Assembly (NCBI RefSeq): GCF_014119005.1 | Contig: NZ_JACGYX010000001.1 | Span: forward strand, 62,001 to 126,000 | Source: Psychrobacter sp. GP33 | GTDB taxonomy: Bacteria; Pseudomonadota; Gammaproteobacteria; Pseudomonadales; Moraxellaceae | Direction: 5' to 3' | Length of the DNA: 64,000 nucleotides | In this document: positions 1 to 64,000 of the stretch, piece after piece | How the letters are laid out: every line of letters begins with the position of its first letter | How positions within the stretch are numbered: the stretch's first letter is position 1 | Notes under the pieces: model-generated | The model's input: the letters and a program-made list of their open reading frames with translations, nothing else | What the model was told of the DNA's origin: nothing | The model's database searches: none | Program-made: the position numbers and the translations under genes

Positions 1-2
1 GC

Positions 3-260
3 AAAAGCTTGCGCTACAGCGGACATGCCAAAACACCCGATCATAATATTTTAATCGGAACCCCTGACACGCTTAATTATATTGAATACTATTTTGATGA
101 TGAGGAAGATAATAGCCGCGCCACTGCCGCAAGTACGCTTGGTCATGATAAGGAGCTGATTGCCTTTGGTGAACTCTTGCGCCTTGGTCATGCGCCAACC
201 CGCGCGCAGATTAACGCTAGATTTGATATTATTGCCCAAGCTCACGCTTTATCGCTTTAA
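3..260 (+). CDS. 3' end of an unrecognised gene (partial)
   Basis: The reading frame is open from the left edge to a TAA at 258-260, so this is the last ~85 codons of a gene that begins before the window. The visible part is hydrophilic, with an acidic stretch (FDDEEDN) and a helical C-terminus. It has no motif I recognise, so no function is proposed. A hairpin terminator follows about 80 bases downstream. Confidence 0.6.
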   Translation, partial: KSLRYSGHAKTPDHNILIGTPDTLNYIEYYFDDEEDNSRATAASTLGHDKELIAFGELLRLGHAPTRAQINARFDIIAQAHALSL

Positions 261-340
261 TAAAAAGCAGCTAAAACGGCTAGAAATATATCCATAGTGA
301 TAAATAATAATCAAAAACAACCTTTAAAGAAATAACCACG

Positions 341-379
341 AAAAAGGCTATCATTTATTTTATCTTGGTAGCCTTTTTT
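341..379 (+). terminator. Rho-independent terminator after the left-edge gene
   Basis: AAAAAGGCTA and its complement TAGCCTTTTTT flank a short AT-rich loop, and the right arm ends in a T run. It lies between the partial left-edge gene and the GNAT gene and would end transcription of the former. Confidence 0.7.
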
Positions 380-416
380 CAAGATTAAATTTTCAAAGTT
401 AAATAAGGAGACGCAT

Positions 417-1025
417 ATGACCGATAACCATACAGACAGCTCCGTATTTTTACGCCTAGCAGTACCTAATGACATTTTGGCGCTTGAGAGCTTTCTCAAT
501 CGTTGCTATCGCTTTGATGAAGGCTGGACGAATGAGTTTGAGCTGGTCGGCGGCATCCGTACCAATCAAGACGAGCTAAAAAGTGTCATTGCTGACCCTA
601 CGCAATATCTGTTTGTTTATCCAAAAACAGACAATGCTCAGCGTGACGGTGAAGAAAGTGGCGAGATATTAGGCTGTATCAATGTCGGCATACATGATGG
701 CAGCGCTCACATTGGCATGTTTGCAGTGCATCCAGAATTGCAAGGATGCGGCGTTGGGAATACATTGTTGCAGGCAGCTGAAACCTTTGCACAGCGTCAT
801 TTATCGACCAATAATTCAACAACTGACAATTCATCTACTGGTGCGGAAAACCCTACTGTTATCAAAATGCTAGTATTAAACGGTCGCCCAAAGCTGCTCG
901 CTTATTATCAGCGCCGTGGCTATCTCAGCACCGGCAATACCGAGCCATTTCCAGAAGATGGCAATAATGGTGAACCCAAAAAGGACGGCTTATTCTTTTT
1001 AGAATTAGCAAAATCAATCTCTTAG
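417..1025 (+). CDS. GNAT family N-acetyltransferase
   Basis: This 202-residue cytosolic protein has the GNAT fold signature. A central beta-strand (HIGMFAVHPELQ) leads into the acetyl-CoA pyrophosphate loop QGCGVG at residues 109-114, followed by a helix. Enzymes of this family transfer an acetyl group from acetyl-CoA to an amine; the substrate cannot be read from sequence. The ATG at 417 has a good ribosome site (AAGGAG, 406-410). An insert of about 20 residues rich in Ser, Thr and Asn (around residues 128-145) separates the acetyl-CoA loop from the C-terminal part (LNGRPKLLAYYQRRGY). The gene meets the next, minus-strand gene tail to tail with a 4-base overlap. Confidence 0.88.
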   Translation: MTDNHTDSSVFLRLAVPNDILALESFLNRCYRFDEGWTNEFELVGGIRTNQDELKSVIADPTQYLFVYPKTDNAQRDGEESGEILGCINVGIHDGSAHIGMFAVHPELQGCGVGNTLLQAAETFAQRHLSTNNSTTDNSSTGAENPTVIKMLVLNGRPKLLAYYQRRGYLSTGNTEPFPEDGNNGEPKKDGLFFLELAKSIS

Positions 1026-1243
1026 CGATGGCTGACCCAAAAGTTATTGAATGTCAAAAAAATACCGATACTCAGCAAAATGAATGCCACAATGAGTAAG
1101 CGTTTAAACCATTTAAATGCAGGCAGGCGCGTGGCATTTTCATTAGAAGTCAAATAGGCAAACAGACACATCAGGCTAGCAACCAAGGTCATAATGCCCA
1201 AGCCAATCGGTAGAATAAACAGATATATCTGCCACATAGTCAT
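1022..1243 (-). CDS. Small two-helix membrane protein, unknown function
   Basis: The 73-residue protein has two hydrophobic segments (about residues 5-30 and 48-66) joined by a short loop with Lys and Arg, so it is probably an inner-membrane hairpin. I do not recognise a family. It overlaps the stop codon of the convergent GNAT gene by 4 bases. Its hydrophobicity pattern and position between two real genes support it as a true gene, but there is no homology evidence. Confidence 0.55.
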   Translation of the reverse strand: MTMWQIYLFILPIGLGIMTLVASLMCLFAYLTSNENATRLPAFKWFKRLLIVAFILLSIGIFLTFNNFWVSHR

Positions 1244-1355
1244 CTCTCAGCGGTCGTTGCTCATTATTAATCGCATCATAACAGTATGTGGATTGCGCTG
1301 TCTGTAATGCGCTTGAAAACTGAATCATTCCCACCTTCTGTATAAGGAAAATCAC

Positions 1356-1637
1356 ATGCATATCGGCATCCTCACGTTGACATTTTCTTTACCCGGATGT
1401 GGCTCATTAAAAGAAAAACGCCAACGCATGGGCGGCTTGCATGCGCGCTTTGGTAATACGCCAAGTGTCGCGGTATGCGAAAGTGGAGAGCGTGATCGCC
1501 ATGATGCCAGTGAATGGACTTTCGTAATAGTCGGGCTGTCGAGACGTGAAATCGAGTCGCAGTGTAGTCAAATCGAAGATAAAATAGAGCGTACAGTAGA
1601 TGGTCGAGTGATGAATGTGGTGAGGGAGTTTATTTAG
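1356..1637 (+). CDS. DUF503 family protein (YlxP-like)
   Basis: The 93-residue protein matches the DUF503 pattern. It opens with a beta-strand (MHIGILTLTFSLPGCGSLKE), then KRQRMGGLHARF, a central CESGERDRHDASEW and a C-terminal helix after FVIVGLSRREIE. Family members are small ferredoxin-like-fold proteins of uncertain role; the Bacillus member YlxP is encoded near ribosome maturation genes. Here the gene stands alone, so context adds nothing. The ATG at 1356 follows a purine-rich AAGGAAA site. Confidence 0.8.
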   Translation: MHIGILTLTFSLPGCGSLKEKRQRMGGLHARFGNTPSVAVCESGERDRHDASEWTFVIVGLSRREIESQCSQIEDKIERTVDGRVMNVVREFI

Positions 1638-1723
1638 GTGGGGAAGTTTTTATATATTTCAAAAAATACATAATCTGTAGGTTGGGTATCTCAAGCCCTA
1701 CTCAACCTACGGGCTATAGTTTG

Positions 1724-2170
1724 CTAACCAAATCTTTTATTGAATTCAGATTCATTCATAAATAACAATATTATTACTTCGAAAAGAGAGATTATCGCTG
1801 GAATAAATGTCCAACAGAATAATAGATACAAAATACCCCAGAGAGTTTGACCTAAATAAAACTTATGTATTCCAAAGCCTCCTAAGAACAAGGCTAACAA
1901 TGCTGCAACACCTTTACTTTTGCGATTTACATGTACGATGGTAGTGTAGTTATTAGTAGGCAAAGGAGGTGGGGCGGCTTTGAACGGTGAGGGTTTAGCA
2001 ATAGGAAAACCACAACTAGTACAAGAGTTGCTTTGATTACTAGTGGACTCAGAGCATTCAGGACATTTAATTAAAAAATTCATTTTAGAAGTTGGGAATC
2101 CACAGTTAGTACAAGACGCGCTTTGGTCGCTAATTTTATGTGTGCATTCAGGACAATCAATAATGGCCAT
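1724..2170 (-). CDS. Double zinc-ribbon protein with TM2 domain
   Basis: The 148-residue protein has two zinc ribbons of the CPEC-x10-CxxC type (Cys 6/9/20/23 and 36/39/50/53). A proline-rich linker (around residues 66-72) leads to a C-terminal TM2 module: a basic NRKSKGVAALLALFLGGFGIH start, a short FYLGQTLWG turn and a second hydrophobic helix. TM2 proteins are bacterial inner-membrane proteins of unknown role; the ribbons would face the cytoplasm. It is the third of three consecutive minus-strand paralogues that share the N-terminal ribbon almost word for word. Confidence 0.8.
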   Translation of the reverse strand: MAIIDCPECTHKISDQSASCTNCGFPTSKMNFLIKCPECSESTSNQSNSCTSCGFPIAKPSPFKAAPPPLPTNNYTTIVHVNRKSKGVAALLALFLGGFGIHKFYLGQTLWGILYLLFCWTFIPAIISLFEVIILLFMNESEFNKRFG

Positions 2171-2261
2171 ATATTTTCCGTTTCTTACATTTTTTAGTTG
2201 TTATCTATAACGTTTTTATCAAATGAATATGCTATCTCTAAGAAATAGAGAGCTAATTGCT

Positions 2262-2630
2262 TTACCTTGAAAATTGGTCTATTACATGTTGTAAAATATA
2301 GTGAATTTCTTCCTTAGATATAAAGTAAATAATAATGCAGCCAATGATGAACATATTTGTATTGTTGAAAAACCCATATTCTTCATGTTCATCAACTTCT
2401 TCAAGCTCTTTAAGTTCACTAGACGAAAATGGGGTATTATTAAATACTGCAGGTTTCACAAGAGGAAAGCCACAAGTAGTACAAGACACGCTTTGATTAC
2501 TAATCGACTTAGAGCATTCAGGACATTTAATCAAAAACTTCATTTTAGAAGTTGGGAATCCACAGTTAGTACAAGCTACGCTTTGGTCGCTAATCTTATG
2601 TGTGCATTCAGGACAATTAATAATTGCCAT
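2262..2630 (-). CDS. Double zinc-ribbon membrane protein
   Basis: This 122-residue protein has the same two-ribbon N-terminus as the downstream paralogue (Cys 6/9/20/23 and 36/39/50/53). An acidic segment (ELEEVDEHEEYGF) and one hydrophobic helix (about residues 93-108) follow, and there is no TM2 module. The ribbon part is nearly identical to the neighbour while the membrane part differs. This suggests local duplication with exchange of the C-terminal half. The function is unknown. Confidence 0.72.
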   Translation of the reverse strand: MAIINCPECTHKISDQSVACTNCGFPTSKMKFLIKCPECSKSISNQSVSCTTCGFPLVKPAVFNNTPFSSSELKELEEVDEHEEYGFFNNTNMFIIGCIIIYFISKEEIHYILQHVIDQFSR

Positions 2631-2763
2631 ATTTGTCCCTGTATTTAGCTAATAGATGGCTTATTCCCATAGTCAAAATTGACTATATCTGTTCTGTCTC
2701 ATTCGCTTCTGGGCTCATTTTGATACATTACTTACGAATAACACCGATTTGTATTTACTAATT

Positions 2764-3804
2764 TCACTCATATAGTTTATCTTTCATACAATTGGCACGC
2801 TCAATTGCCTTCCACTGACTATATTCCGGTTCGTCCTTCCCTAGGTAAGCATTGTTTACTTTTATAGCTTGTTCACATATTGCTCTATCATCACTTTTTC
2901 TGCGTGCTATGTCCCTCTCTTTTTTATCGTCCGCTGCATTATTAACTACTTTTTCGTTGTAAGGTTCTTTCGTTTTTATTGGTGTTTCCCGTACTTTATG
3001 TTCTTTCTCACTACCCGAAGGGACATTCGATAATAAAACTTCCCTCGGTCTTGCTTCTACTGATATCACTGGCTCTGGCTTGAATTGCTCCAATGTTACT
3101 TTTTCAACTACTTCGTTCTTTGGAGCTTCTAGCGTTACTACTTTCTCAACTGCTTCATGATGTTCTATGTTTTTTGACACTACTCTTTTGATTGGACATA
3201 TGAAATTAACAATATCTTGATCTGTCCAATCTGGTGTTGGCGTATACCAATCCCCCAGTTCTGCTGATGGTAAGTCTTTAAAACTCTCTGATGATTTTTT
3301 TCTTATCTCATGGTCTGTGCAGTTAATTTGCATTTGCCCATAAGAATTACTTGTGTTCCCTCTACGTACATACTCAATATGTTCAAGATCATAAGATGTA
3401 AAATGGGAGATGAGGAAATAGCGGCCATCTTCACCTGAACCAGAAAGCAACATTGGTATCTGTGTTAATTCAGAATCAAGTAATGAGTCCTCGACTTGTG
3501 GTGGTTCGTCATCAGGTTCTGACTGCTCTTCACTGTATTGTCTTGCTTTTTCTGTATAGCTGTCATAAGCATTCACAAGCCAATAGCCGATAGCAACTAT
3601 AATAATAAGTAGGAAAATAGTTGCACCAGAGCAGCCGCTATTTTTCTGTCTTTGACGATTACCTGCTAGTGAATCATTGTTATCAGAATATGCTTGTGGT
3701 AAAGGAGGAGGAACAACTCTAGCAGTAGGGAAACCGCAACTGGGGCAAGCAGTACTTTGATCGCTGATGCTCTTGGAGCATTCAGGGCAGTTGATTAGAG
3801 CCAT
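2764..3804 (-). CDS. Zinc-ribbon membrane protein with long periplasmic-type tail
   Basis: The 346-residue protein starts with one zinc ribbon (Cys 6/9/20/23) related to the two downstream genes. A Pro-rich linker, a single transmembrane helix (about residues 58-80) and a long hydrophilic region follow. Residues 90-210 look folded, with Trp and Cys (GDWYTPTPDW, INFICPIK). The rest is charged, rich in Glu, Val and Lys and probably extended. The C-terminus (about residues 300-346) carries two Cys and resembles a small helical cap. The family is not recognised. It is the first gene of the three-paralogue set. Confidence 0.7.
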   Translation of the reverse strand: MALINCPECSKSISDQSTACPSCGFPTARVVPPPLPQAYSDNNDSLAGNRQRQKNSGCSGATIFLLIIIVAIGYWLVNAYDSYTEKARQYSEEQSEPDDEPPQVEDSLLDSELTQIPMLLSGSGEDGRYFLISHFTSYDLEHIEYVRRGNTSNSYGQMQINCTDHEIRKKSSESFKDLPSAELGDWYTPTPDWTDQDIVNFICPIKRVVSKNIEHHEAVEKVVTLEAPKNEVVEKVTLEQFKPEPVISVEARPREVLLSNVPSGSEKEHKVRETPIKTKEPYNEKVVNNAADDKKERDIARRKSDDRAICEQAIKVNNAYLGKDEPEYSQWKAIERANCMKDKLYE

Positions 3805-3977
3805 ATTTTCTTCTTTATCTTGATGTGTCGTATCTCTAGAAGATTTTTAAAAGCATAAGCACTACAAAATTTATTGGATAAGTGATCCATAAGATAAGTA
3901 TTATAACTTACCAGCAACAATTGAACAACAAATGTCAATATGTTTTATTTAAACACTTTTTTGTTTTTCTCATTAAT

Positions 3978-4009
3978 AAAAAAAGCCACTCCCTAAAGAG
4001 TAGCCTTTT
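3978..4009 (-). terminator. Terminator after uvrA
   Basis: Read on the minus strand, AAAGGCTACTC and GAGTGGCTTT pair with two G-U pairs around a six-base loop and end in a run of T. It lies 23 bases past the uvrA stop codon. Confidence 0.75.
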
Positions 4010-4031
4010 ATTAAAAATTTACTAGTTTGTA

Positions 4032-6938
4032 TTAACTCACTTCTTTCATCGCTTGTTTAAGCATCGGCTTCAAAAATTCACCCGTATATGAGCCTTTAGC
4101 CTCAGCCACTTCTTCGGGTGTGCCTTCCGCGATAATCAGCCCACCACCTTTACCACCTTCAGGACCCAAGTCAATCACCCAGTCTGCGGTTTTGATCACA
4201 TCCAAGTTATGCTCAATCACGATGATAGTATTGCCTTTATCACGCAGCGCATGCAGGATATTGAGCAGCTTGGCGATATCATGAAAATGTAGACCAGTGG
4301 TCGGTTCATCCAAGATATACAGCGTCTGTCCGGTATCACGCTTCGCTAGCTCACGTGCCAGTTTCACCCGTTGCGCTTCACCGCCCGATAGTGTGGGCGC
4401 AGATTGACCAAGGCGAATATAGCTCAGACCAACTTCCATGAGTGCTTCAAGGCGACGATGAATCGCAGGAATCGCAGAGAAGAATTCTGTCGCATCTTCC
4501 ACGGTCATATCGAGCACATCGGCGATACTTTTGCCTTTATAAAGAATCTCTAAGGTCTCGCGGTTATAGCGTTTGCCTTCACAGCTGTCACAGGGCACAT
4601 ACATATCTGGCAAGAAATGCATCTCAACTTTGATAAGACCATCGCCTTGGCAAGTCTCGCAGCGACCCCCTTTGACGTTAAAGCTAAAGCGACCGGGTTT
4701 ATAACCACGCGCGCGCGCTTCTAAAGTTTGGGCGAACATTTCACGCACTGGGGTAAAGACGCCGGTATAGGTTGCCGGATTAGAACGCGGTGTACGACCA
4801 ATCGGGCTTTGGTCAATATCGACCATTTTATCCAAATGCTCAAGTCCAGTAATGCTGTCATGTTTATCGGCGATTAACGTTGAGGCATTATTCAGCTGTG
4901 TGGCGGCAAGTGGCATTAAGGTGCGGTTAATCAAGGTTGATTTACCAGAGCCGGATACGCCCGTCACGCAAGTCATGATGCCAACCGGTATAGTCAAATT
5001 CACATCTTGCAAGTTATTACCTATGGCACCTTTTAGCTCAATGGTCATTGGTGCTCTTTTTGGTTTCGCCTTTCCTTCCACTGCAACATCAATCATTTTG
5101 GGTTGATGGCGGATTTTAGGCACTGCTATTTTTAATTTGCCCGATAGATATTGTCCAGTCAGCGATTCTTTTGATGCCATGATGTCATCGACTGTGCCCT
5201 GAGCGATAATATGACCGCCATGTACGCCTGCACCCACGCCAATATCAACGACAAAATCTGCCTGCCGGATAGCGTCTTCGTCATGCTCAACCACCAATAC
5301 GGTATTACCCAAGTCGCGCAGGCGAGTCAGGGTATTTAACAGGCGATCATTATCGCGTTGATGCAAACCAATAGACGGCTCATCGAGCACATACATAACG
5401 CCCATCAGACCAGCACCGATTTGGCTTGCCAAACGAATACGCTGCGCTTCACCGCCGGATAAGGTTTCAGCAGAGCGGGCGAGTGACAGATAATCAAGCC
5501 CGACACTGACTAGGAAGTTTAAGCGCTCGTTAATCTCTTTAAATATTTTCTCCGCAACTTCACCTTTATGACCGTCAATTTTTATGGTTTTATAATAGTC
5601 TGCGGCATCACCGATAGACAGTTTTACAATCTGAGCGATGGTTTGGTCATCAACGCGCACATTGCGCGAAATCTCATTAAGACGTGCGCCATCACAGACA
5701 TTACAAGTGGTATCCGCCAGATACTTTGCCAATTCATCACGCACAAGGTTGCTTTGTGTTTTGGCATAACGGCGTTCAAGGTAAGGTAACACTCCTTCAA
5801 ACGGAATGGTTTTATTGGTTTTGCGACCGCGCTCATCGGTAAAGTTAAAAGTTAGCTTTTCTTTGCCTGAGCCTTGCATGATTAAATCTTGCTGCTCTTT
5901 TGACAGCGCTTGCCATGGTGCATCCATGTCAATTTTAAAATGATTGCAAACGGTTGCTAGCAGACCAAAGTAATAGGCATGACGCTTATCCCAACCATTA
6001 ATCGCACCTTGGTTCAGTGATTTTTCATGATGGGTAATTAGTTTTTCTGCTGAAAAATACTGACGTTTTCCCAAACCATCGCAAGCCGGACACGCGCCAT
6101 AGGGATTGTTAAAACTAAACATACGCGGTTCAAGCTCAGACACCGCGCGGTCACAAACCGGACAGCTGTGTTTGGCGGATAGCAATTGGTCGTCGCTACC
6201 GCCTTCTTTTGGATTGCCATCCATGTGATGCAAGATAACCAAGCCTTGACCCAGACGCAGTGCCGTTTCTAAACTTTCGGCAACGCGGTTGCCCAAATCA
6301 TCACGCACTTTAAAGCGATCAACGACCACTTCAATCGTATGCTTTTTATTTTTCTCAAGCTCTGGCAGCTCGTCCATATCATAGACTTGACCGTCAACGC
6401 GCACGCGTACAAAACCTTGCCCAACCAGTTGCTCAAGCAATACGGTATGTTCGCCTTTACGCTCACGAATCACAGGCGCTAGAATCATCAGCTTACTGTC
6501 TTCGGGCAGCGCCATAACGTGATCAACCATTTCGGTCACCGTTTGCGCAACCATCGGCTCATTATGTTCTGGACAAAAAGGCGTACCGATACGCGCATAA
6601 AGCAAACGCAAATAGTCATAAATTTCGGTGATTGTCCCCACCGTTGAGCGTGGATTGTGATTGGTTGATTTTTGCTCAATAGCGATTGCAGGCGATAAAC
6701 CTTCGATGCTATCGACTTCTGGCTTTTCCATTTGCGATAAAAACTGACGTGCATAAGCCGACAGACTTTCGACATAACGGCGCTGTCCTTCGGCATACAG
6801 GGTGTCAAACGCCAATGACGATTTACCAGAACCCGATAAACCAGTAATCACCACGAATTTATCACGTGGAATGTCTATATCAATATTTTTTAAATTATGC
6901 GTGCGTGCTCCGCGTACTGAAATATGGTCATGTGCCAT
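4032..6938 (-). CDS. uvrA: Excinuclease ABC subunit A
   Basis: UvrA is the damage-sensing ATPase of nucleotide excision repair; it scans DNA as a dimer and loads UvrB. At 968 residues it is slightly longer than the usual ~940. Both ABC modules are visible: Walker A near the start ([15 protein letters not shown]) and in the second half ([10 protein letters not shown]), with two LSGGEAQR signature loops. Two Cys4 zinc modules are present (CPVCDRAV...CPACDG and CETCQGDG...CDSCEG). The protein starts with [20 protein letters not shown], as expected. No LexA box was seen upstream, in line with Moraxellaceae generally lacking a classical LexA. Confidence 0.98.
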
Positions 6939-7612
6939 CGATGATAGGTATCCTATTTGCTAAAAGAATGATTAAAACCAATATAGTAGATATTAAACGC
7001 TGATTAAAAATACAAACAAAGGTTTATTAAATAAGATTTAAAATAAAAATAACTTTAGTTTTAAGTAACTTTTAAATGAAGTCATTAATCGGCTTGAACA
7101 GAATAATTTAATAATATCGTTAATCAATATCATTAAATGAATAGTTATTAATAGGAATGGTTAAAATAGTTATTTTTGAATGCAATTGCGATGATAGTAA
7201 AAAGATATAGGTTGTTATTATCAGTTTGAATCAACTTTTGTTTTTACCAAAACCAGTCGCTTTATATTCATTGTGTTGGACTACTTTATTGTTATGGCAA
7301 GCGTATTATTCAAGGTATATACACGAATACGACGCACTTAGTAACAAAAATTTTAAGTAGCTGGTGAAGATTGGCGTCGGTGTGGATGCAGATATAAAAG
7401 TATCGGCAATAGAGTGGCTAATGTTTTATACTGTGGAGCTAATTTAAGCGCTCAGCGGTTACCAGCCAGAATAATGATCACGTTATATCCTAAGAATAAT
7501 CTGAAGAATAGCCTTGATAATCTTGAACGATAGACGCATGAAGATAGCGCAGTTTTACAATCTATAAATGTGTAAAACGTCAGACGTCAAATGATGAACC
7601 AGTGAGGCAAGT
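6939..7612. other. Intergenic region between divergent uvrA and MFS gene
   Basis: About 670 very AT-rich bases hold no convincing gene. The region must contain the divergent promoters of uvrA and the transporter. Several short open stretches exist (for example after a GTG near 7362) but none has a ribosome site and protein-like composition. I see no repeat, hairpin or operator that stands out. Confidence 0.5.
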
Positions 7613-8977
7613 ATGAATAGCGTAGAAAAACGGGCAATCTTGGGTGTCGGCGGTATTTTTGCCTTACGAATGATTGGTCTATTTATGATTGTGCCGGTGT
7701 TTTCTGTTTATGGAAATGATTACGCCCATGCGACCCCATTTTTGATTGGTTTAGCCGTCGGTGTGTATGGTCTTGGGCAAGCTGTATTTCAGATTCCAAT
7801 GAGCCTTGCCGCCGATAAATTTCCAAGAAAACCTATTATTATGCTCGGTCTGGTATTGTTTGCGATAGGCGGTATCATCGCTGCCAATGCTACCGATATT
7901 TATGAAGTGATTATTGGGCGCGCGCTTGCAGGTAGTGGCGCGGTATCAGCGGTGTTAATGGCGCTATTAGCTGACGTCACTCGTGAAGAGATGCGTACCA
8001 AAGCGATGGCGACGATGGGACTTACCATTGCCACGTCTATTATGCTGGCGTTTGCTTTTGGACCTTTATTGGTAGGCTCGCTGGGTATCTCTGGCTTATT
8101 TTGGCTGACCGCAGGCTTTGCGGTTTTAGCAATGGTATTGTTGTGGGTTGTGCCATCTCCTATGCGAGTTCTTAAGCACAATCTTGATAGTAAGTCGATT
8201 GGTCAGCAGTTATCCGCTGTCCTTAAAATCGGTGATTTAAACCGTTTGCATATTGGTATTTTTGCTCTGCATTTAACCATGACTGCGATATTTGTTATTC
8301 TGCCACACCAGTTGTCAGAAGTGATGGGTTTAAGCGTACGTCAGCAAGGCATGGTCTATTTGCCATTATTGTTTATTGGTTTTGCCATCGCCATTCCATT
8401 TATCATTATTGCTGAAAAGAAGCGTAAAATGCGCCAAGTATTCTTAGCCGCAATTGGGTTAATGACCGGATCACTTGTGATATTAGCGTTGGGTAGTAGT
8501 TGGGGTATCGGTATTATTTTAGGTTTATTGCTGTATTTTATGGGCTTTAACTTATTAGAGGCGACCATCCCATCTTGGATATCCAAACGCGCGCCAGTTG
8601 CGAATAAAGCAACTGCGATGGGCTTAAACTCTTCCAGTCAATTCTTTGGTGCGTTTGTGGGTGGGGCAATGGGTGGCTTGCTGCTTAATCAGCCAAACCT
8701 ATTAGCATGGGGCATTCTTGCCGTTATCATGGCGGCATCCTTACTACTGATTATCCCCATTGCTGATCCACCTTATTTATCAAGTACTACTGTTACTATT
8801 CCAAAAAATATTGATATTCAAGACTGGTCACGGCAGATGCTGGCGATTCATGGGGTTGATGAATTGGTGGTTATGGCAAAAGAGCAAGTCGCTTATTTAA
8901 AATTAGACAAAACGCAATTGACCGATAATTCGCGACAAGAGCTGTCGCATCTAGCGCAAAGCCCACTAGATATTTGA
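7613..8977 (+). CDS. MFS efflux transporter, YajR-like with C-terminal soluble domain
   Basis: The 454-residue protein has 12 predicted membrane helices and the drug-exporter-type MFS loop between helices 2 and 3 (SLAADKFPRKPIIMLG). It ends in a hydrophilic segment of about 65 residues (from IDIQDWSRQML) like the ferredoxin-like YAM domain of YajR. YajR proteins are proton-driven exporters; the substrate is unknown. The ATG at 7613 follows AGTGAGGC. It is monocistronic, upstream of ssb by about 130 bases. Confidence 0.82.
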   Translation: MNSVEKRAILGVGGIFALRMIGLFMIVPVFSVYGNDYAHATPFLIGLAVGVYGLGQAVFQIPMSLAADKFPRKPIIMLGLVLFAIGGIIAANATDIYEVIIGRALAGSGAVSAVLMALLADVTREEMRTKAMATMGLTIATSIMLAFAFGPLLVGSLGISGLFWLTAGFAVLAMVLLWVVPSPMRVLKHNLDSKSIGQQLSAVLKIGDLNRLHIGIFALHLTMTAIFVILPHQLSEVMGLSVRQQGMVYLPLLFIGFAIAIPFIIIAEKKRKMRQVFLAAIGLMTGSLVILALGSSWGIGIILGLLLYFMGFNLLEATIPSWISKRAPVANKATAMGLNSSSQFFGAFVGGAMGGLLLNQPNLLAWGILAVIMAASLLLIIPIADPPYLSSTTVTIPKNIDIQDWSRQMLAIHGVDELVVMAKEQVAYLKLDKTQLTDNSRQELSHLAQSPLDI

Positions 8978-9109
8978 GATAAAATTGGTTACAGTAAAAT
9001 AAGAATAATGAGTTATAGAATTGATTTTATGTCTATCATTCATTAAATTTTTTGTTAAAATTATTCATAATTAAACTTATAAAGTGATTCATTAAAAAAG
9101 GACAAGCTG

Positions 9110-9766
9110 ATGCGCGGTGTTAATAAAGTAATCATTATCGGTAACCTGGGTGCAGACCCTGAAGCCCGTCAATTTAACAATGGCGGTAGCGTGACCAATA
9201 TCTCAGTTGCCACCTCCGAGCAGTGGACAGACAAGCAAAGCGGTGAGAAAAGAGAAGCGACTGAATGGCACCGTATCGCGCTGTTCAATCGTTTGGGCGA
9301 AATTGCCGCTCAATATCTGCGTAAAGGTAGCAAAGTCTATATTGAAGGCAGCTTGCGCACGCGTAAATACCAAGACCAAAGCGGTCAAGATCGTTATATT
9401 ACTGAAATCCGCGCTGAGCAAATGCAAATGTTAGATGGTCCTGGCGGTGCGCAAGACGGTGGTTCTGCAGGTTTCGGCGCTCAACAAGGCGGTTATAATC
9501 CAAATAACCAGGGCTCTAATAATCAAGGCTTTAGCAATCAGGGTTCTAACAACCAAGGCTCTAACAATCAAGGCTCTAACAATCAAAACTACGGTAATCA
9601 AGGTTTTGGGAATCAAGGTAATGCGCCAAGTCAAGGCAACGATTTTAGTAATAACGCCAACACGTATAATCAGCCCAATCAATTTAATAAACCCGCTCAA
9701 TCACCATCTCAGCCAAAACCAACCGCTATGCCAGACGGTCCGGTAGATGATGATATTCCATTTTAG
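9110..9766 (+). CDS. ssb: Single-stranded DNA-binding protein
   Basis: The 218-residue SSB has an N-terminal OB fold (residues 1-110, starting [18 protein letters not shown], with EWHRI and [12 protein letters not shown]). A long disordered linker rich in Asn, Gln and Gly follows, and the conserved acidic tip DDDIPF recruits repair and replication partners. The linker contains tandem NNQGS units (around residues 143-162), encoded by near-identical 15-base repeats. It is longer than the E. coli protein (178 residues), mainly because of this linker. AAAAAGGACA lies ahead of the ATG. Confidence 0.97.
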
Positions 9767-9812
9767 GATATATAATAATACAATATTGTATTTATAAAGA
9801 TTAAAGTTATGA

Positions 9813-9839
9813 GAGCCTATAAATATAGGCTCTTTTTTA
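9813..9839 (+). terminator. Terminator after ssb
   Basis: GAGCCTAT and ATAGGCTC form a perfect stem around AAAT, followed by a run of T. It starts about 45 bases after the ssb stop. Confidence 0.88.
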
Positions 9840-10167
9840 TTGAAATTTTTTAGAATGTGAAAAATAATAGTAAAAATAGAATTATACTTAAAGGCATAAT
9901 TGTTGATTATATCTCTTTCCTTAAAGTAATAAGTCCGTCAGTAAAAAAGTAAATAAAAGTTGTTTAATTTATTAAAGCAATGATTGTTCTTAATAATTTT
10001 AAAGATTAGAAATACGATATAGTTATTTTTTATCGTAATAAATTATGTTAGTCTACTATCTTTATGACTATTGCCTCTATTATTAATATTCTAAGATTAG
10101 ATTAAATATAAAATCAATAGTTATTGAATAGACCATTTTATATGTACCAAATCAAAAAGAGACAATT
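9840..10167. other. AT-rich leader of the H-NS-type gene
   Basis: About 330 bases of very AT-rich DNA without an ORF of protein-like character. It presumably carries the promoter and leader of the H-NS-type gene. Such leaders are often self-bound by H-NS, but no defined site can be read here. Confidence 0.45.
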
Positions 10168-10491
10168 ATGACTAACAGTACCTCTATTAACTTAGATAAT
10201 TTAAATGTAGAAGAACTAAGAGCTATTACTGAAAGTGCTCAGCAATTGATTCATCAAAAACAGCATCAAAGTTTGTTTGAAGCTTATATTAAATTCGAGC
10301 AGATTGCCAAAGACACTGGCAGTACGATTGAAGATATCTTGAAAGCTGGTGAAAGCTTAGAGAAAAAACGCAGTATTAAATACCGTAATACTGCCAATGC
10401 TGAAGAGACGTGGACAGGTCGCGGTCGTAAGCCAACGTGGTTGGTAGAGGCATTAGCAGCCGAAAGTAAGCTAGAAGATTTTGCTATATAA
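10168..10491 (+). CDS. H-NS family nucleoid-associated DNA-binding protein
   Basis: The 107-residue protein has an N-terminal coiled coil for oligomerisation (residues 10-60). Its C-terminal DNA-binding segment contains YRNTANAEETWTGRGRKPTW, where GRGRKP is the AT-hook-like loop of H-NS that inserts into the minor groove of AT-rich DNA. It closely resembles the H-NS proteins of Acinetobacter. Such proteins silence horizontally acquired AT-rich DNA, which is relevant to the AT-rich zone at 31-38 kb. Confidence 0.92.
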   Translation: MTNSTSINLDNLNVEELRAITESAQQLIHQKQHQSLFEAYIKFEQIAKDTGSTIEDILKAGESLEKKRSIKYRNTANAEETWTGRGRKPTWLVEALAAESKLEDFAI

Positions 10492-10575
10492 GTAATATGT
10501 GTAATAAAAAATACGTATAATTTCCAGATTTTTTAAATCCTTGAAATAAAAATGCATGACATTGTACAAGAATAG

Positions 10576-10612
10576 AAGCCAGTATCTTAGTTATAGGATA
10601 CTGGCTTTTTTT
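10576..10612 (+). terminator. Terminator after the H-NS gene
   Basis: AAGCCAGTATC and GATACTGGCTT pair around a short loop and are followed by seven T. Confidence 0.9.
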
Positions 10613-10679
10613 CTGTCATCTGTAGGGAGTAGTTTGTTATGATGATGGCATTTTTAACTGTTACAAGAGTACTGTACCT

Positions 10680-11522
10680 GTGCCCCAAGTATCTGCGTCG
10701 TCTAATAAATACCCTCGCAAGCGGTGGTGGCTAGTCGGAGGTATGTTATTTGTGCTATTTGCATTTCTGCAACTTCCGGCAGCATGGGTGGTAAAAAAGG
10801 TGGCTGCAGACTCAACCTATATCCAGCATGTATCCGGTAACTTATGGCATGGCTCAATGATTTGGCAATTACCGTTAACGGATACGCCACTAACCGGTGC
10901 GGCAAGCTGGACATGGCAGCCATGGCATTTGTTTCTCGGCAAACTCGGAGCAGAGGTTGAGGTAGGTACGGGACAGACGCGTCTTGATGGTCAAGTCAAA
11001 GTTGGGCGTGATTCATGGCAGATTAATGATATGAGCGGTAAGATTGCCCCTGAAACGCTGACCAGTGTTGTTAAATGGCATCTGCCCAATACCCCAATTC
11101 AAGTTAATAAAGTGTCATTGCAGCGTCAATCCAATTCCGGTGGCAATACCGATGCAGGTACGGGCAAAGAGAATAGCGCCGCTGAGTTTACCCGTGCTGA
11201 TGGTCAGTTGACTTGGGTGGGCGGTGAGATGGGCTATCCAAGTGGCGGCAAAACCTTTTATTTGACCTTGCCGCCGCTGCGAGCGCAATTAAGTACTGAA
11301 CAAAAAAATAATAAAAACGTGCTACATATTAATTTATTAAACAATCAAGATAAGCGTTTGGGCGACTTATATATCGATGGGGACAGTATGCTGGATGTGA
11401 GCTTAACCCAGCGCTTACTAGAAAGTATGCCTGAATATAAAGGTCAAGCGCCCCAAGACACGCCGGTGGTCAGCGTGCGTCAGTCGCTGTTGTCAGGGCT
11501 ATCTGGGGCAGGGGCGCAGTAG
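10680..11522 (+). CDS. gspN: Type II secretion system protein N
   Basis: The 280-residue GspN-like protein has one N-terminal membrane anchor (residues 15-38, preceded by KYPRKRWW) and a large periplasmic domain typical of GspN (AAWVVKKVAADSTYIQHVSG, a Trp-rich HLFLGKLGAEVE and a C-terminal SLTQRLLESMPEYK). GspN is an accessory inner-membrane part of the type II secretion machine. The start is a GTG at 10680 and the stop directly abuts the ATG of gspC, so the two are co-transcribed. In Acinetobacter gspN, gspC and gspD are also clustered apart from the other gsp genes. Confidence 0.85.
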   Translation: MPQVSASSNKYPRKRWWLVGGMLFVLFAFLQLPAAWVVKKVAADSTYIQHVSGNLWHGSMIWQLPLTDTPLTGAASWTWQPWHLFLGKLGAEVEVGTGQTRLDGQVKVGRDSWQINDMSGKIAPETLTSVVKWHLPNTPIQVNKVSLQRQSNSGGNTDAGTGKENSAAEFTRADGQLTWVGGEMGYPSGGKTFYLTLPPLRAQLSTEQKNNKNVLHINLLNNQDKRLGDLYIDGDSMLDVSLTQRLLESMPEYKGQAPQDTPVVSVRQSLLSGLSGAGAQ

Positions 11523-12431
11523 ATGCTAAGTATGACACCGCGCTTAAAGCCAATCCTCGAGCTGCTTAATCGCTTCTCAGTATGGCTACTGTTATTGGCG
11601 ATTGGCTGGTTGTGCTGGACGGCAGCGCGCTTATTGTGGCTGCTGGTAGCAGCGCCTGTTGCACCGACGTTGCCACTTGTACCGTTACAAAACAATAAAG
11701 CAACGACGGACTATAGTGGACTGTATGCGATATTTTCTGACCCAGCACCTGCTACCGCTGCTGTCCAGCCGCCCAATGTGTTGTTAAAAGGGGTGCTGCT
11801 TGCAAGTCCGGAAAGTTTGTCCTCTGCGATGTTAGACGTCAATGGTGAGGTAAAAAATTATCGGATTGGAGACACCTTGCAAGGCAGTGGATATACCCTT
11901 ATAGCGGTTGATTGGAATGCAGTGATTATTGCCGATGCCAATGACCAGCAGACTGTTATTCGTATGGCAGATGCGATATCGCTTGACCAACGCGGATTGG
12001 CAGAGGGTGCCATGAGCAATCAGCGGCTGCCGGACGGCATTCAAAATATGGGTGCGCCTATGCAAAATGTGCCTATGGAAGATGGGTCAGTCGATAATAA
12101 TGGCGCTGGCGCAACGACCGACAATAACAATCCTGAATCGCCTATTGACGAAGCAGTCACTGCCTTACAAGAAAATCCGGCAAGCTATTTAAGCCGTATG
12201 GGCGTCATGGCATCGGGAGAAGGCTATCAGGTAACCGCAGCAATGCCAGCAGGCGTACGCAGCCGCTTAGGGTTGGAGCCGGGGGACAAAGTGCTATCGG
12301 TTAATGGGCAATCGGTCGGTAATAATCCTAGCCAAGATGCTGGGCTCTTACAGCAAGTGCAGCAATCAGGTGAAGCCAAAATAGAGGTGAAGCGCGGTAA
12401 TCAGGTAATTACGATACGTCAGCAGTTTTAA
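11523..12431 (+). CDS. gspC: Type II secretion system protein C
   Basis: The 302-residue inner-membrane protein connects the secretion platform to the secretin. It shows a single N-terminal helix (residues 17-40). The HR domain follows (about 75-150, including LLKGVLLASPESLSSAML), then an Asn/Asp-rich linker and a C-terminal PDZ domain (about 205-302, LGLEPGDKVLSVNGQSV). The ATG follows immediately after the gspN stop. Next comes a 200-base gap with a weak stem (GCCTA/TAGGC, 12450-12465) before gspD. Confidence 0.92.
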   Translation: MLSMTPRLKPILELLNRFSVWLLLLAIGWLCWTAARLLWLLVAAPVAPTLPLVPLQNNKATTDYSGLYAIFSDPAPATAAVQPPNVLLKGVLLASPESLSSAMLDVNGEVKNYRIGDTLQGSGYTLIAVDWNAVIIADANDQQTVIRMADAISLDQRGLAEGAMSNQRLPDGIQNMGAPMQNVPMEDGSVDNNGAGATTDNNNPESPIDEAVTALQENPASYLSRMGVMASGEGYQVTAAMPAGVRSRLGLEPGDKVLSVNGQSVGNNPSQDAGLLQQVQQSGEAKIEVKRGNQVITIRQQF

Positions 12432-12725
12432 TAAGACCGTTTGCCTAGCTATATTTTAGGCGTTTTATTTAAGTGTTATTTCACTGTTTTATTTTTATTA
12501 AGCTCTATATTCTATTGAACAAGTCATTTTATTTATTCATATTTTCTCTTTACAATACTAACGAAATACTATTTAGCAGCTATTGCTTATAAACGCTTGG
12601 GTATAACTATTTGAGTTTGAATTAATAACAGTCGGATGGTTATCGGCATCCTTTGTAGCATTATTTTCTCTTATTTTATTTCATGTTGCGTACTATTAGC
12701 GACATCACAGTGGGTAATTATCACC

Positions 12726-14987
12726 ATGGTACGTTCGCATAAGTTTTCATTGACGCCTTTATCTCATGTTGTGCAGCGCTTGCTTTATATTTGCCGTCCA
12801 CTATGTTTGGCGTTGCCACTTTGGGCGGCATCGTGCGAGCTTGCCAGTGCGGAGAGCTGGAAAGTCAATCTGCAAGATGCGGATATTAAGGCGTTTATTA
12901 ATGAAGTGGCGACCATCACTGATCAAAATTTTGTGCTTGACCCGCGTATTAATGGCAACGTGACGGTTATCTCAAACCGTGCCTTGTCTCGCGATCAGAT
13001 TTATGAGCTGTTTTTAAGTGTAATGCAAGTAAACGGTATTGCCGCGATTAAATCGGGTACGACTACAAAGCTAGTACCGGATAATGTGGCTAAGCAATCG
13101 GGTATCGCGGTGGATTTGCGCGGTGAGATGGTCGGTGAAGCGCTAACCACACGGGTAATTTATTTAACTAATACTCAAGCTGCAGAAGTCTTAGGGGTCA
13201 TTCGTCCGCTGATGCCACAGTCAGCACATGCTGCAGCTGTACCTGGTATTAATGCATTGGTATTGTCGGATCGTGCTGATAGTCTGAATCAATTAACTAC
13301 ATTAATTCGTGACTTAGACAGCAATGTGAATGACAGCTTGCGCGTGATTCCGTTGCGTCATGTTGATGCGGAGCGCATGATGGACTTAATCAGTGCCCTT
13401 GTTGCGAGTGCCGGTAGCGGCGCACAAGGTCAGGGCGGGGATCAGCTCAAAGTCATCGCTGACGCCTCAAGCGATAGGCTGCTGGTAAAAGGCAGCCCTG
13501 AGATGATTGCTAAAGTTCAAGATATGGTCAATCAGTTGGATACCACACCCACGCGTCGCCTGAGCGGTCTACGCGTGTTCCGGTTAAAATACGCCAGTGC
13601 CAACCATATTGCTCAAATGCTGCGTGGTCTGCTTGCCAATCAATCTATCAACAGTGCCAGTGCGGCATCGACTTTAGAATCTGCGTCCTTAGCCAATTCT
13701 AGCACTGTAGGGGCGTCGTTAAAAAATGAGGACACGTCTGCGCTATTGAACAATCAGCTGGGTAATCAGCCAGCAGTAAGTGCGCCTACTACAGGTACGG
13801 GTGGCTCAGCAAGCGGCAGTAGCGCGCGTCCTTTTAGCATCATCGCTGATGAAACTCAAAACTCGGTTATCGTTAATGCCTCCCCCGAGCTCATGTTTGA
13901 GATTGAAGAGGCGGTCAATCAGCTGGACAATCGCCGCGCCCAAGTTCTCATCCAAGCGGCAATCGTCGAAGTATCCGGCGATGATGCGACCCAACTGGGT
14001 GTGCAATGGGCGCTGGGTAATGCCAATAGTGGCTATGGCGTGGTAAATTTTAATAATGTTGGTGCAAGTGCCACGACCCTTGCCGCCGCTGCATTATCAG
14101 GCGGCGCTAATATTAGTGCTGCCGCTGGTTCCATTGCAGGTGCGTTACTTGGTATTGGTAGCAGCAGCAAAGACAGTAAAGGCAATGCTCAATTTTATGG
14201 GGCTATCTTACAAGCATTAGACTCCTCAACCAGTGCCAATTTATTATCTATGCCATCAATTTTGACCTTGGACAACGAAAAAGCCAGTATTTTAGTGGGT
14301 CAAAACGTACCTTTTGTGACTGGTTCCTACACCACTGGTAGTGATTCTTCAACCAATCCATTCCAGACCATTGACCGCAAAGATATCGGTATCAACCTCA
14401 ATGTTATTCCTCATATTGGTGATAACGGCACGGTACGACTAGAGGTGTCTCAAGAGGTTTCCTCAGTCGTACCGGGTAGTATTGGCAACGCCAGTGGTCT
14501 AATTACCAATAAAAGCCTAATTAATACCACTATTTTAGCCGATGACCAGCAGACTATTGCGTTGGGTGGCTTAATGCGTGACAATTCCACCACCAGCCAA
14601 CAAAAAGTCCCCGGTTTAGGTAATGTACCGCTCATTGGACGTTTATTTCGCTCCGATAATGACAACACGCAAAAAAGTAATTTAATCATATTTTTACAGC
14701 CAACCATTTTACGTGATGGCGGAGCAGTGGCAAGCGTCACTGAACGTAAATTTAATCAAATGCGCGTGTTACAGTTGGTCATTGATAAAAATGGCACGAT
14801 TAAGCAATTACCATTAAGTGGCACCGAAGGCTGGGATGGTAATGTCAGCACCGATTATGAATTAATGCCGCTCAATCCACTGGTGCCCAAACGCGATCAA
14901 ACGCCAAAACCCTCTACTAAAGCAAAACCAATCACTAGAGTAGATACTGGCGACTCAGGTATTACTACCTATCCCTTAAGCCGTTAA
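12726..14987 (+). CDS. gspD: Type II secretion system secretin D
   Basis: This is the outer-membrane secretin channel. I choose the ATG at 12726 (752 residues). It gives a Sec signal peptide that ends near ELASA before the mature ESWKVNLQDADIKAF, whereas an upstream in-frame ATG at 12636 would add an unlikely second hydrophobic stretch. After the signal come the N0 domain (DIKAFINEVATITDQNFVLD), N1-N3 modules with repeated LIRDLDS/VNQLDTTP-type ends and the secretin core (VLIQAAIVEVSGDDATQLGV, PSILTLDNEKASILVGQNVP, VPGLGNVPLIGRLF). A low-complexity Ser/Ala/Asn insert lies within N3. The C-terminal tail is Pro/Lys-rich and could bind a pilotin. Confidence 0.95.
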   Translation: MVRSHKFSLTPLSHVVQRLLYICRPLCLALPLWAASCELASAESWKVNLQDADIKAFINEVATITDQNFVLDPRINGNVTVISNRALSRDQIYELFLSVMQVNGIAAIKSGTTTKLVPDNVAKQSGIAVDLRGEMVGEALTTRVIYLTNTQAAEVLGVIRPLMPQSAHAAAVPGINALVLSDRADSLNQLTTLIRDLDSNVNDSLRVIPLRHVDAERMMDLISALVASAGSGAQGQGGDQLKVIADASSDRLLVKGSPEMIAKVQDMVNQLDTTPTRRLSGLRVFRLKYASANHIAQMLRGLLANQSINSASAASTLESASLANSSTVGASLKNEDTSALLNNQLGNQPAVSAPTTGTGGSASGSSARPFSIIADETQNSVIVNASPELMFEIEEAVNQLDNRRAQVLIQAAIVEVSGDDATQLGVQWALGNANSGYGVVNFNNVGASATTLAAAALSGGANISAAAGSIAGALLGIGSSSKDSKGNAQFYGAILQALDSSTSANLLSMPSILTLDNEKASILVGQNVPFVTGSYTTGSDSSTNPFQTIDRKDIGINLNVIPHIGDNGTVRLEVSQEVSSVVPGSIGNASGLITNKSLINTTILADDQQTIALGGLMRDNSTTSQQKVPGLGNVPLIGRLFRSDNDNTQKSNLIIFLQPTILRDGGAVASVTERKFNQMRVLQLVIDKNGTIKQLPLSGTEGWDGNVSTDYELMPLNPLVPKRDQTPKPSTKAKPITRVDTGDSGITTYPLSR

Positions 14988-15021
14988 ATTTACATTTTAA
15001 AGACATTCTAGGCGTGACATC

Positions 15022-15201
15022 ATGACCAAACAAGATGATAAAAAGCTAAGCGATAAAAGTAATAAGAAAAAATGGTTAACGCTGAGTTTGATGGGCGTAG
15101 CGTTACTTTTGATTCCAAGGCGCAGTAGTCGGCAGGATAGTGCGCCTATCGATAAAAAATATAATAAGCCAGATAACAATAATAATCCTAGCCTTCCCTA
15201 A
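15022..15201 (+). CDS. Small basic single-helix protein, unknown
   Basis: A 59-codon ORF begins 34 bases after gspD. It has a Lys-rich cytoplasmic start (MTKQDDKKLSDKSNKKKW), one hydrophobic helix (about residues 19-32) and a polar Asn/Asp-rich tail. The layout is that of a small membrane-anchored protein and may be an accessory of the secretion locus. The ribosome site is weak and no family is recognised, so it could be chance. Confidence 0.38.
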   Translation: MTKQDDKKLSDKSNKKKWLTLSLMGVALLLIPRRSSRQDSAPIDKKYNKPDNNNNPSLP

Positions 15202-15403
15202 TGATTGGCGCATTATTATTATAATGAGTTAGTGGTGATTGGATTTGAATTTGTATTTTTTAACACACTTTCTTTGGAAAACGTTTCAGGCGCGATTACC
15301 ATACAAATTTGTCCTAATTATAGAGTACGTTCATTATATGATGGTAGGTGCAATATCGACGTAACTACACCCTATTATTTATAACATCGAAGATGCGGTT
15401 CAT

Positions 15404-15437
15404 AATGCTAAGTATTGGTAATTATTTAGCATTTTAT
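15404..15437 (+). terminator. Possible terminator upstream of the tatD-type gene
   Basis: AATGCTAA and TTAGCATT form an 8-bp stem around a 14-base loop, followed by TTATT. The T run is imperfect. It would close the gsp transcript before the TatD-type gene. Confidence 0.4.
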
Positions 15438-15469
15438 TGATTAAAAATGTTAAATGGTAAAGGCTATTT

Positions 15470-16492
15470 ATGACTGCTATTAACCACCCAATAATAGGTG
15501 ATGCCAAATCACTGTTATTGCCTCCTGTACTGCCTTTGATTGATACTCACACTCATTTTGATGCCCCTGTTTTCGATGGGGATAGAATGATACAAGCGCA
15601 GCAGGCCTATGAGTGTGGAATACGGCATTTGGTATTATTAGGCTATGTTGCTCGCCATTTCAAACGCTTATATGTGACTCAGCAAGCCTTAACGCAACCT
15701 TCAGTACCGCAATCTTCAGTACCGCAACTAACATTACCAGAATTAACAACCCAACACTCATTATTACCGCACGCGCATATCGCTGTAGGGCTACATCCTT
15801 TTTATATTGACCAGCATACTGAAAACCATTTATCACAGATGGCGCAGCTAATAGAGCAGTGCCGTCCGTTAGCCATTGGCGAAATTGGCTTAGATACATT
15901 TACCCCTGCCATGAAACAGCCTGAAATGCTTGCCAAACAGCAGTATTTTTTTAAGGCACAATTGGATATGGCGGTACAGCATCAACTGCCCGTTATGCTG
16001 CATATTCGTAAAGCGCATGCTGAAGTGTTAGCGATATTAAAGACACATGATTATGATGCGCATTTATTGGGTGGCATTGCTCATAGCTTCAGTGGTGGTG
16101 AGCAAGAAGCAAAAGCTTTTGTGAAATTGGGCTTTAAACTTGGCGTTACCGGACAAATTACTAATCCTAATGCCAAAAAATTAAGACGTTCTATTTGTGC
16201 AGCAGTAGCAAAATATGGTGTAAACTGCTTAGTTATTGAGACAGATTGTCCCGATATGACTCCTGTTATGTGTCAGACATCAAACTATACTCAATCAGCA
16301 CTTGGACAGCATGCAGATAATGAGTGGCATGGAGCTGAGGGTCAAAATCGTAATGTACCGAGCAATTTACCTTGGGTGCTGCTGACCTTAAGTGAGTTAC
16401 TAAATGTTGCGCCAGCTGATATTGCTCGACAATTGTGGCAAAATAGCACCCACGCATTACAAGTTGATTGGAGTTATCCTGGGCTCAATTGA
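15470..16492 (+). CDS. TatD family metal-dependent hydrolase (DNase-like)
   Basis: TatD proteins are TIM-barrel metal-dependent nucleases. The N-terminal metal site is IDTHTHFDAPVFDGDR. The later metal ligands appear as GEIGLD, the His in QLPVMLHIRKAH, a HSFSGG loop and the terminal ETDCPDMTP. It has 340 residues against about 260 in the family. The excess is an insertion at residues 77-95 built from repeated SVPQ units and another before the C-terminal SNLPWVLLTLSELL. The ATG follows AAAGGC. Confidence 0.88.
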   Translation: MTAINHPIIGDAKSLLLPPVLPLIDTHTHFDAPVFDGDRMIQAQQAYECGIRHLVLLGYVARHFKRLYVTQQALTQPSVPQSSVPQLTLPELTTQHSLLPHAHIAVGLHPFYIDQHTENHLSQMAQLIEQCRPLAIGEIGLDTFTPAMKQPEMLAKQQYFFKAQLDMAVQHQLPVMLHIRKAHAEVLAILKTHDYDAHLLGGIAHSFSGGEQEAKAFVKLGFKLGVTGQITNPNAKKLRRSICAAVAKYGVNCLVIETDCPDMTPVMCQTSNYTQSALGQHADNEWHGAEGQNRNVPSNLPWVLLTLSELLNVAPADIARQLWQNSTHALQVDWSYPGLN

Positions 16493-16676
16493 TTTAAATA
16501 TACAAACGTAAAAGGATAAAAGCTGTTTTGGTTAAAGCCATTCTAGTTATTAGCTACTTTTTCTGTCATTAACTGTCCTAGAAAAGTTATTAATAACTTA
16601 TTATTAATAACCGACTATCTTATGCACTTTTCTTTACCTTGTGTCTTTTCATTTCTATCAGAGTGTTATCTTGCCT

Positions 16677-17618
16677 ATGAGTTATTCACCGACCACTGTG
16701 ACGACAAATATATCTGCTGCCCTCTTTGAGAGTAGTGCTGATGCTACCGATAATAACCTGACGAATACAGTAGCTAATAAAGATTCTATCGATACGATGG
16801 CGAAAGCTGTAGCCACAGATGATCAGCAATACCAGCGACGCTTTCAAGGCACGCAAACATTATACGGCAGTGCAGCATTTGATATTTTTGCAGCAGCGCA
16901 TGTAATCGTGATTGGCATTGGTGGAGTCGGTTCTTGGGTGGCTGAAGGGCTAGCAAGAACGGCAGTTGGTACGATAACGTTAATCGATTTGGACGTGTTA
17001 GTAGCATCCAATGTGAATCGCCAACTGCCTGCACTTGATAGTACCTTTGGCCAAAGTAAAATCGCAGCAATGGGTCAGCGTGTGACGGAGATTAATCCAA
17101 ACGTTACCTTACATTTAGTTGATGATTTTTTAACTCCTGAAAATGTTGCAACCTTACTACCGAATCGCGCTACCGCGAAAGCGGCTGCTGCGGCGAACCG
17201 ACCCATTATTATTTTAGATTGTGTGGATGATATGCAGGCAAAGCTTGCAATTGCGCTGCATTGTCGATTTAATAAACTTAAGTTGATTTGCGCAGGCGGG
17301 GCAGGGGGCAAGCTTGATCCGCGTCATATCACCGTTAGCGATTTAAAAGACAGCTATCAAGATCCGCTATTGGCAAGACTGCGCACCAAGCTGCGGGTTG
17401 AAAAGGGTATCAATAGCGAGCTTAAAGAAAAATTTGGCATTAAATGTGTGTATTCAACCGAGCCACCAAAAGTAGATAAAAGTTGCCAAACTGGCGGTTT
17501 GCACTGCGGTGGTTACGGGTCGGCAGTCACAGTGACGTCCGTTGTGGCGATGATTATGGTGAGTGAGGCGCTACAGATACTTATGCAGCATGCTGCAAAG
17601 CCGTCTATTTCGCATTGA
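16677..17618 (+). CDS. tcdA: tRNA threonylcarbamoyladenosine dehydratase
   Basis: TcdA (CsdL/YgdL) is an E1-like ATP-dependent enzyme that cyclises t6A37 in ANN-decoding tRNAs. The nucleotide loop GIGGVGSWVAEGLAR, the acidic TLIDLDVL, the NRQLPAL segment and the conserved VYSTEPP all match. The ATG at 16677 (314 residues) is preferred over an in-frame GTG at 16641. Even so the first ~50 residues are a low-complexity Thr/Asn/Asp extension not present in E. coli, and a later start at ATG 16797 is possible. It ends 3 bases before the next gene, so the two may be co-transcribed. Confidence 0.9.
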   Translation: MSYSPTTVTTNISAALFESSADATDNNLTNTVANKDSIDTMAKAVATDDQQYQRRFQGTQTLYGSAAFDIFAAAHVIVIGIGGVGSWVAEGLARTAVGTITLIDLDVLVASNVNRQLPALDSTFGQSKIAAMGQRVTEINPNVTLHLVDDFLTPENVATLLPNRATAKAAAAANRPIIILDCVDDMQAKLAIALHCRFNKLKLICAGGAGGKLDPRHITVSDLKDSYQDPLLARLRTKLRVEKGINSELKEKFGIKCVYSTEPPKVDKSCQTGGLHCGGYGSAVTVTSVVAMIMVSEALQILMQHAAKPSISH

Positions 17619-17621
17619 TTA

Positions 17622-19388
17622 ATGGAGACAGTTTTGTCTACTTATACCTACCCTGTAGCGGATGACGACTTTGCTCGCGTTGCTATGTTAAAAGAATATA
17701 AAGTACTGAATACCAATGAAGAGCCTGCATTTGCCCGTTTGACCGAATTGGTTAAAATGTTTTTTGGTGTCCCTATAGTGACGATTGCCTTTTTGGATGA
17801 AGACACTCAATACCTTAAGTCGCCGCTCGGACTTGGCGATATCTGCACGACCACGCGTGAAGTATCTATTTGTAATTACACAATTTTGTCGGACGATATA
17901 TTTTTAGTTCCGGATTTATTGCTTGATGAGCGCTTTATTTACCATCCTTTTGTCACTCAAGATCCACATTTACGCTTTTATGCTGGCGTCCCGATTGTTT
18001 TATATGATAAAGATAAAACCTATCGCTTAGGGTCATTATGTTTAATTGATATCAAGCCAAATCATAATTTCAACGCTGAACAGGCCGAGTTATTAAAGAA
18101 ATTTGCTGTCATGGCAGCGGATGCCTTGCAGTTACAAAAAAGTCAGCGCGTGGCAAAATATGCTAATGAGATGAAATCTGAGTTCTTAGCTAATATGAGT
18201 CATGAGATACGTACACCAATGAATGGTATTGTGGGTACGCTCGATATGTTGAATGACACTACTCTTAGTCATGAACAACAAGAATATGTAGACAATATAA
18301 AGCTGTCGAGCGAGCATTTATTAACGGTTCTTAATGGTATCTTAGATTTATCTAGAGTGGAATCTGGACAGATGGTTATAGATGCTGTACCCATGAATTT
18401 ATCGGTACTGTGCAATGAAGTTATCAGTTTATTTGCTGCAAAAGCCCTTCAGCGCGGTGTCATACTAGAGTATCACTATACTGAAGCCCTATCGCCTTAT
18501 GTTCAAGGTGATTCAGTGCGCATCAAACAAGTATTAGCCAATTTAGTGAATAATGCGATTAAGTTTACGCGTGAGGGCGGGCTAGTCAGTATAAAGGTTA
18601 ATCATGCTCTAAAGTGCGAATGCGTTTCTTCTGTCCCTACTAGAAACAAACTAAAGAATGATCCCACGTATGATTCCCATAATTGTAGAGATATGACATT
18701 ATGTATCACGGTATCGGATACTGGTGTTGGTATCAAGTCTGAGTCTTTAGAGGCGATATTTGATGCGTATAATCAAGCCGATAAGTCAACGCATCGGCTG
18801 TACGGCGGTACTGGGCTGGGTTTGTCGGTTTGTAAATCATTGGTTGAACTGATGGGTGGCCATATTTGGGCTGACAGTGTGGTGGATGAAGGTACTAATT
18901 TTCATGTGGTACTACCACTTGCCACACTAGATAAAACGCAGTACGATGTTTGGCAATACTCTGAACGTATAGAGCCGGAAGTGACGGCACAGCATATTGG
19001 TCATGTGTTATTGGTAGAAGATGACAAGGTTAACGCTATTATTGCGCAAAAAGCGTTAGAGAGTAGTGGTCATCAAGTGACGCACGTAACGAATGGGCAA
19101 CAGGCGATAGATAAATTTGTAGCCAATCCGCACAGCTATGATTTGATCTTAATGGATCATCATATGCCTATTATGAATGGGATGCAGGCAACGATGAAGC
19201 TCCATGAACTTTATGGTGCCAGTCGATTGCCGCCGATTATTGCTTTGACTGCCAATGCTATGAATGGCGAGCGTGAAAAATATCTGCAAGCAGGTATGCA
19301 AGACTACTGCACCAAGCCCTTCAAAAAAGAGCAGCTCAATTCATTAGTGCAATATTGGCTTATGTATAAACAATCTATGCAAACATGA
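17622..19388 (+). CDS. Hybrid sensor histidine kinase with GAF and receiver domains
   Basis: The 588-residue soluble protein has a GAF sensor (about residues 25-170, FGVPIVTIAFLDEDTQYLKS), a HisKA dimer with His194 in NMSHEIRTPMNG and an HATPase domain (NLVNNAIKF; DTGVGI; GGTGLGLSV). A C-terminal receiver follows with acidic pair 467-468, phospho-acceptor Asp512 (ILMDHHMP) and Lys565. No membrane segment is present, so it senses a cytoplasmic signal. The final output partner is not encoded nearby. It starts 3 bases after tcdA. Confidence 0.93.
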   Translation: METVLSTYTYPVADDDFARVAMLKEYKVLNTNEEPAFARLTELVKMFFGVPIVTIAFLDEDTQYLKSPLGLGDICTTTREVSICNYTILSDDIFLVPDLLLDERFIYHPFVTQDPHLRFYAGVPIVLYDKDKTYRLGSLCLIDIKPNHNFNAEQAELLKKFAVMAADALQLQKSQRVAKYANEMKSEFLANMSHEIRTPMNGIVGTLDMLNDTTLSHEQQEYVDNIKLSSEHLLTVLNGILDLSRVESGQMVIDAVPMNLSVLCNEVISLFAAKALQRGVILEYHYTEALSPYVQGDSVRIKQVLANLVNNAIKFTREGGLVSIKVNHALKCECVSSVPTRNKLKNDPTYDSHNCRDMTLCITVSDTGVGIKSESLEAIFDAYNQADKSTHRLYGGTGLGLSVCKSLVELMGGHIWADSVVDEGTNFHVVLPLATLDKTQYDVWQYSERIEPEVTAQHIGHVLLVEDDKVNAIIAQKALESSGHQVTHVTNGQQAIDKFVANPHSYDLILMDHHMPIMNGMQATMKLHELYGASRLPPIIALTANAMNGEREKYLQAGMQDYCTKPFKKEQLNSLVQYWLMYKQSMQT

Positions 19389-19442
19389 TGGTTAGCTGGT
19401 TATAATAAATTTTTTTCATTACATTTTTTTATTACATTAAAG

Positions 19443-19478
19443 AAAAAAGCTCAATCTGAAACCAGATTGAGCTTTTTT
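19443..19478. terminator. Bidirectional terminator between the kinase and efp
   Basis: AAAAGCTCAATCTG and CAGATTGAGCTTTT pair around a short loop, with A on the left and T on the right. It therefore serves both the plus-strand kinase gene and the minus-strand efp. Confidence 0.9.
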
Positions 19479-19503
19479 TCCTGCCATTAAAATAAATAGT
19501 AAA

Positions 19504-20079
19504 CTATTGGCTAACGCGCGTCTGGTAATCGCCGGTACGTGTATCTACCCGTACCACTTCGCCTTGCTGGACGAATAATGGTACGCGTACCACAGCACCC
19601 GTCTCTAATGTTGCAGGTTTGCCGCCGCCACCTGACGTGTCACCGCGCAGACCAGGATCCGTTTCAGTGATTTGTAGTTCAACAAAGTTAGGCGGGGTAA
19701 TCGACAGTGGCACGCCATTAAATAAGGTGATGGTACACAAAGCATTACCATCGTCTTTGAGCCATTTTATCGCATCAGCAACGGCTGTTTTATCTGCTTG
19801 CATTTGCTCAAAGCTTTCAGGATGCATAAAATGCCAAAAATCACCATCGTTATACAGATAGTTCATTTCAGTATCCATCACATCTGCAGCTTCTAAGCTT
19901 TCGCCTGATTTAAACGTTTGCTCAAGCACACGACCGCTGCGCAGATTGCGCATTTTAACGCGGTTAAAGGCTTGACCTTTACCCGGCTTTACAAATTCGT
20001 TTTCAACGATGGAATAAGGGTTGCCGTCAAGCATCACTTTTAGACCGGCTTTAAATTCGTTAGTAGAAAAACTTGCCAC
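19504..20079 (-). CDS. efp: Translation elongation factor P
   Basis: EF-P rescues ribosomes stalled at polyproline. This 191-residue protein has the KOW-like N-terminal domain with the modifiable lysine at K34 (VKPGKGQAF). Two OB domains follow; the last includes the conserved [20 protein letters not shown]. The K34 loop is the type that receives beta-lysine, which fits the divergent epmB gene 218 bases away. Confidence 0.98.
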
Positions 20080-20297
20080 AAAAAGACTCCTAAGGGTTGC
20101 TGGTAATGGTATGAGCCCACTATTATTAGAGCGAGTTCATCATTGATTATCGTTGTGCTACCAAACAGATCTCGTGCACATCATGCGAACATCATATCAG
20201 GAATGAATAGGGTTGAATGATGATGTTTGGCATGTTTTGATAGAGGATGGATGAACAGCGTATAATGTCGCCTTTTAAGCATACGTCATAGGCTGTC

Positions 20298-21305
20298 ATG
20301 ATAAACCATTTAATCACACAAAAAAACTGGCAAACGCAATTATCCGAAGCCATTACTTCTGTTGATGAGCTGTTGTCTATCCTTGAGCTAGAAGATTTAA
20401 AGTCGACTACTTATTTCCCTAAACATTTTGTACTGCGTGTACCGCGTGCGTTTGTGGCAAAAATGACAGTGGGCGATGGCAATGATCCATTATTAAGACA
20501 AGTGCTGCCTGATGAGCAAGAGCAAATCAAGGTCACCGGCTATGTCGCTGATCCCTTAGCAGAAAATTCGCACAATCCTGTTAAGGGTATGCTACATAAA
20601 TACGAGTCGCGTGTGTTACTAACCTTAACCAGCGCTTGTGCCATCCATTGTCGTTACTGTTTTCGCCAGCATTTTGACTATAGCGCTAATATGCCAACGG
20701 CAACTGCGCAAGCCGATATTATTGACTATATTACCGCGAATCCCGAAATTAATGAGGTAATTTTAAGTGGTGGTGACCCTTTAAATGTTACCAATCGCCG
20801 CTTGTTTGCCTGGCTTGAGATTTTAGAAGCGATTCCGCAACTGACCATCATTCGCCTGCATACTCGCTTGCCTATCGTCATACCCGAACGCTTAGACGAT
20901 GAGCTGATTATGCGCTTGGCAAAGAGTCGCTGCCAAATTGTCATGGTTGTTCATTGCAATCATGCTAATGAGATTGACGAGACAACAGCGCGCGCGTTAA
21001 ATAAAACTCGCTTGGCAGGAATTACATTACTCAATCAAACCGTATTGCTATCTGGGATCAATGATAGTACCGCTGTACAAGTCGCTCTCAGCCAGCGCTT
21101 ATTTAGCGCTGGTGTATTGCCTTATTATTTACATGTCTTGGATAAAGTGGCAGGCGCCGCCCACTTTGATAGTGACGAGCATTCAGCTTGTACCCTATAT
21201 TGGTCGTTACTAGCGGCACTGCCGGGTTACTTGGTACCAAAATTGGTCAGAGAGTTGCCGAACAGACCGTTTAAGGTGCCGGTTGACATTTACAAGTCAT
21301 CGTAG
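20298..21305 (+). CDS. epmB: EF-P beta-lysylation protein (lysine 2,3-aminomutase-like)
   Basis: EpmB is a radical-SAM, PLP-dependent enzyme that turns (S)-alpha-lysine into (R)-beta-lysine, which EpmA then attaches to EF-P. The iron-sulfur motif is Cys114-x3-Cys118-x2-Cys121 (CAIHCRYCF). The SAM-binding GGDPL and the PLP-lysine region (HVLDKVAGAAHF) are present. At 335 residues it has the short EpmB length rather than that of catabolic KamA. It is divergent from efp; epmA is not in the window. Confidence 0.95.
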   Translation: MINHLITQKNWQTQLSEAITSVDELLSILELEDLKSTTYFPKHFVLRVPRAFVAKMTVGDGNDPLLRQVLPDEQEQIKVTGYVADPLAENSHNPVKGMLHKYESRVLLTLTSACAIHCRYCFRQHFDYSANMPTATAQADIIDYITANPEINEVILSGGDPLNVTNRRLFAWLEILEAIPQLTIIRLHTRLPIVIPERLDDELIMRLAKSRCQIVMVVHCNHANEIDETTARALNKTRLAGITLLNQTVLLSGINDSTAVQVALSQRLFSAGVLPYYLHVLDKVAGAAHFDSDEHSACTLYWSLLAALPGYLVPKLVRELPNRPFKVPVDIYKSS

Positions 21306-21468
21306 AGAAGTCACTATAATGCCAACAGAATGTTGATGGTAATTGCACTGCCTAGCGACCTATTATTCATTAGGCGACTTCGTAAAAACTGCAGCATAAG
21401 CGGCATGAAAAAACGCTATTTATCAATCGCACTCTGTATTAATGAGCGATTATTAAAGGGCGCATACC

Positions 21469-23379
21469 ATGAAGCTATTAAATTTCCAAGGATATCTCAC
21501 CTCTAAACCATCTCTGATGTCACCAGCAGGTAACTATATCAATGAGCGCGAGCAACTACTGCTGAAGCAAATTGCCAGTTTGCCGGTACAGTCAGAGGAG
21601 GTTCAAGTAACTCAGCTACAGGGCATGCTCACTGAAATTAGCGTGACAGATATAGACGATGCCCTACGTCTGCGTTTATTGGCGATTGTCATGATGGCTA
21701 TGGAAAGTAGCATTGCAGCTTTACGCAAGCAGTATATCTATGCAATAGGAGCATTGAGCAATCGGCAGCTTGAGATAGTCAATCAAGTAGAATCACTATA
21801 TTATTTAGCCGTCATGGTATTTGATGCTGTTGTTCAGCGTGAAAGTTTGAGACTGCAATATCAGCAGCAACAAGTGGTGCCGCCTAGCTTTTGGCAACGG
21901 ATGATAACGCCAGAATCTGTGCCGCCCGTCACTTTGGCAGTGGCTATTTATCAAGCCTTAACGATCTATCAAAACTTATTATTCGAAAAAGCCATTTATT
22001 ATCAAAAACCACTACGAAATATGTGGCTGTCACTGAATCAGCTGTATTTTTTAGCTTGCGAGCATAATATTACTGAGCTAGATTTGACTCCCCATGTGGC
22101 AACGCGTCAAGCTGGTAATATTCATCAATTATACTGCCAAATTTGCCTATACAGTCTGTTCAATGTATTGGCAATGCGCCGTACCAGTATGCTATTAATA
22201 CAGCGCTTGTTGCCAGAATGGGCATCACATCTTGTTGCTACTATTGATCCACAAACGCAGACGCGCGTTTTTATCGATTTGAATAGTGATGCACCGCCGC
22301 AGTATCTCACTGCAACCACCTCCATTAATCCTTATAAAGAAAATCAAGATTGCTTATTTATTGAGCTGGAACCGTTAGCGGCTTACTTAAAACTGCGACA
22401 GCATGAGTTATTGGCACAAGATAATGCTTTAAATGAATACCGATTGATTACTCAGATTTTAATGATCATGACTTATCGTTATATTGCTCGTGAGCCCACT
22501 ATGATATCGAAATATAGTCGTAAAAAGTGCGCTACGCTCATCGCAGGATTTAGTGATGTTCACTATCATGTTGCTGGAAATCGTGGTTTGAAGAGCATGG
22601 TGGCAGCTCAAGATTTATCTACTGATTATCTACCGCGTTATGATACGGTACCGAGAAAAGAGGATACACCGCCGCTATTTGAAATCGAAATAAATGACGA
22701 TACAGAGTCTGTATCGCACTTTAGAACCTTACGCCTATTGACCGCTCAAGATATTTTGACTCAGAGAATAGCAATAAATGATGACATATCCAGCCATCAA
22801 GAAAATAGCGATAAACGCCAGAATTTAATGAGTCCGCCATTAAATGAGATATTCCGACCCATAACGCTAGAAGAGACAAAAAAGATAAATAAGGGTGTTA
22901 AAGAACAAATACTAGCAACTGCACCCCCGCGACTGCGTATGATGAATTTATGCTTATTGACTGAGAATGAGGAACCGCTAGAACAGGAAAAATATCACCA
23001 GAAAAACTTATTTCTATCTGAACGAGCGTCTGAAAAAATTACAGAAAAAAAGAGAGCTCAGGCGCTGGTTGTCATACGTTGGTTAACAATAAAGGAAGAA
23101 TACGTTGAGGTAGAAAGTCAGACACTCGGTTATTATCCAACCGCCTGTGCGCTGCGCCTTGGTAATCGAGACAATCGTAGCCAAAGTTTTGTTCCCACGT
23201 TATTGTTGGCGGAACAGGATGAGTTAAAAACCCCTTCTAGCTTATTAGTGCCTACCTCCCATTTTAAAGTCAATGATAAGGTTGTTATTCGCCTGAATGA
23301 CAAACAGAAATCATTACGCCTAAAAAGTGTATTGTTAACGACGGATGAATTTACCCAATATGAAGTGTTGGTTCTCTAA
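21469..23379 (+). CDS. Large protein with possible C-terminal PilZ-like domain
   Basis: The 636-residue cytosolic protein is mostly alpha-helical in its first 400 residues. Its C-terminal ~110 residues resemble a divergent PilZ-like domain found in pseudomonad proteins of this layout: ALVVIRWLTIKEEYVEVES, then a short SSLLVPTSHFKVNDKVVIRL. The canonical RxxxR and DxSxxG c-di-GMP motifs are not visible, so binding is unproven. It sits directly upstream of a FimX-like c-di-GMP effector, which makes a shared role in type IV pilus or surface control plausible. The function remains inferred. Confidence 0.5.
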   Translation: MKLLNFQGYLTSKPSLMSPAGNYINEREQLLLKQIASLPVQSEEVQVTQLQGMLTEISVTDIDDALRLRLLAIVMMAMESSIAALRKQYIYAIGALSNRQLEIVNQVESLYYLAVMVFDAVVQRESLRLQYQQQQVVPPSFWQRMITPESVPPVTLAVAIYQALTIYQNLLFEKAIYYQKPLRNMWLSLNQLYFLACEHNITELDLTPHVATRQAGNIHQLYCQICLYSLFNVLAMRRTSMLLIQRLLPEWASHLVATIDPQTQTRVFIDLNSDAPPQYLTATTSINPYKENQDCLFIELEPLAAYLKLRQHELLAQDNALNEYRLITQILMIMTYRYIAREPTMISKYSRKKCATLIAGFSDVHYHVAGNRGLKSMVAAQDLSTDYLPRYDTVPRKEDTPPLFEIEINDDTESVSHFRTLRLLTAQDILTQRIAINDDISSHQENSDKRQNLMSPPLNEIFRPITLEETKKINKGVKEQILATAPPRLRMMNLCLLTENEEPLEQEKYHQKNLFLSERASEKITEKKRAQALVVIRWLTIKEEYVEVESQTLGYYPTACALRLGNRDNRSQSFVPTLLLAEQDELKTPSSLLVPTSHFKVNDKVVIRLNDKQKSLRLKSVLLTTDEFTQYEVLVL

Positions 23380-23577
23380 TCTTAACTCTATAAAATCTTG
23401 TATGATCTTACGTTCAGGCGTCCTAGTATCCCCGTTTTAGCAGACTTATACTCTAATTACTCTCCATTGATAAATATATTATGAGAATAATCAGTAGCAT
23501 AAAAAATTTGTGCCTTTATAATTGATAGCATGATTAAGCCAAATTTTTTATTATGATCTAATACAAAAAGGTCTGCT

Positions 23578-25671
23578 ATGCAAAACAATCCTTTATTGAA
23601 TATATTGGTAATCGACGACGACCAGCTCTATGCTGAACGTCTGGTTCATCTATTATCTTCCTATTATGATGAGGTGAACTTGGGATTTTTAGATGATAAA
23701 GAGGAGTTGAACAGAGCATTACGGCATCAGTGGGACGTATTGGTCTTTGGTCGAGCGTATGACATGAACTTTACGGAAGTCGTCGCTATTGTGCAAGAGC
23801 ATGAGATAGATTTGCCCATTATTGGACTGATGAATGATCAGATGGCAAAACAGGGGCTAACTGAAGACGGGCTGCCTGCCGTTATTAACGGTACTATGGT
23901 CAAAGCTATACGGGCAGAAAAAGAATCTCAGGTAGTCATGGCTGTCTGCTTACTGCATGCCAATTTAGCTAGCAGACAATATTCAAAAAGCTTACGCCAT
24001 GTGTTGCTAGAAGCAGAGCAACGCGCTAATATTTTGATTGAAAATTCCAAAAGCGCTGTGGCTTATCTTGATCAAGGTATTCACATTTTTGCAAATGATC
24101 CTTATCTTAAATTATTTGGTTTTGAGAGTAACAATGACATTATTGGGGTTCCAATAATTGATTTGATTGCTGGCGGTGACAATGTAAAAGCGTTTAAAAA
24201 GTTTTTAAGTGATTTTGATAAGGGCGGTCGCGCACAAGTAGAGTTTACTTTTGAAAGCTTACGCACAGATGGCACCACTTTTGCGGCGAAACTACAGCTG
24301 GCAAGTGCAACGTTAGAAGGGGCGCCGGTTACTCAAGTTATTATTCAACAGAATAATAACAATAGTGCAGAAGTCGCTGAGCGATTGGCTGCGGTAGAAC
24401 GTCAAGACAGTCTAACGGGTTTATTCAATCGGCGCGGGTTTGAAGAGCGCTTAGAGCAGCTATGCCAGCTGGCAGCTCAAAACAAATTAAGCGCTGCATT
24501 ATTATATATTCAGCTAGACAACATTGGTAAAATTAGTAGTAGCTTGGGTTTACAAGGCATTGATGCGACCATCAAACAAGTCGGTTATGCGCTTGATGAG
24601 CTAATAACGGACGGTTACATCAGCCGTTTTAGTGACACCACATTTACAGTCTTGATTGAAGACATCAGCACACAGAAATTAACGGTGTTGGCGGAACAGA
24701 TTCTCGCTATGGTTGCTAATCTACATATTGAGGTCGACAAGCGAACCACTAGTACCACTGCTAGTATCGGTATCGTAAAAATTGAGTCCAATCCTGCTGA
24801 ATCAAAAATACTGCTTGAGCGCGCCATTGATGCTACTAATCATACAAAGACAGATACCAAAAATCAGGGTAATGTCTATCATATTTATGACCCTAGCCAA
24901 TACGCTGGTAGTGACAATAATGCCATGGCAGAAGTGCTAAATAATGCCATTGCTCAGAATCACTTCGAATTATTATTCCAGCCTATTTATGATATTAATA
25001 CTGACCGCAGCGATTTTTTTGAAGTTTACTTACGTCTTCCACTATCTGATGCTGACAATACGGTATTAACTGCAGATGATTTTATGGCAGTAGCAGTTAC
25101 TCACCAATTACGTGAAAAAATAGATCGTTGGGTATTGATCAATGCTTGCAGACAGCTGAATGAAGTACGAAAAACGCATCCACAAGCCCATATCCTCGTA
25201 CAATTAACCAGTGCGTCTATGATTGATAAAAAATTGCCAAATATTGCCAGCCAATTGATTAATGCGGTGGGCGGCGTTGCAGGTGCGCTCACGCTACAAT
25301 TTAACGAGCAAGATGTGGTTGATCATTTGACCGTTGCTAAGCTACAGTTTGCGGCCCTTAAACAAGCTGGCTGTCAGGTAGGTATTCGTAGTTTTGGAAC
25401 CTCTGCCAAATCTATCGAAATTACTGATTTTGTACGCCCTGATATGATTAGATTGGCGCGAACTTACGTTGAAAGTATGGGCAATGCTGATGAGCTGGAA
25501 ACGGTTAAATCGCTTGTCTCTCGTGTTAAAGCACTGCATAGTGACGTGTTGATTCCCTATATAGAAGAGGCAGCGACGATGTCTGTATCTTGGGGCGTGG
25601 GAGCCCGATATTTACAAGGCTATTATCTAGAAGAGCCAAGTAAAATCATGACTATCACTCAAGAACAATAA
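23578..25671 (+). CDS. FimX-like REC-PAS-GGDEF-EAL protein with degenerate active sites
   Basis: The 697-residue protein has four modules: receiver (1-120), PAS (about 145-255), GGDEF (about 270-430) and EAL (about 445-695). All three catalytic signatures are lost. The receiver has Gly58 in place of the phospho-acceptor Asp. SDTTF (352-356) stands where GGDEF should be, and EVY (482-484) stands where EAL should be. In Pseudomonas FimX the same combination makes a c-di-GMP-binding effector that controls type IV pilus assembly and twitching, and that is the best reading here. The ATG follows AAAAAGGTC. Confidence 0.85.
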   Translation: MQNNPLLNILVIDDDQLYAERLVHLLSSYYDEVNLGFLDDKEELNRALRHQWDVLVFGRAYDMNFTEVVAIVQEHEIDLPIIGLMNDQMAKQGLTEDGLPAVINGTMVKAIRAEKESQVVMAVCLLHANLASRQYSKSLRHVLLEAEQRANILIENSKSAVAYLDQGIHIFANDPYLKLFGFESNNDIIGVPIIDLIAGGDNVKAFKKFLSDFDKGGRAQVEFTFESLRTDGTTFAAKLQLASATLEGAPVTQVIIQQNNNNSAEVAERLAAVERQDSLTGLFNRRGFEERLEQLCQLAAQNKLSAALLYIQLDNIGKISSSLGLQGIDATIKQVGYALDELITDGYISRFSDTTFTVLIEDISTQKLTVLAEQILAMVANLHIEVDKRTTSTTASIGIVKIESNPAESKILLERAIDATNHTKTDTKNQGNVYHIYDPSQYAGSDNNAMAEVLNNAIAQNHFELLFQPIYDINTDRSDFFEVYLRLPLSDADNTVLTADDFMAVAVTHQLREKIDRWVLINACRQLNEVRKTHPQAHILVQLTSASMIDKKLPNIASQLINAVGGVAGALTLQFNEQDVVDHLTVAKLQFAALKQAGCQVGIRSFGTSAKSIEITDFVRPDMIRLARTYVESMGNADELETVKSLVSRVKALHSDVLIPYIEEAATMSVSWGVGARYLQGYYLEEPSKIMTITQEQ

Positions 25672-25773
25672 AGTGTACGCTAGTGAAAGTTGCACTTAAT
25701 TATTTCATACTGACATTCAATTAAAGTATCAAATTCTTTTTCATGATATGTCCAAATTATAAGCCCCTTATTT

Positions 25774-26382
25774 ATGTTTATTTTTCGTCAGATGTCATAT
25801 CGTAGCGAAGTAATTGCGATTTCTATCGTTGTGTCTGTACTAACGCTGAGCGGTTGTAAACGTACGCCACCAGACTTTCGCGAGACTGTCAGCGCACCTT
25901 TATATACCGGAGGCGATGCTGATAATGGCGCACTGATTTATGAGGAGGCTTGCGAGCAATGTCATAGGTTAAACCCAGGAAGTAACAAAAAGGGTCCACA
26001 GCTGATGAATATTTATGCTTCGCGTGCGGCAGATTTGGCAGATTATAATTATAGTGACGAGTTGGTTGCTTCTGGATGGATATGGGATGCTAAAACTTTA
26101 GACCCTTATATTGCAGATGCTGAAAAAGCCATGCCAGGGTCAAAAATGCTTGCTGATCCAATGCCGGATGCTCGCGAGCGCGCTGATGTGATTGCTTATT
26201 TGTCTACCTTACGTGCACCAATCCCACCGCTCGACGATAAAGGTTTCCCTTTAAAAGACGTGTCTGGTGATACCAATAGTGATAACACTCAGAAAATAAA
26301 GGGTCAGCCCACGCAAATGAGTAATGAGCCGGTTGAGATATCCTCTGACCCAGCGCAAAAACCAGCCGCAGATTTTCGATAA
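25774..26382 (+). CDS. Lipoprotein c-type cytochrome
   Basis: The 202-residue exported protein has a signal peptide with a lipobox (TLSGC, Cys near residue 28), so it is probably membrane-anchored. One class I cytochrome c domain follows, with haem motif CEQCH and a distal Met ligand in AMPGSKM. The C-terminal ~50 residues are Pro/Gln-rich and disordered. It would shuttle electrons in the periplasm. The partner is not evident; the next genes are unrelated. Confidence 0.82.
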   Translation: MFIFRQMSYRSEVIAISIVVSVLTLSGCKRTPPDFRETVSAPLYTGGDADNGALIYEEACEQCHRLNPGSNKKGPQLMNIYASRAADLADYNYSDELVASGWIWDAKTLDPYIADAEKAMPGSKMLADPMPDARERADVIAYLSTLRAPIPPLDDKGFPLKDVSGDTNSDNTQKIKGQPTQMSNEPVEISSDPAQKPAADFR

Positions 26383-26509
26383 ATTGACTGTTGATAATTG
26401 ATAGTATAAGGGTGATTTCTATTTTCTAAGCCATTTAATTTTTCTACTTTCATTTTTTGATAGTAATTTAGACATGATTTCAGTAATAAAAATAAGTCGG
26501 TAACTCATT

Positions 26510-27502
26510 ATGTCTGACATACCTTTTTCTACTTCTTTTCTTTCTGACTCTTGTCCAGGTGACTATGAGAGTAATCAACGACAAATAGCGCAGTTATTAA
26601 CCCATTTAAATACTATTGTCCTTGATAAACCTCAGGTAGTGAAGTTGGCACTTAGCTGTGTGCTGGCAGGGGGACACTTATTGCTACAAGACTTGCCGGG
26701 CATGGGGAAGACGACATTGGCGCAGGGGTTGGCACAGCTATTAGGGCTGTCATTTAGCCGGGTGCAGTTTACCAATGATATGTTGCCAGCCGATATTTTG
26801 GGTATGAGTATTTACGATCCGGCCAAGCTCGGGTTTGAGTTCCGTTCTGGTCCTATATTTACCCAATTGCTACTTGCCGACGAGATTAATCGCTCCAGCC
26901 CCAAAACCCAAAGCGCGTTACTTGAGGCGATGGAAGAGCGACAAGTCACTCAAGACGGTCAGTCGTACCGCTTACCGCAACCTTTTTTTGTGATAGCCAC
27001 CCAAAACCCATTACAGCAAGCGGGCGTGTATCCTTTGCCTGAATCTCAACTGGATCGGTTTTTGATGTGTTTGTCTCTTGGCTATCCATCCCCAGCGGCA
27101 GAGCGTGCGCTATTGCAGGGTCAAGATCGCCGTGAGCTGTTGGCAAGCTTAGCGGCGGTGCTCGATACAGAATCAGTATTACTGGCTCAAAAAGGCGTGC
27201 AGCAAGTTTATGTTGCTGACGTAGTATTAGATTATTTACAACGCTTGGTTGCTAAAACGCGCGCCAGTCAAGAATATCATGGTTTATCGCCGCGTGGAGT
27301 GCTGTCATTGCAACGAGCTGCACAGGCTTATAGCTATGTTTCGGGACATACTGAGGTGACTCCTGAGGATATTCAAGCGGTGTTTGCAGCGGTGACTGAC
27401 CATCGTTTAGGTCAGCGGTTTGTACCAGCACACGTTATCAGTGGACAATCACAGCAGACGATTGCTCAGCGTATAATAGCAGAAGTGTCCGTGTTGGTTT
27501 AG
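26510..27502 (+). CDS. MoxR-type AAA+ ATPase
   Basis: The 330-residue MoxR-family chaperone-like ATPase has Walker A LPGMGKTTLAQ and Walker B LLADEINRSSPKTQSALLEA. Sensor 1 is ATQNPLQQAG and an AAA lid follows. MoxR proteins assist folding or metal loading of partner proteins. Here it heads a conserved moxR-DUF58-transglutaminase set. Confidence 0.93.
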   Translation: MSDIPFSTSFLSDSCPGDYESNQRQIAQLLTHLNTIVLDKPQVVKLALSCVLAGGHLLLQDLPGMGKTTLAQGLAQLLGLSFSRVQFTNDMLPADILGMSIYDPAKLGFEFRSGPIFTQLLLADEINRSSPKTQSALLEAMEERQVTQDGQSYRLPQPFFVIATQNPLQQAGVYPLPESQLDRFLMCLSLGYPSPAAERALLQGQDRRELLASLAAVLDTESVLLAQKGVQQVYVADVVLDYLQRLVAKTRASQEYHGLSPRGVLSLQRAAQAYSYVSGHTEVTPEDIQAVFAAVTDHRLGQRFVPAHVISGQSQQTIAQRIIAEVSVLV

Positions 27503-27597
27503 GCGCTATACTTTGTTGGTATTATTTGTGGGTATAAATAGCACATAAAACACTGAATCTGATATAACGGAATACGGATAGTATAGACAAGGTTGTC

Positions 27598-28620
27598 ATG
27601 AGTATCTTACCACGCAAGTTAACCCTTCCTATATCGACAGCACTTGCGCATTGGTTCGTCAAACGTGCGCCAAGAAGTGACCGTGCGACCTTAAATCTGC
27701 GCAATGTTTACATTTTCTTCAGTCGTGAAGGGCTTCTTTTTGCCTTGCTATTAGTTATTACCTTTATTGCTGGTATTAATTATGGCAATAATTTGGTATT
27801 AGGGTTGTGCTTTTATTTGGTGAGTGTATGGCTGGTCAGTTTTCATGTCACCTTTGCTCATATCTCCGGTCTGCAAATCCAATTGCTAGAAGTCACTATG
27901 GCAGAAGCAGGAACGCCTGTGTGGGTGACGTTGCAGCTACGAAGTGACAGCCGACAACCGCGACGACAGTTGTTATTAAGTTTTGAGCACAGCGCTTATC
28001 AAGACTCCGCTCAAAAAAATACAGATAATGAACAGGTGTTGCTACCGTATTTGCACGGTGAGCAGATTGTTCGGTTGCCTATTATAACCACGCAGCGCGG
28101 TGAGCTTGTGCTACCACGATTACAGATTAAGACGGTTTATCCGCTTGGCATTATGCGTGCTTGGTCTTACGTGTATTTTTCGCGTACGGCTTGGGTATAC
28201 CCGAAACCTGAAGCCTTCGAAGAGCAGGTACAGTATTTAGCGCTTAGCAACGAGGATATGCCAATAGATGGTCAATATACTCAGTATCAGCAAGGTCAAG
28301 ATGACTTTGAGCGTCTAGATAATTATATAGCGGGTGAGTCATTAGCGCGCGTTTCTTGGGCGCATGTGGCACGTGGTCAAGGGATGCTGACCAAGCACTT
28401 TACTGATCCTATCGGTCACGAGCAGATCTTGGATTATGCAGATATGCCAGCGGCACATCATGAGCAAAAACTAGCGCAATTAGCCTATGGTGTGCTTAGT
28501 TTTAGTCAACTTGGTATACCCTTTGCCATGTGTTTGCCCAATGAACCATCCTCGGCGGTGGTTGGACAAGGCAATATATTTGCCCAAGCGTGCTTATTAA
28601 GATTGGCAAAATCACCATGA
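27598..28620 (+). CDS. DUF58 domain protein
   Basis: The 340-residue protein has two N-terminal membrane helices (about residues 42-82). The conserved DUF58 stretch (ESLARVSWAHVARGQGMLTK) matches the family's motif of Arg, Trp and Lys. It lies between moxR and the transglutaminase gene and overlaps the latter by four bases (ATGA). The function is unknown, but the trio is a widespread operon associated with envelope processes. Confidence 0.85.
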   Translation: MSILPRKLTLPISTALAHWFVKRAPRSDRATLNLRNVYIFFSREGLLFALLLVITFIAGINYGNNLVLGLCFYLVSVWLVSFHVTFAHISGLQIQLLEVTMAEAGTPVWVTLQLRSDSRQPRRQLLLSFEHSAYQDSAQKNTDNEQVLLPYLHGEQIVRLPIITTQRGELVLPRLQIKTVYPLGIMRAWSYVYFSRTAWVYPKPEAFEEQVQYLALSNEDMPIDGQYTQYQQGQDDFERLDNYIAGESLARVSWAHVARGQGMLTKHFTDPIGHEQILDYADMPAAHHEQKLAQLAYGVLSFSQLGIPFAMCLPNEPSSAVVGQGNIFAQACLLRLAKSP

Positions 28621-30875
28621 ACATAACGCCTTCTCAGCTCTCTAAACCTTCTTTTTCAACAGAAACACTCTCTATATCTCATTGCTCTAGTGTGCAATCT
28701 TTTGAGACATTGGCGTTAGGTCAAAGCGTTCAGACGAGCAATAACTCCTCTCCAAACCGGAAATGGTATCGCAAGGTATTAGCGCTACCGGCATATTACT
28801 GGGTACTTATTGCTCAGGTTATCGTGATTTTGCCGCATGCTGTTCATTTGCCATTATGGTTAATGGGGTTTGGCATTATCAGTATTAGCGCCCAGCTGCC
28901 AATTATTAAGGCTAGATTCCGCCGCATCAAGCAGCTAAAACGTATTTATCAAGGTATGCAAATGCTGGGCTTCTTATTAGGTCTGGCAGGTCTGTGGTTG
29001 ACCTATAACGGCTCTTTTGGGCTAGATATGGGCGTGGCGTTTTTAGTCTTATGCTTAATTAGCAAATTATGGGAGCTCTATAAACGTCGTGATGCCTACG
29101 TGGTACTGAATTTATCGTTGTTTGTGCTTGCCGCGCTGTTCTTAATGGACCAAGGGCTGGTGACTACCTTAGAGGTTATCTTAGGTACAGCGATTGTTTT
29201 ATTAGCCTTTATTGCGCTCAATGATGATGGCAATATTGATGGTGAAGGGCGCTTGCGTACGTTAGGGGTTTTAGGGATTGGTGCTATTCCTTTGTTAGTG
29301 ATATTGTTCTTATTTTTCCCACGTTTGCCGCCTTTATGGTCGGTGCAACTATCCGGGGAACAAGCTACTACTGGGGTATCAGACAGTATGTCGCCGGGTG
29401 ATTTTGCCAAATTAGGTCAGTCAACGGCATTGGCATTTCGGGTGCAGTTTGCAGATAACCGTCCGCCACAAGAGCAGTTATATTGGCGCGGATTGGTATT
29501 TAGTGACTTTGATGGGGTGACATGGCGTCCGAGTTCTACGCAGCAGTTGTGGCAAACGACATTACCAGCACCGCCTTGGGCGGAGTCGGCTTTTGCGACC
29601 ATTCCTGATGAGAATAACAGCACACCTGTCAGCTATGAGGTGATACTAGAACCTACTCAGCAGCGCTGGTTATTTGGCTTGGATTACCCTTTGACGCAAA
29701 GTCGTGATATTAGCCTGACTTCAGATTTTACCTTATTACAACCTCAGCCGGTCACCCAGCAGCTACGCTATGATGTTCTGCGTTTTACACCAATGGCTAT
29801 CGATATCACGCTTGATGCATCAGCGCGGCAGCTTAATTTGGCATTGCCCATTCAAGGCAATCCACAAGCACGCGCCCTTGCCAAGCAGTTGTTTGCCCAA
29901 TCAGGCTCTGATCCTATCCGCTATATACAGGCGCTTGAAAATTGGATTCATCAGACTGAATTCCGCTACACCTTATCGCCGCCGCGCCTTAATAATAACC
30001 GCATTGATGAGTTTCTATTTAACACCAAAGCTGGATTTTGTGAGCATTATTCCTCAAGCTTTACCTTTATGCTGCGTGCTGCTGGTATTCCGGCGCGGGT
30101 AGTGGCGGGCTATCAGGGTGGCGCGCTAAGTCGCAACGGTAAGATATGGGAAGTACGACAAATGGACGCGCATGCGTGGACTGAGGTTTGGCTGGATGGG
30201 CAAGGCTGGGTACGGGTCGATCCAACCAGTTTTGTCGCGCCTGAACGTGTCGAGCGTGGCATGAATGCAATGACTCAAGCGCAAGGTGCGGCGCTGTTTG
30301 GCAATGGAGCTGGCGCGCAAATTAACTATCAGCAATATCAAATGCTACAAAGCTTACGCCGGCTATCGGATCAAGCCAGCTATTATTGGCAAAAGGATAT
30401 CGTCGGCTATGACCAAGATAAGCAAGCAGACTCGCTGCTAAAGTGGCTGAATATTAGCTCAGTGACGCAGCAGATTATGTGGTTAGCAAGCAGCGCCATT
30501 GCCGTACTCTCAATTTTGGCACTGACTATTTGGCTGCGCAGACGTAAGCGCTGGCATCCGGTTGATTTGCCATTAGCACGGCTGTCCAAATTATTAAGCA
30601 AGCAGGATAAAGCGCTTGCTCGCCATGATAATGAAGATCCGCTGGCATGGTTAGATAGGGTAGCCACCTTCTGTACTTCCAATGCTTTTATTTTAAATAA
30701 TAGAAAAATGGCTAAAAAAAGCGTATTGATTGACCAGTATGTCCATAATATTAATGATATCAAACAAAGTTATCGTCAGCTGCGTTATGGTCGATTAAGC
30801 ACATTCGATACTCATCATGTAGAGTATCAGCAAACCTTGCAACAGATAAAGAAAACAGTACGCCTGCTCAAGTAA
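28617..30875 (+). CDS. Transglutaminase-like membrane protein (TgpA type)
   Basis: Starting at ATG 28617 (752 residues), the protein has an N-terminal cluster of membrane helices (DUF3488-type, about residues 50-240), a periplasmic transglutaminase core and a final helix near residue 625. The catalytic triad is visible: Cys in KAGFCEHYSSSF, His in MDAHAWTEVW and Asp in WVRVDPTSF. In Pseudomonas TgpA is essential and acts in the periplasm. An upstream TTG at 28590 is less likely because the ATGA overlap is the usual coupling. Confidence 0.9.
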   Translation: MNITPSQLSKPSFSTETLSISHCSSVQSFETLALGQSVQTSNNSSPNRKWYRKVLALPAYYWVLIAQVIVILPHAVHLPLWLMGFGIISISAQLPIIKARFRRIKQLKRIYQGMQMLGFLLGLAGLWLTYNGSFGLDMGVAFLVLCLISKLWELYKRRDAYVVLNLSLFVLAALFLMDQGLVTTLEVILGTAIVLLAFIALNDDGNIDGEGRLRTLGVLGIGAIPLLVILFLFFPRLPPLWSVQLSGEQATTGVSDSMSPGDFAKLGQSTALAFRVQFADNRPPQEQLYWRGLVFSDFDGVTWRPSSTQQLWQTTLPAPPWAESAFATIPDENNSTPVSYEVILEPTQQRWLFGLDYPLTQSRDISLTSDFTLLQPQPVTQQLRYDVLRFTPMAIDITLDASARQLNLALPIQGNPQARALAKQLFAQSGSDPIRYIQALENWIHQTEFRYTLSPPRLNNNRIDEFLFNTKAGFCEHYSSSFTFMLRAAGIPARVVAGYQGGALSRNGKIWEVRQMDAHAWTEVWLDGQGWVRVDPTSFVAPERVERGMNAMTQAQGAALFGNGAGAQINYQQYQMLQSLRRLSDQASYYWQKDIVGYDQDKQADSLLKWLNISSVTQQIMWLASSAIAVLSILALTIWLRRRKRWHPVDLPLARLSKLLSKQDKALARHDNEDPLAWLDRVATFCTSNAFILNNRKMAKKSVLIDQYVHNINDIKQSYRQLRYGRLSTFDTHHVEYQQTLQQIKKTVRLLK

Positions 30876-30913
30876 GCTGCGTACGCTGCCCATTATTTAT
30901 AATATTGATGCGC

Positions 30914-31141
30914 TTAAATCGTTACCTTTCTGATCGTTTTATTGCTTTGGTTTGAAGCCTGCGGATGGGCTTTGCTGACATCTAATTTTTTGTTTACAGT
31001 AGTATGGATTTTAGCTTTGTGTTTGGTAGTAATGGTTTGCTGTGGTGCTTGATGTTTTGTATTATGATGGGCATCGCACGCATACGCAGCACTGGTCGAT
31101 AGCAATGATAAGGCGGTTAATGATAATAACAAAGATTTCAT
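30914..31141 (-). CDS. Small exported basic protein
   Basis: Starting at ATG 31141, this is a 75-residue protein with a clear signal peptide (MKSLLLSLTALSLLSTSAAYA) followed by a short His/Lys/Thr-rich mature part (CDAHHNTKHQ...). The upstream in-frame ATG at 31204 would add 21 residues and spoil the signal peptide. No family is recognised. The His and the single Cys could bind metal, but this is speculation. Confidence 0.55.
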   Translation of the reverse strand: MKSLLLSLTALSLLSTSAAYACDAHHNTKHQAPQQTITTKHKAKIHTTVNKKLDVSKAHPQASNQSNKTIRKVTI

Positions 31142-31278
31142 GCGGTGGTGTCCTAGCATATAGGGAATAAGAGTTAGTATTAACGACAGTTGGTGCGTCG
31201 CCATTGAACATAATATGATAATAATTAAAAATAGTAAATTAGCATAAAACTGCGTAATAAATGATATAAAAATGCGGT

Positions 31279-31324
31279 AAAGTGCTCTTTATTATTTGCT
31301 AGTAAATAATAAAGAGCACTTTTT
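31279..31324 (+). terminator. Strong hairpin terminator upstream of tRNA-Val
   Basis: A 19-bp perfect stem (arms 31279-31297 and 31304-31322) with a six-base loop ends in a five-T run. In the plus direction it would stop read-through from the tgpA operon before the tRNA promoter. Confidence 0.75.
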
Positions 31325-31335
31325 AGAAAAAATGC

Positions 31336-31363
31336 TTGCAAAGTAGTCGAAACTTGATAGAAT
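31336..31363 (+). promoter_or_regulatory. Sigma-70 promoter of tRNA-Val
   Basis: TTGCAA at 31336-31341 and TAGAAT at 31358-31363, with a 16-base spacer, lie just ahead of the tRNA and directly after the hairpin terminator. Confidence 0.65.
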
Positions 31364-31376
31364 ACTCAACCTAAAT

Positions 31377-31453
<77 letters not shown>

Positions 31454-31460
31454 AATTTAG

Positions 31461-31492
31461 AAAGCTCCAATCTTAAGATTGGAGCTTTTTTT
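31461..31492 (+). terminator. Terminator after tRNA-Val
   Basis: AAAGCTCCAATCTT and AAGATTGGAGCTTT form a perfect stem and are followed by T residues. Confidence 0.92.
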
Positions 31493-31783
31493 GTCTGTAA
31501 AATATGGGCTGTAGCAGAAATGTAAGGTGGATTTTAGTCAAAAAATTTATACTTCTAACAGCGGATAAATTGTATCAAAAAGTCTATGTGCCTAAATTGT
31601 GGAAATAAAAGTAGTGAAGTTATATTAAATTCAATGAGATGATAACTGACCTGCTATAGGCGCAATCTCATTATTTAAGCTGATTTATTGCTATTGAAAT
31701 GGCATTTTATTGTCTTATGTAATTAGTCTCTGCATAATATAAGGAGATTAAAGCTTTATTCTCTGCATATTATTGAGAAAAAT
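31493..31783. other. Intergenic DNA between tRNA-Val and the fic relic
   Basis: About 290 AT-rich bases with no gene, no integrase fragment and no visible copy of the tRNA 3' end. This is where an island junction would be expected, but none is seen. Confidence 0.4.
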
Positions 31784-32894
31784 ATGAAATACGTGACCTA
31801 TATCTATGAAAATAAAAATTGGACCCAGTGGCAGTGGTTAGATAAAACTTTTGCCACTCGTCAGTCGTGTGCGCCTCTTACAAGGCCGTTTGCTGGGTAA
31901 GCTGCAAACGCTAGGATTTGATCTGAATGTCGAGGCACAACTAGATGCCGTGACCTTAGAGGTCATTAAAACCTCCGAGATTAAGGGTGAGGCATTAAAT
32001 AATGAGCAAGTAAGATCCTCTGTCGCCCGGCATTTAGGAATAGATAATGAGTATATGCTAACCGTAACCCGTGAAATTGATGCGGTGGTAGAGATGATGC
32101 TGAGCGCCACATATCACTATCAGTAACCCTTATTATTAGATAATTTATTAGGGAGGCATAGGGCGTTATTCCCAGATGGATATAGTGGGCTTTACCGTAT
32201 TAAAGCGGGCAGTATCCGTGATGATAGCCAAGTACCTATGCAAGTGGTCTTTGGTGGTTATGGTCGTGAGCAGGTTCACTTTGTTGCGCCTAGCGCCGAT
32301 AAGCTATCAGATGAGTTAGACAAGTTTCTATCTTGGTTTAATACGTTACCACATCAGCAGGACCATATAGATTTGGTGATTAAAGCAGGTATTGCGCACT
32401 TATGGTTTGTGACCATTCATCCCTTTGATGATGGTAATGGGCGATTGACTCGTGTCATTACCGAAAGAGTGCTGGCTCAAAGCGATGACAGTGCCCAACG
32501 CTTTTACAGTATGTCAGCGCAAATTTTAAAGCAGCGTAACGATTATTATAAAATACTGGAGAGAACCCAAAAAGGTGATACGGATATCACGGATTGGTTG
32601 GTCTGGTTTTTACAAACGCTAGAACAAGCCCTGATTGCGGCTCAAACCACCCCCAATACCATCGTCAATAAAGCCAATTTTTGGCAGAGACATCGACTGC
32701 ATGCACTGAATGCCATGCAAGTCAACATGCTCAATATTTTACTCACCAATTTTTATGGCAAGCTGACCACGAAAAAATGGGCAACGATGACTAAGTGCTC
32801 TATCGATACCGCTCTACGCGATATCAATGATTTAATAGAGAAGGGTATGCTTAAAAAATCGGATTCTTTAGGACGTAGTATCAGTTATGAGTGA
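31784..32894 (+). pseudogene. Broken Fic family (AMP-transferase-type) gene
   Basis: Three pieces together make a normal-length Fic protein. The first ~22 codons (with NWTQWQWLDKT) are followed by a frame change near 31845-31850. The second piece starts LPLVSRVRLLQGRLLGKLQT and runs to a TAA at 32124-32126. The frame then continues without shift (HRALFPDGYSGLYRI) to 32894. The Fic core HPFDDGNGRLTR is intact in the last part, and an N-terminal inhibitory-type motif (KTSEIKGEALN) is also present. Fic enzymes modify target proteins with AMP. One frameshift and one in-frame stop imply the gene is dead, unless the downstream part is translated alone from an internal start such as 32238. Confidence 0.88.
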
Positions 32895-33290
32895 GAGCTC
32901 ACTTAAGGCACTGTCCAGTAAATAGGGTTTTAGAAGCTTTTGGGCGCTTCTTATCCTAATAATGCGGCTGTTTATAATGCAGATGGCGGTTTACACTTTC
33001 AGATTAAATTAACAGACTATCTTGATAGCAGTTTGTATACATAAGTATTTGTACAAAGATTTATAGATTGTCCTGATAAAAATATCGTGACTCTAAATTG
33101 TGCTACTAATCCTATATATTACTTTCATAAAATTTTTGCAGTGGAATTGAATGACCAATAGTTAATTAAAACTGCACAACAAATACAACGATAAAAATTT
33201 AGGGGCTGTAGTACTTAATATTATATCTTAAGAAGTTCAGTATAAGTGGTTCTACTATATTAGTCTTCTTAAGATGGTATATAAATAAGT
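32895..33290. other. Gene-free AT-rich stretch after the fic relic
   Basis: No ORF of protein-like character. A short sequence near 32903-32926 (GGCACTGTCCAG...) resembles the start of an insertion-sequence terminal repeat, but no partner end was found. Otherwise nothing stands out. Confidence 0.35.
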
Positions 33291-33632
33291 TTATAGGAGG
33301 TTAGTGCTAGTCTTGGTAAGAAATACCAAAAATAAAACATCACCGAATTTTACTTGTAAGTATTTATGAGTGCTACCCAAGCAAAAAAAATGTAATATTT
33401 TTTTTTGGGAAAAGGTGACAAACCTTAACATAAGATCATTAGGGTCTATGGTCAGGAAATCTGAAACATTCCACTTAATAGTTTTCATTTTTTTATGAAA
33501 ATCTTCTCGATTGTAGACTATATCCCATATGGAATTAATAATTTTTGCACGCTTCATAATCTTAAATGTACAGATGCCTAATGTGACTATGTATAAGACG
33601 AAAATATAAAATATGACTGTGCCTATATTCAT
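33291..33632 (-). CDS. Hypothetical membrane-anchored protein
   Basis: The 113-residue protein has one N-terminal hydrophobic helix (about residues 4-22), then a basic segment (KIMKRAK) and a soluble part with Trp and Phe. The ribosome site is poor and the family is not recognised. Base composition is AT-rich like its neighbours in the decay zone. It may be an intact foreign gene or a fragment. Confidence 0.35.
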   Translation of the reverse strand: MNIGTVIFYIFVLYIVTLGICTFKIMKRAKIINSIWDIVYNREDFHKKMKTIKWNVSDFLTIDPNDLMLRFVTFSQKKILHFFCLGSTHKYLQVKFGDVLFLVFLTKTSTNLL

Positions 33633-33825
33633 GATATTTAATACTCATCTCAGAACAAAAACGATAATAGGCTGATTGACTTTATAAATAAATAAAAAGA
33701 AGAAGTACTTATTTCTTGCGTAGTTACAAAGCCTACGGTTAGATGCCTGTATAGGGCACCGAACCTTATTTGAAAAAACCATAATATCAACGGATGAAAT
33801 TTCTACTTCCCTTAAGGACAACATA

Positions 33826-34458
33826 ATGAAGAGGCTGTTTTTATTATTGGGAAGTTTATTGATATTAGTTAGTTGTGCTAAGCCAAATATATATGACCCT
33901 AATGCTCGAATTAAAGTCAGTATAGATGATGACAAGTATATTATTCCTCTAAATCATATCACTAGACCAGATACTGGCAGTTATGCAAGTTTCGAGACGG
34001 ATATGGGAGGAGCTTACTTCTTTTGGCCTAGTGGACGAGGACTTACTAAAGAAGATAAAAATCCGAGCGTTTTAGAATATGATGATAATATTATCAAGTT
34101 CTATTGGACAGCGGAAAATTCAGGGATTGTAGGCAATGATATGTCTACAAGAGTAGATATCGTAAAAAAAAACGAATCGTAAAAATACGGAACAAGATAA
34201 ATTTAGATTAAAGGCTTATATTGACAACAATGATGACTCAATAATATCTTATACAGGTAATGTCTATCCAAATTCGCCAACTACCATTGGCTGTTTGATG
34301 GCAACCAACGATGAGCAAAACAGCGTTTGCCAAATGGAATATTTACATCCTATTTATAATAACAACATCTTGCTTGAATTCTCAGGAAAAAACCTAGCTG
34401 ATTGGCAATCAATTAATACAATGGCTATTAATTATATGGAAAAGTGGCATAAGGATTG
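33826..34458 (+). pseudogene. Lipoprotein gene interrupted at an A9 tract
   Basis: The first frame encodes a lipoprotein signal (MKRLFLLLGSLLILVSCAK) and 118 residues, then stops at 34180-34182 right after a run of nine A (34164-34172). Shifting the frame by one base at this run gives a continuous protein-like extension of about 92 codons (TNRKNTEQDKF... to EKWHKD, stop at 34456-34458) with two Cys. The full protein would be about 210 residues. It could be a decayed gene, a slippage-controlled (phase-variable) gene or a base-calling error. The family is not recognised. Confidence 0.7.
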
Positions 34459-34619
34459 AATAGGAAATAGTACCTATTTATAAACCTTAGTAAGCAGGAC
34501 AATCAGCCGATATTTCAAAGCTTGTATAGCGCACTCAGCATATTCCCATAACGGTGATTATGACAAATGATTTTAGAGCGAGAAAGGTACGTTCAGAGTG
34601 GTTCGCTTGAGGAATAGCT

Positions 34620-35252
34620 TTAGCTAGCTAATAGTTTCAAAGACATAGTCGCGATGGTTTCCCTACCTTCGACGTTATAATACTTAAAGATGGCACTTTC
34701 ATCGTCTTTATTAACGGTGAGCTCTCCAAATCCTCTGTGAATGCGTAATCCAGCATGATTTAAGTTTTTAGGACGGTTTTCATAACTATAGAGTAATTTA
34801 TACTCATTACTCTCATCATATACAATAGTAGCAGAAATACTATTTGAGACTGAGTGTTCTGTTTCTAGCCTAATTTTAACGTTTGCCCAACTTTGAAGGA
34901 TGAGGACTGTACCTTTCCATTTAATATCTTGTTTGATCATATCATCATTTTGAAAGCTTGATACTCCATCGCAAGACCATTGCCCGGATATGTTTGTATG
35001 TTTTAATCTTTTAAAATATAAATTCATTTTCCAGAGCCATTTTTCACATAAAAAATGAACCACCAAAAACAGTATGCCTGTCGTAAGCGTGGAAATGATC
35101 GTATTCCAATGAGAAGGAAGCTCTTCGAATATTTTTAATAAATCGTAAATGAGTAACCAAGAAACTACTGTAGCAAAGGCGTATACGTATTTGCTTACAT
35201 GTGACCTGTTGTATGCATTTTGAACGCCATACCCGTGTCCTTTTTTTTCCAT
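34620..35252 (-). CDS. Cap15-like (S_2TMBeta) two-helix beta-barrel effector, orphan
   Basis: Starting at ATG 35252 the protein has 210 residues: two membrane helices (about 21-40 and 51-69), a basic KWLWKMNLYFKRLK stretch and a beta-rich soluble domain (about 86-210). The soluble part has hallmarks I associate with the SMODS-associated 2TM beta effector family, now called Cap15: GQW at 90-92, SWANVKIRLETEHSVSNSIS, YENRPK, IHRG at 171-174 and GRET at 196-199. Cap15 proteins bind a cyclic nucleotide from a CD-NTase and disrupt the inner membrane in CBASS antiphage defence. No CD-NTase or other CBASS gene is nearby. An upstream TTG (35288) is a less likely start. The assignment is by pattern only. 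Confidence 0.7.
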   Translation of the reverse strand: MEKKGHGYGVQNAYNRSHVSKYVYAFATVVSWLLIYDLLKIFEELPSHWNTIISTLTTGILFLVVHFLCEKWLWKMNLYFKRLKHTNISGQWSCDGVSSFQNDDMIKQDIKWKGTVLILQSWANVKIRLETEHSVSNSISATIVYDESNEYKLLYSYENRPKNLNHAGLRIHRGFGELTVNKDDESAIFKYYNVEGRETIATMSLKLLAS

Positions 35253-35464
35253 CGTGTACTCTTTCTTAAAACTTCTGATTATTTTCAAGGAGAATATAAT
35301 TAAAAAATTTCTGAAAAGTAGTAAAAATGTTATAGGTCAGTAGAGTTAACCCCAGCCACAAGCCGTTACTTGCTGGATTATTGTACTTCGGTTTTAAAAA
35401 GTAATAATAAATTTTGATTTATAAGCTCATATTAAATAAGCATTTGCAGTTTGCCCTGCTGTTT

Positions 35465-35498
35465 TTGATGAAGCAACAATAATTTGTTGCTTCATCAA
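35465..35498. repeat. 15-bp perfect inverted repeat
   Basis: Arms 35465-35479 and 35484-35498 (TTGATGAAGCAACAA and its complement) flank TAAT. Neither strand has a following T run, so this is not a standard terminator. It lies just upstream of the membrane-protein relic. Confidence 0.8.
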
Positions 35499-36106
35499 CG
35501 TACTTTATTGCTCGCCTTGCCCAAAGTCTGACTCAAGACACTATTTCAATTTTATATATGGTGCTATTTGCCGTGTCTTTAGTAGCAGTCTATGTGCCTG
35601 CATATTTTTGTGTCACCAATACAGAACGCACTAAGTACGACGCTCATAAGCTGTACAGCGATAACTTTAATACTGTCTTTTTAGGAAAAACCTCTTTGTT
35701 ATCCAGCGCCGAGTTACAGAGCACAGCCACAGCCACAGCGACGCTCGCTCAAGAAAGCAACTACACCCTTTAGACAGTCATTGATAGTATTTTTGATATT
35801 TCAGCGTTGGTACTCAATGTCTTATTTAACGTGTTGGTCATTGCTTAGTTTTTGGATGGTACCTTACTGCTTGGTTATGCAGTAGGCATTATTTTTGCTT
35901 TCGTGTTTGTACATTTTAGACGACATACCCTAAAAACGGCTGCCAAAACAGACCAGCAATCACGGCTAAATTTGACGGCTAAACTTTTTGACAGTTGGGA
36001 TAATGTCGTTATTTTCAATAAGCATAATTACACGCTCTATAACAATATGGTTCAAAAAAGCTTTGCAACAGCCAAGAATAATAGCGTTAAATTCACCTCG
36101 ATCTAG
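35483..36106 (+). pseudogene. Membrane-protein relic with two in-frame TAG stops
   Basis: A single reading frame carries protein-like sequence across two TAG codons (35771-35773 and about 35846-35848). It has a hydrophobic segment around MVLFAVSLVAVYVPAYF, then a polar part, a second (DISALVLNVLFNVLVIA) and a third (LLLGYAVGIIFAFVFVHF) hydrophobic helix, and a soluble end (SRLNLTAKLFDSWDNVVIFN). No start with a ribosome site is visible. The continuity of frame argues for nonsense decay of one gene. The family is not recognised. Confidence 0.55.
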
Positions 36107-36361
36107 TACATCAATTCAAGCTTAGGCATGATTTTATTAAATAAATTATATTGGATCACAGGCTCTAGTCGTAACAAATGTATTTCTACTAAATATTTTC
36201 TATAGAGAATACTAGTTATTTATTAATAAGCCAGTATATGTCGTAAAGAGGTTTCCGCTTAACTTTCCAAAACAACCGTCTGTATCTATAAGAACAGTAT
36301 AGTTAAAAGCATGGGTATATATTATTAGTCATTAATCAAACAATTAACTACCAGTAGAGAT

Positions 36362-37027
36362 ATGATGAAGAAAAAATTAGTAGTTATTGGTACTGGTGGT
36401 CATGCAAAGGTTGTTATAGATATAATTGAAAGTGTAAAAAAATTTAAAATAGTGGGTCTTTGTGATGAGATAGGAGCTGGTGAAAAAGTAGCGGGATATA
36501 AAATATTAGGTAAACAAAATGACTTGCCTGAATTAATAAAAAAATACTCTATTGATTGTGTGATAGTTGGTATAGGTGATAATTTTACTCGCTCAAAAGT
36601 AACTTCGCTAATAAAAGAGACCTGCCCTAGTCTTAAATTTATATCTGCAATCCATCCTAATGCTTCAATTGCTAAAAGCGTAACTATTGGCAAAGGCTCT
36701 GTAATAACGAATGGTGTAATAATTAGCCCACACTCTATCGTTGGAGAGTCTTGTATTTTAAACACATCATCATCCCTTGATCATGATTCAGTTGTTGGTA
36801 GTTTTTCAAGCTTTGCTCCTGGAGTAAGAACTGGTGGTTTCTGTAATATAGGTGATCTAACAGCATTGGGTATAGGTGCTACCTTAACTCATGCTATTAA
36901 TATTGGTGAAGAGACTATAATCGGTGCAGGCTCTGTTGTAATGAAAGACGTAGGCTCATTTGTTGTTGCTTATGGTGTTCCTGCAAAAATATTACGTACT
37001 AGAAAAACAGGTGAAAAATACTTATAA
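36362..37027 (+). CDS. NeuD/PglD-type sugar O/N-acyltransferase
   Basis: The 221-residue protein has an N-terminal nucleotide-sugar binding half (VVIGTGGHAKVVIDIIE) and a left-handed beta-helix built from hexapeptide repeats (IAKSVTIGKGSVITNGVIIS). The catalytic His is in SSLDHDSVVGSFSSF, and the C-terminal VAYGVPAKILRTR closes the helix. Such enzymes acetylate sialic acid or UDP-amino sugars for surface glycans. Here no other glycan gene is present, so it is an orphan. Its AT-rich, A-ending codon use suggests acquisition by transfer. Confidence 0.88.
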   Translation: MMKKKLVVIGTGGHAKVVIDIIESVKKFKIVGLCDEIGAGEKVAGYKILGKQNDLPELIKKYSIDCVIVGIGDNFTRSKVTSLIKETCPSLKFISAIHPNASIAKSVTIGKGSVITNGVIISPHSIVGESCILNTSSSLDHDSVVGSFSSFAPGVRTGGFCNIGDLTALGIGATLTHAINIGEETIIGAGSVVMKDVGSFVVAYGVPAKILRTRKTGEKYL

Positions 37028-37139
37028 AATTAGCTCCTACTTTAATAATTATTGTCTGAATAGTCGTTTAAGCCTTAGGTGGATTTGGGTAGGTTACAGA
37101 GCACGTATTACAGATATAAAAAACCACCGAGCCGATAGT

Positions 37140-37192
37140 TTATTTTTGATAAGTGACTTTTCGGACAACTCAAAGTCACTTATCAAAAATAA
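37140..37192. repeat. 21-bp perfect inverted repeat
   Basis: Arms 37140-37160 and 37172-37192 (core TTTTTGATAAGTGACTTT and its complement) are separated by 11 bases. No T run follows on either strand. It lies between the acyltransferase gene and the aminotransferase remnant and could be a small mobile-element end, a cruciform or an antisense-type hairpin. Confidence 0.85.
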
Positions 37193-37274
37193 GCTCATGA
37201 ACGACTTATTTAATCTATCATTAGTAACCACTTTTGAGGAATGTTTTGACAATGAAGTCACTGAAAAAATAATA

Positions 37275-37558
37275 TAGGGCATACGCTATATGGCCCAGAT
37301 GTAGATGCCTTTGCAGCGATATTGAAGGAGCATAAGCCACGCATTTATATTACCAACGCTGCAATACATAACCTCACTGGTGCTACTTTGTCATCCGCTA
37401 CGGTATACCGCATACTAAAATTGGCACAAGCCGCAGGCTTCTATATTATTGAAGATAAGATCTTTGCAGATTTTGAAACCACTCCAGCGCCTAGGTTGGC
37501 GGCATCAGATGATTTATCACGGGTCTTTTATATTGGCAACTTCTCCAAAATTCTATAG
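37275..37558 (+). pseudogene. Fragment of a MocR/PdxR-type PLP aminotransferase
   Basis: The frame reads LYGPDVDAFAAILKEHKPR, then TNAAIHNLTGATLS, FYIIEDKIFADFE and RVFYIGNFSK. This is the central fold-I aminotransferase part of MocR-type regulators, ending at the PLP-lysine motif (SFSK-like, here NFSK). The HTH half and the C-terminal third are missing. It stops at 37556-37558. It is a remnant, not a working gene. Confidence 0.8.
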
Positions 37559-37908
37559 AAGCTCATATTAATAACTTTATTAAGCTAACGATTACGGTTG
37601 TTTTAGCCGCTGATTGTCAGACCACCTCTATGATGAGTAGTTAGACTTTAATACGCGAAAATAAAATTGAAACCGACTGTCAGTGTCTGGTAGTAAGGTC
37701 TAAGTGGTGATTTTTAACGAGTAATAAGTGCTGGGCATTAAGTGTAAAAAAGACGTCTACCCACAACGTATGTCATCCACTACAGTATATTTTCAACCCC
37801 CTGCTGTGGAGGTTTGGGGTCTGACACTCGCCCAGTCGGTTCCAAACCGGTATTCCAGCAACTTAGCTTTCAGTTGCTAAAGAAATGTTTGTTAATTAAT
37901 TGATTAGA
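37559..37908. other. Gene-free stretch with an interrupted palindrome
   Basis: There is no credible ORF. GGTTTGG (37811-37817) pairs with CCAAACC (37842-37848), with an inner GAC/GTC pair, giving a branched hairpin of unknown role. Otherwise it looks like eroded sequence. Confidence 0.4.
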
Positions 37909-38367
37909 TTATTCGACAAGGTCGATTTGCCAATTATTCGATTGAATAACCATGTTAATTTGGCGAAGTTTCATTGCAATATCATCAGCCTGTTTTTGTA
38001 AGCTTGCAATCGATATAATTACATGCCACTTAATCTCTCGATGACTATAGCGATCAGACTCGCTATTCGCCGCTTCAATGGCCTCTATCAAAAGTTTATG
38101 TCGCATCTCTAAAGTGTCGCGCTCGACCAATAGGGTCAGCATTGACTGACCTTTATCCGTATTGGCAATGGCATTGGTACGATGGATACGTTCAATCAAG
38201 GCAGCCAGTTCACTAATTATTTGGCTGGCATTAATAATTAACTCGTTAGGGTCTTCGCTTGGTACGTCACCTTCTTGGACTTTAGCGTTATTACGAATAC
38301 GACTCTTGAGCTGGGCAAGCTTCTTTTGCATGTCGCTACGGATAAGGAGGGCTTCAGCGAGTTTCAT
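37909..38367 (-). CDS. DIP1984 family protein (septicolysin-like)
   Basis: The 152-residue, fully helical protein matches the DIP1984 family, named after a Corynebacterium protein. It has MKLAEALLIRSDMQKKLAQL, the charged SRIRNNAKVQEGDVPSEDP and NTDKGQSMLTLLVERD, followed by HREIKWH. Members are annotated as septicolysin-like but the biochemical role is unclear. The ATG and a preceding AAGAG site are good. It sits at the right end of the decay zone and is intact. Confidence 0.85.
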   Translation of the reverse strand: MKLAEALLIRSDMQKKLAQLKSRIRNNAKVQEGDVPSEDPNELIINASQIISELAALIERIHRTNAIANTDKGQSMLTLLVERDTLEMRHKLLIEAIEAANSESDRYSHREIKWHVIISIASLQKQADDIAMKLRQINMVIQSNNWQIDLVE

Positions 38368-38642
38368 TTTTATTCTCTTTTGTATTCATAGCGTACTATA
38401 TAAGATATCAGACTTGAGCCTTTTTTCAACCTGCATCCTTGAGACCAAGTGATTTTAATCGAGTGTTAAGCTCTGTATACATACCCTGATATATATAGCC
38501 AGCTATAAAAATAGTTCAATATTTATTAGATGTTATATTAAAAAACCATTAACCAATCACGCTATTAAGTTGACAATAAAAGCACAGAGTAGCGCACTAG
38601 CAGCTGCCACACTGAGATATCAATTATAAACAAGGACTTGTT

Positions 38643-38795
38643 ATGAAATTTACTGCTAAAGATAAGTTGAATTCAGGGGTACCTTCTATTCATTATAATA
38701 CGAGCTGTACTTGCTCGAAATGTGGCTGTACCTGTCCATCCACCTGCGATAAATGCGATATGTGTTCGAAATGCTGCAAGTGCGGTGAAAAGTAA
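38643..38795 (+). CDS. Metallothionein-like Cys-rich small protein
   Basis: A 50-residue ORF starts at ATG 38643 with an excellent ribosome site (AAGGA) and ends at TAA 38793-38795. After a 22-residue polar start, the rest holds 11 cysteines in CxC, CxxC and CC arrangements (CTCSKCGCTCPSTCDKC, then MCSKCCKCGEK). This is the composition of metallothioneins, which chelate Cu(I), Zn or Cd with thiolates. It lacks the His and the length of the cyanobacterial SmtA type, so the family is unsure. The position next to the copper-resistance cluster favours copper binding. A bidirectional terminator follows. Confidence 0.75.
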   Translation: MKFTAKDKLNSGVPSIHYNTSCTCSKCGCTCPSTCDKCDMCSKCCKCGEK

Positions 38796-38873
38796 TTCGC
38801 TGAAAATTTATGATTAACTGAATAGGCTTCTATCCTCTTATTAATCCTACTTATTAAAAAGTTAATCACCATT

Positions 38874-38912
38874 AAAAAAGCAGCCCTTATAAATTATAGG
38901 GGCTGCTTTTTT
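38874..38912. terminator. Bidirectional terminator
   Basis: AAAAAGCAGCCC and GGGCTGCTTTTTT pair around an AT-rich loop. It ends the metallothionein-like gene on the plus strand and the DUF305 gene on the minus strand. Confidence 0.9.
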
Positions 38913-38958
38913 AGGTTTAATCACTATCGTTATAATTATCGTTTAGATGAAACAGCGT

Positions 38959-39714
38959 TTATGCTTTATTGGCTGCAATCCAGCTTTGCATTTGCTCAAT
39001 TTCAGCCTTTTGGGCATCGATAATTTCTTGTGCCAGTTTCAGCATTTCAGGGTTTTTACCATATTTAAGCTGAGTTTCTGCCATGTCTACTGCGCCAACA
39101 TGATGCGGTAACATACCACGAGCAAATGCCAAATCAGGCACTGGGTCGGCAATACCTGCCATCATCTCTTCATGCATTGCGTCCATACCGTCGGCATAGG
39201 CTTGTTGCATCGCTTTAGTATCTGCTGTTGGTGTTTTGGTATCTGGATTACTAGCGAGCCATGTTTTCATCTGCGCAATTTCAGACTGCTGAGCGTCGAT
39301 GATTTCTTGCGCCAGCTTACGCATCTCTGCATCAGTACCGTATTTGAGCTCAATCTCTGCCATATCTACCGCACCGATATGATGACCGAGCATACCTTGA
39401 GCAAATGCTGCATCAGGATCGTTATAATCCATACCCATCATCATCTCTTCATGCATTTTAGTCATTGATTCGCTGTACTCTTTGAGCATAGGGGTCATCG
39501 GAGTTCCGTCTGCTACCATAGCATCTGCACTCATATCATGCCCTGCATGGGGATCCATCGCTGGTGCATCTGCTTCAGTGGCATCAATTGTTGCTCCTTC
39601 TTCAGTTATGGGCAGCTCAACCTTTTCATTAGCTGGCTGACAAGCGCTTAATAAAAGAGCGGCACTGACACTAGCAGCAACAACAGATAGGCGTAACTTG
39701 TAATGAGTTTTCAT
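38959..39714 (-). CDS. Lipoprotein with two DUF305 domains
   Basis: The 251-residue protein has a lipoprotein signal (LLLSACQ) and two DUF305 modules. Each contains a GHH/PHH-type core (MLGHHIGAVDMAE in the first, MLPHHVGAVDMAE in the second) and an alpha-helix EIIDAQQSEIAQMKTWL. Met and His are abundant, as in periplasmic copper-binding proteins. DUF305 proteins are commonly encoded with copper-export genes. The two halves look like an internal duplication. It lies downstream of the DUF411 gene on the same strand, about 185 bases away. Confidence 0.88.
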   Translation of the reverse strand: MKTHYKLRLSVVAASVSAALLLSACQPANEKVELPITEEGATIDATEADAPAMDPHAGHDMSADAMVADGTPMTPMLKEYSESMTKMHEEMMMGMDYNDPDAAFAQGMLGHHIGAVDMAEIELKYGTDAEMRKLAQEIIDAQQSEIAQMKTWLASNPDTKTPTADTKAMQQAYADGMDAMHEEMMAGIADPVPDLAFARGMLPHHVGAVDMAETQLKYGKNPEMLKLAQEIIDAQKAEIEQMQSWIAANKA

Positions 39715-39900
39715 GATATATCCTTGGCTTGAATGAGTTAAATATCTTTAACTGTGTGAAATAGTTTATTCAAAAATTTATAAATATTTTAGATTTTAAA
39801 GTCATCAGAGATGAGTTTGACGTAAGGATTCATCTGATTTTATGGGCATTATCCATAAAACCATTTTGATAGTTAATAAAAATGCATACCAGTATCAAAG

Positions 39901-40542
39901 CTATAGTTGTTGCGTAGTAGACTTAATATCTGCATACACTTGGGTGGTGCCGTCTTTGTTGAGCTGCATAATTTGATACGGCATGAATTTATTTTGATAC
40001 TCCATACCTGGGCTACCAACTGGCATACCCGGTACCGCAAGACCAATGGCTTGTGCTGGCGGATTCTCTAAAAACTCTGCCATATACTTGGCTGGTACGT
40101 GACCTTCAAAAACGTAACCATCAGTGGTGATTGCCGTGTGGCAAGAGCGCATCTCAGTGGGTACGCCATAACGGTCTTTAAATAATCCCACATCAGCAAC
40201 ATCCTGCGCTGTTGCGCCTAGACCATTATCTTCTGCATGGCTTATCCAGTCTTTACAGCAGCCGCAATTCGCATCTTTATAAACGGTTGCTGAGATATTT
40301 TTAAGTAAGTCTGGATTGCTTACTGGCGTACTCAGCACAGAAGTGGATGCATTATGTGTTTCAGCTACGTTCGTAGTAACAGCCTGATGCTCAGCCTTTA
40401 CAGTGCTGGCAGTAGAGGCACTACTTTCCGGTTGACTACAAGCAAATAAGGCTGACGCACCAAGTAATATCAGTGCGCTATGCACTAGCTTATAGGATTG
40501 TCGTTTATGGTGAAGGTTTGATTTTTTTATGAGGACTGTCAT
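39901..40542 (-). CDS. DUF411 domain lipoprotein (copper-associated)
   Basis: Starting at ATG 40542 (213 residues), it has a lipoprotein signal (LLGASALFACSQ) and a DUF411 domain. The Cys motif is DANCGCCKDW, later RSCHTA, with GHVPA and AVPGMPVGSPGME. DUF411 proteins bind copper and accompany copper ATPases. A 31-bp element shared with the CopA promoter lies about 112 bases upstream, so it probably belongs to the same regulon. A longer start at 40581 lacks a ribosome site. Confidence 0.88.
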   Translation of the reverse strand: MTVLIKKSNLHHKRQSYKLVHSALILLGASALFACSQPESSASTASTVKAEHQAVTTNVAETHNASTSVLSTPVSNPDLLKNISATVYKDANCGCCKDWISHAEDNGLGATAQDVADVGLFKDRYGVPTEMRSCHTAITTDGYVFEGHVPAKYMAEFLENPPAQAIGLAVPGMPVGSPGMEYQNKFMPYQIMQLNKDGTTQVYADIKSTTQQL

Positions 40543-40653
40543 AGTGAGTCTCGTATTGGTCGCGTAGTACACAGTGCGCACTCAGCAACGCCTGATATTG
40601 TTTAATAATAAATTTAGCAATAGATTAATATTACGAACAGCTTAGTAGAATGA

Positions 40654-40693
40654 CTCTGACAACAACATGACGCTAAGATGACAAAATTGTCAT
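40654..40693 (-). promoter_or_regulatory. Candidate CopR operator, copy 1
   Basis: A 31-bp sequence (40654-40684, core CTGACAACAACATGACGC) is identical to one at 43539-43569. It runs into an inverted repeat ATGACAA-AA-TTGTCAT (40678-40693). It lies 112 bases upstream of the DUF411 start. Confidence 0.7.
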
Positions 40694-40744
40694 ATTGCGA
40701 TTTTGACGTATAAATAGAGCTACCATATATGCACAGTATTAACC

Positions 40745-43177
40745 TTACAACTTCAAACGGCGTAATCGCAGCGCATTACCAATAACCGATACCGAAGAAA
40801 GACTCATCGCAGCGGCCGCTATCATTGGACTGAGTAAAATTCCGAAGAATGGGTACAGCACACCTGCCGCAATCGGTATGCCAAGCGCGTTATAGAAGAA
40901 GGCAAAGAATAGGTTCTGTCTGATATTACGCATTGTAGAATGGCTCAGTTTATGGGCTCTAGCAATTCCCATCAGATCGCCCTTCACTAACGTGATGCCT
41001 GCACTTTCCATGGCCACATCTGTACCTGTGCCCATGGCGATGCCAACGTTAGCCTGTGCAAGAGCGGGAGCATCATTGATACCGTCTCCCGCCATTGCTA
41101 CGACTTTGCCGCTGCTTTGCAGCTCCTTGATGATACGGTTTTTGTCCTCTGGAGAGACATCCGCATGTACCTCATCAATATTTAATTTACTGGCAACCGC
41201 TCTAGCCGTTATCTCATTGTCACCCGTCAGCATGACTACGCGTAGTCCAGCTTTGTGCAGCAGAGATATTGCCTCGCTCGTACTTGGCTTGATAGGATCA
41301 GCCACTGAGATTAGACCAGCGGCATGCCCATCTACTGCAACGAACATGACAGTTTCACCGTCCTTTCTGCGTTTGTCGGCACGGTCTGAAAGCGCACTGT
41401 CAAAACTATGAAGACGATGCATGAATTTAGAATTGCCTACGGCGACTTGTTTACCATTAACCAGCGCCTGCGCGCCTTCACCAGTGGTCGAACTAAAATC
41501 ACTGGCTTTAGCCATATTGAGGGATTTTGCCTTTGCAGCCTTAACGATAGCTTCTGCTAAAGGATGTTCGCTGGCACTCTCTACCGCTGCGACTAGCACA
41601 AGAAGTTCATCTTCATCTAATCCGCCAAGCGCTTCGATAGCGGTAAGCTCTGGTTTACCTGCTGTCAGCGTTCCTGTTTTGTCGACAACGATGGTGTCGA
41701 CTTTTTCCATGCTCTCTAACGCTTCAGCATTCTTGATAAGTACGCCGTTTTGAGCCCCTTTGCCAGTACCAACCATAATCGACATTGGTGTGGCGAGCCC
41801 TAACGCACAAGGGCAGGCGATGATTAATACCGCGATAGCGTTGACCAGTGCAAAAGCCATTGCAGGCGCAGGTCCGAACATAGCCCAGACAATAAAGGTT
41901 ATCACAGAACAGATAAGGACGATCGGCACGAACCACCCAGCTACCTTATCCACCAGCTTCTGTATTGGTGCGCGACTGCGCTGAGCTTCAGCGACCATCT
42001 TGACAATCTTGGATAATACGGTGTCATCACCAACGTCGACCGCTTTAATTAATAGCGTTCCAGTACCGTTGACTGTGCCGCCGGTGACCGTATCCCCTTG
42101 TGCCTTTAAGACTGGAATGGGTTCGCCAGTCACCATCGATTCATCGATGCTGCTACTGCCTTCAAGCACCGTGCCGTCTACCGGGAGCTTTTCTCCTGGC
42201 TTCACTCGCAGTGTGTCACCGCTAACAACTTCGTCAAGTGATACTTCTGTCTCGACATCATTCTCATCCACACGTCTTGCTGTTGGTGGAGCCAGCTCAA
42301 GTAGCGCGCGAATCGCGCCAGAGGTCTGACTTCTAGCTTTGAGTTCTAACACCTGCCCCAATAGCACCAAGGTCACAATGACAGCTGCCGCTTCATAGTA
42401 GACACCGACTTGACCAGAAGCATCCCTGAAGCTGTCTGGGAAAATATCCGGAAGGAAGGTTGCTATCAGACTGAAACCAAAAGCTGCGCCTACGCCCACT
42501 GCAATCAGAGTGAACATGTTCAGGTTGCGGCTTTTTATTGACTGCCAACCACGAACGAAGAACGGTGTGCCTCCCCATAACACCACTGGTGTCGCAAGTG
42601 CCAGTTGAATCCACTGAGCAATCTGCCCAGAGATATCGCCCTTAATAAGGTTGTCTAGGTTTATACCTACCATATGGCTCATTGCATACAAAAACAGCGG
42701 TATTGTGAGTACCGTGCATATCCAAAAACGGCGAGTCATATCGTCGAGCTCTGAGGTGTCTTCCTCACCAATAGTAACCGTCTCTGACTCCAGTGCCATG
42801 CCACATATCGGACAGCCACTATTCTCAACATCTCTGACTTCTGGATGCATAGGACAGGTATAAACGGTTCCACTGTAGCCAGCTGGAACCAAATCGTACT
42901 TGCCGCCTTTGACAGATTTTAACTCTGTATTAGACGTGTTGTGGTTATGACTATGGCAGCTTGCGTGGTCATCTTTTGTGTCTTTGTCAGTCATCTCTGC
43001 CATTTCGACAACAGTGTCTTCAGGTTTAAGAGACATTTTGCATATTGGACAACCGCTATCTTCAACGTCTCTGACTTCTGGGTGCATAGGGCAGGTATAA
43101 ACGGTTCCGCTGTAGCCCGCTGGTACCTTATTGTGCTTACTGTCTACTTCTTTTTCTTCATGCGTATCATGTTTCAT
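40745..43177 (-). CDS. copA: Copper-transporting P1B-type ATPase with two Cys/His metal-binding modules
   Basis: The 810-residue Cu(I) exporter has eight expected membrane helices and the core motifs CPC at 455-457, DKTGT with Asp499, and the late YN (762-763) and MSLSS (791-795) typical of Cu(I) pumps. Instead of classical HMA domains it has two copies of the HMBD (YHS-like) motif at 28-48 and 106-127, each [18 protein letters not shown]. The copies are almost identical and include the preceding [10 protein letters not shown], so they are a recent duplication. The first has ICKM and the second ICGM. A His-rich spacer ([10 protein letters not shown]) separates them. Confidence 0.95.
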
Positions 43178-43278
43178 AAAATCATTCCTTGAAGACGGTA
43201 AGTAGACATCTAGACGACGCGGAGTTAGTACCCGAACACTATTTCCCTACTGTCAAATTCAGATGTTTATCGTTAAGC

Positions 43279-43425
43279 TTATTCTTGTTTACGCAGATAC
43301 TTTAGTAGCGCCATAACTGTTAGTATCAGTATGGTAAAAATTAATATTACAAACAGCAGCCAGATAACCATCATTCCCCAGCCCATGCCATTCATCATGC
43401 TCCCATGCATCATTCCGTTCATCAT
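43279..43425 (-). CDS. Small Met-rich single-helix membrane protein
   Basis: This 48-residue ORF has a strong ribosome site (GGGGAAA six bases before the ATG). It starts with a Met/Gly cluster (MMNGMMHGSMMNGMGWGMM: eight Met and one His within the first 19 residues), continues with one membrane helix and ends KYLRKQE. Met/His clusters of this kind bind Cu(I). It precedes copA on the same strand by 101 bases and follows the CopR-box promoter, so it is the first gene of the copA transcript. It may be a copper donor or a chaperone to CopA. Confidence 0.7.
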   Translation of the reverse strand: MMNGMMHGSMMNGMGWGMMVIWLLFVILIFTILILTVMALLKYLRKQE

Positions 43426-43538
43426 AATATTTCCCCGTAACTCATCGTGTTAGCATTAATAATGGTATGCGAATGCCTTCCAAATAAATATTTATCTGCT
43501 ACTAACGAGTTGTGATAAATAACAGCGTAACATTACGG

Positions 43539-43578
43539 CTCTGACAACAACATGACGCTAAGATGACAATGCTGTCAT
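43539..43578 (-). promoter_or_regulatory. Candidate CopR operator, copy 2 (divergent promoter)
   Basis: The 31-bp copy at 43539-43569 and an inverted repeat ATGACA-ATGC-TGTCAT (43563-43578) lie between the minus-strand small-protein/copA unit (114 bases away) and the plus-strand copR gene. The distance to the first minus-strand gene matches copy 1 within two bases. Confidence 0.75.
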
Positions 43579-43659
43579 GTTGCGGTCATAGCATAGGAAT
43601 GGTGCTGACATTCCTCTATGATTAACACCATTAAACTAACGAACCAGCATGGGTCTGCT

Positions 43660-44376
43660 ATGAAGATATTATTAGTCGAAGATGAATTATCGCTTGGTGA
43701 CTATATAAAAAAAGGTCTGAGCGAAGCAGGCTTTATCGTTGACCATCAAACCACAGGACTTGATGGTTACCATGCCTTAATGAGCGAGGATTTTAACGTT
43801 GTGGTGATGGATGTGATGCTGCCTGATATCAGTGGCTTTGAGCTAGTAAGTAATTACCGCGCTGCTGGTAAGCATACCCCTATCTTATTTTTAACGGCTA
43901 AAGATGATTTGAGTGATCGTATAAAGGGGATTGAAATAGGTGGGGATGACTATCTGACTAAGCCCTTTGCATTCGCTGAGCTGTTAGTGAGAATAAAGAG
44001 CTTGCTACGCCGTGCCAATCAGGCGGATTACAGTAGTAACCTCATGCAAATTGCAGATTTGAAGATGGATATCGCTAAACGTAGTGTACATAGAGGTGAG
44101 CAGCCTATTAAATTAACTGCAAAAGAGTTCTCCCTATTGCAGTTTTTACTTGAGCGCCAAGGCGAGGTATTACCGCGCTCAGTTATTGCCTCTCAGGTTT
44201 GGGATGTAAATTTTGATAGCGACACCAACGTCATTGATGTCGCGATTCGGCGCTTAAGAATTAAAATTGATGATGATTATGAAGTAAAGCTGATACACAC
44301 GGTTCGTGGTATGGGATATCGCTTAGAAGTTATGGATAGCAGCCATGATTTAACACATCCGATAGACAACCAATAA
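43660..44376 (+). CDS. CopR-type OmpR-family response regulator
   Basis: Starting at ATG 43660 (238 residues), the protein has a receiver with acidic pair 7-8, phospho-acceptor Asp51 (VVVMDVMLPD) and a Lys in YLTKPFAFAE, then a winged-helix DNA-binding domain (ends IHTVRGMGYRLE). It is 2 bases from the sensor kinase gene. An in-frame ATG at 43618 would add 14 residues before the strand. Location opposite the copper exporter and the shared operator make copper the likely signal. Confidence 0.9.
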   Translation: MKILLVEDELSLGDYIKKGLSEAGFIVDHQTTGLDGYHALMSEDFNVVVMDVMLPDISGFELVSNYRAAGKHTPILFLTAKDDLSDRIKGIEIGGDDYLTKPFAFAELLVRIKSLLRRANQADYSSNLMQIADLKMDIAKRSVHRGEQPIKLTAKEFSLLQFLLERQGEVLPRSVIASQVWDVNFDSDTNVIDVAIRRLRIKIDDDYEVKLIHTVRGMGYRLEVMDSSHDLTHPIDNQ

Positions 44377-44377
44377 C

Positions 44378-45847
44378 ATGACGCCCATTGTCACAGACGG
44401 ACGCCTATCACTGTTATGGCGGACACTATTTTTACTAACGCTTTGTGTAGTAATTACCCAAATCTGTCTTTATTTATGGATTCAGCATTCAGTTAATGGT
44501 CATTTTGAGCAAATGGACGCAGAGATTCTAACCCATGCGGCGTTTAATGTGCGTCAGAATATGACGGATAGCTTGCTCAATAATCAGGGTACAACACAAC
44601 TTTCTAGCCAGTCAATCCAACTACAAAACGTTGGACTGGACTACGATGTAAAAACCGTTATTACCGATAAACAGGGAAAATTTATTGCCAGTAGGCCCAC
44701 AGGCTTTATGAGTCAGTCAGGTGATAAGCGTTCAGTAAAAGACTTGTGGCAACAACATCATGAGCAGCCGTTTGATTTAAAAATTGATAGTCGTCATTAT
44801 CGAGCGATTGTCATTCAGCATTCTGGGCGCTTAGCCCTTATTGCCTTACCTATCGACGTTCACCATCAATACCTCGCCCAATTTAACCGTCAGCTCATTC
44901 TTATCTTAATGGCTATTACCTTTATATTGGTATCCGTTGCGGCTTTCAGTGTCCATTTAGGGTTTGCCCCACTATCGACCATCAGACAAAAGATGACCCG
45001 AATTAATGCCGAAAAGCTTGATGATCGTATTGTCATTAGTGAGATGCCCAGTGAACTGCGCCCACTTGCTGACGCTTATAACGCCATGATGGATAAGCTT
45101 GAGCATAACTTTGCTTCATTATCGCGCTTCTCGGATGATATTGCGCATGAGCTTCGTACTCCGCTTGCAATCTTAAGTACCCAAACTCAAGTGATGTTAA
45201 GTAAACCTAGAGATAGCAATGAATACGTTGAGCAACTGCACGATCAGCATGACACCCTTGAGCAGTTATCCAGCTTGATTAACAACATGCTGTTATTGGC
45301 AAAAACGCAAAAAGGACTCTATGACTCGCAATTCGCTGCTGTTGATACCGAGACTCTGATTACTAAGATGATTGCTTATTACGAATTTATAGCGGAAGAT
45401 CGTGGGATTGTATTTGAAAAAAGCGGAGACTTTAAAGCTGTATTGGGAGATGACAGCTTATTGCAAAGGCTGTTTGCCAATCTGATATCAAACGCTATCT
45501 ATTATTCGGCAAGCGATAGCGTCATTACTATTGCCGCCTCTACTACAGATAATAGCGTTATGAGTCATACAGAGAAGGAAAATCGATCGGTATCAAACCA
45601 GTCATTTTTAAAGCCATACCTAAAAATAACACTCACTAATCAACTGAATGAACCCTTAACACAAATAGAGGCCGATAGATTGTCTGAGCGTTTTTATCGT
45701 CATCATAAGAACAATACTTTGCATTCAGGTACGGGTCTAGGGTTATCGATCGTACAAGCGATTGTGAATGCCCATGATGGCAGAATGAGCATCACTGTCA
45801 AAGATGAATATTATTTTCAGGTCAGTGTGGAGCTGCTAATCCCTTAA
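44378..45847 (+). CDS. CopS-type sensor histidine kinase
   Basis: The 489-residue membrane kinase has helix 1 at about residues 13-34, a periplasmic sensor of ~135 residues, helix 2 near 172-196, a HAMP and HisKA with His257 in DDIAHELRTPLAIL. The HATPase domain ends with GTGLGLSIV. The layout and the HisKA/HAMP spacing are those of heavy-metal sensor kinases (CopS/CusS). It forms an operon with the response regulator. Confidence 0.9.
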   Translation: MTPIVTDGRLSLLWRTLFLLTLCVVITQICLYLWIQHSVNGHFEQMDAEILTHAAFNVRQNMTDSLLNNQGTTQLSSQSIQLQNVGLDYDVKTVITDKQGKFIASRPTGFMSQSGDKRSVKDLWQQHHEQPFDLKIDSRHYRAIVIQHSGRLALIALPIDVHHQYLAQFNRQLILILMAITFILVSVAAFSVHLGFAPLSTIRQKMTRINAEKLDDRIVISEMPSELRPLADAYNAMMDKLEHNFASLSRFSDDIAHELRTPLAILSTQTQVMLSKPRDSNEYVEQLHDQHDTLEQLSSLINNMLLLAKTQKGLYDSQFAAVDTETLITKMIAYYEFIAEDRGIVFEKSGDFKAVLGDDSLLQRLFANLISNAIYYSASDSVITIAASTTDNSVMSHTEKENRSVSNQSFLKPYLKITLTNQLNEPLTQIEADRLSERFYRHHKNNTLHSGTGLGLSIVQAIVNAHDGRMSITVKDEYYFQVSVELLIP

Positions 45848-46081
45848 TTATAGCGTATACCCAAGAACTTTTTATTTAATGGGTATTGTTTAAAGTTATA
45901 GAGGATTTGTTTATTAAGTATATCTATATAGTTTATTTAAAATATATAAGTCGCATAAGTAACTGTTTTCATTTAGGATAAATATTAAAGAGCCTACTCT
46001 TATCAGGGATATGAGTTTATTGCTAATTTTACATACGATTAAAAGAACCTGAACCACTTCACATAATAAAAGGAACTTATT

Positions 46082-47605
46082 ATGCTTTTATTCGATTCTA
46101 CTTTTAATCATCACAAAGAAATATTTAACTATTCGAATTTAGCCTTAGCCTGCCTTTTAGCGCTGGGCACTCTAAATATAACTGGGTGTGATAAAACCAA
46201 TACAGAAGCGACAGCCACTAACGCGGTCGAACCCATGACAGATAAAGCCTCGAGTAAAGATAACGGCGGAGAAGGGGACTTGCCAATTATCGATGCGGTG
46301 CTGACTCATGCGCCTAACGTACCACCACCTATTAATCGTGACTATCCTGCAAAGGTTAGGGTAAAGATGGAAACTGTCGAAACAGTTATGCGTTTGGCGG
46401 ACGGAGTAGATTATGAGTTCTGGACATTTGGCGGCCAAGTACCTGGTCAGTTTGTTCGAATTCGTGAAGGTGATGAGGTCGAGTTCCACTTATCAAATCA
46501 TCCTGACTCTAAGATGCCACACAATATCGATTTGCATGCAGTGACAGGACCGCATGGTGGCGCGTCGTCGTCGTTTACTGCACCGGGTTATACCTCGGAG
46601 TTTAATTTTAAAGCATTAAATCCAGGACTGTATGTCTATCACTGTGCAACGGCGCCCGTTGGCATGCACATTGCCAATGGTATGTACGGGCTAATATTGG
46701 TTGAGCCCAAAGAGGGCTTATCAAAAGTTGATCACGAGTATTATGTGATGCAAGGAGACTTCTACACCAAGGGTAGCTACGGTCAGCAAGGTCTTCAGCC
46801 CTTTGATATGGATAAGGCAGTCTCAGAGAATCCAGACTATGTCTTATTTAATGGCTCAGTGGGCGCGCTGACCGGTGATAATGCGCTGAAGGCCAATGTG
46901 GGCGAAACAGTACGCTTATTCGTTGGAAACGGTGGCCCGAACCTAGTGTCGTCTTTTCACGTCATTGGTGAAATCTTTGATAAAGTATATGTTGATGGCG
47001 GCACTACAGAGAATCATAACGTGCAGACGACGCTCATACCGTCAGGCGGTGCTGCGATTACCGAATTTAAGACAGACGTACCTGGTGAGTACATCTTGGT
47101 CGACCACTCAATCTTTCGTGCCTTTAATAAAGGAGCTTTAGGGATTTTGCAAGTCGAAGGTAAAGAGAACAAGCGCATCTATTCAGGCAAAACCAAATAC
47201 CGTGTCTATCTACCGGAAGGCGCAGCCACGCAAAGTATCGCTAATAGTAAACCTGCTCCGCGAAAAGTCGCCGCAAACAAGCAGCAGCGAATTGAGATGG
47301 GTAAATATGTCTATGATAATAACTGCGCCGCATGTCATCAGCCAACGGGGCTAGGTATCCCTAAAGCCTTTCCGCCGTTGGCTAAATCTGACTATTTACT
47401 CAAAGATCCCAATCGCGCTATCAATGCGGTCATACATGGCCTCAATGGCAAGATTATGGTTAATGGTGAAGTTTATGATAGCGTTATGCCAGCCGTTGCG
47501 CTAGATGACGAAAGAGTGGCAAACGTCGTGACTTATATCCTCAATACTTGGGGAAATAATGGTGGTGAAGTAACGCCAGATCAAGTTAAAGCCGCTCGTA
47601 AGTAG
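46082..47605 (+). CDS. nirK: Copper nitrite reductase with fused cytochrome c (AniA/NirK type)
   Basis: The 507-residue lipoprotein (lipobox ITGC, Cys36) reduces nitrite to NO in the periplasm. The cupredoxin halves show type 1 copper ligands His147, Cys188, His196 and Met201. Type 2 ligands are His152, His187 and His342, with catalytic Asp150 and His293. The short CATAPVGMH loop is the AniA kind. A C-terminal class I cytochrome c carries CAACH (415-419) and ends about residue 490. Fusing the electron donor to the enzyme is known in some NirK proteins. It follows copRS by about 235 bases and has its own AAGGAAC site. Confidence 0.93.
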
Positions 47606-47656
47606 AACTATTATTCTCTATAAGCCTACTATCACATACATCTGGAGTTTAGCATT

Positions 47657-48367
47657 ATGAGCCGAGGTACTCGCACCATCGAAATCTATCGCTATGACCC
47701 TGATAAGGACACAGCGCCACGCATGCAGAGCTATACGATTGAACTGCTGGACTCAGATCGTATGTTGCTTGATATATTAATACGTCTCAAACAACAAGAT
47801 GAAACCATCACTTTTCGTCGTTCTTGCCGTGAAGGCATTTGCGGCTCTGATGCTATGAATATTAATGGTAGAAACGGCTTGGCATGTCTAATAAATTTGA
47901 ATAGTCTACCTGAAAAAATAACGGTTCGTCCGCTACCAGGTCTACCAGTTGTTCGTGATTTGGTTATCGATATGAATCAATTTTACGAGCAATATGAAAA
48001 GATTCATCCTTACTTAATCAATGATCAGCCCCCACCGCCAACCGAGCGTCTGCAATCACCTGAGCAACGTGAAAAGCTAAATGGTCTCTACGAGTGTATT
48101 TTATGCGCGTGTTGTTCAACTGCTTGCCCATCGTTTTGGTGGAATCCTGATAAGTTTTTAGGCCCAGCAGCGCTATTAAACGCTAATCGCTTTGCTGTAG
48201 ATAGCCGAGATACGGATACTCGGGCACGTTTGCTACGTTTAGAAGATCCGTTCAGTTTATTCCGTTGTCGAGGCATAATGAATTGCGTGTTGTATTGTCC
48301 AAAGGGATTAAACCCCACTAAAGCCATTGGTAATTTGCGTAACATGCTGATTAACCAAGCGGGCTAA
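47657..48367 (+). CDS. Succinate dehydrogenase iron-sulfur subunit paralogue, standalone
   Basis: The 236-residue SdhB-like protein keeps all cluster cysteines: [2Fe-2S] Cys57/62/65-region and Cys77 (CREGICGSD), and the [4Fe-4S]/[3Fe-4S] set 147, 150, 153, 157, 204, 210, 214. It keeps WW at 161-162 as well. The quinone-site segment normally reads RCHSIMNC; here it is RCRGIMNC, so the His near ubiquinone is Arg205. No sdhA, sdhC or sdhD is present, although the family works as a four-subunit complex. It is followed after 11 bases by the LRR gene, and precedes it in one operon. Confidence 0.88.
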   Translation: MSRGTRTIEIYRYDPDKDTAPRMQSYTIELLDSDRMLLDILIRLKQQDETITFRRSCREGICGSDAMNINGRNGLACLINLNSLPEKITVRPLPGLPVVRDLVIDMNQFYEQYEKIHPYLINDQPPPPTERLQSPEQREKLNGLYECILCACCSTACPSFWWNPDKFLGPAALLNANRFAVDSRDTDTRARLLRLEDPFSLFRCRGIMNCVLYCPKGLNPTKAIGNLRNMLINQAG

Positions 48368-48378
48368 GGAGCAAGGCT

Positions 48379-49569
48379 ATGTTTCAAGATAATAATAACT
48401 ATCATCAGGAAATCTCTAATACTTCTAACAAAACGTTAGATACTGACGATAATTGGGTTAAGAAAATATGGGCATGGGCAGACGAATTTGAATTGCTCAA
48501 CTCTGAGGTTCCTCGTAATAAAGAGGCTTTGCTGGCCATGAAAAAGCTAGAAATTCTAGAGCCTGAACTGGATGAACAACATTCTAGAGATGTCTATAGA
48601 GTGGGCTATATACCTGACGAAATCACTTATCTGACGAATCTTGTAGAAATTAGTGTTAGTGGTATTAATTCGAGTCATTTACCGCAAAATATAGGGCTAC
48701 TCTCTAACCTAACCAAACTGTCTATCTATCATTCTAACCTTATAGAATTACCCAATAGTATTGGGCAACTCAGCAACCTGACTGAACTTCTTATTGATGA
48801 TAGTAAGCTCAAACAGCTACCTGATAGTATGGGTCAACTTGCTAATCTTACTAAGCTTTTTATTAGTCGGTGTAAGCTTAGATGCTTACCGGATAGTTTT
48901 GGTCAGCTCTCTAATCTTACGGAACTTGATCTGATTGACTGTGAGTTGGCAGAATTACCTGACAGCATTGGTCAACTTAGTAGTCTTACTAAGCTTTTTA
49001 TTAATCATTGTAATCTTAAACACTTGCCTAATCATGTCGGACAATTCAGTAACCTGACTCAGCTAGACCTGATTCACTGTGCGTTTAAACATCTTCCTGA
49101 TAATATTGGGCAACTCGCTAACCTAACTAAGTTGTATATTAATCATTGTGAGCTTATAGACCTTCCTAATAGCATTGGGCAACTTCATAATTTAACGGAG
49201 CTTTTTATTAGTCACTGTCTTCTGGAAGAATTACCTGACAGTATTGGCCAGCTCACTAGCCTAACCAAGCTTGATCTTATTAATTGTAACCTTAAATGCT
49301 TACCTGATAGCATTGGGCAACTTAGTAACCTTACGGAGCTTAATCTTATTCACTGTCATCTCGAATCTTTTCCAGACAGTATTCATCAGCTCAATAACCT
49401 AACCAAGCTTAATTTTACGGATTGTGGACTTAGAGAGCTACCTGAGAGTTTTTTACAGCTCACTAATCTAGAATGGGTTAATTTTAACGGAAACCCTCTC
49501 GATAATCTTTCTACGCCTATATTAAATCATCTACTTACCACAAATACAGTATATGGTTTGGAGAGATAG
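48379..49569 (+). CDS. Leucine-rich-repeat protein with a cysteine ladder
   Basis: The 396-residue cytosolic protein has an N-terminal helical region (about residues 20-75, KKIWAWADEFELL) followed by 13 LRR units of 23 residues each (consensus LSNLTELDLIDCELAELPDS). At the position normally held by Asn, nine successive units have Cys (RC, DC, HC, HC, HC, HC, NC, HC, DC). Alternating TEL/TKL units give a two-repeat rhythm. No signal peptide is visible. Its function is unknown; LRR proteins usually bind other proteins. It starts 11 bases after the sdhB-like stop. Confidence 0.85.
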   Translation: MFQDNNNYHQEISNTSNKTLDTDDNWVKKIWAWADEFELLNSEVPRNKEALLAMKKLEILEPELDEQHSRDVYRVGYIPDEITYLTNLVEISVSGINSSHLPQNIGLLSNLTKLSIYHSNLIELPNSIGQLSNLTELLIDDSKLKQLPDSMGQLANLTKLFISRCKLRCLPDSFGQLSNLTELDLIDCELAELPDSIGQLSSLTKLFINHCNLKHLPNHVGQFSNLTQLDLIHCAFKHLPDNIGQLANLTKLYINHCELIDLPNSIGQLHNLTELFISHCLLEELPDSIGQLTSLTKLDLINCNLKCLPDSIGQLSNLTELNLIHCHLESFPDSIHQLNNLTKLNFTDCGLRELPESFLQLTNLEWVNFNGNPLDNLSTPILNHLLTTNTVYGLER

Positions 49570-50127
49570 TAATATCGCTGATTATAAGGAACCACTATCG
49601 AATGACTGACAATAGCCCCTCGGTTAAGTAGGCTGGTTTGCTTGTTATAGCCTCATATTAGACTGGCAGCATCAGTTAATAAAAGAGACATTTTAAAGAC
49701 ACCATGTAAATGGTCCTCAGTTTTACGGCGCATCCTTTTTCTCTTGCAATAGTGAACCTTAAGTTAAATTAACCTAGAGAGAGGAATCCACTTACCCAGG
49801 TATTTGAAGATAAGATTGGCGTAAAACTATTGCACTAACCGATCTACTTAAGCAAATCATAGCAATGGGCTGGTAGTGATGCATCATGTTCCTAGATAGC
49901 TGCTAAATAATTACTAATAGGAAACACTGGTAACAGTGCTAGCCTTTTCATAAGCGAATGTCAGCCAGCTAATGAGACAGTTGATACTGCTTATCCAAAG
50001 TTAAATTGCTGCATATAAAGAGTAGATACAATAACCGTCTCCTCCCTTATACCTTAAAATTCTAATAACATAGTTATAATCTATAAATCTAAAAAAGAAG
50101 GCAATAGTTAGCCTTATTGTTAATACA
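49570..50127. other. Gene-free region before the LysR gene
   Basis: About 560 bases hold no convincing ORF or hairpin. It may be an eroded gene, but I cannot identify any fragment. Confidence 0.4.
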
Positions 50128-51033
50128 TTACAAGAAATAATACTCTTGAACGTAGGCCACACATAGCTCATAGAAAGCTTGAGCCGGTGGAGATATAGAT
50201 TTATTGGCTAATTTAAAAATACCGATTTGTCTATTCAAAGAAGGGTCAAGTAAATTTATCCAGACCAGTTCGGGCTCATTAGAAGGGAAGGCAAGTTTCG
50301 GCAGGGTAGTAATGCCAAGATCGTTTCTTAATAAGGAGAACAGTGAGGTAATATTTTCTACCGTATATCGAGCCTTTCGATTGAGCACTTCTGCAGGTGT
50401 ATTCTCAAGCAACTTACAAGTGCCGTTATAAATAAACGGCTCTGCCATAAGTTGCTGCCACTTTAATCCGTGCGACTGAGTTAATTCATCACTTTCTTGC
50501 AAATGGTTCAGCTCATTACTTTTAAGACAAACCACACCGATGGGATCTGATATAAGCAGGGTAAAATCAATTTCTTTTTCATCAATACTCGTACAGTTTC
50601 CCAATGCCAAATCTACTTCACCCGTGAGTAATCGATTTGCTACGCCAACCGCATTATCATCTATCAATACGATTTCGATATCGGGATATTTTTTTGAATA
50701 AGCAACTAACACGCTAGGCAATAGCTTAGTCACTAGCGATGGCACACTGGCAATTCTTATTTTCCCCTTTTCTCCTGATGCTATTGCCTGTAAATCGTCT
50801 TCTAATCCTTGATAGACACTGAGAAACTGTTGAATTTTGGGCACACAGCTTTCTCCAAAAGGGGTCAATGTTGCTTTATTTCCAACTTCAAATAAACGCT
50901 GATCTAGTGTCTTCTCAAGCTCCTTTATCGATGCGGATAATGCTGCCTGTGACCTGTTAGCGCGGTTAGCTGCTGCACGAAACCCGCCTTCTTCTACCAC
51001 AAATAAAAAATGTCGTAACTGCTGTAGTTTCAT
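50128..51033 (-). CDS. LysR family regulator of the RidA-BCCT locus
   Basis: The 301-residue protein has an N-terminal winged HTH (MKLQQLRHFLFVVEEGGFRAAANR...QAALSASIKELE) and a periplasmic-binding-like effector domain. It is divergent from the RidA-led gene set with a 176-base gap that contains a T-N11-A palindrome. It is therefore very likely the local activator, responding to the substrate or a pathway intermediate. Confidence 0.92.
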   Translation of the reverse strand: MKLQQLRHFLFVVEEGGFRAAANRANRSQAALSASIKELEKTLDQRLFEVGNKATLTPFGESCVPKIQQFLSVYQGLEDDLQAIASGEKGKIRIASVPSLVTKLLPSVLVAYSKKYPDIEIVLIDDNAVGVANRLLTGEVDLALGNCTSIDEKEIDFTLLISDPIGVVCLKSNELNHLQESDELTQSHGLKWQQLMAEPFIYNGTCKLLENTPAEVLNRKARYTVENITSLFSLLRNDLGITTLPKLAFPSNEPELVWINLLDPSLNRQIGIFKLANKSISPPAQAFYELCVAYVQEYYFL

Positions 51034-51089
51034 AGTGATTAGCGCCTTTGTGCTTGCTGTTATTGATTAAATACATATTAATTATCAAT

Positions 51090-51106
51090 GATAGATTAAA
51101 TCTATC
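51090..51106. promoter_or_regulatory. LysR-type operator palindrome
   Basis: GATAGATT-A-AATCTATC is a perfect 8-bp inverted repeat that contains the LysR core T-N11-A. It lies midway between the divergent lysR and ridA genes. Confidence 0.7.
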
Positions 51107-51209
51107 GTTTTTGATATTTAATTAGTTAGATTTATCATTATTTATTGCGTAGGATAAGCACTAACAAAGAAATAAATTGTGAAACCATTCAATCAAGGGA
51201 TATGACGAT

Positions 51210-51599
51210 ATGACCACTCACTCAACCAAACAAGCGGTTAAAACCTCACTTTATGCCTCTAAGTCGCCACTTGAATGGGCAGTCACAAACAATGGAACTT
51301 TATATACTGCGCAAATTCCTATTGATGAGAATGGTGACGTGGTTGCGGGTGGTATCGAAGCCCAAACTCGACAAACGCTAGATAACCTTAAACACACCTT
51401 AGAATGTGCCAATGCCAGCATGGATTCAGTATTACAAGTACTCATCTATGTTACAGATCGCGAGTATCTAAAAACGGTTAATCAAGTTTATGCTGAATAC
51501 TTTACTGCACCTTACCCAAACCGTGCTGCGCTAGTCATATCAGGATTGGCAAGAGAAGAAATGCTGGTTGAGCTGGTCGTATATGCGGCTGTGCTATAA
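51210..51599 (+). CDS. RidA family protein
   Basis: RidA proteins hydrolyse reactive enamines or imines formed by PLP enzymes and protect against 2-aminoacrylate stress; some have dedicated catabolic roles. The 129-residue protein has the Rid fold (QTRQTLDNLKHTLECANAS, VYVTDREYLKTVNQVYAEYF) and the key Arg in PYPNRAALVISG. It leads the catabolic set and probably handles an imine intermediate there. Confidence 0.9.
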   Translation: MTTHSTKQAVKTSLYASKSPLEWAVTNNGTLYTAQIPIDENGDVVAGGIEAQTRQTLDNLKHTLECANASMDSVLQVLIYVTDREYLKTVNQVYAEYFTAPYPNRAALVISGLAREEMLVELVVYAAVL

Positions 51600-51674
51600 A
51601 CCTTTTCGACTCTATTTACCTAAGTATTCAAAAACTTTCATCATTCAAATTTTTAATAAACTAAGGACAATATA

Positions 51675-53138
51675 ATGTCAAATCAAGCCCTCAAACAAGA
51701 CCCAAAAAAATCACTTTATATCAATGGTGAATGGCAAGCGGGTAGTAATACCATTGCCAATATTAATCCATCAGATGTTAGTGAAACGATTGGCGAGTTT
51801 GCTCAAGCCAGTAGCGAACAAGTACAAGATGCCATTGCCGCTGCACGCCTTGCACAGCCAAAATGGGAAAAAACGCCCATGGAGAAAAAGCAATCTATCT
51901 TGCAAGCGATTGGCGATGAGATGATTGCGCGTTGTGATGAATTGGGTACTTTGCTATCACGTGAAGAAGGCAAACCTTTCGCTGAAGGTCGTGGCGAGAT
52001 TTATCGTGCTGGTCAATTCTTTCATTATTATGCCGCTGAAGTATTACGCCAGATGGGTGACCTTGCTGACTCGGTGCGTCCTGGTGTGAAAGTCGAAGTG
52101 ACCCGTGAAGCAGTCGGTGTCGTCGCTATCATTTCACCTTGGAACTTCCCAACTGCTACTGCTGTCTGGAAAATTGCACCAGCGTTAGCCTATGGCAACA
52201 GTGTCATCTGGAAGCCTGCGAATCTAACGCCTGCTAGTGCGGTTGCTTTAGCTGAAATCATTCACCGTCAAGGGTTACCAGAAGGTACGTTTAACTTAGT
52301 ATTGGGTGGTGGCTCATCAGTTGGTGACGCGCTGATTAATTCAAAAGATATCGATGCAGTTAGCTTTACTGGTTCAGTCGCAACAGGCCGCAAAGTTGCT
52401 GCGGCAACCGCGCCAAACTTTGTCCGTTGCCAACTTGAGATGGGTAGTAAAAACGCCTTGGTCATTGCCGATGATGCTGATTTGCAAGTTGCCATTGATG
52501 CTGCCGTTGCTGGTGCATTTGGTGGTTCAGGACAAAAATGTACTGCATCTTCACGCTTGATTGTGATGGACGGTATTCATGATGCTTTCGTCGACGGTGT
52601 TGTCGCAAAAATGAAAACTTTAAAAGTTGGTCACGCGCTTGATGACGGTATTTTTATGGGTCCGATTGTTGATGACAAACAGCTTGCGTCTAACATGGAT
52701 TGGATCGAAAAAGCCAAGCAATTAGGTGCCAATTTAGCCTTTGGTGGTGAGCGTTTAGACATGCCGCATGAGGGTTACTATATGTCACCAACTTTGTTCA
52801 CCGAGACTGATAATAGCTGGGACGTTAACCAAGAAGAAGTATTCGCGCCAATGGCTTGTGTGATGCGTGTGAAGAATTTAGAAGAAGCGATTGCTATGAC
52901 CAATGATACGCGCTTTGGTTTGACAGGTGGCATTATCACTCAAAGCTTGCGTAATAGCGCGATGTTTAAGGAACAAGTACAAGCAGGCTGCGTCATGGTC
53001 AATCTAGCAACCGCTGGTACCGATTATCATGTGCCGTTTGGTGGTCGTAAAGAGTCAAGCTTTGGTCCACGCGAACAAGGTTCGTATGCCAAAGAGTTTT
53101 ATACCATTGTTAAAACGGCTTATCAGAAAGCGTACTAG
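51675..53138 (+). CDS. NAD(P)-dependent aldehyde dehydrogenase
   Basis: The 487-residue enzyme oxidises an aldehyde to an acid. Motifs are the substrate/cofactor region PWNFPTATAVWKIAPAL, the general base Glu in LEMGSKNALV and nucleophile Cys in GSGQKCTASSR. The CTASSR context is usual in alpha-ketoglutarate-semialdehyde dehydrogenases, so a C5 semialdehyde is possible. The specific substrate cannot be read. It is 75 bases downstream of ridA. Confidence 0.9.
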   Translation: MSNQALKQDPKKSLYINGEWQAGSNTIANINPSDVSETIGEFAQASSEQVQDAIAAARLAQPKWEKTPMEKKQSILQAIGDEMIARCDELGTLLSREEGKPFAEGRGEIYRAGQFFHYYAAEVLRQMGDLADSVRPGVKVEVTREAVGVVAIISPWNFPTATAVWKIAPALAYGNSVIWKPANLTPASAVALAEIIHRQGLPEGTFNLVLGGGSSVGDALINSKDIDAVSFTGSVATGRKVAAATAPNFVRCQLEMGSKNALVIADDADLQVAIDAAVAGAFGGSGQKCTASSRLIVMDGIHDAFVDGVVAKMKTLKVGHALDDGIFMGPIVDDKQLASNMDWIEKAKQLGANLAFGGERLDMPHEGYYMSPTLFTETDNSWDVNQEEVFAPMACVMRVKNLEEAIAMTNDTRFGLTGGIITQSLRNSAMFKEQVQAGCVMVNLATAGTDYHVPFGGRKESSFGPREQGSYAKEFYTIVKTAYQKAY

Positions 53139-53245
53139 AGGCTTATTAAAAGGGCTTATAAAAAAGGATGCTAGCCGCAATCGAGGCGCAACTGATTGGA
53201 CATGCACCTAGCGGCTACTTACACAAAGCAGAAAAGGAATTTGAT

Positions 53246-54232
53246 ATGTACCAAGACCATATCGTCATTGACGGATTACAGTATAGCCATTGGGATCGTG
53301 ATTATTTCAAAATGCTACAAGCCAGTGGTATTCATGCGGTACATGCCACTTTGGTATACCACGAGGATGCACGGCAGACGATGACTCGCTTTGCCGAGTG
53401 GAATAGCCGCTTTGAACAAAACTCAGACCTGATCTTACCGGTATATTCAGTGTTTGATATTGAGAATGCGAAGCAGCAAGGCAAAGTGGGTATATTTTTT
53501 GGCGCACAGAACTGTTCACCGATTGATGATGAGATTGGTCTTATTAGTGTCATGCGCCGTTTAGGTCTATTAATTATGCAATTGACCTATAACAACCAGA
53601 GCTTACTGGCGACGGGTTGTTATGAGCAAAATGATTCAGGGGTAACACGTTTCGGTCAACAAGCCATAGCCGAGATGAATCGAGTCGGTATGATTATTGA
53701 TATGTCGCACAGCGCAGAGCAATCAACGCTTGAAGCCATTGAGATATCGAGCCGTCCAATCTGTATCAGTCATGCCAATCCGACTACTGCGCATGAAGCG
53801 TTGCGTAATAAATCTGACACCGTTATTAGTGCTTTAACCAAGGCAGGTGGCTTATTAGGATTTAGCTTATATCCTTTTCATTTACCGAATGGCAGTGATT
53901 GTACGTTAAATGATTTTTGTACCATGATTGCTGATTGTGCTGATAAATATGGCGTTGAGCATTTAGCGATTGGTAGTGACTTATGCCTTAACCAACCACA
54001 AGCAGTACTCGAGTGGATGCGTAACGGGCGTTGGTCAAAGGCAATGGACTATGGTGAAGGCAATGCTAATAACTCAGGTTGGCCAGATACTTTGCCGTGG
54101 TTTGCGGGCAAGGATGGTATGGAAAATATTTATAACGGTTTATTAAAACATGGCTTCAATGATAAAGATGCTGGAAAAATCATCGGTCAAAATTGGTTTG
54201 ATTTTCTTGAAAGCGGTATAAAACCTTTATAA
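53246..54232 (+). CDS. M19 (renal dipeptidase)-like protein lacking metal ligands
   Basis: From ATG 53246, with an AAAGGAA site, the protein has 328 residues and the M19 TIM-barrel landmarks: DMSHSAEQS, CISHANPTTAHEALRNKSD and a final IGSDLCLNQPQ. Two M19 elements are absent. The N-terminal HxD zinc motif reads DGLQYS, and the bridging Glu (normally in an EG context) falls in FGAQNC. It is therefore probably not a classical dipeptidase but may hydrolyse or rearrange another amide or amine with one metal, or none. A longer frame from 53168 is possible but its ribosome site is poor. Confidence 0.85.
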   Translation: MYQDHIVIDGLQYSHWDRDYFKMLQASGIHAVHATLVYHEDARQTMTRFAEWNSRFEQNSDLILPVYSVFDIENAKQQGKVGIFFGAQNCSPIDDEIGLISVMRRLGLLIMQLTYNNQSLLATGCYEQNDSGVTRFGQQAIAEMNRVGMIIDMSHSAEQSTLEAIEISSRPICISHANPTTAHEALRNKSDTVISALTKAGGLLGFSLYPFHLPNGSDCTLNDFCTMIADCADKYGVEHLAIGSDLCLNQPQAVLEWMRNGRWSKAMDYGEGNANNSGWPDTLPWFAGKDGMENIYNGLLKHGFNDKDAGKIIGQNWFDFLESGIKPL

Positions 54233-54358
54233 AGCGTTTAGTAATATTTAGCGCTTCAACCTAACAAAATGAACGTATAAACCAGCAAGGCAGTGTTAAT
54301 GTCCGTGTCAATGTAATACCGACCTAAGCGAAACAACTTTATTATATGGAGCCACACC

Positions 54359-56059
54359 ATGGCTGATTTAAAGGGAATTAATAGTAAGCATAGTGAGCAA
54401 GGAAGCTCAATCATTCCTGATGTTTCATTGGACAATTTGGTTCAAAGCGAAGAATCATCGGATACTCTAGGACTGAAAAACCCTGCTTTTTGGTACAGTG
54501 GTGGTTTTATCGTTATCTTTGTTTTAATGGCGATATTTGCAGAAGCGCGTTTAGCAAAAATAGTTAATGTAGGTTTTGTATGGTCGGCAAATGTCTTTGG
54601 TCCTTTTTGGCAACTTCTGCTGCTGGCGACGTTTGTGATTGCGTTAGCCGTTGGTGCTGGTCGTACGGGTCGGGTTATTTTAGGCAATTTACCCAAGCCT
54701 GAAATGGATAATTTCAAATGGATGGCGATTTTATTCTGTACGCTACTGGCTGGCGGCGGCGTTTTTTGGGCAGCGGCTGAGCCTATCGCTCACTTTGTGA
54801 CCGCGCCACCTTTATATGGTGAATCGACTGATATCCAACAACGCGCCATTAATGCATTGTCACAATCGTTTATGCATTGGGGGTTTTTAGCGTGGTCGAT
54901 TGTTGGTAGCTTAACCGCTATTGTGGTGATGCACTTGCATTATGACAAAGGTCTTCCTCTCAAACCGCGTACGCTGTTATATCCAGTATTTGGTGAACGT
55001 GTTCTGCATGGTCAAACGGGCGCAATCATTGATGCGTGCTGTATTGTAGCGGTTGCTGCAGGTACGATTGGTCCTATTGGCTTTTTGGGTCTACAAACCA
55101 GCTATGCCCTCAACACGCTATTTGGTATTCCTGATACCTTTACCACTCAGCTTATTATTATCATATTTGCTATCGCCCTTTATACCCTCTCAGCCATTAG
55201 TGGACTGACCCGAGGAATGCAAATACTGAGCCGTTTTAATGTGATATTGGCTTTTGGGTTGATGGTCTTTATTTTAATGTTTGGTCCTAGTAAGTTTATT
55301 GTGAATGGTTATATTCAAGGCGTTGGCACGATGGTGCATAACTTTATCCCGATGGCAACGTATCGTGGTGATGAAGTCTGGCTTGGTGGTTGGACGGTGT
55401 TCTTTTGGGGTTGGTTCTTGGGCTATGGTCCGATGATGGCTATCTTTATCGCCCGTATCTCCCGTGGTCGTACGATTCGTCAGTTGATCACGACGGTTTG
55501 TATTATTGCCCCGCTGGTTACTTGCTTTTGGTTCACGGTTATTGGCGGTACAGGTCTGGCGTTTGAGATTGCCAATCCAGGTAGTGTCAGTACTGCTTTT
55601 GAAGGCTTTAATCTTCCGGGTGCGTTATTAGCAATCACTCAACAGCTTCCGTTCCCCTTGATTACCTCGTTACTGTTTATCATTTTGACCATGATCTTTA
55701 TCGTCACGACGGGCGACTCGATGACTTATACCATCAGTGTCGTTATCAGTGGTGAGCGCGAGCCCAACGCTACGATTCGTACCTTTTGGGGCATCATGAT
55801 GGGTGTGACAGCGATTGCTTTAATCTCACTTGGTGACGGCGGTGTGACTGCGTTGCAATCCTTTATTGTGATTACCGCAGTGCCTGTGTCTTTTATTCTA
55901 CTGCCATCGTTATGGAACGGACCTAAAATTGCGCAACAAATGGCTCACGACCAAGATCTTTATCGTCCTAACCGAGTTGAGACTGCTCATCGACTTGCTG
56001 AAGAAAAAATTGCTACAGAGAGTATTACTAAAAAAACAGTCACTAAAGAAATCAGTTAA
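54359..56059 (+). CDS. BCCT family transporter (betaine/choline/carnitine type)
   Basis: The 566-residue, 12-helix transporter shows the BCCT signatures GGGVFWAAAEPIAHF in helix 4 and the FIARISRGRTIRQ segment after helix 8. BCCT carriers take up quaternary amines or DMSP with Na+ or H+. The usual WSPFVG turn before FIARIS is replaced by YGPMMA, so substrate range may differ. A long N-terminal (50 residues) and short C-terminal tail are hydrophilic. It is the uptake step of the locus. Confidence 0.92.
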   Translation: MADLKGINSKHSEQGSSIIPDVSLDNLVQSEESSDTLGLKNPAFWYSGGFIVIFVLMAIFAEARLAKIVNVGFVWSANVFGPFWQLLLLATFVIALAVGAGRTGRVILGNLPKPEMDNFKWMAILFCTLLAGGGVFWAAAEPIAHFVTAPPLYGESTDIQQRAINALSQSFMHWGFLAWSIVGSLTAIVVMHLHYDKGLPLKPRTLLYPVFGERVLHGQTGAIIDACCIVAVAAGTIGPIGFLGLQTSYALNTLFGIPDTFTTQLIIIIFAIALYTLSAISGLTRGMQILSRFNVILAFGLMVFILMFGPSKFIVNGYIQGVGTMVHNFIPMATYRGDEVWLGGWTVFFWGWFLGYGPMMAIFIARISRGRTIRQLITTVCIIAPLVTCFWFTVIGGTGLAFEIANPGSVSTAFEGFNLPGALLAITQQLPFPLITSLLFIILTMIFIVTTGDSMTYTISVVISGEREPNATIRTFWGIMMGVTAIALISLGDGGVTALQSFIVITAVPVSFILLPSLWNGPKIAQQMAHDQDLYRPNRVETAHRLAEEKIATESITKKTVTKEIS

Positions 56060-56162
56060 GTGCGTCATTACTATAGCGAATAATTTATTTACTCATTTAG
56101 TTCAGTGTTTACACGTAGCAAATAAATTATTGGCTTAACCCATTATTTAAGGTGATAGTTAT

Positions 56163-57905
56163 ATGGAACATACTTTGCCAAACAACGAAAAGCTAGCCAA
56201 CGATAATCTAGACGCGGTCAGCTTCCGTACCCCCGATGTGGTGATGCACTCTGAAAGATTGGGCGCGATGCACCAAACGCGTATCAGCTTTGTGCGGTCG
56301 CTCCTGCGTAAAATCGATAAAGAAAATTGGACGTTAACTAAGCATCTTTGGGATTTAGATGATAATGGCTACGGACAAGTTATTTATCGTTTGCAAACGC
56401 CTGAGCACATTTACCACTTAGTGGTATTCTGCAATCAAATTGCTGATGAAGAGCGTAACGACCGCGTGATTGCGCAAAAATGGGATGTAACATTTGCATT
56501 GGTTTATGGCGAAATCGGCGATGAGTTATTGGCAAACCTAAAAGCAAATGTGCCGCTACAAGAAGCAGGTCGCAACTCAAATATGGTCATGGTATTGGCA
56601 CGTGCTAATAAAAGCGTGCGCGTCTTTGACCACATTGTCAGCGCGCTTGCTGACGGGCAACAGCCTGATTTGGACGTCTTGGCGCAAGTCGGTTATATCT
56701 TGCGTACGACAGCCGTTTATGGTAATGGGAAATTCGGTATTTACGACTTTAAGCCACTCGATCACAGTGAAGACTTTAACCAGTCTTTTCGCGCGCAGAT
56801 GTGTGCCGTTTATTTGCTAAGAGAATTTAGCCTAGATTGGGTGGATTATTTGGCGAAGAAAAAAGGCGGCGATAAGGCAGTCAGCTTACATCCAGAGATT
56901 AAGCAATATTTGGGTATCGGTAATGCCACTGGTCTTGGGATGGCACCTTATTTAATTAATCATCCTTGTGTCGTTGATCAATGGTTAAGTACTCGCGAAG
57001 GGGCACTACAAGCGGTATTGGTCTGTGATATTGAGCCTGAATCTGATAATAGCAAAATACAGCAATTCTCAACCTTAATGAATCGTGCTATTCAACACTT
57101 CTCGGAAGTGGTCACCATCAATGAGCCGCAAATTCTACTGAATAGTACGGTCGTTAAAGAGTTAACAACGTTGCAAGAAAACCTTGCTACTGAGCTTAAA
57201 GACTGCGATACGTGGGCTGATTTTTTACAGCGTAATGACCATCTCAGTTATGAGAGTCAAGAAGTCATTATCTCGTGCATGATGGAGCTTTATCCTGAGC
57301 TTGTAGATGATTTTGCAGGGCAAGTAAATGCTGATGAAACCATGTCACTACCGAGTGGCAAAGTCGTTCAAGACTTGATTGAAGTATTAGAAGCGCGTTA
57401 TCAGTGGGCAATTAACATTGATTTTGCTGCAGAAGAGAATGTCTATTGGTTTTGGTATCGCTCTGAGGATAAAGAAGAGCCGAGAATGGGCGTACGTGGA
57501 CAAGAGCAGGGCGATGATAAAGAGTTCTTACTTGATATTGGTAGACAAGCCAATACGCTGTACTTGGCGTTACAACAAGCAGATCCACAACAGTTGCTAT
57601 CAGAATTTATCTTAACCCAGCCAAAATATCGCACAATCGCCCGTCGCGTATGGACAATGGGTCATAAAAAGATGGGTGATATTCAGATTAACGTATTGCA
57701 AAAGACCGCATTACCGATGCATTTATTACGCTGTAAATTGTCTATGTTTGGTGCAACCAAATTTGATCCGCGTTCAGATCGCTGGGTGCGTGTGACATTG
57801 TTCCAAGGTGCGCCGTTATTCGATGACGTCCACAGTGATGAATGGCTATTTCCTCTTTTACCAAAAATAAATGAGCTACCGACCTTACCATTAGCCGCCC
57901 AATAA
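56163..57905 (+). CDS. 580-residue protein of unknown family in the catabolic locus
   Basis: The protein is hydrophilic, without signal peptide or membrane helix, and rich in Trp and Asp. Possible landmark segments are HLWDLDDNGYGQVIYRL, NATGLGMAPYLINHP and DFAAEENVYWFWYRSE, followed by RRVWTMGHKKMGDIQINV. I recognise no fold. It is packed 13 bases before the next gene and about 100 bases after the transporter, so it belongs to the same transcript. Its presence argues for a catalytic or assembly role specific to this pathway. No function is claimed. Confidence 0.72.
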   Translation: MEHTLPNNEKLANDNLDAVSFRTPDVVMHSERLGAMHQTRISFVRSLLRKIDKENWTLTKHLWDLDDNGYGQVIYRLQTPEHIYHLVVFCNQIADEERNDRVIAQKWDVTFALVYGEIGDELLANLKANVPLQEAGRNSNMVMVLARANKSVRVFDHIVSALADGQQPDLDVLAQVGYILRTTAVYGNGKFGIYDFKPLDHSEDFNQSFRAQMCAVYLLREFSLDWVDYLAKKKGGDKAVSLHPEIKQYLGIGNATGLGMAPYLINHPCVVDQWLSTREGALQAVLVCDIEPESDNSKIQQFSTLMNRAIQHFSEVVTINEPQILLNSTVVKELTTLQENLATELKDCDTWADFLQRNDHLSYESQEVIISCMMELYPELVDDFAGQVNADETMSLPSGKVVQDLIEVLEARYQWAINIDFAAEENVYWFWYRSEDKEEPRMGVRGQEQGDDKEFLLDIGRQANTLYLALQQADPQQLLSEFILTQPKYRTIARRVWTMGHKKMGDIQINVLQKTALPMHLLRCKLSMFGATKFDPRSDRWVRVTLFQGAPLFDDVHSDEWLFPLLPKINELPTLPLAAQ

Positions 57906-57918
57906 GGAGTATTGAGAC

Positions 57919-58644
57919 ATGATCGTATCGCATAATGAAATCGTGACCATGGTGAATAAAGCCTTTTTGGGGTTGCAACGTGAAGTCGGGGAGGCTGACT
58001 TGATTGCCTCGATGGTAGCAGAGCTGCAAATGGCAGGTCTTAACGGCATCACCCACTTTAATAATGCCAGTCCATTTATTTTATCTGAACGTGATGCGCC
58101 TATCGATATCGTCCATCAAGCTGACGGTGAAGTCAGTTTGGATTTGCATGGCAGCAGTTTGGTTTGTCATCTGCCTGCTGTGATGGACTACGCCATTGAA
58201 AAAATGGGCAATCGTGATCACTTTAAAATCTATTTGCGCAACTGCCATAATCGCTGGTTGGCTTATAGTGAGCTGGTAAATCTTGCGGCAAAAGGTATCG
58301 CTTGTTTAGCTAAATGGGACAATGGCACAGCACCGAAGCATACAATATTTACTTTAGATAAAAGATTCGTTTATCCTGATATATATTATTTTAATGAGGC
58401 ACAGGATAACTATAATACCAACGATATGGTGATTGAGCTGTCGACCTCTAATTTTGATATTGAACAAGAAATCCAAATTTTTGACAAAAAAGTATCAACG
58501 GATGAGCTGTTTGAAACTCATAAACGCGCATGGAAAGAAGGTATTTATGTCGATGATGAGCAGTGGGCGATACTAAAGAAAAGTGCATCGGCGATATTGG
58601 TAGAAAACAGTGAGGCATCAAGTAAGGGAGCAGGAGGGTTATAG
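57919..58644 (+). CDS. DUF3726-like protein
   Basis: The 241-residue cytosolic protein begins MIVSHNEIVTMVNKAFLGLQ, which I associate with the DUF3726 family; the assignment is from memory of the family pattern, not from a search. Its biochemical role is unknown. It starts 13 bases after the 580-residue gene with AAGGAG ahead of ATG, so the two are translationally close and probably act together. It is the last gene of the set. Confidence 0.65.
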   Translation: MIVSHNEIVTMVNKAFLGLQREVGEADLIASMVAELQMAGLNGITHFNNASPFILSERDAPIDIVHQADGEVSLDLHGSSLVCHLPAVMDYAIEKMGNRDHFKIYLRNCHNRWLAYSELVNLAAKGIACLAKWDNGTAPKHTIFTLDKRFVYPDIYYFNEAQDNYNTNDMVIELSTSNFDIEQEIQIFDKKVSTDELFETHKRAWKEGIYVDDEQWAILKKSASAILVENSEASSKGAGGL

Positions 58645-58825
58645 GTTACAAAACGAATCTGTAACGGTAAGCTCACAATATTCTTTATGATAAATATTAA
58701 TGATTAACAAGAAGGTGTTTATTCTAATTTTCTTAGGACACTCGATGCTGTTTTAAAGCTCTCTACCTGCTAAAACATTTCTTTGTACACTTCACCACAA
58801 CTAATGAGCGTATTGGCTATAAAAA

Positions 58826-58853
58826 AGGCGGCGAAGTGCAAAGCCGCTTTCTA
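58826..58853 (-). terminator. Hairpin with T run on the minus strand
   Basis: On the minus strand AAAGCGGC pairs with GCCGCCTTT (one bulged G) and is followed by T residues. It would end minus-strand transcription arriving from cynR, about 430 bases away. The plus-strand version is weaker. Confidence 0.5.
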
Positions 58854-59281
58854 AATAGATTTTCTGAATAGTATTGGTGTTAAAATTTGATAATGTGTAT
58901 AGATTTTTGGGTTTTCTATCCATATCATGCTGAGGTGTATAGAAAAGCAGGTTTTTTATACCTAACGGGCTACAAAACCCAAATACCTCAGAATTGAGAT
59001 ATCCTTTTAATCAGTGCACTTCATAACATCTACTCTTATTCAGCCGCCTTCTCTCACTTCAGCTCAGCTATTTTATAATAGATCATGCTCTCTTAAACAG
59101 CTTTTATGACCTAAAAAGTAACTTTTCAACGTCCTAATGTCAAAGCTATAGACATGAAGATAAAGCGCTTCTCTGTATAGGATAACCAATGGTTGCTTTT
59201 GGTCAAGTTTACCTTCAGTCAGTTCAATAGGTGTTGTACAGATAAAGTACAGAAATATTTATAAATAGTTTTCCGTACTAA
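58854..59281. other. Gene-free stretch with competing inverted repeats
   Basis: There is no ORF. TTTGGGTTTT (58906-58915) pairs with AAAACCCAAA (58974-58983). TTTTCTAT (58912-58919) pairs with ATAGAAAA (58939-58946), and CTGAGGT (58930-58936) with ACCTCAG (58985-58991). GTGTATAGA occurs twice (58895, 58935). This could be a structured RNA with alternative folds or an eroded mobile element. Confidence 0.4.
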
Positions 59282-60184
59282 TCAATCTTTATCATTACTT
59301 ATGTAATTTTGCTCACAGTGTTGATGCGCTAAGCCAATAAACGCTTTATTAGCAGCGCTCTGATAAGCACCTTTTCGTTGCAGCAATACGGCAGTGCGCT
59401 GTAGTAAAGAGGGTGCCAGGGCAATCGCAATCAGCTCATCGCGATTACTCACGATGTTGGACGGTAACAAGGTGCTCAATTGCGTGTTGCGTACTATCTC
59501 AATCACAGCACTTAATGAGTTTGCCTCCATCAATACCTTTGGCTGGATGTCGTGTTGGCGCCAATAACGCTCAATTTGTCCACGGGTTACAAATTCATGG
59601 CTGAGTAATACCAGTTCCTGTTCACTTAGCGTTTGTACATCAATCGCTTGGCGCTTTGCAAGCGGATGATTTTTGTTCACGACCAACGCCAGTGTTTCAA
59701 TGAGTAGAGTCTGCGCTTCTATATCAGCAGATTTTACATCCGCAAAAGCAATACCCACATCGAATTCATCATTAAGCAACTGCTTTTCCATCTGCTCCTG
59801 CGACATCTCTTGTACGCTCAGCGTGACGTTAGGATAACGGTCATGAAATGCTTTTATCAGCGGGCCAATGAGGTAGGTGGTAAAGGTAGGAGTAATGGCA
59901 ATCCGCAACGCGCCGCGACTCAGATTTTGCACATCGTGAATGGCTCGTTGCCCCTCTTCTAAATCCTGTAACGCTTTATGCGCATACCGAGCATACACCT
60001 CACCGGCGTGGGTAAGCTTGACACGACGTCCCGACCGATCAAATAAAGGCGCGCCTAAAGTTTCTTCTAATTGCTTAATTTGTTGTGATAAAGCGGGCTG
60101 CGAGACATAAAGAGACGCTGCTGCTTGGGTGAAGCTTTGATGCTTGGCAACCGCGAGGAAGTATTTTATGTGTCTAAGTATCAT
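59282..60184 (-). CDS. cynR: LysR-type cyanate operon regulator
   Basis: The 300-residue protein has an N-terminal LysR HTH (MILRHIKYFLAVAKHQSFTQAAASLYVSQPALS) and the C-terminal effector domain. It resembles CynR in its opening and in its position divergent from cynT. CynR activates cynTSX in response to cyanate in E. coli. Three direct TTATCGA repeats lie in the shared promoter. Confidence 0.9.
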   Translation of the reverse strand: MILRHIKYFLAVAKHQSFTQAAASLYVSQPALSQQIKQLEETLGAPLFDRSGRRVKLTHAGEVYARYAHKALQDLEEGQRAIHDVQNLSRGALRIAITPTFTTYLIGPLIKAFHDRYPNVTLSVQEMSQEQMEKQLLNDEFDVGIAFADVKSADIEAQTLLIETLALVVNKNHPLAKRQAIDVQTLSEQELVLLSHEFVTRGQIERYWRQHDIQPKVLMEANSLSAVIEIVRNTQLSTLLPSNIVSNRDELIAIALAPSLLQRTAVLLQRKGAYQSAANKAFIGLAHQHCEQNYISNDKD

Positions 60185-60298
60185 GGTTTCTCGATTGTTA
60201 TTTTTTTATGTTCATTACTTTATTGTCATTGCGGACGTTATTGGTGTTTATCAATAGCCATCATAATTTATATCTCGTCCTTTACCTATAAGTATTTG

Positions 60299-60366
60299 TT
60301 ATCGAAATCATAATATACCAGTCTTTTACCTTATCGAAATAACGGCGTAGTATTCACTTTATCGAC
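60299..60366. promoter_or_regulatory. Candidate CynR-binding direct repeats
   Basis: TTATCGAAAT occurs at 60299-60308 and 60331-60340, and TTATCGAC at 60359-60366, spaced 32 and 28 bases (about three turns). They lie between cynR and cynT. Confidence 0.5.
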
Positions 60367-60384
60367 ACAACAGAGACCGCCGTT

Positions 60385-61044
60385 ATGAAAGATATTATTG
60401 AAGGCTTTTTAAAGTTCCATAGCGAGGCTTATCCAAAACGCGCCGATTTATTCAAGGATTTAGCGACTCAGCAAAACCCGCGCACGTTATTTATCTCTTG
60501 CTCGGACAGTCGCTTAGTCCCTGAGTTGGTCACCCAACGCGAACCTGGTGGTCTGTTCGTGATTCGTAACGCTGGTAACATCGTTCCATCTTATGGACCT
60601 GAGCCTGGTGGGGTCTCTGCCTCGGTAGAGTACGCCGTCACCGCACTACAAGTGACCGATGTGGTGATTTGTGGGCACTCAGACTGTGGAGCTATGTCTG
60701 CCATTGCCAATTGTACCTGTATGGAGCATATGCCAGCGGTTGGTAGCTGGCTAAAATACGCCGACTCAGCGCGTGTGGTGAATGAATCTATCACTCATCT
60801 CAATGACAGCGACCGTATTGAATCTATGGTACGAGAAAATGTCATTGCTCAGATTGAAAATATCAAAACCCATCCCTCTGTTCGTCTGGCGATAAGAGAA
60901 GGACGCTTGGCTTTACATGGTTGGGTTTACGATATTGAAACAGGTGGCATTGATGCTTTAGATGGCGCTACCAACACCTTTGTTGCGCTTGCCGAGAATA
61001 CAGAAGTTCGCGCTTATCCTATAGCACTGCCAGTCGCGATTTAA
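60385..61044 (+). CDS. cynT: Beta-carbonic anhydrase of the cyanate operon
   Basis: The 219-residue enzyme hydrates CO2 to bicarbonate, which is the co-substrate and is lost as CO2 in cyanate breakdown. Zinc ligands are visible: Cys with Asp and Arg in CSDSRLVP, then His and Cys in GHSDCGAM. The EPGG motif and NAGNI match CynT. It lies first in the operon, 102 bases ahead of cynS. Confidence 0.96.
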
Positions 61045-61146
61045 ACCATCCTTACTGTTTTATTGACGCTAAATACGATTGACTTAATTGCCATCATTTA
61101 CTAATAACGATTCACTAATAACCACTAATTAATAAAAGGTACTACC

Positions 61147-61617
61147 ATGATTCAGTCTCAAGTTAGCAACACCGCCCGTCAAGCTTTAACCGACACCATC
61201 ATTGCCGCTAAAGCTGATAAAAACTTATCGTTTGAGCAAATAGCTGCAGGCACTAATCTTAGCGATGTCTATGTGACTGCAGCGCTGCTTGGTCAGCACC
61301 CATTGCCTGCGGATGCCGCACAAAAAGTCGGCGAAACGTTAGGTCTTGATGACGAAGCCATCGTTTTACTACAAGCAATTCCACACCGCGGCAGTGTGGG
61401 CAGTGAAATGCCTACAGATCCTACCATCTATCGGTTTTATGAGATGATGCAGGTCTATGGCACAACTCTTAAAGCACTGGTACATGAGCAGTTTGGTGAT
61501 GGCATCATCAGCGCGATTAACTTTAAAGTGGATATCAAAAAAGTTGCCGATCCAGAAGGTGGCGACCGTGCTGTCATTACCCTTGATGGTAAATTTCTAC
61601 CTTTTAAGCCTTTCTAA
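61147..61617 (+). CDS. cynS: Cyanate hydratase (cyanase)
   Basis: The 156-residue decameric enzyme converts cyanate and bicarbonate to ammonia and CO2. Catalytic Arg, Glu and Ser are seen in [13 protein letters not shown] (Arg and Glu) and GIISAINF (Ser). The N-terminal helical domain ([21 protein letters not shown]) is as expected. It allows use of cyanate as nitrogen source and detoxification. Confidence 0.97.
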
Positions 61618-61758
61618 TCGTTTATAAAGTTTTACGAACCTTTTTGAAAAGGTTAAAACGCTTAAAAGTTAAAACTTTAGAAAAATATGGCAAAAGTCGG
61701 CGCTCAGCGTCGGATTTTTTGGGCTACACTTTTAGCAATAAAGGACATCATCTTACTA

Positions 61759-62970
61759 ATGATTACTGAACGTATTTCCTCTACGAGACACCAGTCGGCG
61801 CTGACGTTATTTTGGCCTATGCTCGTGATTGCTGGATTGGCATTAACGCTACGTCCAACCGTGACGTCCACTGGCCCGCTTCTGGAAGGGATTAGACTGA
61901 GTACTGGTATGGGCTTACAAGCGGCCTCTTTATTGGTCGTGTTACCGATGCTGTGTATGGGAGTTTTCCCTTTATTGCTACCTTTAATTGGGAAACATCT
62001 GAGCGAAAACGCTTGGATAACGGGTGGGCTATTAGCGATTGCTGCATCTGGTTTATGGCGTTTGGGTTTAGGAACAGGTTGGGCGTTGATTGCTAGCGCC
62101 TTAATAGGTGGTACTGGTATTGCTATCGTACAGGCGTTAGCACCCGGCGTGGTAAAACGCTGGTATCCTCAGCGTGTCCCGTTAGCCATGGGTATTTATT
62201 CAGCATTACTAATGGCTGGGGGCGGCATTGCGGCAACACTGAGCCCAGTAGTTGCTCAGCATTATGGCAGTTGGCAAGCAGGTCTTGGGATATGGTTGCT
62301 GTTGCCTGTAGTAGCACTTTTTTTGTGGTGGTTAAGACCGTCCGAGGTGATGGAAACAAAGCATAATGGCGTGGCAGTCAATTTTTTTAAGAATCGGCGC
62401 GCATGGTTATTAGCCAGCTACTTTGGCTTAGCGAACGCTGGTTATGCTTGTATGATTGCATTTCTACCGACTTATGCTCATGATTTAGGATGGAGCGCCC
62501 AAGGTAGTGGCGAGCTAATCGGTATTATGACTATTTTTCAAGTGCTGGGTGCGTTAGGTGCGCCTGCGCTGTCTGCTCATCGCTTAGATCGTCGCCCTTG
62601 GTTATTTTTTGCTGTAGGTATTCAGATTGTAGGCTTTGCAGGATTAATTCTGATGCCAGAGTCACTGCTGATTCTGTGGGCAGCTATGATAGGTGGTGGT
62701 CTTGGCGCTTGTTTTTCATTAACGCTTACCGTGGCGCTTGACCATCTATCCGCACCTAGATTGGCTGGCGCACTGACGGCATTTGTACAAGGAATAGGTT
62801 TTATTATTACCGCTATTGTTCCTTATTTCGCAGGGTTTTTACGTGAATGGTTAGGTAGCTTTCAGGTCGTTTGGCTACTGCTTTTGAGCACGCTGGTAGC
62901 CATGCTGGTGGTCACGATGAAGTTTGTTCCTACAGGTTATGCTAAGGCGATCAATCTTCCTAATACTTAA
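61759..62970 (+). CDS. cynX: Cyanate transporter, MFS (CynX-like)
   Basis: From ATG 61759 (403 residues) the protein has about 12 membrane helices. Landmarks resemble E. coli CynX: LTLRPTVTSTGPLLEGIR, IGGTGIAIVQALAPGVVKR and FVQGIGFIITAIVPYFAG. An in-frame ATG at 61687 would add 24 residues, and its ribosome context is poor. It is the last gene of the cyanate operon. Confidence 0.85.
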   Translation: MITERISSTRHQSALTLFWPMLVIAGLALTLRPTVTSTGPLLEGIRLSTGMGLQAASLLVVLPMLCMGVFPLLLPLIGKHLSENAWITGGLLAIAASGLWRLGLGTGWALIASALIGGTGIAIVQALAPGVVKRWYPQRVPLAMGIYSALLMAGGGIAATLSPVVAQHYGSWQAGLGIWLLLPVVALFLWWLRPSEVMETKHNGVAVNFFKNRRAWLLASYFGLANAGYACMIAFLPTYAHDLGWSAQGSGELIGIMTIFQVLGALGAPALSAHRLDRRPWLFFAVGIQIVGFAGLILMPESLLILWAAMIGGGLGACFSLTLTVALDHLSAPRLAGALTAFVQGIGFIITAIVPYFAGFLREWLGSFQVVWLLLLSTLVAMLVVTMKFVPTGYAKAINLPNT

Positions 62971-63016
62971 TAGCGCTTAAATTAAATAATCAGTAAACTA
63001 ACTGTTAGGATTTAAC

Positions 63017-63547
63017 ATGAAAAACTTACTTGTTTGTGCTGCCCTTGCAACGTCAATGTTGTCAATTACGGCTTGTGCCAGCACTACTGCACAAAGCAAT
63101 CAAACTAAACCGAACGTATCTAATTCTGGAGCTTATATGGCAACAATTCCTGTATTAACTGGTGAGATGGCACAGAACATAGTGACTGCAGCCGCCCTAG
63201 AAGCTAAAAAGAACCAGTGGATGGTGTCAGTCACGGTCGTTGATGCCTCTGGACAGACGCTAGCCGTGTTAAGAGACCATCGAGCAGGGGTGCATACCAT
63301 CCGTGCCAGTTATAAAAAAGCGTATACCGCTAATTCACAAAAAAGAGAAACGGCGGTCATTGCTAAGGGTGTTGCGGATGGTACGATTCCTAGTGACATT
63401 CGCTATTTAGATGAAAATATACTTATCTTAGATGGCGGTGTACCTATTTATATTGATGGCATTGTGGTTGGTGGTATTGGAGTGGGCGGTGCGCACGGCA
63501 GTCAAGATGTGCAGGTTGCTAAAGCCGGCTTAAAAGCTATAGAGTAG
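63017..63547 (+). CDS. GlcG/HbpS-type secreted protein
   Basis: The 176-residue protein has a lipoprotein-like signal (MLSITACAS) and a GlcG/HbpS domain ([43 protein letters not shown]). Some members bind haem, others accompany glycolate oxidase. No partner is evident. It is 46 bases after cynX and may be co-transcribed, though no link to cyanate is known to me. Confidence 0.85.
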
Positions 63548-63943
63548 AGTCTGACCAGTAATCATAGCTTGAGCTCAAGTTACCAGTTCATTGTTTACCC
63601 AGTTCATCGTTTACATAGTAGTCACTGCCTTAAATTTCCATTTTTTATGTTTGTTAATTCCATAATTTTCTATAACTTATTAAAGCGTTAAGAAAGCATA
63701 CAGCGCGTTGTAAATATGTCTTTATTAGTATTAGTGACGGCATGTGAACGACAGTAAATAGCATAAACTGACAATAACGCATAATAACGCTTAGTATAAT
63801 TTGGAAACCAGCAGCCAGCGTACTGATTGTTAAGGCATCAGCTACCACTACTTTAGTCATGTCTTTCATGTACACTGCTAAGATAATCAAATTTAATAGC
63901 AACTGTATTCAAGTAGGTCTGTACCTTGAACTGGAGAATCTCA
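63548..63943. other. Intergenic region before the right-edge gene
   Basis: About 400 bases without a supported gene. A minus-strand ORF at 63654-63902 is hydrophobic and low in quality; I do not support it. The promoter of the right-edge gene should lie here. Confidence 0.4.
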
Positions 63944-64000
63944 TTGCGCGCTGTCCACTATAAATATGTGGTTATTATCATATTGATAATGCTTGCCGTT
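63944..64000 (+). CDS. 5' end of a membrane-protein gene (partial)
   Basis: A TTG at 63944 with GGAG 9 bases before it opens a frame that runs to the window end (19 codons, LRAVHYKYVVIIILIMLAV). The basic start and the strongly hydrophobic run suggest the first helix of a transporter. It is too short to assign. Confidence 0.35.
   Translation, partial: MRAVHYKYVVIIILIMLAV

Follow-up and report, generated by a model that had tools for sequence, protein, structure and literature searches.

A proposed route for breakdown of an N-methylated betaine, most likely homarine, in Psychrobacter, with RidA in place of an Ldh2-type reductase

In a 64,000-nt stretch of the genome of Psychrobacter sp. GP33 (hereafter the window) we find a LysR-type regulator gene and six divergently transcribed genes that together are a real catabolic unit. 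With about even confidence, we propose that this LysR-controlled operon imports and fully breaks down an N-methylated betaine of the pyridinium type, with homarine as the likeliest candidate, and that the Psychrobacter version works hydrolytically, with release of methylamine. The locus is most likely a variant of a recently described pathway, and its new part is the exchange of an Ldh2-type reductase for a RidA protein.

A conserved seven-gene operon with a probable LysR operator

The initial annotation had read this locus as seven genes for uptake and breakdown of an amine or betaine, and all seven open reading frames were recovered where it had placed them: the LysR gene on the reverse strand, followed on the forward strand by ridA and the genes for an aldehyde dehydrogenase (ALDH), an M19-like protein, a BCCT carrier, an unnamed 580-residue protein to which we give the working name U580, and a DUF3726 protein (Table 1). 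The exception to this agreement is the start of the M19-like gene, which is more likely the ATG at 53246 than the position at 53168, because homologues, for example those in loci L027 and L028, begin there. Gene-neighborhood comparison found the genes linked elsewhere too: of 35 related loci, 34 hold all seven in identical order and orientation (33 in Psychrobacter, the other in Vibrio ostreicida). This bears out the earlier view of the locus as a single unit, here seen to be conserved, that includes an importer of the betaine type. The exception, L036, is a 4-kb contig that begins within U580, and in two loci (L005 and L033) U580 is split into two pieces. This seven-gene arrangement is not due to chance. 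U580 occurs in 53 of 105 Psychrobacter genomes and strain TAE2020 carries it twice, at 95% and 77% identity to the window copy, so the operon comes and goes. The window genome's own assembly is 2.87 Mb in size.

Table 1. Position, strand and supporting evidence for the features of the locus (window coordinates)
Feature	Position	Strand	Evidence
LysR-type regulator, divergent from operon	50128..51033	-	Pfam HTH_1 and LysR_substrate; in 34/35 related loci
Probable LysR operator, palindrome GATAGATTNAATCTATC with T-N11-A inside	51090..51106	.	Conserved in 35 aligned intergenic stretches
Conserved element GTTAGATTTATC between operator and ridA	51125..51136	+	Conserved alignment columns
RidA-family imine/enamine hydrolase	51210..51599	+	PF01042 (Ribonuc_L-PSP), 83 bits
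Aldehyde dehydrogenase	51675..53138	+	Aldedh, 518 bits
M19-like TIM-barrel protein	53246..54232 (annotated ORF from 53168)	+	PF01244 (Peptidase_M19), 233 bits
BCCT carrier (betaine/choline/carnitine family)	54359..56059	+	PF02028, 501 bits
U580, unnamed 580-aa protein	56163..57905	+	Matches no family
Short DUF3726 protein with the Ldh2 fold, partner of U580	57919..58644	+	DUF3726 (Pfam), 56 bits

The LysR substrate domain of the regulator scores 96 bits in Pfam. The best conserved part of the LysR-ridA intergenic alignment (35 stretches) is the 17-bp GATAGATTNAATCTATC, which is exact in 24 of 35 related loci and in L176, the copy from the window's own genome, and its position and conservation suggest that it is probably the operator. 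In a search of the same genome that allowed up to two mismatches GATAGATTNAATCTATC was the sole match, and a reversed control pattern likewise matched once, so uniqueness alone says little here. The second conserved element, GTTAGATTTATC, may be a further regulator contact or part of the promoter.

As had been stated from the outset, the operon encodes neither an oxygenase nor DddD: a check of its ORFs against Pfam found no Rieske oxygenase and no flavin monooxygenase/reductase pair among the window operon genes, and no DddD is among them. Glycine betaine demethylation was rejected because the operon lacks a Rieske gene, and a DMSP lyase route because it lacks DddD.

Three recognizable proteins and three unusual ones

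The RidA-family protein carries the Arg (E. coli R105) and the Glu of Rid-family imine hydrolases, in line with the imine-handling step first assigned to it. R105 and E121 are invariant across 11 aligned sequences, one of them that of E. coli RidA. The ALDH is nearest in sequence to 2-oxoglutarate-semialdehyde and 2,5-dioxovalerate dehydrogenases, under the curated NCBIfam cut-offs (482 of the 770 bits needed for NF042993 and 479 of 750 for NF052305); the nearest families thus agree with the resemblance to ketoglutarate-semialdehyde dehydrogenases noted earlier, and the C5 skeleton then guessed at fits the route proposed below. The carrier has a full-length BCCT domain (PF02028, covering 44–525) and reaches no NCBIfam cut-off.

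The M19-like protein is, from a comparison of metal ligands, not the canonical dipeptidase that its family name might imply. In 16 of 16 sequences the bridging Glu of the dipeptidases is replaced by Gln and the HxD motif is absent, with GLQ standing at what we take to be the HxD position, which is not part of the alignment with PDB 2i5g, the closest solved relative (‘amidohydrolase’, 204 bits). H157, H178 and D247 are invariant in all 16, so that His, His and Asp metal ligands are kept. A plain M19 dipeptidase was rejected because the canonical metal ligands are lost.

U580 matches no family in Pfam, NCBIfam or PHROGs and has no sequence relative in the PDB. The best match of its profile to the PDB (E 0.06, to V-ATPase subunit C in a helical region) was taken as chance, a structure predicted from 13 close sequences (pLDDT 57) gave no Foldseek match at E ≤ 0.001, and we saw neither profile kinship with Ldh2 nor a cofactor motif; dozens of polar residues are invariant across 24 diverse members. 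The DUF3726 protein, listed as uncharacterized in the initial annotation, is not wholly unrecognizable, as it has the Ldh2 fold. At the profile level the diverse alignment matches Ldh2, over the first ~130 columns only, and a narrow-alignment profile gives no Ldh2 match (0.4%). Members of the Psychrobacter branch share a CHN motif that is not kept across the DUF3726 family as a whole, and a literature search of a limited collection found no mention of DUF3726.

The U580 core in other bacteria

Relatives of U580 were found in 16 of 369 genomes from the window's class, 29 of 398 genomes sampled across the phylum, 53 of 385 genomes from the class of G115 (alphaproteobacteria) and 168 of 72,556 plasmid records. 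From these and the related loci we compared 83 loci, made up of seven of the 35 related loci (six Psychrobacter and V. ostreicida), the window, 4 + 6 plasmid loci and 65 long genome stretches; 26 of the 53 alphaproteobacterial genomes were looked at (6 earlier and 20 new, 27 being left out), and G1183, whose locus is split over two contigs, was dropped from the 16 genomes of the window's class. Within 8 kb of U580, the M19-like and DUF3726 genes each occur in 77 of the 83 loci, an ALDH (at least 50% identity) in 48, a BCCT carrier (at least 45% identity) in 29 and a glycine-betaine-type ABC binding protein in 8. This core is conserved among marine bacteria and spans alpha- and gammaproteobacteria, where betaine transporters and a reductase of the Ldh2 type often accompany it. 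Five holder genomes of 1.2–1.6 Mb (G580, G663, G423, G628 and G538) look like streamlined ocean bacteria, two of which (G423 and G628) combine Ldh2, a betaine ABC importer, ALDH, M19, U580 and DUF3726 in one locus. A deep branch (S. meliloti, Bosea, G265, whose locus is L108, and Natrinema) stands out by its IclR-type neighbors and different ABC genes and lacks an ALDH of at least 50% identity; it may act on another substrate. Such an ALDH is absent nearby in 35 of the 83 loci, and 40 loci have neither RidA nor Ldh2 nearby, which suggests that the core may serve several substrates. In 12 of 33 comparison genomes the locus likewise lacks such an ALDH, some loci being cut by contig ends.

Linkage to Mgd points to homarine as the likely substrate

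The operon of Phaeobacter inhibens 2.10 and Ruegeria TM1040 runs LysR, then ALDH, M19, BCCT, U580, DUF3726 and Ldh2, and only this LysR and an AraC-type regulator lie between the six other genes and those for sarcosine-oxidase-like alpha and gamma subunits. A 64–65% identical alpha subunit in G313 lies ~3.4 kb from gmaS (TIGR03105 above cut-off), with glutamate-synthase and glutamine-amidotransferase (mgs-like) genes on the other side of the alpha gene. Because this is a gmaS-mgs-mgd arrangement, we assign the roseobacter alpha clade to Mgd, N-methylglutamate dehydrogenase. The regulator in G313 has the same DJ-1/AraC architecture as that of Phaeobacter and is only 30% identical to it. Two of the small genomes, G580 and G663 (1.2–1.3 Mb), have a 40–42% alpha homologue within 8 kb of U580. 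A recent article (PMC13390433) gives Mgd a part in the catabolism of homarine, with reference to Ferrer-Gonzalez et al. 2026, and also states that a gene for an AraC-type regulator adjoins mgd. Since the U580 operon is linked to Mgd-type genes and Mgd is reported there to act in homarine catabolism, homarine (N-methylpicolinate) is the most likely substrate. The substrate that the initial annotation had left without a name is thus probably not one unknown to science.

Homarine occurs in algae and shellfish. In their 2026 abstract in Nature Microbiology, Ferrer-Gonzalez et al. reportedly describe an operon that they name homABCDER and place in Rhodobacterales, SAR11 and SAR116, the pathway passing through N-methylglutamate; homABCDER presumably denotes five genes and a regulator, which fits the roseobacter operon. 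The upstream module has probably been published already. Literature searches of a limited collection on homarine with Psychrobacter, Vibrio or RidA, and on trigonelline ring cleavage, found nothing on this operon.

The same operon logic could instead serve another N-methylated heterocyclic or quaternary betaine, such as trigonelline or a proline-type betaine, a possibility we consider unlikely while giving it real weight. Importers of the betaine class, BCCT and ABC alike, are broad, and the deep rhizobial branch, with its IclR, other ABC genes and missing ALDH, would be compatible with such a use. Phaeobacter and plasmid pMPC6-328K also have a Rieske oxygenase and an FAD oxidoreductase close to the operon, a pairing found in N-demethylation clusters. 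Against this reading, the Rieske genes do not travel with the operon: none lies near it in TM1040, Roseateles or Aminobacter, and none is part of the window operon. The linkage to Mgd also suggests a product that is finally turned into N-methylglutamate.

A proposed exchange of RidA and Ldh2

Counting RidA at 50% identity or more and Ldh2 at 38% or more, both within 8 kb of U580, we observed RidA in 18 of the 83 loci, Ldh2 in 25, neither in 40 and both in none. Searches for Ldh2 and for the alpha subunit covered 30 genomes chosen from the U580 holders, 10 of RidA type and 20 of the rest. Among the RidA-type genomes Ldh2 of at least 38% identity was found in 0 of 10 and a Mgd/Sox alpha subunit in 1 of 10 (G046, at 42%), compared with 29 of 33 and 33 of 33 comparison genomes without RidA, a set in which the absence of RidA is taken from the locus alone for 19 genomes and in which the alpha-subunit search by itself does not separate Mgd from sarcosine oxidase. 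The 38% limit was chosen after the matches had been seen, and if every Ldh2-type match at E ≤ 1e-15 is counted, 2 of the 10 RidA genomes have one; the best of these matches are 34% identical in G046 and 25% in G066. The window genome (G000) has no Mgd/Sox alpha match at E ≤ 1e-20 and no Ldh2 match at E ≤ 1e-15, with RidA instead. One genome, G098, was counted as RidA type by a genome-wide RidA search, its locus stretch starting at a contig end and entering the locus count as having neither gene. Fisher tests gave p values of 2e-8 and 5e-7 by genome and of 0.004 each by family, the latter being the fairer figure.

In the U580 tree (midpoint-rooted FastTree, support values not considered) the RidA loci fall mostly in one clade, together with three RidA-less loci (L167–L169); this leaves few independent events, and the exchange may have happened just once. 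The three genomes in that clade without the locus RidA (G992, G1099 and G1191) have Ldh2 (54–56%) and an alpha subunit (44–47%) elsewhere. GmaS was rejected as a marker of methylamine use because it does not separate the two groups: it is above cut-off in 5 of 16 genomes, including 2 of 10 RidA genomes (G138 and G174), and is absent at E ≤ 1e-100 in the Ldh2 genomes G115, G135 and G067. A literature search of a limited collection found no published description of the exchange. From these gene distributions we propose that RidA would hydrolyze an N-methyl imine where Ldh2 bacteria would reduce the same imine to N-methylglutamate.

RidA proteins generally protect from 2-aminoacrylate and other imines, and the RidA of the locus might be such a housekeeping-type detoxifier, acting on a reactive enamine and not replacing Ldh2, with N-methylglutamate or another product made by enzymes encoded elsewhere. 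That many loci (40 of 83) carry neither gene would suit this explanation, which we nevertheless think improbable: the locus RidA is a separate orthologue, 63–100% identical in 10 of 10 RidA genomes where the best RidA in 14 others reaches at most 43%, and its presence accompanies the loss of Ldh2 and Mgd/Sox.

A proposed pathway

In the hydrolytic scheme that we favor, the BCCT carrier would, by its family, import the betaine. U580 and the DUF3726 protein, perhaps with the M19-like protein, would then open the ring between C5 and C6, giving an N-formyl-N-methyl enamine that carries an aldehyde group on C5. Trigonelline breakdown likewise proceeds by C5–C6 cleavage to an N-formyl group and a C5 aldehyde. 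Removal of the formyl group, possibly by the M19-like protein, would account for the one ring carbon, C6, lost between homarine and N-methylglutamate. The ALDH, for which the family is clear and the substrate is assigned from the scheme, would oxidize the C5 aldehyde to N-methyl-2-iminoglutarate, and RidA would hydrolyze this imine to 2-oxoglutarate and methylamine, a step that would need neither Ldh2 nor Mgd. The gene swap suggests that in RidA-less relatives an Ldh2-type reductase would form N-methylglutamate, which Mgd would then demethylate; Ldh2-family enzymes (DpkA) make N-methyl amino acids from such imines, so reduction suits the Ldh2/Mgd bacteria. U580 is put forward as the main ring-opening enzyme because it, DUF3726 and the M19-like protein are the part of the operon without another job, and ring opening by U580 and DUF3726 is a guess.

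A broader form of this proposal is more tentative, and the chances are somewhat against it: gamma- and betaproteobacteria may have a second, hydrolytic homarine route in which RidA has displaced Ldh2 and Mgd. The ring nitrogen would then be released as methylamine, while the carbons of the ring would enter metabolism as 2-oxoglutarate, and ring opening would fall to U580 as a novel kind of enzyme that has no recognizable relatives and acts in a complex with DUF3726, a reduced subunit of Ldh2 fold, and with an M19-like barrel pared down to a His-His-Asp site. It is very improbable that the operon only turns over a compatible solute, to protect against osmotic stress or to scavenge nitrogen, without using all of the carbon, and that U580 and the M19-like protein merely bind or transfer groups, for while lost metal ligands in the M19-like protein and a degenerate Ldh2 fold in DUF3726 would permit non-catalytic roles, the ALDH and RidA or Ldh2 argue for catabolism, as do H157, H178 and D247, invariant in 16 of 16 M19-like sequences, and the dozens of invariant polar residues in 24 U580 members.

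Significance

Homarine is an abundant and quickly consumed marine metabolite. In one study, R. pomeroyi drew down homarine with a mean lifetime of at most 2 h (PMC12817926). If the RidA version holds, the same nitrogen would have two fates, glutamate in Mgd bacteria and free methylamine in Psychrobacter, Vibrio and their relatives. The released methylamine would feed methylamine users, and a RidA protein would have a specific metabolic role. U580, DUF3726 and the degenerate M19-like protein are a directly testable candidate ring-opening system.

Comparison with known systems

At the level of single proteins, the M19-like protein resembles renal-type M19 dipeptidases as a family member but has Gln for their bridging Glu and GLQ for HxD, and PDB 2i5g shows the same ligand departures. 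DUF3726 is ~100 residues shorter than the Ldh2-type N-methyl-amino-acid or piperideine-carboxylate reductases (DpkA, PDB 1wtj) and is unmatched by PF02615.

Among whole pathways, glycine-betaine (Gbc) and stachydrine N-demethylation share with the locus the betaine importers and, in relatives, downstream sarcosine-oxidase-like enzymes, but the window operon has no Rieske oxygenase. The tgn pathway of Acinetobacter baylyi is closer, with an N-methylpyridinium carboxylate as substrate, an N-formyl intermediate, an ALDH and, in the proposed RidA version of our route, a methylamine product; its flavin monooxygenase/reductase pair is absent from the window operon, which has U580, DUF3726 and the M19-like protein instead. 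With the hom pathway the locus likely shares its upstream module of ALDH, M19-like protein, U580, DUF3726, LysR and a betaine importer, which in roseobacters stands beside Mgd-type genes and also occurs in streamlined marine-type alphaproteobacterial genomes, in agreement with what the abstract is said to report. We set the window locus apart from the plain hom operon as a variant because no Mgd/Sox alpha subunit was found in its genome at E ≤ 1e-20; unlike the hom pathway, that genome also has no Ldh2 match at the limit used, and its operon pairs a BCCT importer with RidA.

Neighboring genes of the seven-gene locus

Genes were annotated on both sides of the locus. On the LysR side, we liken the two-domain multicopper oxidase to a copper nitrite reductase-cytochrome c fusion. 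The gene set adjoining the other end is an ordinary cyanate operon, whose CynR-like LysR scored 462 bits, over the cut-off.

Features around the seven-gene locus and around the additional copy of the operon in Psychrobacter TAE2020 (L028)
Feature	Sequence	Position	Remark
Multicopper oxidase, two-domain	window	46082-47605	cytochrome c at C-terminal end
Bacterial leucine-rich-repeat protein, 396 aa	window	48379-49569	adjoins LysR gene
CynR-like LysR, carbonic anhydrase, cyanate lyase, MFS carrier	window	59282-62970	cyanate operon adjoining the locus
Transposase-like and serine recombinase-like ORFs	L028	415-1188 and 11526-12116	flank second operon copy; judged by eye

Possible decay and mobility of the operon, and its distant relatives

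U580, the 580-residue protein that lacks a named family, is in pieces in some Psychrobacter strains (loci L005 and L033; genomes G787, G793 and G808), and the operon may therefore be decaying in these strains. In TAE2020, the ORFs that flank the second operon copy suggest a mobile island. The RidA-type gene set is also found on pMPC6-328K (L038), a plasmid typed as conjugative that belongs to an Antarctic Pseudomonas. There it is reordered as two divergent arms, and close by are two genes of the mandelate-racemase type as well as a Rieske oxygenase.

Among more distant systems, a haloarchaeal relative of U580 with 31% identity is encoded on Natrinema plasmid pNVE500 (L073), adjoined by ALDH and BCCT genes. 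In rhizobia and relatives (loci L072, L076 and L108), the U580, DUF3726-like and M19-like genes are accompanied by an IclR regulator and a different ABC importer, and this gene set is a sister system.
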